From positions 1 through 26,085 of IMG/VR virus record IMGVR_UViG_3300048590_000175: a DNA stretch of 26,085 nucleotides; one strand, given 5' to 3'. The notes below the pieces were generated by a model. That model did not search any database, was not told where the DNA came from, and was given only the letters and a program-made list of their open reading frames with translations. This DNA comes from a virus. This document shows, piece by piece, positions 1 to 26,085 of this stretch (position 1 is its first letter; each line of letters starts with the position of its first letter). The position numbers and the translations under genes were made by a program.

Positions 1-21
1 CGCATTCGCAGGTTTTTTCTG

Positions 22-44
22 CCGGCCGAGAAATCGGGCCGGAG
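22..44 (+). promoter_or_regulatory. Leader hairpin overlapping the terminase small subunit ribosome binding site
   Basis: CCGGCC (22-27) can pair with GGCCGG (37-42). GA (28-29) can pair with TC (34-35), leaving a GAAA tetraloop and one bulged G. The likely Shine-Dalgarno GGAG (41-44) overlaps the 3' arm by two bases and lies 6 bases before the ATG at 51, so the structure could limit ribosome access. A T6 run at 13-18 just upstream may be the tail of a terminator whose stem lies mostly outside the window; that cannot be confirmed. Confidence 0.3.
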
Positions 45-50
45 CACACG

Positions 51-473
51 ATGCCTGAGAAACCGAAACGACCGCGCGGGCGCCCGGCATACGTGCCGAC
101 GGCCGCTCAGCGGCGACAAGTCTCGATCGCGGCCGGTGGCGGAATGCGTCACGTGGACATCGCGGCCGCGCTCGGCATCGCCCGCGACACGCTGGAAAAG
201 CACTTCGCGGCCGAGCTGTCGGGCGGCGCCGTGGCGCGTCGCATGGAGGTACTGCAGGCGCTGCACGCGGCGGCCAAGAAGGGCAGCAGCTCAGCGGCGC
301 GAGCGTACCTTGCGCACGAGGCGACGCCGTCCGTTCCGCCTGCGCCACAGCCGGAGCAGGAAACGAAGCCTGCGGCCCCGGTCGGCAAGAAGGCCCAGGC
401 CCAGGCCGACGCTGTCACGGCCGCACGCGGCACCGAATGGGACACGCTTCTGGCGCCTAGCGCGGTCCAGTGA
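51..473 (+). CDS. terS: Putative terminase small subunit (DNA-recognition HTH protein)
   Basis: This 140-residue protein directly precedes the large terminase subunit, the usual place for the small subunit that recognises phage DNA and loads it onto the packaging motor. The N-terminus is basic (many Lys, Arg, Pro). Residues about 20-50 look like a helix-turn-helix (a segment with HVDIAAALGIARDTLEKHF), followed by an Ala-rich helical part and a disordered Pro/Ala/Gln tail. The ATG at 51 has a GGAG six bases upstream. The stop overlaps the next start as GTGA. The family was assigned from position, size and the HTH, not from a diagnostic motif, so a generic small DNA-binding protein is the alternative. 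Confidence 0.7.
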   Translation: MPEKPKRPRGRPAYVPTAAQRRQVSIAAGGGMRHVDIAAALGIARDTLEKHFAAELSGGAVARRMEVLQALHAAAKKGSSSAARAYLAHEATPSVPPAPQPEQETKPAAPVGKKAQAQADAVTAARGTEWDTLLAPSAVQ

Positions 474-2134
474 ACGTCGATCTCTCGTGCCCGGACTGGT
501 CTGACCGACTCAAGTCCGGGCGGCCGCCGTTCCGGGATCTGACGCCGGTCAGCGGCGAAGGCGACCGCGCAGTCGCCGTCTTCAACAAGCTGCGCCTGGC
601 CGACGTGCCAGGCACCCCGACGATGGCCGAGGCCGGCGGCGACTGGTTCCGCGACATCGTGCGGGCGCTGTTCGGCAGCCTGGACCCTGTCACGCGCCAG
701 CGCGCCATCCGCGAACTCTTCCTGCTGGTCCCGAAGAAGAACAGCAAGACCACGAACGGTGCGCTGCTGATGCTGACGGCCCTGCTGTTAAACCAGCGCC
801 CGAACGCCACGCTGATCATGACAGCGCCCGTGCAGGACGTCGCGCAGCTGGCATTCGACGCGGCTGCCGGAGCGGTGGCACTCGACGAAGTGCTCAGCAA
901 GAAGCTGCACGTCCGCGAGCACCTGAAGACGATCGTGCACCGCGAGACGAAGGCGGAACTGCAGATCATGACCTTCGACCCGTCGGTGCTGACGGGCCAG
1001 AAGCCGGTGGCGGCGCTGATCGACGAACTGCACGTCGTGTCGAAGATGGGCAAGGCGTCGAGCGCGCTGCGCCAGCTTCGCGGCGGCATGCTGCCGTACC
1101 CGGAAGCCTTCATGGCGTTCATCACCACGCAGAGCGAAGAGACGCCGGCCGGGGTGTTCAAGGACGAGCTCGACAAGGCCCGCGCGATCCGCGACGGGAA
1201 GCGCGAGGGCGCCATGTTGCCCGTGCTGTACGAGTTCCCGCGCGAGATGCAGCAGGACCGCGAGCAATGGGAGGACCCGGCCAACTGGCCGATGGTCACG
1301 CCGAACGCCGGCCGGTCGATCCAGATCTCGCGCCTGATCGAAGAGCACGCCGTCGCGCGGGAGACCAGCGAGGCCGAGCTTCGCGCCTGGGCGTCGCAGC
1401 ACCTGAACGTCGAGATCGGCCTGGCGCTGATGTCCGACCGCTGGTCCGGCGCCGACTACTGGGAGCGCCAGGCGCAGCCCGGTCTGACGCTGGACGAACT
1501 GATCCGTCGCAGCGAGTGCATCGTCGTCGGTCTGGACGGTGGCGGCCTCGACGACCTGCTCGGATTCGCGGCCATCGGGCGGGACAAGAAGACGCGCGAG
1601 TGGCTGCACTGGGGACACGCCTGGGCGCACCCGCTGGCGCTGGAGAGGCGCAAGAGCGAGGCGCCTCGGTATCTGGACTTCAAGGCGGCAGGCGATCTCG
1701 ACATCGTCGACGCGCTGCCGGATGACGTCAGCGGTGCGGTCGCCGTCGTCTCGCGGATCTATGACTCCGGGCTGCTTGTCGGCGTCGGCATGGACCCGGA
1801 GCGCACGCACAAGGTGCTGAAGGACGCGCTCGAGCAGGCCAGCATCCCGGCAGAGCTGATGTTCGGGGTCTCGCAGGGTTGGCGCCTGTTCGGGGCCATG
1901 ACTGTGGCAGAACGCAAGCTGGCCGAGGGCACGTTCTGGCACGGTGGGTCGCCGTTGATGGCCTGGTCGATCGGGAACTGCAAGGTCGAGCCGAAGGGAA
2001 ACGCCATGCTGATCACGAAGCAGGCCAGCGGCCGCGCCAAGATCGACCCGGTCATGGCGATGCTCAACGCGGTCGAGCTGATGGCGCGCAATCCTGAATC
2101 GGCGGTCGACCGATTCCAACTGTTCTTCGCATAG
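470..2134 (+). CDS. terL: Terminase large subunit (packaging ATPase/nuclease)
   Basis: This 554-residue protein is the two-domain DNA-packaging motor that pumps phage DNA into proheads and cuts the concatemer. A Walker A-like loop VPKKNSKT is at residues 87-94, within the TerL pattern LVPKKNSKTT. The Walker B LIDE is at 183-186, followed by His-Val. The C-terminal nuclease domain starts around VVGLDGGGLDD with a likely metal-binding Asp355 and ends with a KIDPVMAMLNAVELM-like segment typical of HK97-type (Terminase_1) large subunits. Length is normal for the family. The GTG start at 470 overlaps the terS stop as GTGA, implying coupled translation. It appears intact. Confidence 0.96.
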   Translation: MNVDLSCPDWSDRLKSGRPPFRDLTPVSGEGDRAVAVFNKLRLADVPGTPTMAEAGGDWFRDIVRALFGSLDPVTRQRAIRELFLLVPKKNSKTTNGALLMLTALLLNQRPNATLIMTAPVQDVAQLAFDAAAGAVALDEVLSKKLHVREHLKTIVHRETKAELQIMTFDPSVLTGQKPVAALIDELHVVSKMGKASSALRQLRGGMLPYPEAFMAFITTQSEETPAGVFKDELDKARAIRDGKREGAMLPVLYEFPREMQQDREQWEDPANWPMVTPNAGRSIQISRLIEEHAVARETSEAELRAWASQHLNVEIGLALMSDRWSGADYWERQAQPGLTLDELIRRSECIVVGLDGGGLDDLLGFAAIGRDKKTREWLHWGHAWAHPLALERRKSEAPRYLDFKAAGDLDIVDALPDDVSGAVAVVSRIYDSGLLVGVGMDPERTHKVLKDALEQASIPAELMFGVSQGWRLFGAMTVAERKLAEGTFWHGGSPLMAWSIGNCKVEPKGNAMLITKQASGRAKIDPVMAMLNAVELMARNPESAVDRFQLFFA

Positions 2135-2143
2135 GAGTCCGCC

Positions 2144-4168
2144 ATGCTGCGACGCGCCTACTCACTGCTCAACGTCAAGGCGATCGAAGAGCGCGGCGAC
2201 GAGTACATCATCACCGGCATCGCCAGCACGCCGACGCCCGACCGCATGGGCGACATCGTCGAGCCGCTGGGCGCGAAGTTCGCGCTGCCGATGCCGCTGC
2301 TGTGGCAGCACAACTCCGAGAAGCCGGTCGGCCGCGTGGAGTTCGCGAAGCCGACGAAGAACGGCATCCCCTACAGCGCCGCGCTGCCGAAGGTCAAGGA
2401 GGCCGGCGCGCTGAAGGACCGCATCGAAGAAGCGGTGCAGTCCATGAAGTACGGCCTGGTCGCGGCGGTGTCGATCGGGTTCCGCGCGCTCGAAGGCGGC
2501 TACGAGCTGCTCAAGAACGGCGGCCTTCGCTTCACCGACTGGGAGTGGCTCGAGCTCTCACTCGTCACGATCCCGGCCAACCCTGACGCGAAGATCGACG
2601 GCGTCAACGTCAAGTCACTGCTCCAGCCGGAAGCCCGCGAGGTGCTGCTGGAGCGCATGAAGTCGATCGACAGGCAGCACCTGGCCGCGCTTGGCCGCAA
2701 GGGTGCCCCGCCTGGCGATCGCGCAGGCCCCGGCGCTTCGGGGCACCAGAGCAGGCCGCCACAGGGCGGCCTTTTTCATTCCCGAAGCCAGAAAGGCAAC
2801 GCCATGAACCTCAAGGAAATGATCGAGGCGCGCTCGACGAAGAACGCGCGCCTGAAGGAACTCATCGACCTGCGCACCGCCGAGGCGCGCCAGTTCGAGG
2901 ACGACGAGGCAGCCGAGTTCGACGCGCTGACCGACGAGGTCAAGCAGCTCGACGACGACATCCGCGTCGCGAAGTACCACGCCGTGAACTCGTCCGCCGC
3001 CACGGCGGTGGACACCAAGGCCGCCAGCGGCCGCCGCGGTCCCGACATCATCGTGCGCAAGGAAGACCCGGAAGACAAGTTCCAGGGGCAGTCGTTCGTG
3101 CGGTTCGTCATCGCCAAGACGACCGCACAGATCATCGGTGGCGGCGTGCGCGCCTCCGACATCGCGCAGCGCATGTACGGCAAGTCGCACCCGGGTTTGG
3201 TGCAGTGGATCAAGGCCAACGAGATCGCGCCTGGCGGCACGGGCTCCGGCGAATGGGGTAGCGAACTCGCGGCGCCGGATTCTCGGTACACCGGCGACTT
3301 CATTGCCCTGCTGCGTCAGCGCACGGCCTACTGGCAGCTGCCCCTGCGCACCGCGCCCGCGAATGTCACCATCAAGGGCCAGGACGGCGGTGCCACGGCA
3401 AACTGGGTCGGCGAGCACAAGCCTATCCCGCTGTCGAAGCTCGACTTCATGGACCTGACGCTCACGCACCTGAAGGTTGCGGCAATCGCGCGCATGAGCA
3501 AGGACCTGATCAAGTTCGCGGCCCCGTCGGCGGAACAGCTGGTTCTGGACGACCTGGTGCGCGCCTGCGCGCAGAAGATCGATTCCACGTTCTTCTCCGA
3601 TGCGGCGGCCGTGAGCGGCATTTCCCCAGCAGGCATCCTGAACGGCGTTGTTGCGGAGAGCGCCAGCGGTGCCGATGGCGACGCGCTGCGGCACGACTTC
3701 GGCCTGCTTGAGCAGCCGTTCATCGACGGCTTCTACGACTCGGACCTGTGGGTCGTCACGACTCCGCAGCTGGGCGGGAGCATCGGGCGCATGGTCAACC
3801 CGCTGGGGCAGAGCGAGTTTCCCGGCGTTGGAAAGCGCGGAGGCCGGCTGTTCGACAACACGGTCGTCACGGGGCACAACGTCGGCCCTGGCGACTTGAT
3901 CCTGCTGTCACCGAGCGACATCTATCGCATCGGTGACACCGGCGTCGAGGTTTCCGTGTCCGACACGGCAACCATCGAGTCGTCTTCGGCGCCGGCCTCG
4001 TCTGGCACCACGACAACCGCGTCGGAGAACCTGCAGTCGATGTTCCAGAACGACCAGGTCGCAATCAAGGTGGTGCAGCCGATGAACTTCGCCAAGCGCC
4101 GCTCAAGCGCCGTGCAGTACATCGGCGATGCGGCCTACGGCGTGGCCGCTGGCCTGTCGACGAACTGA
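2144..4168 (+). CDS. Prohead protease / HK97-fold major capsid protein, one continuous reading frame
   Basis: This 674-residue frame joins two normally separate head genes. Residues 1-185 form a U35-type prohead protease: His56 in LLWQHN, Ser110 in VSIGF, and the family pattern LELSLVTIPANPDAKI with Glu137. Residues 221-674 are an HK97-like capsid protein: a charged helical delta/scaffold region (about 221-300) and then the capsid fold. Residues 185-220 are low-complexity and are encoded by DNA with two strong inverted repeats, so they look like former intergenic sequence now read through. A good Shine-Dalgarno and ATG start the capsid part at 2804. The phage may therefore make a fusion, a separate capsid protein, or both. 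Protease-capsid fusions are known in HK97-like phages. The start follows the TerL stop by 9 bases with GGAG upstream. Confidence 0.9.
   Translation: MLRRAYSLLNVKAIEERGDEYIITGIASTPTPDRMGDIVEPLGAKFALPMPLLWQHNSEKPVGRVEFAKPTKNGIPYSAALPKVKEAGALKDRIEEAVQSMKYGLVAAVSIGFRALEGGYELLKNGGLRFTDWEWLELSLVTIPANPDAKIDGVNVKSLLQPEAREVLLERMKSIDRQHLAALGRKGAPPGDRAGPGASGHQSRPPQGGLFHSRSQKGNAMNLKEMIEARSTKNARLKELIDLRTAEARQFEDDEAAEFDALTDEVKQLDDDIRVAKYHAVNSSAATAVDTKAASGRRGPDIIVRKEDPEDKFQGQSFVRFVIAKTTAQIIGGGVRASDIAQRMYGKSHPGLVQWIKANEIAPGGTGSGEWGSELAAPDSRYTGDFIALLRQRTAYWQLPLRTAPANVTIKGQDGGATANWVGEHKPIPLSKLDFMDLTLTHLKVAAIARMSKDLIKFAAPSAEQLVLDDLVRACAQKIDSTFFSDAAAVSGISPAGILNGVVAESASGADGDALRHDFGLLEQPFIDGFYDSDLWVVTTPQLGGSIGRMVNPLGQSEFPGVGKRGGRLFDNTVVTGHNVGPGDLILLSPSDIYRIGDTGVEVSVSDTATIESSSAPASSGTTTTASENLQSMFQNDQVAIKVVQPMNFAKRRSSAVQYIGDAAYGVAAGLSTN
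2702..2747 (+). repeat. Perfect 9-bp inverted repeat inside the protease-capsid linker
   Basis: GGTGCCCCG (2702-2710) is the exact reverse complement of CGGGGCACC (2739-2747), with a 28-base GC-rich spacer. Together with the next hairpin it makes about 75 bases of strongly structured RNA between protease and capsid coding sequence, which is unusual for protein-coding DNA. Confidence 0.6.
2753..2776 (+). terminator. Rho-independent terminator-like hairpin between protease and capsid
   Basis: AGGCCGCC (2753-2760) pairs perfectly with GGCGGCCT (2765-2772) around a 4-base loop ACAG. T residues run to 2776. It looks like an intrinsic terminator or attenuator, yet it lies inside the continuous protease-capsid frame and only 27 bases before the probable capsid start. 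It might trim protease mRNA relative to capsid mRNA, or protect the 5' end of a capsid message. Activity is inferred, not shown. Confidence 0.6.
2792..2806 (+). promoter_or_regulatory. Internal ribosome binding site and ATG for the major capsid protein
   Basis: AAAGG (2792-2796) lies 7 bases before an in-frame ATG at 2804. The spacing is good, and the residues that follow (MNLKEMIEAR) look like a typical N-terminus of an HK97-like capsid delta domain. This supports independent capsid translation despite the upstream fusion. Confidence 0.65.
2804..4168 (+). CDS. Major capsid protein (HK97 fold), internal start within the fused frame
   Basis: The frame from the internal ATG encodes 454 residues, a more usual size for an HK97-like capsid precursor than the 674-residue fusion. 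The first 80 or so residues are charged and probably helical (delta domain removed by the protease during maturation). The shell-forming domain follows, with the family-like stretch about ANWVGEHKPIPLSKLDFM and later ISPAGILNG. It is the main virion shell protein and should be the most abundant product here. The internal start is inferred from the ribosome binding site, the structured DNA upstream and family size; the fusion entry covers the alternative. Confidence 0.75.
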   Translation: MNLKEMIEARSTKNARLKELIDLRTAEARQFEDDEAAEFDALTDEVKQLDDDIRVAKYHAVNSSAATAVDTKAASGRRGPDIIVRKEDPEDKFQGQSFVRFVIAKTTAQIIGGGVRASDIAQRMYGKSHPGLVQWIKANEIAPGGTGSGEWGSELAAPDSRYTGDFIALLRQRTAYWQLPLRTAPANVTIKGQDGGATANWVGEHKPIPLSKLDFMDLTLTHLKVAAIARMSKDLIKFAAPSAEQLVLDDLVRACAQKIDSTFFSDAAAVSGISPAGILNGVVAESASGADGDALRHDFGLLEQPFIDGFYDSDLWVVTTPQLGGSIGRMVNPLGQSEFPGVGKRGGRLFDNTVVTGHNVGPGDLILLSPSDIYRIGDTGVEVSVSDTATIESSSAPASSGTTTTASENLQSMFQNDQVAIKVVQPMNFAKRRSSAVQYIGDAAYGVAAGLSTN

Positions 4169-4183
4169 CGACGTGCCAACACC

Positions 4184-4205
4184 GAGCCCGGCTTCGGCCG
4201 GGCTC
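4184..4205 (+). terminator. Stable UUCG hairpin after the capsid gene
   Basis: GAGCCCGGC (4184-4192) pairs perfectly with GCCGGGCTC (4197-4205) around TTCG, the very stable C(UUCG)G tetraloop. Only TTC follows, so it is a weak terminator at best. Protection of the capsid mRNA 3' end or partial termination are equally likely roles. It ends 17 bases before the next gene. Confidence 0.55.
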
Positions 4206-4222
4206 TTCACCGAGGGCTTCCC

Positions 4223-4606
4223 ATGCAGATGAAATCGATCTTCAGCCGACCGTTCAAGTACGGCGGCGCCTGGGTCATGCCGCACGCGGAGTTCTCGGTG
4301 AAGAGCGTTCGCGATTCCAAGGTGCTCGAGGTGGCGAAGCGAGCTGTGAAGGTCGCCGCGAAGCCCGCACCGAAGAAGACCGCGACACCGGAGGCAGCCA
4401 CGAAGCAGACCACCTACAAGCGCCGCGACATCGCGCCCGGCAATACGGTCGTCATGCGGCCGCCGGCCGCTCAGATCGCCGCCATCCGGCCGGTTGCCGC
4501 CCGGCCGAGCGAAGTCGCCGAACCGGCCGCCGTCGTTGCGCCGGTGAACGCCGAACCGCCGCCGGCCGACGCCGCGGCCAAGCCCGAGCCCACCGGCGAC
4601 GAGTGA
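4223..4606 (+). CDS. Small Ala/Pro/Lys-rich protein between capsid and portal, function unknown
   Basis: This 127-residue protein is not recognised. The first 30 residues (MQMKSIFSRPFKYGGAWVMP) could fold. Then comes a basic Lys/Ala/Pro stretch, and from about residue 75 a disordered Ala/Pro/Glu-rich end. It lies between the major capsid and portal genes, where small decoration or head-completion proteins are often found, so a minor head protein is a reasonable guess. A second ATG at 4229 is an alternative start. Its stop overlaps the portal start. Confidence 0.6.
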   Translation: MQMKSIFSRPFKYGGAWVMPHAEFSVKSVRDSKVLEVAKRAVKVAAKPAPKKTATPEAATKQTTYKRRDIAPGNTVVMRPPAAQIAAIRPVAARPSEVAEPAAVVAPVNAEPPPADAAAKPEPTGDE

Positions 4607-6027
4607 TGCGCCTGCCGTTCGGCTTTCAGATCACGCGCGCGAAGGCCTCGAAGCCGCTGTCCGGCGTCGACGACAGCCGCGGCTGGGTGCGCATCTTCGA
4701 CTGGATGCCCGGCGCCTGGCAGCAGGACTCGGCGGCGCCGTCGGAGTCGGTCATGGCGCAGGTGTACGTGTACGCCTGCATCACGCAGATCGCCGCCGAC
4801 ATCGGCAAGCTGCGCCTGCGCCTCATGCAGCAGACCGGCAGGGTCTGGGAAGAGGCGACCAGCCCGGCCTTCAGCCCGCTGCTGCTCAAGCCGAACCACT
4901 ACCAGATCCGCCAGCAGTTCGTGGAAGGCTGGATCGTCTCCAAGCTCTCGGCCGGCAACACCTACGCGCTGAAGCAGCGCGACCGCCGCAACGTCGTCAA
5001 GAGCCTGTACGTGCTCGATCCGTCCCGCGTGACGCCGCTCATCGCGCCTGACGGCGCCGTGTACTACCGACTCGGCGAAGACGACATCAACATGCTCGAC
5101 CAGGGTGTCGAGGCGGTGCCGGCCAGCGAGATCATTCACGACCGCATGCCGTGCCTGTTTCACCCGCTGGTCGGCGTGACGCCGCTGTACGCCGCGCACC
5201 TTCCGGCATCGCAGGCGCTGAAGATCCAGCGCCACAGCCGGCAGTTCTTCGAGCAGCAGGCGCAGCCTGGCGGCATCCTGACGGCGCCGCACCGGATCAA
5301 CGAAGAGACGGCGGCGCGGATCAAGAAGCACTGGGAAGAGGGCTACACCGGCAAGAACGCCGGCAAGGTCGCAGTGCTGGGCGACGGCCTGAGCTACACG
5401 CCGAGCGCAGTCACTGCCGTCGACGCGCAGCTGGCCGAGCAGCTCAAGCTGACCGGCGAGCAGATCTGCAGCGCGTTCCACATGCCGGCCTTCCTGGTCG
5501 GCGCCGCGCCGCAGCCGCCCTACGGCGACCGCGCCAGCGCGATGCAGCAGTACTACAATCAGTGCCTGCAGTCGCTGCTCAACGCGATGGAGGACTGCCT
5601 CGATGACGGCCTGGGCATCGGCCCCGGCGTGAAGAAGGAAGACCGCACGCTGCGCGTCGAATTCGACCTCGACGACCTGCTACGCATGGACAGCAAGACG
5701 CTGGCCGAGGTCGAGGCGATCAAGATCAAGGGCATCACGTCGCCGGACGAGTCGCGGGAGAAGTTCAACCTGCCGCCGGTCAAGGGCGGCGCGACGCCGT
5801 ACCTGCAGCAGCAGAACTACGCGCTGCACGCGCTGGCCGCCCGCGACGAGTCCGACGACCCGTTCGGAAAGGCGACGCCGCCCACACCGGCCCCTGCGCC
5901 AGCGGCCGCACCGTCGGCCGAGGAAGGCGAAGACGAGGCCGAAGAAGTGCGAGCCGCGCTCGGCCTGATCGCAAAGCGCGCGCCGCTGGGCAGCGCCCGT
6001 ACCTTGGAGGCGGCGCGATGCGCATGA
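4606..6027 (+). CDS. Portal protein (HK97 family)
   Basis: This is the dodecameric ring at the head vertex through which DNA enters and leaves. The protein is about 473 residues, a usual length. It has the N-terminal pattern VYACITQIAADIGKLRLRL, a central stem region with QALKIQRHSRQFFEQQAQPG and GDRASAMQQYYNQCLQSLL, and a Pro/Ala/Glu-rich disordered tail after about residue 415. The ATG at 4606 shares one base with the preceding stop (TGATG). A GTG three bases earlier (4603) is possible but less likely. It overlaps the next gene by 10 bases. Confidence 0.95.
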   Translation: MRLPFGFQITRAKASKPLSGVDDSRGWVRIFDWMPGAWQQDSAAPSESVMAQVYVYACITQIAADIGKLRLRLMQQTGRVWEEATSPAFSPLLLKPNHYQIRQQFVEGWIVSKLSAGNTYALKQRDRRNVVKSLYVLDPSRVTPLIAPDGAVYYRLGEDDINMLDQGVEAVPASEIIHDRMPCLFHPLVGVTPLYAAHLPASQALKIQRHSRQFFEQQAQPGGILTAPHRINEETAARIKKHWEEGYTGKNAGKVAVLGDGLSYTPSAVTAVDAQLAEQLKLTGEQICSAFHMPAFLVGAAPQPPYGDRASAMQQYYNQCLQSLLNAMEDCLDDGLGIGPGVKKEDRTLRVEFDLDDLLRMDSKTLAEVEAIKIKGITSPDESREKFNLPPVKGGATPYLQQQNYALHALAARDESDDPFGKATPPTPAPAPAAAPSAEEGEDEAEEVRAALGLIAKRAPLGSARTLEAARCA

Positions 6028-7334
6028 CGGCACTGGTCAAGGAGATCTTCGACGGGGTCGAGGCGTGGCTGGCGCCGACCATCGCCGGCATCGAACAGCG
6101 TCTCGCGGCCGTCGAGGATCGTCCGGCGCCGCGCGAAGGGAAGGACGGCGCACCAGGCCGCGACGGCAAGGATGGCGAGCCAGGTCCGCGCGGCGACAAG
6201 GGCGACCCGGGCCAAGACGGCGCCGACGGCAAGGACGGCCGCGACGGCAAGGATGGCAAGAGCATCACCGTCGACGACGTGATGCCCATGATGGAGGCGG
6301 CATTCGCGAAGTGGGCGCTGGAGTTCGAGCGCCGTTCGATGGACATGGTGCAGCGCGCGATCGACCGCTTGCCGGTGCCGAAGGACGGCAAGGACGGCGA
6401 GCCAGGTCAGCGCGGCGAGCAGGGGCTCCCGGGGCGCGATGGCCGCGACTTCGACCCGGACGTCCTGCGCGCCGCCGCTCGCGAAGAAGCGGCCGCCGAG
6501 GTGGCTGCGATTCCTCGGCCGGCCGACGGCAAGAGCGTGACAGTCGACGACGTGCGGCCGCTGATCGAAGGCGAGGTCAAGCGTCTGGCCGAGCAGCACA
6601 AGGCCGAGGCGCTGGCCGTCGTGCAGCGCGCAGTCGAAGCCATCCCGGTCCCGCGCGATGGCAAGGATGCGGACATGGACGCAGTGCGCGTCATGGTGCG
6701 CGAAGAGGCGCTGCAGGCCGTCAAGGCGATTCCTGTTCCGCGCGACGGCAAGGACGCGGACCCGGAGGCCGTGCGTCTGGCGGTCCGCGAGGAAGTCAGC
6801 CGCGCCGTCGCCGCACTGCCGCCGCCGCAGCCTGGCAAGGACGCCGACGCCGTGGCCATCGCGAAGGACGTGCTCGACATGGTCATGAAGTCGCTGCCCG
6901 CCGTGAAGGACGGCAGGGACGGCAAGGACGGCGAGAGCATCACCCCGGAGGACGTGCAGCCGCTCGTCGAGGCCGAGGTGTCGCGCCGCCTGCTGGAGAT
7001 CGAGCGCCGCGCCACGGAAGTGGCGCAGCGAGCGGTCGACAAGGCGCCGAAGCCGAAGGATGGCGCGGACGGGTTCACGCCGGACGATCTGGAGATCTCG
7101 CTGGAGGACCGGACGCTGACCATCACGCTCTGCGCAGGTGAGCGGCGCGTGCAGCGCCAGGTTCACCTGCCTGGAATGATGGTCTACCGTGGCGTGTACG
7201 CGCCTGGCAAGGCCTATGCACAAGGCGATGCCGTCACCTACGGCGGCAGCGTCTGGGTGGCAAAACGCGACACGGGCCAGCCGCCCAAGGGCGCAGGCGA
7301 CGACTGGCAGCTCGGGGTGAAGGGCACGCGATGA
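6018..7334 (+). CDS. Collagen-like virion protein with C-terminal carbohydrate-binding-like domain
   Basis: This 438-residue protein has at least two uninterrupted Gly-X-Y collagen-like blocks: about 14 triplets at residues 41-82, rich in GKD, and 7 triplets at 124-144. Shorter DGKD turns separate four or so helical segments in the middle, a repeating helix-turn pattern with PVPRDGKDAD motifs. The last 52 residues (387-438, with YRGVYAPGKAYAQGD, GGSVWVAK and W430) resemble chitin-binding type 3/CBM5-12 modules. A trimeric fibre or decoration attached to the head near the portal is the likely role. GGAGG 7 bases upstream supports the ATG at 6018. The Lys-rich triplets make it a possible substrate for the nearby glycosyltransferases; that link is inference. 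Confidence 0.8.
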   Translation: MRMTALVKEIFDGVEAWLAPTIAGIEQRLAAVEDRPAPREGKDGAPGRDGKDGEPGPRGDKGDPGQDGADGKDGRDGKDGKSITVDDVMPMMEAAFAKWALEFERRSMDMVQRAIDRLPVPKDGKDGEPGQRGEQGLPGRDGRDFDPDVLRAAAREEAAAEVAAIPRPADGKSVTVDDVRPLIEGEVKRLAEQHKAEALAVVQRAVEAIPVPRDGKDADMDAVRVMVREEALQAVKAIPVPRDGKDADPEAVRLAVREEVSRAVAALPPPQPGKDADAVAIAKDVLDMVMKSLPAVKDGRDGKDGESITPEDVQPLVEAEVSRRLLEIERRATEVAQRAVDKAPKPKDGADGFTPDDLEISLEDRTLTITLCAGERRVQRQVHLPGMMVYRGVYAPGKAYAQGDAVTYGGSVWVAKRDTGQPPKGAGDDWQLGVKGTR

Positions 7335-7966
7335 GAGGCCCGAAGGTCATCATCCCGCCGGCGGAAGAACCGCTGACGATCGACGAGTGCCGGTCGCATC
7401 TGGAAGCGCTGCCATACGGCGACAGCGACAGCAGCGACGACATGGACGACACCATGATCCTCGGCTGGCTGGCCGCGGCGCGTGAGCACTGCGAGAACTT
7501 CCTGGGCCTGTCGCTGGCCGAGCGCGTGCTGGAGATCGCGCTGGACGAGAGCCCGACCGAGGCGGTCGAGCTGCCGTTTGGCCCGGTGCTGGAGATCCTG
7601 AGCGTGACGGTCGGCGGCGGCGAGGCCAGCAGCAGTTCGTCCAGCAGCAGCGATGCCGAGACGGTCGACCCGTCGGCCTACCTGCTCGACGACTTCAGCA
7701 TGCCGAATCGGCTGGTCGTGCGTTCGGCCTGGCCGGCGTCGGGCGGCCCGCTGGGCGTGCGCATCACATACCGCGCCGGCTACGGCCGCGCCGACGCAAC
7801 GGACACCGAGCAGCCGCTGCCGGCGACGTTCCGGGCCGCGATCCTGCTCGTGCTGGGCCACCTGTTCGCCCACCGCGAAGAGGCCACGGAAAAGGCGCTC
7901 ACCGCGCTGCCGCTCGGGTTCGAGGCGCTGCTGCGGCCGTCTCGCGTGCGCCTGGGGATGGCATGA
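7331..7966 (+). CDS. Head-tail connector, gp6-like (phiE125 gp8-like family)
   Basis: This 211-residue protein belongs to the gp6/phiE125-gp8 type that forms the ring under the portal and connects head to tail. The helical N-terminus (LTIDECRSHL, then ILGWLAAAREHCENFLG) and the late segment with ITYRAGYG and PATFRAAILLVLGHLFAHREE fit the family. An eight-serine run (7628-7651) lies in the middle, probably a surface loop. The start overlaps the collagen-like gene stop as ATGA, and its own stop overlaps the adaptor start the same way. Confidence 0.88.
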   Translation: MRGPKVIIPPAEEPLTIDECRSHLEALPYGDSDSSDDMDDTMILGWLAAAREHCENFLGLSLAERVLEIALDESPTEAVELPFGPVLEILSVTVGGGEASSSSSSSSDAETVDPSAYLLDDFSMPNRLVVRSAWPASGGPLGVRITYRAGYGRADATDTEQPLPATFRAAILLVLGHLFAHREEATEKALTALPLGFEALLRPSRVRLGMA

Positions 7967-8304
7967 GCTTGGCTGCCGGCCGCCTGCGGCATCGGGTACG
8001 CATCGAACAGATCACGACGGAACAGGACTCCGACGGCAACGCGGTCGAGACATGGGCTGACTTCGTGGGCAGCCTGGTGCCGGCCGAGATCGCGCCGCTG
8101 TCGGGCCGGGAGTTCATAGCGGCGGCTGCGACGCAGTCCAAGGTGACGGCGCGCATCACCATCCGGCACAGGCCCGGCATCGCGCCGAGCATGCGCGTCG
8201 TGCACCGCGACACGACCTACAACGTCGAGGCGGTGCTGCCCGACGCGCGCAGCGGCATCCGCCACATGACCCTGCTCTGTTCGTATGGCGTCAATCCGGG
8301 CTGA
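7963..8304 (+). CDS. Head-tail adaptor (HK97 gp7 / SPP1 gp16-like, Phage_H_T_join)
   Basis: This 113-residue beta-rich protein closes the connector after packaging. It begins GRLRHRVRIEQITTEQDSDG and continues with the family features W-x-(D/F)-x-x-x-x-x-V-x-A-E and PLSGREFIAAA. It contains IRHRPGIAPSMRVVHRD, typical of the joining family. Length and position directly after the gp6-like gene fit. Its last 20 bases overlap the first accessory gene, the point where the conserved head-tail order is interrupted. Confidence 0.9.
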   Translation: MSLAAGRLRHRVRIEQITTEQDSDGNAVETWADFVGSLVPAEIAPLSGREFIAAAATQSKVTARITIRHRPGIAPSMRVVHRDTTYNVEAVLPDARSGIRHMTLLCSYGVNPG

Positions 8305-8908
8305 GTGGCTCAAGGAGCTGGCCGGGACGGTGGTATGCATTGCGAGCGGGCCGAGCCTGACCGCTGAAGACTGCGAACTGGTGCGCGCGAGCGGCCTGCC
8401 GACGATCGTGACGAACACGACGTACCAGCTGTGCCCGTGGGCGACGGTGCTGCTGGCGTTCGACGAGAACTGGTGGAAGGTGCACCACGCGCAGGTGGCG
8501 AAGGACTTCAAGGGCCGGCGCGTCACCTGCTCCAACAACGGCGCGAAGTACGGCGCGCTGTCCCTGCGGACTCTGCGGCTGATGAGCTTCAAGCCATTCG
8601 GCAACAGCGGCGCGGCGGCAGTCTCTCTCGCCGCCCTGGCCGGCGCGAAGAAGGTCATCTTGCTGGGCTATGACTGCCAGCACACGGCGGGCCGGACGCA
8701 CTGGCACGGCGACCACCCGGCGCCGCTGGGCAACGCCGGCAGCGTCGGCAAGTGGCCGAAGCAGTTCGCGCAGGTGGCGATGTACGCGAAGGGCAGGCGC
8801 TGCCAGGTAGTGAACGCAAGTCGCTCGACGGCGCTGACGTGTTTCGCGCGCAGCACGCTAGAGGAAGCGCTGGCACTGGCGGTGCCACAGGAGATGGCGG
8901 CAGCATGA
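8285..8908 (+). CDS. MptE/Maf-like (DUF115) protein, possible sialyltransferase-fold glycosyltransferase
   Basis: This 207-residue protein has the N-terminal signature VVCIASGPSL (SGPSL at 21-25), shared by the MptE-like/Maf (DUF115) family and resembling the nucleotide-sugar-binding start of GT42 sialyltransferases. Later segments (LLAFDENWWKVH, VILLGYDCQH, THWHGDHP) are also typical of this phage-borne group. Maf proteins act in flagellar glycosylation, which favours a role in sugar transfer, while MptE is a pterin pyrophosphokinase, so the reaction is uncertain. It starts inside the end of the head-tail adaptor gene and ends in an ATGA overlap with the radical SAM gene, implying coupled production with it. 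Confidence 0.7.
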   Translation: MASIRAEWLKELAGTVVCIASGPSLTAEDCELVRASGLPTIVTNTTYQLCPWATVLLAFDENWWKVHHAQVAKDFKGRRVTCSNNGAKYGALSLRTLRLMSFKPFGNSGAAAVSLAALAGAKKVILLGYDCQHTAGRTHWHGDHPAPLGNAGSVGKWPKQFAQVAMYAKGRRCQVVNASRSTALTCFARSTLEEALALAVPQEMAAA

Positions 8909-9948
8909 CCGAAGACCTGTACTCGCAGACCAAGCCGGTCTACTGGCTCGACCGCCTGGCCACGCTGCGCGACGGCTTCTCGCCGGCACCCGTGCACGTG
9001 CAGCTCGTGCTCTCGGACCTGTGCAATCAGGACTGCGGCTTCTGCGCCTACCGCATGTCGTCTGGCCTCTCGAACGAGCTCTTCCCGGAGGGCGCCCGCA
9101 AGAACCCGAACCGGCAGATCGCGACGGACAAGGCGCGCGAGATCATCGACGACTGCGCCGACATCGGCGTTCACGCGATCCAGTTCACCGGCGGCGGCGA
9201 GCCGACAGTGCACCCGGATCACCTGGAGATGTTCGCGCGCGCGCAGGCCCGCGGCATGTCGACGGCGCTCGTGACCAACGCGATCGCGCTGGACACCGAA
9301 CATCAAGCCGTGCACGCGATGCGCTGGATTCGCGTCTCGATCGACGCCGGCAGCGCGGAGACCTACGCCCGAACGAGGCGAGTGGCGCAGCGGTACTGGC
9401 CTGTCGCCTGGCAGAAGGTCAAGGAGCTGGCACAGCGGTGCACCGGGACCGTCAGCGTCGGCTTCGTGGTCACGCCGGAGAACTACCGCGAGCTTCCGGC
9501 CGCCTGCGAGCTTGCGCTGGAGGCCGGCGCTGCGAACGTCCGCGTCGGCGCCGTCTTCAGCGCCGACGGCGTCTCGCACTACGGCGACCTGCTGCCGGAG
9601 ATCGCCGCGGTGCGAGCCGATGCGCGCGCGCGGTTCGGGGCTCTGGTCGTTGACCTGTTCGATCGGCGCATCGCTGACCTGAATGCCGGCAGCCCGACGG
9701 AAGAGCTCTGCGGCTACCAGCACCTGTCGACGTACATCGGCGGCGACTTGGGCGTGTACCGATGCTGCAACACCGCGTACACGCGCGCCGGCAAGGTCGC
9801 CAGCCTGCATGACCGCCGGTTCGCGAGCCTGTTCGGCCAGGCCGTGCAGCACTTCGACGCCACAGGCTGCCGCTTCTGCCAGTTCCGCGGTCAGAACCAG
9901 GTGATCGCTGCGACGCAGCGCAAGAGCATGCACGCGGAGTTCGTGTGA
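8905..9948 (+). CDS. Radical SAM protein with SPASM-like C-terminal cysteines
   Basis: This 347-residue protein is a radical S-adenosylmethionine enzyme. The CX3CX2C motif (Cys40, Cys44, Cys47, in LCNQDCGFCAYR) binds the [4Fe-4S] cluster, and GGGEP at 96-100 contacts SAM. Cys269, Cys287/288, Cys322 and Cys325, with the pattern GVYRCC and CRFCQFR, suggest an auxiliary cluster as in SPASM/twitch enzymes, which often modify peptides, proteins or sugars. The start chosen is ATG 8905, which overlaps the preceding stop as ATGA; the frame is open further upstream but that part is antiparallel to no known domain. The substrate is unknown. Its coupling to four glycosyltransferase-like genes suggests one pathway. 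Confidence 0.88.
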   Translation: MTEDLYSQTKPVYWLDRLATLRDGFSPAPVHVQLVLSDLCNQDCGFCAYRMSSGLSNELFPEGARKNPNRQIATDKAREIIDDCADIGVHAIQFTGGGEPTVHPDHLEMFARAQARGMSTALVTNAIALDTEHQAVHAMRWIRVSIDAGSAETYARTRRVAQRYWPVAWQKVKELAQRCTGTVSVGFVVTPENYRELPAACELALEAGAANVRVGAVFSADGVSHYGDLLPEIAAVRADARARFGALVVDLFDRRIADLNAGSPTEELCGYQHLSTYIGGDLGVYRCCNTAYTRAGKVASLHDRRFASLFGQAVQHFDATGCRFCQFRGQNQVIAATQRKSMHAEFV

Positions 9949-10604
9949 TCTCGGTCTGCATGCCCTACTGGCAGCGCCAGACCCACCTGGACCGGACGCT
10001 GGCGAGCTACCGGCGGCTGTACGGGCACCTGGACATCGAGGTGTCCATCTGCGACGACGGCTCGCCGGTCCCGGTTGAAGCGCCAGGGTGCGTCGTCACG
10101 CGGCTGCCGGCCAAGAGCGTCGGCCTCAACCCGTGCGTGCCGATCAACCGCGCGGTGCAGGCCAGCAGCGGGGACGTGATCGTGCTCACGAACCCGGAGG
10201 TCGAGCACACCGACGACGTGCTCAGCGGCATGCTGGCGATGCTGCAGAGCGAAAACGACTACGTCACCGTGTCATGCCGGGACGCCGGGGGGTTGTGGCT
10301 GGCCGGGCCGAAGGTCGACTACATGAAGCACGGCCGCCTGCCGGTGCCTCCTGGGTCGCACTTCCACTTTTGCGCGATGTTCCGGCGTTCGCTGTGGGAC
10401 CGCGTCGGAGGCTTCGACGAGGCATACCGCCACGGCCGCAGCTGTGAGGACAACGACTGGTTATGGTCGCTGGCGTCCGCTGGCGCTGTGTTCAAGCTGG
10501 CGCCCGGTGTCGTGCGTCACCACGCGACGCCGCATGCGTATCAGGGCGTGCACGAGACGAACCGCGACCGGCTCGTGTCCAAGTGGGGGCACCTGTGGAC
10601 CTGA
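9945..10604 (+). CDS. Glycosyltransferase, GT2-like
   Basis: This 219-residue protein has a GT-A fold pattern: an N-terminal strand ISVCMPYWQR, DDGS at 37-40 for nucleotide-sugar binding, a GLNPCVPINRAV helix, and NPEV at 83-86 where many GT2 enzymes carry DxD. GGFDEAY and the acidic ED at 168-169 follow, matching the catalytic-base region. It probably moves a sugar from a nucleotide donor to an unknown acceptor. No membrane segment is evident, so it should act in the cytoplasm. The GTG start overlaps the radical SAM stop as GTGA, and its end overlaps the next transferase by 10 bases. Confidence 0.85.
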   Translation: MISVCMPYWQRQTHLDRTLASYRRLYGHLDIEVSICDDGSPVPVEAPGCVVTRLPAKSVGLNPCVPINRAVQASSGDVIVLTNPEVEHTDDVLSGMLAMLQSENDYVTVSCRDAGGLWLAGPKVDYMKHGRLPVPPGSHFHFCAMFRRSLWDRVGGFDEAYRHGRSCEDNDWLWSLASAGAVFKLAPGVVRHHATPHAYQGVHETNRDRLVSKWGHLWT

Positions 10605-11221
10605 CCGTGGCGTGCGTGCTGCGCAGCGGCGGTTCCTACAGCGCCGCCCATGTCGAAGGTCTGCGCGCGCAGGTCGCGCACTGGATGCCGGCGGCACGCT
10701 TCGTGTGCCTGTCTGATGTGCCCGTCGACTGCGAGCGCCTGCCGCTGCAGACCGACTGGCCTGGATGGTGGGCAAAGCTGGAGCTGTTCCGCGAGCTCAC
10801 CGGCCGGACGCTGTACCTGGACCTGGACAGCGTGATCGTTGCCGACCCATCGCCGCTGGTGACCGGGCGGTTCCTGATGATCAGGAACTGGGCGTATCCG
10901 AGCCTCTTCGCGAGCGGCGTGATGTCGTGGGACGGCGACTACAGCCACATCACCAAGGCCTTCGAGCCGGTGGCCGCCGAGGTCATGGCGACCTACACGA
11001 CCTGCGAGAAGTGGGGCGACCAGGCGTTCATCGCCGAGCATGCCGGAGACGTGCGCGCGTTCCAGGATGGGGCCATCGTCAGCTACCGGTATCAGATGGC
11101 ACGGCGCCGGCTCAGAGTACCGCCGAGGCGCGCGCGCATCGTCGCGTTCAACGCCACGCACGTGCCGTGGGAAGGGCCGGACTGGGCGCGCAAGTGGTGG
11201 CGACAAGGGGCACCGGCATGA
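10595..11221 (+). CDS. DxD glycosyltransferase-like protein, copy 1
   Basis: This 208-residue protein starts MDLTVACVLRSGG and carries WPGWWAKLE at 55-63, the acidic metal-binding type motif DLD at 76-78 in RTLYLDLDSVIV, and a later WGDQAF. This is the pattern of GT-A transferases of the GT8-like type. The GTG at 10595 was chosen because a GGGGG run ends 5 bases upstream; it overlaps the GT2 stop by 10 bases. The next gene is a clear paralogue with the same motifs. The acceptor and donor are unknown. The two probably arose by duplication and may add successive sugars. Confidence 0.75.
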   Translation: MDLTVACVLRSGGSYSAAHVEGLRAQVAHWMPAARFVCLSDVPVDCERLPLQTDWPGWWAKLELFRELTGRTLYLDLDSVIVADPSPLVTGRFLMIRNWAYPSLFASGVMSWDGDYSHITKAFEPVAAEVMATYTTCEKWGDQAFIAEHAGDVRAFQDGAIVSYRYQMARRRLRVPPRRARIVAFNATHVPWEGPDWARKWWRQGAPA

Positions 11222-11817
11222 CGACGCTGCTGTGCGTGCTGCGCGCCGGCAAGGACTTCGCGCCGGCTCACGTGCAGTGGCTGGCGCGCCAGGTGCCGGG
11301 CATCGTGTGCCTGTCGGACCAGTCTGTCCCCGGAGTGCCAACCATCGCGCTGCGCACGCGCTGGCCTGGCTGGTGGGCGAAGCTGGAGGCATTCGACAGC
11401 GAGCTCGTCAGCGGCGACGTGCTGCTGATGGACCTGGACACGGTCGTGCTGAAGCTGCCGCGGTTGCCATCGAAGACGACCGTGCTGTCGGACTTCTACA
11501 GGCCGCACCTGATGGGCTCGGGCTTCATGTTCATCACGGCCGCGGACCGCGCGCGCTGCTGGGAGGCGTTCAACGTCAACCCTGCGCGGCACATGCGCGA
11601 GTGCGTCACGCGCGCGCGCTGGGGCGACCAGGGGTTCCTGCAGCCGTTCCTCGGCGTGGCCGCGCGGTGGGGCGACGAAGTGCGCAGCTACAAGGTGCAC
11701 TGCCGAAGCGGGGTGCCGCAGGGCACGCAGATCGTGTGCTTTCACGGCAAGCCGAGGCCGTGGGACGTGGCCGACGAGTGGGTGCCGCCGCTGCACCGAG
11801 CGATGGAAGCCGCGTGA
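11218..11817 (+). CDS. DxD glycosyltransferase-like protein, copy 2 (paralogue of the preceding gene)
   Basis: This 199-residue protein aligns by eye with the preceding one: CVLRAG...AHV..L..QV near the start, WPGWWAKLE at 49-57, DLD at 72-74 in MDLDTVVLK, and WGDQGF later. A GT-A glycosyltransferase role is likely for the same reasons. The start is ATG 11218, overlapping the previous stop as ATGA; the frame stays open upstream but only as a shadow of copy 1. The C-terminus (VCFHGKPRPW) resembles the end of GT8-like transferases. It is the last gene of the accessory cassette before the small coiled-coil protein. Confidence 0.75.
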   Translation: MTTLLCVLRAGKDFAPAHVQWLARQVPGIVCLSDQSVPGVPTIALRTRWPGWWAKLEAFDSELVSGDVLLMDLDTVVLKLPRLPSKTTVLSDFYRPHLMGSGFMFITAADRARCWEAFNVNPARHMRECVTRARWGDQGFLQPFLGVAARWGDEVRSYKVHCRSGVPQGTQIVCFHGKPRPWDVADEWVPPLHRAMEAA

Positions 11818-11978
11818 TCGAGCATCTGGCAGCAATCGAAGCCCGCCTGGATCAAATCGAAGAGAAGCTCGACGCACTGCTCAAGGCCCTGGCCGAAGAG
11901 CCGGAGGAAGACGCCGCCGTGCGAAGCCTGGATGGCCGCGTGTTCCCGGCGCGCGACGACGGCAGGAGTCTGGGCTGA
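11814..11978 (+). CDS. Small coiled-coil protein, 54 residues
   Basis: GTG 11814 overlaps the preceding stop as GTGA, and the stop TGA at 11976-11978 shares a base with the next ATG. The product is 54 residues. Residues 5-28 (AIEARLDQIEEKLDALLKAL) have hydrophobic residues at heptad spacing, so a short coiled coil is likely. The remainder is acidic and polar. The role is unknown; a small oligomerising virion or adaptor protein is a guess. The tight overlaps on both sides are the main support that it is translated. Confidence 0.65.
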   Translation: MIEHLAAIEARLDQIEEKLDALLKALAEEPEEDAAVRSLDGRVFPARDDGRSLG

Positions 11979-12490
11979 TGCAGGTCGACGTGAAGCTCAG
12001 CGGCCTGGACGGCGTGCTCGAGGCGCTGCGCAAGCTGCCGCCGGAAGTCGTCAGCAAGAACGGCGGCCCGGTGCGCGTCGCGCTGCGCAAGGCCGCGCAG
12101 GTCTTCGTGAAGCAGGCGCGCATCAACTTCGGCGCGGCGGTGGCGATGGCAGGCGTCTCCGGCATCACCGACACGACGGGCTTCACGCAGCAGCAGATCA
12201 CGGCCAAGCGCGGCCGGAAGATGCCGGCCGGCGTCAAGGGCGAGCGGCAGCTGGTGACGGTTCGCTACGTGCCGCACCCGAACGGCAACACCTTCCGCGG
12301 CCGGCCTATCCGCGCGAACGACATCGCTTTCGTCATGGAGCACGGCAGCAGCAAGCAGCCGGCGACGCCCTGGCTGAAGCCCGCATTCGAGGCCAAGGCC
12401 CCGGAGGCGCTGGCGACCATCGAGACAGAACTGCCGCGCGCCATCGGCCGCGCTGCGCGAAAGCTCGGATTCAAGACCGAGGGGATGTGA
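11978..12490 (+). CDS. HK97 gp10-like head-tail/tail completion protein
   Basis: This 170-residue protein fits the HK97 gp10-like family: an N-terminal segment VKLSGLDGVLEALRKLP, then ALRKAAQVFVKQARINFG, and the characteristic C-terminal half with FVMEHGSSKQPATPWLKPAFEAK. The family acts between connector and tail in virion assembly. Position after the accessory cassette shows that conserved joining genes resume here. The start shares one base with the preceding stop (TGATG). No separate DUF3168 terminator follows immediately; that domain appears further downstream, fused to the repeat protein. Confidence 0.88.
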   Translation: MQVDVKLSGLDGVLEALRKLPPEVVSKNGGPVRVALRKAAQVFVKQARINFGAAVAMAGVSGITDTTGFTQQQITAKRGRKMPAGVKGERQLVTVRYVPHPNGNTFRGRPIRANDIAFVMEHGSSKQPATPWLKPAFEAKAPEALATIETELPRAIGRAARKLGFKTEGM

Positions 12491-12564
12491 TGAAGCGCGT
12501 CCCGAAGTTCCACCAACTGCCGCGGCACAGCGCGGCGCACTGATCTACCCGAAGGAGAGCTCAC

Positions 12565-13038
12565 ATGGCTGCAGGTGCATGGGTCATTCCCGACAAGGCG
12601 CTGCTGAACTTCGTCAGCGCCACGAACTTGCTGGCGCAGTCGACCGCCGGCAACTGGCGGGTTGCGCTGATCGACAGCGGCTTCACGCCCGACGACGCCA
12701 CCGACGAGGTCTGGGCCGATTTCTCGGGTGACGAGATCGCCAACGGCGATGGCTACACCACGGGCGGCGCCGCGCCTGCCTCGGTGTCGCTCAGCGAGAG
12801 CGGCGGCACCGTGACCTTCGACATCGGCGACGTCGTGTGGACCGCCAGCGGTTCCGGCATCCCGGCCTGGCGCCGCGCGGTGCTGTACTACGCCGGCACG
12901 CTCAACAGCAAGGTCAACCCTGTGCTGGGGCACTTCCTCGGCGACAACACGCCGGCCGACGTGCCGATCACGACCGACGGCAACACGCTGACGATCGAGG
13001 CGCATGCGAGCGGCGTCCTGACGCTGGCGGTGCTGTGA
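12565..13038 (+). CDS. Beta-rich virion protein of a widespread phage family, function unknown
   Basis: This 157-residue protein has a strong AGGAG ribosome binding site 9 bases before the ATG, so high expression is likely. The pattern NWRVALIDSGF, then GDGYTTGG, SVTF-like strands, WRRAVLYYAGTL and a C-terminal LTIEAHASGVLTLAV recalls a beta-sandwich family of predicted decoration or adhesion proteins found among phage structural genes. It is encoded between the gp10-like gene and the tail, a position often taken by head decoration or tail-associated proteins. Its exact role cannot be read from sequence. Confidence 0.7.
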   Translation: MAAGAWVIPDKALLNFVSATNLLAQSTAGNWRVALIDSGFTPDDATDEVWADFSGDEIANGDGYTTGGAAPASVSLSESGGTVTFDIGDVVWTASGSGIPAWRRAVLYYAGTLNSKVNPVLGHFLGDNTPADVPITTDGNTLTIEAHASGVLTLAVL

Positions 13039-13421
13039 TGGGCGACGCCATGACTGCCGGAACCGCCCCCACGCCCACCGAGCCGCCGGCACCGTGGACC
13101 CCGCCCGCGCACTGGCCGCCGATGCCGGAGGGCCTGACGCCTGCGCAGGTGGCCGACTGGATCGCCAGGCTGACCCAGGCCGACGCGAACAAGGCGCAGG
13201 CCGAAGCGATGAACGCTGCGGCCGTCGAGCAGCGCCGGGCAACGCAGGCCGTTGCCGATGGCTTGGCCGCGATGGCGGGCGGTTCGCAGATGAGCGAGCG
13301 CGACCTGGTGCTGCACTTCCTGGCACGCATGCCGGAGATGACCGGCCTGAGCGACCTGGATGTGGTGGACCTGGCGATCAAGCGCGTCAACGCCCTGCGG
13401 CGGCGCTTCCCGCCGGCCTGA
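13038..13421 (+). CDS. Pro-rich/helical protein, function unknown
   Basis: This 127-residue protein is not recognised. The first 40 residues are rich in Pro, Thr and Trp (PAPWTPPAHWPPMP), then a long Ala/Gln/Glu-rich helix (about 40-85) and a second helical part ending RVNALRRRF. The ATG shares one base with the preceding stop (TGATG), and the stop precedes the sigma-like gene by two bases, so the three genes look co-translated. A structural or chaperone-like role is possible; nothing in the sequence decides. Confidence 0.6.
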   Translation: MGDAMTAGTAPTPTEPPAPWTPPAHWPPMPEGLTPAQVADWIARLTQADANKAQAEAMNAAAVEQRRATQAVADGLAAMAGGSQMSERDLVLHFLARMPEMTGLSDLDVVDLAIKRVNALRRRFPPA

Positions 13422-13423
13422 CC

Positions 13424-13903
13424 ATGCGCGACTGCCTGACACCCACAGAGCGCCGGGCGGCCGAGCACGCCCTGCAGCATCTTGTGCGGTCGGGCGCCAT
13501 ACCCGCGCCGGAGTTGATCCGCTGCGACCTGCTGCAGTCTGCGGCCGTAGCCCTGTGGCTGTCGAAAGAGAAGCGCGGCGCGCTGCCGGAGTTCGGCGCC
13601 GCGTTCGCGCAGGCGCGATGGGCGATGCTGGACGAACTGCGCCGCTGGCTACGGCGCCGCGCTGCACCGGAGATTCAGCCGATGCCGCAGAGCGACGCGC
13701 ACCACGAGACGCCAGAGCGAATCCTCGCCGCAAAGCAGGCACTGGTGGCGCTGGATGCGCTGACAGACCGGCAGCGCGAGATTCTGGCGGCCTACATGGA
13801 GCACGACGACCCGCGCGAACGAAAGCGCCTTACTGGCGTGGGTACGTCGCGCGTGCAGCAGGTCAAGGACCGGGCGCGCGAGTTGATGGCCGCTGCAATC
13901 TGA
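13424..13903 (+). CDS. Small sigma-28-like RNA polymerase sigma factor (putative)
   Basis: This 159-residue protein has two parts that match a reduced FliA/WhiG-type sigma factor. Residues 34-75 (CDLLQSAAVALW, then FAQARWAMLDELRRW) parallel region 2, in which FliA has a GAMLDELR signature. Residues 108-156 (LDALTDRQREILAAYM, then TGVGTSRVQQVKDRARELM) parallel the helix-turn-helix of region 4. The conserved region 3 and much of region 2 are short or missing, so it may be a partial or divergent factor, or a regulator built from a sigma fold. It sits within virion genes, where it could direct late transcription or redirect host RNA polymerase. Confidence 0.6.
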   Translation: MRDCLTPTERRAAEHALQHLVRSGAIPAPELIRCDLLQSAAVALWLSKEKRGALPEFGAAFAQARWAMLDELRRWLRRRAAPEIQPMPQSDAHHETPERILAAKQALVALDALTDRQREILAAYMEHDDPRERKRLTGVGTSRVQQVKDRARELMAAAI

Positions 13904-13916
13904 ACACGAGGCACAA

Positions 13917-15302
13917 GTGCCCGAAGCGCGAGACGATTACTACACGGTGCCGAGCGGCATGAACCTTGGGGCCGGCATGGTTGTGCCGCAACCGCCGCCA
14001 AGCTGGGTGCCGGCGCCCGGCGAGGTCGCGGTCCTCAGCACGACGAACGGCCTGCTCGCCAACACGTTCCGCAGCGTCGCGGCGACCTACTACACCCAGT
14101 TCCACGCCAGCAAGATCGCCAACAGCTACGGCGGCGGGCTGAAGAATCCGTACTGGGGTTACTACGGCTGCAACGTCATCTTCAGCGGCGGCCACAGCAA
14201 CACCAACGACAACAGCGTCATCATCGCCGAGTACCAAGCCGATCAGGTCGAGTTCAAGCGCATCACCGACCCGGTGCCGTGGTTCGGCCTCGACGGTGAT
14301 CCGTTCGACAACGCGGTCGGCAACCTTAACACGGCTGGCGTGCTGGACTGGATAGACGGCACGGTCGGCGGGGATCTGGAATATGGCGAAGCCAAGAACC
14401 TGACCGGCGACCTGGCGGCGTGGAACGGCCAACCGGGCGCAAGCCACACCTACGGCTGCATGGTCGTCATCGGCCCGGAGCATGGCGGTGCGAAGCATGG
14501 GACGGTGCTCAAGACACAGAATGCCGCGGTCGGGCACATCAACTACCAGGGCTGCATTGCGGCGCACGCCCTGCACCTGACCACGACCGACACCGACTCT
14601 CCCTTCTGGTGGGAGCGGCATACGAACACGCGATACAACGAGGGCACCACCTACTGGAAGGCCCCGACGCTGTGCACGTTCGTGCCGGCACAAGGCCGGG
14701 TCTACATGACAACGCGCGGCGGCACAGGGGGCAAAGTCGTCTGGTATGACGTTGCGGCCGGAGACTGGATCGAGGGCACTGGCACGGCCTTCGACTTCAA
14801 CCTGGCCGACTCGTCCGGCTCCCCCGCCTTCCATGCCGAGAGCGGCTGCCAGTTCTACGTACCGGAGCGCGGCCTGCTGATCTGCTGCTACAGCTACGGC
14901 GGCGACCTGCGCGTGCAGTGGATGGACGTTACGGTCACGCAGCCCACGCTCGGTGGCACCGCCTCGCTGAGTCAGACGCTCAACACCGGCACGCTTGCGG
15001 ACGAGGACGAAACGTACTGGTGGGGCGCTGCGACGTGGTGTCCTGAAGCCGAGCGAATCATCGTGGCCGGCGTCGAGCAGGACGACGAGGCGGCCTACGA
15101 GATCGAGATCCCGGCCACGCTGACCGACACCTGGACGGTGACGCGCGCACCGTTCGGCGACGGGCAGACCTTCTACCCGAACACCAACACCACGCACCAC
15201 AAGTTCCAGTACGACGCCCGCCTGGGCGCGATCACATGGTTCCCGTTCGCCAGCACTGACGGTGCCGACACGATGCACGTCTACCGACCGAGAGGCACCT
15301 GA
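13917..15302 (+). CDS. Kelch-like (predicted beta-propeller) virion protein
   Basis: This 461-residue protein has no transmembrane segment and is rich in aromatic, Gly and Asp residues. Kelch-like pieces recur: GCNVIFSGGHSN at 85-95, GASHTYGCMVVIG at 174-186, GGKVVWYDVAAGDWIEGTG, and later YEIEIPATLTDTWTVTR. They follow a strand, diglycine, strand, Trp pattern compatible with a beta-propeller. Such folds commonly bind sugars or proteins, so an adhesion or decoration role is plausible. The GTG start has a GAGG 5 bases upstream. It shares its stop base with the next gene start (TGATG). Confidence 0.6.
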   Translation: MPEARDDYYTVPSGMNLGAGMVVPQPPPSWVPAPGEVAVLSTTNGLLANTFRSVAATYYTQFHASKIANSYGGGLKNPYWGYYGCNVIFSGGHSNTNDNSVIIAEYQADQVEFKRITDPVPWFGLDGDPFDNAVGNLNTAGVLDWIDGTVGGDLEYGEAKNLTGDLAAWNGQPGASHTYGCMVVIGPEHGGAKHGTVLKTQNAAVGHINYQGCIAAHALHLTTTDTDSPFWWERHTNTRYNEGTTYWKAPTLCTFVPAQGRVYMTTRGGTGGKVVWYDVAAGDWIEGTGTAFDFNLADSSGSPAFHAESGCQFYVPERGLLICCYSYGGDLRVQWMDVTVTQPTLGGTASLSQTLNTGTLADEDETYWWGAATWCPEAERIIVAGVEQDDEAAYEIEIPATLTDTWTVTRAPFGDGQTFYPNTNTTHHKFQYDARLGAITWFPFASTDGADTMHVYRPRGT

Positions 15303-16540
15303 TGGCGCAGCCGACATTCAACAACGCGGCCCAGTTCTACGACGGCAGTTTTTCGAGCACGCTGACGGGCTCCTTCGATGTCGGCTCTGGCGACGACATT
15401 GGCATCATCGCGTTCGCCACGGTCAACAACAACGCCACGACCATCGACTCCCTCGTGATCGGTGGCGAGACGATGACCGCTGACACGGCGTTCGATCTTT
15501 CGTCCATCGGCTACACGGGCGAGTACAGGGCTTTCCGGCTGCCGGCCTCGGCACTCACCGGCTCGCAGTCGTTCACGCTGACATGCGGCGACGCCAACAG
15601 CCGCCCCGGCGTGGCGTTCATGTCCTACCGCGACACGAGCGCTATATCGTCTTCAAGCAACTTCGGCGCGAGCGGATACAACCCGCAGCCGACCAAGAGC
15701 AGCGACACGGATAGCGTGGTCGCCGGACTCTATTCGATCTCCACCGGCGGCACGATTGCGGCGGACTCGCCGACGGTCGAGCGGCTCGACAGCGCATCCT
15801 CAAACTTCCCGCAGATATACGGGATGGACGAGCCCGGGGCGTCGTCGGTCACGATGTCGGCGACAGTGACGGGTGGAGGCACCCCGTACACGTTCGGCTC
15901 GACGTGGAGCATCGCCGGCATTACGGCGCCCGCCGACCCGACCCTGAGCGCGGCCAGCTTCACCGCAGACGGCTCAACCACTGGCGAATTGTCGGTGACG
16001 ACGGACGTCGCGGCGGGCACGCTGTACGCCGTGCTGACGACCAGCAGCACGACGCCGAGCGATACGCAGATCGAGAACGGCCAGGATCACACCGGCGCGG
16101 CGGCGGCATGGGATGGCAGCGACGCGAGCGTGATCGCCGGGGCCAACACCTTCAACGCGACCGGCCTCAGCCCGGCCACCCAATACTGGCCGCACTTCTT
16201 CCATGACAACGGGGCCGGCGATGTCATCACTGGCACCAGCGACACGACGGACCCGCTGCGCGGCTTCGACTTCGACACCGACCCGGACTGCATCTTCGGC
16301 GAGATCGTCGGGTCGCTGACCGGCATCGGCCTGGAGGCCGAGGACGAGGACTACATCGTCCGGGCCTATGACGTGGCGACGGGTGCGCTCGTCGAGGAAA
16401 GCGGCACGCTACAGATTGACAGCACCGGTAGGCTGCCGCGGTGGGAGGATGTTGCCCTCGCCGCCGCCACCGAGTACCACCTCGTCTTCGTGCGCGTGGG
16501 CGACGGCGAGATCGGCTGCAAGAGGATGACGACGACGTGA
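15302..16540 (+). CDS. Beta-sandwich virion protein, possible Fn3-like domain
   Basis: This 412-residue Ser/Thr/Gly-rich protein looks like two to three beta-sandwich domains: an N-terminal domain (about 1-200), a central part with LSVTTDVAAGTLYAVLTTS and FNATGLSPATQYWPHFFHD that matches the Fn3-like arrangement, and a C-terminal beta-rich part (TEYHLVFVRVG). The ATG shares a base with the preceding stop. No enzymatic motif was seen. It is most likely a virion surface or fibre protein, encoded with the kelch-like protein and the repeat protein as a set. Confidence 0.6.
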   Translation: MAQPTFNNAAQFYDGSFSSTLTGSFDVGSGDDIGIIAFATVNNNATTIDSLVIGGETMTADTAFDLSSIGYTGEYRAFRLPASALTGSQSFTLTCGDANSRPGVAFMSYRDTSAISSSSNFGASGYNPQPTKSSDTDSVVAGLYSISTGGTIAADSPTVERLDSASSNFPQIYGMDEPGASSVTMSATVTGGGTPYTFGSTWSIAGITAPADPTLSAASFTADGSTTGELSVTTDVAAGTLYAVLTTSSTTPSDTQIENGQDHTGAAAAWDGSDASVIAGANTFNATGLSPATQYWPHFFHDNGAGDVITGTSDTTDPLRGFDFDTDPDCIFGEIVGSLTGIGLEAEDEDYIVRAYDVATGALVEESGTLQIDSTGRLPRWEDVALAAATEYHLVFVRVGDGEIGCKRMTTT

Positions 16541-18144
16541 TCCTGATCGGCGGCATCCCCGGCCGGCTGAAGGTCGGCAACGTCGGCATCTTCCCGTCGG
16601 AGATCAGCGGGCTCGGCGACGAGGACTCGCCGCTGCTCAACGACCCGGACCTGCCGGCCGACGCGGACACACAACTGCTGTGGGTGCTGCTGACGCCGCT
16701 GATCGCCAGCGGCACGACGCAGGCCGACGACTTCGGCGGGTACGCGCTGATCGGCGCCGACGATGGCGCCTATGAGCAGGACTACCGTCTGCTGTGGATC
16801 GAGGCTGACGGCACGACTGGCGCGGACGATGGGACGATCTACGTCACCGTCGGCAGCACGACCATCAATGCAGGCGCCCCGTCGGAAATCGAGGCGCAGA
16901 CCTACGCGCCCACTGTCGACCAGACGGCAAACCAGCGCGTCGTGCCTTCGGCCGCGGCGATCGAGGCCACGACCTATGCGCCGGTGGTCGACCGGACAGC
17001 GAACCAGACCGTCGCTCCGGCCGCTACTTCCTTCGCGGTCACCAGCTACGCGCCGACAGTCGATCGCCAGGACTCGCGAACCATCACACCGGCGGCAGCG
17101 GCCATCGCAGCTGCCTCCTACGCGCCGACCGTCTCGCGCACAGAGAACCAGATCGTGCGGCCTGGCGTGGCCGCTGTGGAGGTCGCAAGCTACCAGGTGA
17201 CGCTGGCGCAGACGGCCGACCTGACGCTGTCGCCGCAGTTCGCGGCACTGGCTGCTGCCACCTACGCGCCGACGGTGTCGCGCGGTGGCGCATTCGTCGC
17301 CACTCCCGGCGCTGCATCGGTCTCGCTGGCCACCTATGCACCCACCGTAGACCGCACGGCGCATGTCACGCTGCAGCCTGCGGCCGCCGCGGTGGCGCTC
17401 TCCAGCTACGCGCCGACGGTCCAGCGCACGCAGTCTGGAGTCGTGTCACCCGGCTATGCCGCTGTCGAGCTTCAGACCTACGCACCGACGGTCGACAGGA
17501 CGGCGCACCAGATCGTCGCGCCGGACCTGGGCGCCGTTGCGCTGCAGACCTACGCGCCGAGCGTCCAGCAGCAGACCGGCACGCGCGTGCGACCTGGCCC
17601 GGCTTCGCTGCAGGTGCTCACGGCTGCGCCGACGGCCACGCAGACAGGCAATAGGCGGTTCGTCCCTGGTGTCGCGCAGGTCAGCGCAGCGCCGCGCGTG
17701 CCGGTCGTCACGCGCACCGAGCCATCAACCGTCCCGAGGCACGTCTTCATGCCACCAGTTCACACCTGGCTGGCCGCCAGCGCGGCCGTCACGAACATCG
17801 TCGGCACCTCGCCGCCGCGCATCTGGCGCCACGGAGCGGCCCCGCAGACGCGCGACGGTGCGCCGATGCCCGACCCGTACCTGACTTGGTTCAGCCCGAG
17901 CATGGCGCCGGAGGTCAACCTCAGCGGCCTGCCGCCGACCGCTCGCGTCAGCGTGCAGGTGGACTGCTGGCACCAGACCGATGCCGGCGTCGAGATCCTG
18001 GCCCGCGCGGTGCGCGACGCAATGGAGCAGCACAGCTACATGACGGGGCTCGTCGCGAACCTGCGCGAGCCAGAGACGCGGCTGTACCGCATGGGCCTGC
18101 AGTTCGACGTGTGGCTCGACCGAGGCCGCGAGCGCGCCTTGTGA
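16537..18144 (+). CDS. 24-residue-repeat protein fused in frame to a DUF3168 tail terminator
   Basis: From the GTG at 16537 (overlapping the previous stop as GTGA), the frame encodes 535 residues. Residues 1-112 hold a beta-rich phage domain (QADDFGGYALIGADDGAYE). Residues 113-400 are twelve repeats of 24, each built on P-x-A-x-x-x-x-x-x-Y-A-P-T-V-D-R-T-A. Residues 405-535 are a complete DUF3168-like domain, the tail terminator that caps the tail tube. The last domain has its own ATG and ribosome binding site, so it can be made alone. The full-length frame would make a repeat rod carrying a tail-terminator end, which I regard as unusual. Confidence 0.75.
   Translation: MILIGGIPGRLKVGNVGIFPSEISGLGDEDSPLLNDPDLPADADTQLLWVLLTPLIASGTTQADDFGGYALIGADDGAYEQDYRLLWIEADGTTGADDGTIYVTVGSTTINAGAPSEIEAQTYAPTVDQTANQRVVPSAAAIEATTYAPVVDRTANQTVAPAATSFAVTSYAPTVDRQDSRTITPAAAAIAAASYAPTVSRTENQIVRPGVAAVEVASYQVTLAQTADLTLSPQFAALAAATYAPTVSRGGAFVATPGAASVSLATYAPTVDRTAHVTLQPAAAAVALSSYAPTVQRTQSGVVSPGYAAVELQTYAPTVDRTAHQIVAPDLGAVALQTYAPSVQQQTGTRVRPGPASLQVLTAAPTATQTGNRRFVPGVAQVSAAPRVPVVTRTEPSTVPRHVFMPPVHTWLAASAAVTNIVGTSPPRIWRHGAAPQTRDGAPMPDPYLTWFSPSMAPEVNLSGLPPTARVSVQVDCWHQTDAGVEILARAVRDAMEQHSYMTGLVANLREPETRLYRMGLQFDVWLDRGRERAL
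16873..17736 (+). repeat. Twelve tandem 72-base repeats (24 codons each)
   Basis: The repeats start at 16873, 16945, 17017, 17089, 17161, 17233, 17305, 17377, 17449, 17521, 17593 and 17665. All keep exactly 72 bases and the frame. The protein unit conserves a leading Pro, TYAPTV in the middle, and small or polar residues around it; the first and last copies are the most divergent. Copies differ by synonymous and conservative changes, so this is an old coding repeat, not a recent slippage array. No spacer structure is present, so it is not a CRISPR. Confidence 0.9.
17736..17751 (+). promoter_or_regulatory. Internal ribosome binding site and ATG for the tail terminator
   Basis: GAGG (17736-17739) lies 9 bases before an in-frame ATG at 17749. 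The start falls at the exact boundary between the repeat region and the DUF3168-like domain, which supports separate translation of the terminator. Confidence 0.55.
17749..18144 (+). CDS. DUF3168-like tail terminator (tail completion protein), internal start
   Basis: From ATG 17749 the frame gives 131 residues, a usual size for DUF3168. Family features are an N-terminal helix (VHTWLAASAAVTNIVG), the strand with PDPYLTWFS, and the pair VSVQVDCWHQTDAGVEILARA and LYRMGLQFDVWLD. The protein caps the tail tube and joins it to the head connector. It lies just before the tail tube gene, its standard place. The same residues also form the end of the 535-residue repeat protein when the upstream start is used. 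Confidence 0.75.
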   Translation: MPPVHTWLAASAAVTNIVGTSPPRIWRHGAAPQTRDGAPMPDPYLTWFSPSMAPEVNLSGLPPTARVSVQVDCWHQTDAGVEILARAVRDAMEQHSYMTGLVANLREPETRLYRMGLQFDVWLDRGRERAL

Positions 18145-18169
18145 CCTGACTTTCTCGCTTCCGCAACCC

Positions 18170-18195
18170 GGGCCGCAGTAGCGGCCCTTCTTCTT
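18170..18195 (+). terminator. Hairpin with pyrimidine tail before the tail tube gene
   Basis: GGGCCGC (18170-18176) pairs perfectly with GCGGCCC (18181-18187) around the loop AGTA, followed by TTCTTCTT (18188-18195). It resembles an intrinsic terminator with a weak tail. The next gene's Shine-Dalgarno GGAGA (18196-18200) begins immediately after the tail. The same arrangement appears upstream of the capsid start. It could act in attenuation, or as a 5' protector of a processed tail-tube message. Confidence 0.55.
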
Positions 18196-18205
18196 GGAGA
18201 ACGCC

Positions 18206-18703
18206 ATGAGCGTGATCGACAACAGCTACGAAACCCAGGGCACCCACCTGTTCTTCGTCGACGACGTGACCAGCAGCGTGCCTGAGATCGTCAAGCTGAC
18301 TTGCCCCACCGGCATCACCGGCGTGGGCGGCGGCACGAAGGACCAGATCGACACGACGTGTCTCGACGAGGTCAGCGGCTACCGCAAGTTCGTGGGCGGC
18401 CTGGCCAGCGGCGACCCGGTCAGCGTGCCCTTCATCCTGTACCACCAGGACGGCAGCCACCAGGCGCTGTTCCAGCTGCGGCGCGAGAACCGCAACGTCG
18501 GCTGGCTGGTCGGCCTGAGCGACAGCGACAGCGTGCCGACCGTGATCGACAGCGACGGCAACGTCGAGCCGCCGAACGACCGGACGTGCTTCACGTTCTT
18601 CGGCTACGTCGCGAACATCACCGTCGACATCGCCGGCAACGAGGTCGTGCGCGGCACGCTGACGATCCAGCCGAACGGCGCCACCACGCCGCACTGGGTC
18701 TGA
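18206..18703 (+). CDS. Major tail tube protein
   Basis: This 165-residue protein is predicted to polymerise into the tail tube. It sits just after the tail terminator and just before the gpG/gpT chaperone genes, the usual position of the tube gene. It is beta-rich with LTCPTGITGVGGGTKDQIDTTC, then SVPFILYHQDGSHQALF, and NITVDIAGNEVVRGTLTIQPNG near the end, as in gpV-like tube proteins. ATG 18206 was chosen because the Shine-Dalgarno GGAGA ends 5 bases upstream; an upstream TTG at 18194 overlaps that site and was rejected. Confidence 0.85.
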   Translation: MSVIDNSYETQGTHLFFVDDVTSSVPEIVKLTCPTGITGVGGGTKDQIDTTCLDEVSGYRKFVGGLASGDPVSVPFILYHQDGSHQALFQLRRENRNVGWLVGLSDSDSVPTVIDSDGNVEPPNDRTCFTFFGYVANITVDIAGNEVVRGTLTIQPNGATTPHWV

Positions 18704-18705
18704 GC

Positions 18706-19038
18706 ATGGGCGCTCTCGACGACTCGCTGTTCGTCAGCGACAAGGTGCACGAGCGAAAGGTGACGCTGCCGGACGGCCAGGAGCACACCCTGTTCTTCCG
18801 CGAGCTGCCGGCGCTGGAGTTTCGCAAGTTCGCGGCCGACGAGAGATCGCCGGACGAGAACGTGCGCGCCGGCAGCGTCGCGCGCCTGATCGTCGCCAGC
18901 CTGTGCGAAGCCGACGGCAAGCCGGCGCTGACGATGGACAAGGCGCGCAAGCTCAAGGCCTCGGCAGCCGAGGCGATCCTGTCGGTCGTGCTCAAGCTCA
19001 ACGGCGTCGGACAGGCTGGTGAGCAGGGAAACGGCTGA
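18706..19038 (+). CDS. Tail assembly chaperone gpG-like
   Basis: This 110-residue protein is the short product of the gpG/gpT chaperone pair that escorts the tape measure during tail assembly. It begins two bases after the tail tube stop with MGALDDSLFVSDKVHERKVTL, then a phage TAC-like stretch with HTLFFRELPALEFRKFAADE, and ends GEQGNG. The slippery heptamer GGGAAAC spans the codons just before the stop, so a fraction of ribosomes continue into the gpGT product. Length and position fit lambda-like siphoviruses. Confidence 0.88.
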   Translation: MGALDDSLFVSDKVHERKVTLPDGQEHTLFFRELPALEFRKFAADERSPDENVRAGSVARLIVASLCEADGKPALTMDKARKLKASAAEAILSVVLKLNGVGQAGEQGNG

Positions 19039-19364
19039 GGGCGCGCGGTGAGGACTGGTTCTGGCACGTTCTCGCGCTGGCCCTCGGTGGCCGCACGGTT
19101 GCGGAATGGCAGTCGGCCATGTCGCAGCGCGAGTTCACAGCCTGGATCGAGTTCTACCGGCTCCACCCGTTCGACGACATGCACCGCGTGCACCGGCCGG
19201 CCGCTCTGGTGGCAGGCGCGATCGGCGGCGGCAATGTCGCGAAGCTGCTCGAGTGGCTCGCCCCTGAGCCCGTGCCCGAAGGCTTCTCCGCGGCCGACCT
19301 GGCGACCATGAAAGCGTTCGGGTTGAAGCCGCAGAGCAAGAAGCCGCGCCGCAAGAAGGAGTGA
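18706..19364 (+). CDS. Tail assembly chaperone gpGT, made by -1 programmed frameshift
   Basis: Joining 18706-19032 with 19032-19364 gives 219 residues. After the shift the frame continues with RLRARGEDWFWHVLALAL, then GRTVAEWQSAMSQREFTAWIEFY, the pattern of the gpT part of lambda-type chaperones, and ends in a basic KKPRRKKE tail before the tape measure gene. The frame at 19119 has a Met but no separate ribosome binding site, so independent start of gpT is unlikely. The product recruits the tape measure protein. The AAGGAG beside its end serves the tape measure gene. Confidence 0.88.
19026..19085 (+). promoter_or_regulatory. Programmed -1 ribosomal frameshift site with downstream stem
   Basis: GGGAAAC at 19026-19032 is a textbook X XXY YYZ heptamer, read in frame as GGA AAC just before the gpG stop. 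Four bases further, GAGGGCGCGCG (19037-19047) can pair with CGCGC (19073-19077) and GCCCTC (19080-19085), giving about 11 base pairs with a TG bulge and a 25-base loop. Weak pairs could extend it by up to three. The heptamer, spacing and stem all match known phage tail-chaperone frameshift signals. Confidence 0.9.
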
Positions 19365-19365
19365 C

Positions 19366-21675
19366 ATGGCCCACAGCCTGATCGTCGACCTGTTGATGCG
19401 AACGGGGTCGTTCGAGACCGACTCCAAGCGCGCGGCCAGGCAGGCGCAAGCCATGGCCAAGGAGATCGACCGCGCCGGCAAGATCATCGGAGGCGCGCTC
19501 GCGACCGCGGCTCTCGCCACTGCCGCCTGGGTCAAGAGCAGCATCAACGCGGCCGACGAAGCCATCAAGCAGGCGCAGAGCGTAGGCCTGCTGGTCGAGC
19601 AGTACACGGCGCTTTCCTACGCTGGCGAGTTGAGCGGCGTCTCGCAGACCGAGCTCGCGAGCGCCCTCACGATCCTGTCGCGCCGGACCAAGGATGCGGC
19701 CGACGGCAGCAAAGAGGCCGCGGATGCGTTCGCGCGGCTCGGGGTCAACATCAAGGCGCCGACCGGCGCGCTGAAGGACACCGACGCGCTGCTGAAGGAA
19801 CTCGCGGACCGCTTCGCCAGGATGCCCGACGGCATCGAGAAGACTGCGCTCGCGACGGAACTGCTCGGCCGCAGCGGCGCGAAGCTGATCCCGCTGCTGA
19901 ACGGCGGGTCGCAGGGCCTGCGCGACATGGCCGAAGAGGCTGCCCAGCTCGGCGTCATCATCGACACCAAGACGGCCAAGGCTGCCGAGCAGTTCAACGA
20001 CAACCTGACGCGGCTCGGCCAGCTCGCGCGCGGCTTCGGCAACGACCTCGCCGCGCAGTTCCTGCCGCTGCTGGTCGAAGTCACGGATCTGCTGGTCGAC
20101 GTCGGCAAGGAGTCGCGCGCTACCGGCGACGACATGAAGGAGGCCGGGACCGCCTTCAAGGTCGTCAACACGGTGCTGCAGACGTTCCTGGTGCTGCTGT
20201 CCGACGTGAAGTTCGTCCTGACCAGCACCGGTCGCGAGATCGGGGCCTGGTCCGCGCAGATCGGCGTGGCGCTGGAGTTCCTGACCACGCGGCCCGAAGA
20301 GCTGATGCAGCGCGCGCCGGAGATGTGGCGGCGCTTCCGGGCGATCAGCGGCGCCGTCAGCGAGGACGCCGAGCGCGCTCGCAAGGAACTGGACAAGTTC
20401 CAGGCGCGCGTCATGGCGCTGGGGTCTGGCGGCGCAGAGGCTGCAGGCGGCTCGCCAGCTGTCACCGGTGGCGACCCGGACGCCGACCGACGCCGGGCCG
20501 AGGAAGAACGCCGCCGCGCAGCCGAGGCCGCGAAGCTCGCCGAGGCGAACCGCAAGCGCGTCGAGCAGTACCTCGACGGCCTGCGCAAGCAACTGCAGGC
20601 CACGCAGGATCTGTCGGTCGCAGAGACGGTGCTGGCCGACATCCGCGCCGGCCGGCTGGGCACGTCGGTCTCCAGGCAGCAGACGCAGGAGCTGCTCGCC
20701 GTCGCGCAGCAGATCGACGCCGCCCGGAAGGCCGCGCAGGCGGCCGCTGATGCCGATGCCGCGCTGCGCGAGCAGAACCGCCGCGTGCAGGAGAACTTCG
20801 AGGCTTCCCGCCGCGCTGCCAGCGAGCAGCTGACCGAAGCGAACAGCCTCGTGCAGGACTCCTTCGAGCAGACGCGCGCGCTGGCGATCTCCGTCGAGAC
20901 GCCGATGGAACGCCTGAATCGCCGGCTCGCCGAACTGAACACGCTGGCCAAGGAGAACCCTTTCCTGTCCGACAACGTGGAACTGGTCGGCCGCCTGCGC
21001 AAGCAGGTATGGGACGAGTGGTCGGAGAGCATCGGCGCCGTCGGCAAGAAGCTCGACGACTTCGGGCGCACGTTCGCGGAGAACGCGCAGAACCTGCTCG
21101 GCGACACGCTCTACCAGACCTGGAAGGGCAACACCGACGGACTGCTCCAACTGTGGGGCGACATGCTGCTTCGCATGCTGGCGCAGGCTCAGGCCGCGAA
21201 CCTGGCGCGCGCGCTGTTCGGGTCTGACGACAGCGGCAACCTCAGTGGCGGCTGGCTCAGCCGCATCGGCAGCGCCATCGCGGGCTACTTCGGCGGCGGC
21301 GGGTTCGGCACCGGTGCGCAGTACGGGAATCAGGACTACGGCCAGTACCTGTCCACCGGCACGAACTACGTGCCGTACAACGGCATGCGCGCCGTGCTGC
21401 ACGAGGGCGAGGCTGTCGTGCCGAAGAAGTACAACCCGGCAGCCGGCGCGCCAGTCGGTGGCGGCGGCCAGCGCGTCGAGGTGAACAACTATTTCGGTTC
21501 GGAAGCCCAGGTCAGCACGCGTCAGGGTTCCGATGGCCGGCTCATCGTCGATTTCGAGCGGCGCGTCGTCGGCGCGGTGGCGGCCGACACGGCGCGCGGT
21601 GGCGTCACCGCCCGCGCTGTGGCCGGCCGCTTCGGCATGGGCGAAGGCAGCACGCTGACGCGCAGGCGAGGGTGA
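19366..21675 (+). CDS. Tail tape measure protein
   Basis: This 769-residue protein sets tail length and may help DNA pass the membrane. The N-terminus has a helical region with a hydrophobic stretch IGGALATAALATAAWV at about 41-56; the middle holds the PhageMin_Tail-like part (LSRRTKDAADGSKEAADAF, then LELLGRSGAKLIPLLNGG in related form) and long coiled-coil segments rich in Ala, Arg, Glu. The end has the typical FGTGAQYG...NYVPYNGMRAVLHEGEAVVPK. At about 1.5 angstrom per residue the tail would be near 115 nm. ATG 19366 follows AAGGAG and lies just after the gpGT stop. Confidence 0.94.
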   Translation: MAHSLIVDLLMRTGSFETDSKRAARQAQAMAKEIDRAGKIIGGALATAALATAAWVKSSINAADEAIKQAQSVGLLVEQYTALSYAGELSGVSQTELASALTILSRRTKDAADGSKEAADAFARLGVNIKAPTGALKDTDALLKELADRFARMPDGIEKTALATELLGRSGAKLIPLLNGGSQGLRDMAEEAAQLGVIIDTKTAKAAEQFNDNLTRLGQLARGFGNDLAAQFLPLLVEVTDLLVDVGKESRATGDDMKEAGTAFKVVNTVLQTFLVLLSDVKFVLTSTGREIGAWSAQIGVALEFLTTRPEELMQRAPEMWRRFRAISGAVSEDAERARKELDKFQARVMALGSGGAEAAGGSPAVTGGDPDADRRRAEEERRRAAEAAKLAEANRKRVEQYLDGLRKQLQATQDLSVAETVLADIRAGRLGTSVSRQQTQELLAVAQQIDAARKAAQAAADADAALREQNRRVQENFEASRRAASEQLTEANSLVQDSFEQTRALAISVETPMERLNRRLAELNTLAKENPFLSDNVELVGRLRKQVWDEWSESIGAVGKKLDDFGRTFAENAQNLLGDTLYQTWKGNTDGLLQLWGDMLLRMLAQAQAANLARALFGSDDSGNLSGGWLSRIGSAIAGYFGGGGFGTGAQYGNQDYGQYLSTGTNYVPYNGMRAVLHEGEAVVPKKYNPAAGAPVGGGGQRVEVNNYFGSEAQVSTRQGSDGRLIVDFERRVVGAVAADTARGGVTARAVAGRFGMGEGSTLTRRRG

Positions 21676-22320
21676 GTGGCGAGCATCCGAGAGTTTCCGC
21701 CCGCGTTGCCGGCGGCGCTGGTGGCCGGGCATGGCTTCCAGCCTGTTCCGAACGCCAGGCAGCGCGAGCGCGACCAGGGCGAGGTGCGGCTGAGGCCGCG
21801 CTACCGAAGTTCGCCGGAGGTCTGCAGCGCATCATGGCTTTTCGACCAGGACCAGTTCGACGCCTTCCACGATTGGTTCGAGGACGAACTGCAGGCCGGC
21901 TCGCTGGACTTCGACGTGCGCGTGCAGCACCGCGGCACCGAGTACGGCACCACCTGGTACACGGCCGTCTTCTTGCAGGACTACGCGGCCGAGGTGCTGC
22001 ACCCGATGCTGTACCGCGTGACTGCACCGCTGCTGCTGCGCACGTTGATCGGGCCGGTTCGCACCGCGCCGAGCATTCAGGCGCTGGGGCGGCTGGCGTT
22101 CTCCGGCGGCGCTGCTTTCGGCGCCTACGTGCTGTCAGCCCGCGGCGGCATCTCGCTGAGCGGCGGCGCCTACATGGGCTCGCCGCCGCTGCAGGCGCGG
22201 GGCGGCATCGCCTTCGCCGGTGGCGGGCCTGTCCGCGGCGCTGCGCTGGCGGTGCCGCGCGAGACAGACGACAGCGTCGAGCGCGAGACAGACTCCGGCT
22301 TCGCGCGTGACACCGACTGA
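21676..22320 (+). CDS. Minor tail protein with repeat-rich C-terminus
   Basis: This 214-residue protein starts with GTG directly after the tape measure stop. Residues about 30-125 form a domain with WLFDQDQFDAFHDWFEDEL and LYRVTAPLLLRTLIG, similar in pattern to the N-terminal domain of the gene at 23778, so the two look paralogous. Residues 130-195 contain Gly-rich strands repeated two to three times (LAFSGGAAFG, then GGISLSGGAYMG, then GGIAFAGGGP). The last 20 residues carry a threefold R-x-T-D motif (RETDDS, RETDSG, RDTD). Position after the tape measure suggests a distal or tip protein. Confidence 0.7.
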   Translation: MASIREFPPALPAALVAGHGFQPVPNARQRERDQGEVRLRPRYRSSPEVCSASWLFDQDQFDAFHDWFEDELQAGSLDFDVRVQHRGTEYGTTWYTAVFLQDYAAEVLHPMLYRVTAPLLLRTLIGPVRTAPSIQALGRLAFSGGAAFGAYVLSARGGISLSGGAYMGSPPLQARGGIAFAGGGPVRGAALAVPRETDDSVERETDSGFARDTD

Positions 22321-22334
22321 ACGAGAGGCAGGGC

Positions 22335-23066
22335 ATGGGCATCCGAATTCACGAACTCAACGACGCTGCAGCGGACAGCTCCAACGCCCTGAGCGCCGAG
22401 ATGCTGGTCGAGGTGTCGCGGCCTTCGTTCACAGTGAGCATCACCGCGGCCACCATCGCCGCCGCCGCCGAGAGCGAGGGCGGCGCCTTCGAGGACAGCG
22501 CCGACGGCTTCGTGGCAGCCGGATTCACGGAAGGCGACAGTGTGCGCGTGAGCGGATTCACCGAGGCCGCAAACAACATCTTCAGCGGCCGCATCACGAC
22601 GCTGACCGCCGGATACATGCACATCGCAGGGTCTGACGGAGACGGCATCGTCGACGAGGTGGAAGGCGACACGGTCACGATCACGCGATGGGAAAGCCGG
22701 CGCGTGTCCGCCGAAGACCTGGCGGACATGGCCGGCAGCCGCGACAGCGTGACCGCGCTGGCGATCAGTTCCGGCGTGGTCGACATCGACTGCGACGACG
22801 GCGATTACTTCGTCTTGGACCTGACCGAGAACGTCAGCAGCATCACCTTCAGCAACCTGCCGGCGCCCGGTCGCGGCCGCAGCCTGATGATCGAGATCAC
22901 CCAGGACAGCACCGCGCGCACCGTGGCCTGGCCGGCGTCATTCACGGCCGCCGGCGGCACCCTTGGCAGCGTCAGCACGAGCGGCGGCGCCGTCGACCTG
23001 CTGGCGATCACCACATTCGACGGCGGCACCACCTGGCGCGCCACGCTGGCGACGGACTTCTCGTGA
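22335..23066 (+). CDS. Tail fibre/tip beta-rich protein
   Basis: This 243-residue protein begins MGIRIHELNDAAADSSNALS and has two visible parts. The first (about 55-115, ADGFVAAGFTEGDSVRVSGFTEA and GDTVTITRWESRRV) is a pattern common in phage tail and fibre proteins. The second (about 140-243) is a beta-rich end with FVLDLTENVSSITFSNLPAPG and DLLAITTFDGGTTWRATLA, resembling the C-terminal fibre modules of many tailed phages. A GAGG-like site precedes the ATG, and the stop overlaps the next start as GTGA. An adhesion role is likely, the receptor unknown. Confidence 0.65.
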   Translation: MGIRIHELNDAAADSSNALSAEMLVEVSRPSFTVSITAATIAAAAESEGGAFEDSADGFVAAGFTEGDSVRVSGFTEAANNIFSGRITTLTAGYMHIAGSDGDGIVDEVEGDTVTITRWESRRVSAEDLADMAGSRDSVTALAISSGVVDIDCDDGDYFVLDLTENVSSITFSNLPAPGRGRSLMIEITQDSTARTVAWPASFTAAGGTLGSVSTSGGAVDLLAITTFDGGTTWRATLATDFS

Positions 23067-23776
23067 GCGGATTGGTCGGACATCGCGGGCTGCTTCTCGC
23101 CAGCGGTCAGCAGGTTGTGCAGAGCCAGTATCACCTGCTCGCATTCGACTCCTGGTCGATCACTGGCGACGGGCTCATCGCAACCCGAAACGGTGAGGCG
23201 TCTTCATCGTTCAACGCAACGTGCACGGGGTCTCCGGTCAGCGGGAACGTCTACTTCGAGTGGTCGCTGAACTCGATGCCGGCAACGGTCTATTCCGGCT
23301 ACGTCGGCCTGTCGCAGTGCAGACTGAACTCGAGCGACGTTGTGACCGCAGTCAGGTTCCCTACTGCCAGCACAGGCGGTCTCTACCTGTATCGCTCAGG
23401 CACAAACTCCTGCGGCGTCAGCACAACGAACGGCCTGTATCTCAACGGCACAGCGGTGGGTAGCACTTCGGGATACCGGTTGACGGAGTCGCAGCGCATC
23501 GGGATCGCATTCAATCCCACGACCCGTGAGATCTGGGTAAGGAATGGGAGCGGCAGTTGGATCTCCGGCGACCCGGAAACGCCGACTGGACCGACTGGCA
23601 CGCTGTCGGCGCTCGAGGCTCCGTCATCCGGGAACTACTCGGAGTTCCGCCCAGCGTGCGCTCTCTACAACTGCAACGGCGGCAGCAGCGGCACCGTCGT
23701 CGCGGAACTGATGGTCGCGTCCTGGCAGTTCGCATGGGCCGCGCCCAGCGGCTTCGCTCCATACGCCGGGGTTTAG
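23063..23776 (+). CDS. SPRY-like domain tail/adhesion protein
   Basis: This 237-residue protein has a SPRY (B30.2)-like pattern: YFEWSLNSMPATVYSGYVGL at 64-83, LYLYRSGTN-type strands, RIGIAFNPTTREIWVRNG at 145-162, and GSWISGDP. SPRY modules mediate protein or carbohydrate binding, and phages use them in tail fibres. The start chosen is GTG 23063, overlapping the preceding stop as GTGA; the frame is open upstream only as a shadow of the previous gene. It ends two bases before the next gene. A role as a virion-attached adhesin or spike component is likely. Confidence 0.65.
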   Translation: MSGLVGHRGLLLASGQQVVQSQYHLLAFDSWSITGDGLIATRNGEASSSFNATCTGSPVSGNVYFEWSLNSMPATVYSGYVGLSQCRLNSSDVVTAVRFPTASTGGLYLYRSGTNSCGVSTTNGLYLNGTAVGSTSGYRLTESQRIGIAFNPTTREIWVRNGSGSWISGDPETPTGPTGTLSALEAPSSGNYSEFRPACALYNCNGGSSGTVVAELMVASWQFAWAAPSGFAPYAGV

Positions 23777-23777
23777 T

Positions 23778-24836
23778 GTGGTCTGGGTCAATTACCCGTC
23801 GTCGTTGCCTGGACCGCAGCCGGGTTCGTTCTCGCCGCCAGCGAGACTCGCGGCGTCCAGTCTCGACGGGCCGCTGCAACTGCGCGCGCGCCATCGCGAC
23901 ATGGCGGGCAAGCGCAGCCGCTACACCTACACGTACACAGCCGAGCAGATGGATCTATGGCGGTCGTGGTTCGGTGGCGCTCTTCTGCATGGACGCCGAT
24001 GGTTCCGCGCCGCGCTTCCAGGCAATGGCGGCCTTGTGGTTCGTGAGGCGCGGTACGTTTCCGTTCAGGAGTCGCTGCTCGGAGCCGGGGTCTACCGCGT
24101 GACGGCTGAGCTGGAAGAGCGCGGCGCGTATGCCTTGGTCGAGCCGCTGACTCCTGACCCGCTGTGGGCGCTTGTCGTGCTGCAGATCCAAGGCGGCGAA
24201 CTCGTCGACCAGTCAAGCTACGCGCGGACATTGACTGGTGCCGGCGTGACGCAGTTCTATGACGCATGGCAGCCGCTGTCGCGACCGGTGATCAGGATTC
24301 AGGGGACGCTGAGCTTCCCGAGCCCGACGCCCGGGTTCGTGACATGGAATCCGGCGGCCGAGCTCGAGTGGGAAGACAACGATTGGACGGTGGAATTTCG
24401 CGTCCGGTGCGACCTGCCGCTGACCAACATCGTGCACTGGTATACCGACCGAGGCGGGGCTGGCGGCGACCCGCTCGGGATTCGCACGACGACCAACCTC
24501 TACACAAACGAGACGAACAGGGGCGTGCTCGCTGACTCGCTGGGTGATCAGACGGCGACCTTCGAGTCATCGGACGGCGTGTATGTCGTCGTCGAACGCA
24601 TGGGCGACGTGGTCGCTGCTTCCATCAATGGCACGTTCGCGCCGCAGGATGTCGACCTCGGTTCTGGGTACACATTCGACTCGGTGTTCAGCTCGACTAA
24701 CACGCCGCGCATCGGCATGCCGTCGTCGACGAATGCCAACATGGACATTCTCGTCTCGCAGTACCGCATCACGATGGGCGCGGCGCGCTACTCGCACACG
24801 AATCACGCTGTGCCCGACGTCTATTCGACGGGCTGA
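23778..24836 (+). CDS. Minor tail protein with LamG/concanavalin-like C-terminal domain
   Basis: This 352-residue protein has an N-terminal domain (1-115) with MDLWRSWFGGALLHGRRWF and GVYRVTAELEER, matching the pattern in the gene at 21676 (FHDWFEDELQAG and LYRVTAPLLLR). A LamG/concanavalin-like domain follows (about 155-350): DWTVEFRVRCDLPL, then VVVERMGDVVAASINGT and PRIGMPSSTNAN. Such domains often bind glycans. The paired N-terminal domains suggest a shared attachment site on the tail tip carrying different outward modules. The GTG start follows the upstream TAG by one base; a nearby alternative start is not excluded. Confidence 0.68.
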   Translation: MVWVNYPSSLPGPQPGSFSPPARLAASSLDGPLQLRARHRDMAGKRSRYTYTYTAEQMDLWRSWFGGALLHGRRWFRAALPGNGGLVVREARYVSVQESLLGAGVYRVTAELEERGAYALVEPLTPDPLWALVVLQIQGGELVDQSSYARTLTGAGVTQFYDAWQPLSRPVIRIQGTLSFPSPTPGFVTWNPAAELEWEDNDWTVEFRVRCDLPLTNIVHWYTDRGGAGGDPLGIRTTTNLYTNETNRGVLADSLGDQTATFESSDGVYVVVERMGDVVAASINGTFAPQDVDLGSGYTFDSVFSSTNTPRIGMPSSTNANMDILVSQYRITMGAARYSHTNHAVPDVYSTG

Positions 24837-24842
24837 GGACTC

Positions 24843-25418
24843 ATGCCTACCTATCTTCCAGCGCGCCGCGGCATCACGCAGTCAGAGGCGATGGCCGAAG
24901 CGCGTGCGTTCGCCCGCGTCGACCAGCCGGAACTGCTCACGCTGGCGCTGTACCACAGCAGCTTTCTCGACCGCTTCGGCCAGCCGACTGCGCTGTACCT
25001 CGTGTGCGATCACGAAGAGTTCACGGCGACGCTGGAAGCCGACGCGCCACTTCATGCCGGCCAGGAAGTGACCTTCACTCCCGTACCGATGACCGTCGTC
25101 ATGCCGGAAGAGACCGACGAGAGCCGCGACCCGCGCGCGTCCATCGAGGTCGACAACGTCGCGCGACTGTTGTCGCCGCTGCTGCGCGAGGCGACCGCCG
25201 GCAGCGAGCCTGTCCGACTGATCGCTCGCACGTACCTGCCGGGCGACACCAGCGCGCCGCACGAGATGCCGCCGCTGAATCTCGAGATCCAGGGGGCCGA
25301 GAGCGACGGCGTCAACGTTCGCCTACAGGCGGGCTACGGCGACGTGACGAACTTCCCCTTCCCGGCTGTGAGCTACACCGCCGAGGAAGGGTTCGCCGGT
25401 CTGGCGGCGGCGCAATGA
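24843..25418 (+). CDS. DUF1833 minor tail protein
   Basis: This 191-residue protein is a DUF1833 member: LLTLALYHSSFLDRFGQPTALYLVCD near the start, then the SIEVDNVARLLSPLLRE pattern in the middle and the end NFPFPAVSYTAEEGFAGL. This family is encoded directly before an NlpC/P60 tail hydrolase and the J-like tip gene in many siphoviruses, and that order holds here. It is thought to form part of the tail tip complex. The start follows the previous stop by six bases, and its stop overlaps the NlpC start as ATGA. Confidence 0.88.
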   Translation: MPTYLPARRGITQSEAMAEARAFARVDQPELLTLALYHSSFLDRFGQPTALYLVCDHEEFTATLEADAPLHAGQEVTFTPVPMTVVMPEETDESRDPRASIEVDNVARLLSPLLREATAGSEPVRLIARTYLPGDTSAPHEMPPLNLEIQGAESDGVNVRLQAGYGDVTNFPFPAVSYTAEEGFAGLAAAQ

Positions 25419-25825
25419 GCGGCTGGCTCTCTGCCTACGTCGGCCGGCCCTGGCGCGAAGGGGCATCGGGGCCGGAAGCCTACGATTGCCGAGGCCTCGT
25501 GCTGGCGGTGCAGCGCAGCGTGTGGGGGCGCGAGGTTCCGGCGCTCATTCAGCCCGGGACGGCGATCACCAGCGACGCGCTGCGCAGCGTCCGGCACTGG
25601 GCGCCTGCCGACGATTCGCCGCAGCCCGGCGACGTGCTGCTGCTGCACAGCCGAGGCGGTCCGCACGTGGGCATATTCGTGCTCGCCGGTCGCGCACTGC
25701 GGGTGCTGCACGCGCATGGCAGCGTGGTCGCTGGTCGCCAGGTGGGCCGGGTGCGCCTCAACGACCTGGCGGAACTGCTGGGCGCTGGCTACGGCAGGCC
25801 CCAGGTGTGGAGGCACCAGCCATGA
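25415..25825 (+). CDS. NlpC/P60-family tail-tip peptidoglycan hydrolase
   Basis: This 136-residue protein is a compact NlpC/P60 cysteine peptidase that would open cell wall peptides during injection. Catalytic Cys25 lies in EAYDCRGLVL, the second key His84 is in GPHVGIFVL, and a third polar residue is probably His99 or His101 in LHAHG. PQPGDVLLLH is a typical core strand. The start is ATG 25415, overlapping the DUF1833 stop; the open frame upstream is a shadow. It is short but complete for the catalytic domain, as in phage tail K-like proteins. Confidence 0.87.
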   Translation: MSGWLSAYVGRPWREGASGPEAYDCRGLVLAVQRSVWGREVPALIQPGTAITSDALRSVRHWAPADDSPQPGDVLLLHSRGGPHVGIFVLAGRALRVLHAHGSVVAGRQVGRVRLNDLAELLGAGYGRPQVWRHQP

Positions 25826-26085
25826 CCGGAACGGCGCTTCGGCGCACCATGCGCGCCCAGTGGGCGCACGTCGGCGCGATGCACGTCGAGCTGGACCACC
25901 GCGACCTGCGCGCAGTCGGCGAGCACCTGTGCATCAACGACCTGGCGCCGACGCACGGCAGGCCTGTCGTGTGCTGCATCAACGGCGAGTACATCGGTCG
26001 CGCGGACTGGTGGCAGCCGGTGCGGCGTGGCGATGTCGTCGTGTTCGCGGAGCTCGCGGCCAGCGGCGACAACGGGCGACTGCTG
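25822..26085 (+). CDS. J-like tail tip (host specificity) protein, N-terminus only
   Basis: ATG 25822 overlaps the NlpC stop as ATGA, and the frame stays open for 88 codons to the window end, so the gene is cut off. The residues visible include LCINDLAPTHGRPVVCCINGEYIGRADWWQPVRRGDVVVFAEL, patterns like the beta-grasp-type start (nucleic GD-V-V strand) of central tail tip proteins. Position after DUF1833 and NlpC is where lambda J-like attachment proteins are found. The identity rests on context and a short segment, so it is provisional. Confidence 0.65.
   Translation, partial: MTGTALRRTMRAQWAHVGAMHVELDHRDLRAVGEHLCINDLAPTHGRPVVCCINGEYIGRADWWQPVRRGDVVVFAELAASGDNGRLL

Follow-up and report, generated by a model that had tools for sequence, protein, structure and literature searches.

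The linker between the prohead protease and the major capsid protein of the virus examined here carries two short hairpins, A and B, whose nucleotide sequence, judged by comparison with related phages, is under selection over and above that imposed by the encoded protein. They lie in a single gene in which protease and capsid are fused, within a stretch of 26,085 nucleotides (IMG/VR record IMGVR_UViG_3300048590_000175) referred to here as the window. Analysis at the sequence level demonstrates the fusion, a conserved internal start for the capsid protein, and both nucleotide-level conservation and pairing of the hairpins. We infer that two products are made, that the fusion is the protease's way into the prohead, and that the hairpins form an RNA site tuning protease against capsid. 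How phages set the protease:capsid ratio from neighbouring or fused genes is poorly understood, and the hairpin signal offers a concrete handle on this question. The features concerned are the following.

2144..4168, + strand: protease, linker, delta-type domain and HK97-fold capsid in one open frame of 674 codons (ORF, Pfam, model)
2144..2689, + strand: protease part, residues 1-182 (Pfam, invariant residues of relatives, model)
2683..2696, + strand: hairpin A, GGCC-GCGCTT-GGCC, loop GCGNYN (nucleotide-level conservation)
2702..2747, + strand: 9-bp inverted repeat; the 3' arm belongs to hairpin B, the 5' arm is not conserved
2727..2744, + strand: hairpin B, GCCCCG-GCGCTT-CGGGGC, loop GCGNYN (pairing and covariation)
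2753..2777, + strand: terminator-like hairpin and T-tract within the open frame
2790..2796, + strand: weak Shine-Dalgarno-like AGAAAGG 5' of the internal start
2804..4168, + strand: 454-residue capsid protein starting at the internal ATG; its N-terminal part is a helical delta-type domain

The frame at 2144-4168 is open throughout and contains both Pfam domains, in agreement with the original prediction, made from the DNA letters, that protease and capsid share one frame. Peptidase_S78 (PF04586, 34.5 bits against a cut-off of 21) spans residues 50-152 of the fusion and Phage_capsid (PF05065) residues 402-658, and positions 9-626 of the 626 in PHROG 617 align to residues 2-665 (E 5e-98). His56 and Ser110 of the predicted prohead protease are invariant among relatives. 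The predicted structure, modelled from an alignment from which one row belonging to the annotated phage collection was excluded, places the protease at approximately residues 1-182 and, after a disordered linker (184-218), a helical domain of the delta type (223-285); a flexible stretch (286-309) leads to a capsid domain whose model matches the capsids of Bxb1, HK97 and D3 with E values down to 2e-13. The capsid part is an HK97-fold major capsid protein.

To place this gene among its relatives, 216 loci were collected from viral contigs and from one genome per species; both parts are present in 209 of them and fused in 133, counts that are not population frequencies, the relatives having been gathered by protease or capsid homology. 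Removal of near-identical junctions left 151 non-redundant relatives, 99 fused and 52 split. Among annotated phages searched by tblastn, one frame covers 99% of the protein in PAJU2, IME307, FSL SP-016, RHph_X2_26 and several coliphages, and the two parts are split in SOVA965 and the Moraxella Mcat phages. The linker of the window holds no stop, and the fusion is conserved among relatives, as expected from the proposal that a stop had been lost and a fusion is made; rather than stops in the linkers of all near relatives, the nearest three (L001, with 60% capsid identity the closest, L139 and L006) are all fused. The fusion is real and occurs in a large group of tailed phages, but it is already known. 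PAJU2 ORF003 is annotated as 'prohead protease fused capsid protein', and the available text of two papers describes protease-capsid fusions in gp5 of Pseudomonas phage MD8 (PMC8508860) and in 17 Paracoccus siphoprophages (PMC6536676); all of these, with PHROG 617, resemble the window in joining protease, scaffold-like region and capsid in one gene. Neither linker hairpins nor a conserved internal start, both of which distinguish the window, are mentioned in the annotations or in the available text of either paper.

The internal start is conserved in the relatives. The capsid part begins with ATG in 91 of the 99 fused loci and follows a Shine-Dalgarno-like sequence. Strong Shine-Dalgarno sequences (-8 kcal/mol or better) occur in 37% of fused loci and in 6% of matched windows in the same frames, and very strong ones (-10 or better) in 24% and 1.2%, where the control takes the best site of each matched window and so yields a smaller, fairer effect than a comparison with single ATG codons. 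A conserved Shine-Dalgarno sequence and start codon inside a longer frame, as in a nested in-frame gene, are therefore found here, with the window's own AGAAAGG being weak (-2.6). Because this signal before the capsid part is conserved, the fused form and the free capsid form are both likely to be made. The original prediction had offered the fusion or a capsid start at 2804 as alternatives; each is conserved in relatives, and the exclusive choice is better read as both. In five relatives (L088, L090, L092, L185 and L194) the last 20 nt before the capsid start include a small hairpin, GCCC-GAAGGA-GGGC, whose loop contains the Shine-Dalgarno sequence; the loop GAAGGA occurs seven times among fused linkers.

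The conserved start also bears on whether the fusion matters at all. It might be incidental, the protease stop having been lost in GC-rich genomes and only the internally started capsid protein being of consequence; this would accord with that start and with a fused or split state that switches at least 23 times on the capsid tree (40 in shuffles). Stop loss alone, however, predicts long out-of-frame overlaps as well, and against 99 in-frame fusions there is one doubtful overlap, in L039, which is probably L038 in a frameshifted copy. When the 99 fused linkers are read in their two alternative frames, stops occur in 45 and 59 of them. Because long out-of-frame overlaps are otherwise absent, fusions appear to be kept in frame, and we consider an incidental origin improbable.

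Comparison of the linkers revealed a recurrent 14-nt pattern, a 4-bp stem around the loop GCGNYN. Among loops of 3-9 nt the 6-nt class is prominent (208 against 74 in dinucleotide shuffles) and consists mostly of GCGNYN; the 8-nt class shows a mild excess over the same shuffles. The 99 fused linkers (~18 kb) contain 134 GCGNYN hairpins, whereas the remaining ~1 Mb of these and the split loci contains 113, the chance level. The hairpins are thus approximately 65-fold denser at the protease coding end than elsewhere, and they lie on one strand. One or more occur in 83 of the 99 fused linkers (84%) and in 35 of the 52 split ones (67%); the remaining 16% and 33%, which include Acinetobacter and Moraxella phages, have no recognisable GCGNYN hairpin.

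Chance expectations were taken from a first-order Markov model, dinucleotide shuffles and codon permutation, the last of which bears directly on whether the hairpins could arise incidentally from a conserved protein motif, [AG]A[STL]G, written in complementary GC-rich alanine and glycine codons (for example, the protease's own cleavage site for freeing the capsid from the fusion). The motif does fall within the protein consensus (AAxG, PPGAxG), and an AASG lies near the delta/capsid boundary of the window. Permutation of synonymous codons, however, which leaves the proteins unchanged, reduces the hairpins of the fused linkers from 134 to 10.1 +/- 2.9, a loss of more than 90%, and in split phages 49 are observed against 3.6 +/- 1.9. 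The identical loop is, moreover, read in two frames: in class A the loop is in frame and the encoded peptide is AA[STL]G; in class B, which mostly encodes PGASG, the loop is shifted by one base (with another frame used in six cases). The hairpin is also retained with different amino acids (ARAGA, SVIG), and relatives seldom have the motif at their delta/capsid boundary. The permutation and this scarcity largely refute the view that a conserved protein cut site alone accounts for the hairpins, and we regard the by-product explanation as very unlikely.

Pairing was assessed at every GCGNYN site in linkers and protease tails, chosen blind to pairing. Stem positions 1-4 are complementary at 57, 62, 62 and 49% of sites, as compared with 25-27% outside, and positions 5 and 6 pair at chance level. 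B sites selected by loop, frame and distance only are paired at 92-95% in positions 1-4, above every shuffle, and their stems include GC, CG, AT and TA pairs; A sites selected likewise pair less cleanly (77-82% at positions 1-3). Phages of 38-47% GC retain the hairpin with different stems. The combination of conserved loop and covarying stem that marks RNA operator hairpins is accordingly present.

A search of IMG/VR with an exact 16-mer, which is independent of protein homology, placed the same element at the same site. The B 16-mer TCCCGGCGCTTCGGGA was found in 67 stretches, 56 of them at a protease-capsid junction, as against seven matches and none at a junction for a control with permuted loop; the class A 16-mer lies at a junction in 28 of 41 matches. 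The 11 exact B copies away from the junction adjoin genes that are unrelated or without assignment. Formation by chance from high GC content is ruled out by position, strand, the low-GC cases and the permuted-loop control. The element is not a phage-wide repeat either: away from the junction, such hairpins show no pattern and fall on either strand in the window, in PAJU2, in most of RHph_X2_26 and in FSL SP-016. No junction hairpin was found in more distant capsid genes (BgVeeders33, Marinobacter AS1, PY54, Persinger and PPpW-3), and the element consequently belongs to this protease-capsid clade. The Rfam 15 covariance models gave no credible match at the junction of the window and ten relatives, and literature searches, which reached little of the subscription literature, found no paper on such linker hairpins. 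These results point to an undescribed RNA control signal, kept at the nucleotide level across phages of alpha-, beta- and gammaproteobacteria, whether fused or split.

The location of the hairpins in split phages is informative as to what they act on. All of them lie within the protease frame, with none in 2660 nt of gaps; hairpin B stands a median of 47 nt upstream of the protease stop (sd 12), and its distance to the capsid start varies more (sd 41). The inverted repeat and the T-tract hairpin had originally been taken as marks of non-coding sequence, a view that finds no support: A and B are conserved inside coding sequence, in split phages as well. Because A and B are present whether or not the genes are fused, and hold their distance from the protease end, an effect on the protease portion of the mRNA is more probable than one on capsid initiation, and cutting or binding at them would fit. 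In several split loci (L017, L046, L074, L127 and L145) the protease tail past hairpin B is a short basic and hydrophobic peptide, such as VKLIRRNP, VVQIRKV or FVIKKIHIG, possibly a targeting tail.

A and B might instead act in the DNA, as points of single-strand recognition or recombination; they lie at a module boundary, and mosaicism at junctions is common in phages. A double-stranded binding site, however, would not be expected to show a loop conserved only on the coding strand and a stem free to vary in sequence, and the hairpins stand inside the protease frame and not in the gap. We consider a DNA-level role highly improbable and read A and B as a post-transcriptional control element at the protease-capsid boundary.

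The linker of the window contains two further structures, a terminator-like hairpin and a 9-bp inverted repeat, both of which are present as originally described. The hairpin, AGGCCGCC-ACAG-GGCGGCCT at 2753-2772 followed by TTTTC, has an 8-bp stem and the GC-rich stem and T-tract of an intrinsic terminator, and is a putative terminator by sequence. Of the six terminator-like sites that 12 kb contains, it ranks first in strength; six is not a significant count in itself, as 5.2 are expected by chance. It becomes significant through its relatives: in eight fused loci, including the window, a T-tract hairpin with differing stem occurs at the nearly equal distance of 47-54 nt before the capsid ATG. 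This hairpin is a third element, separate from A and B, and may pause, end or slip transcription. A leaky terminator or a stimulator of RNA polymerase slippage, yielding some protease-only messages or frames, would account for its retention in these eight loci, most with 5-7 T. Only eight of the 99 fused loci have it, however, the T run is no longer than 5 in the window and is broken in L001, the hairpin would normally be opened by translating ribosomes, and a frame-specific signature is lacking; we find this role unlikely. The arms of the inverted repeat lie at 2702-2710 and 2739-2747. It was rejected as a conserved element: L001 lacks the 5' arm, and there the 3' arm forms hairpin B by local pairing. 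Folding of the window is predicted to pair 2735-2742 with 2781-2788, displacing hairpin B and enclosing the T-tract hairpin, an alternative that the L001 sequence also permits.

Phages make hundreds of capsid subunits and far fewer proteases. Drawing on the sequence evidence, we hold with moderate confidence that the fusion and the free capsid are both produced and that the hairpins are a recognition site in the mRNA setting the amount of protease produced or kept in relation to capsid. Initiation at 2144 would give the full-length fusion of 674 residues, a minor shell subunit that would carry the protease into the prohead, and initiation at 2804 the free capsid protein of 454 residues. A protein would bind the hairpins or a ribonuclease would cleave them, and the amount of protease would be set at this site.

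Known systems offer partial parallels. In HK97, genes 4 and 5 likewise place an S78-type protease beside an HK97-fold capsid with delta domain; there, the two genes are separate and the gene order differs, whereas in the window they are fused and the portal follows the capsid. In lambda C/Nu3, an in-frame internal start within the protease gene gives a more abundant shorter product, an arrangement that would work alike, although the nested product is the scaffold in lambda and the capsid in the window; the likeness drawn here is in how the two would work. The coat-protein operator of RNA phages is a short hairpin at the boundary of a structural gene, its loop conserved and its stem variable. 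Hairpins A and B appear similar in both respects; the loop differs, and the window phage has double-stranded DNA. As a tentative and somewhat unlikely extension, the paired GCGNYN hairpins may constitute an undescribed RNA operator of HK97-type double-stranded DNA phages, with a loop-binding protein setting the protease:capsid ratio in fused and split genes. The binder could be a phage or host protein, possibly the capsid or protease itself. If a protein binds the hairpins, the two would form a small new RNA-protein pair.

Several further features of the window were observed outside the linker. A GC-rich hairpin, GAGCCCGGCTTCGGCCGGGCTC, at 4185-4210, 3' of the capsid stop, resembles an ordinary gene-end hairpin. 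Directly 3' of the portal gene, 6018-7334 encodes a collagen-like repeat protein (Pfam Collagen). At 8905-11817, unusual cargo for a head-tail module separates the head-completion gene from the structural genes that follow: a radical SAM protein (8905-9948), a glycosyltransferase of family 2 (9945-10604) and two further frames without assignment. At 16513-18144, a repeat-rich N-terminal part ('YAPTVDRT...' units) is fused to a gp17-like tail completion domain.
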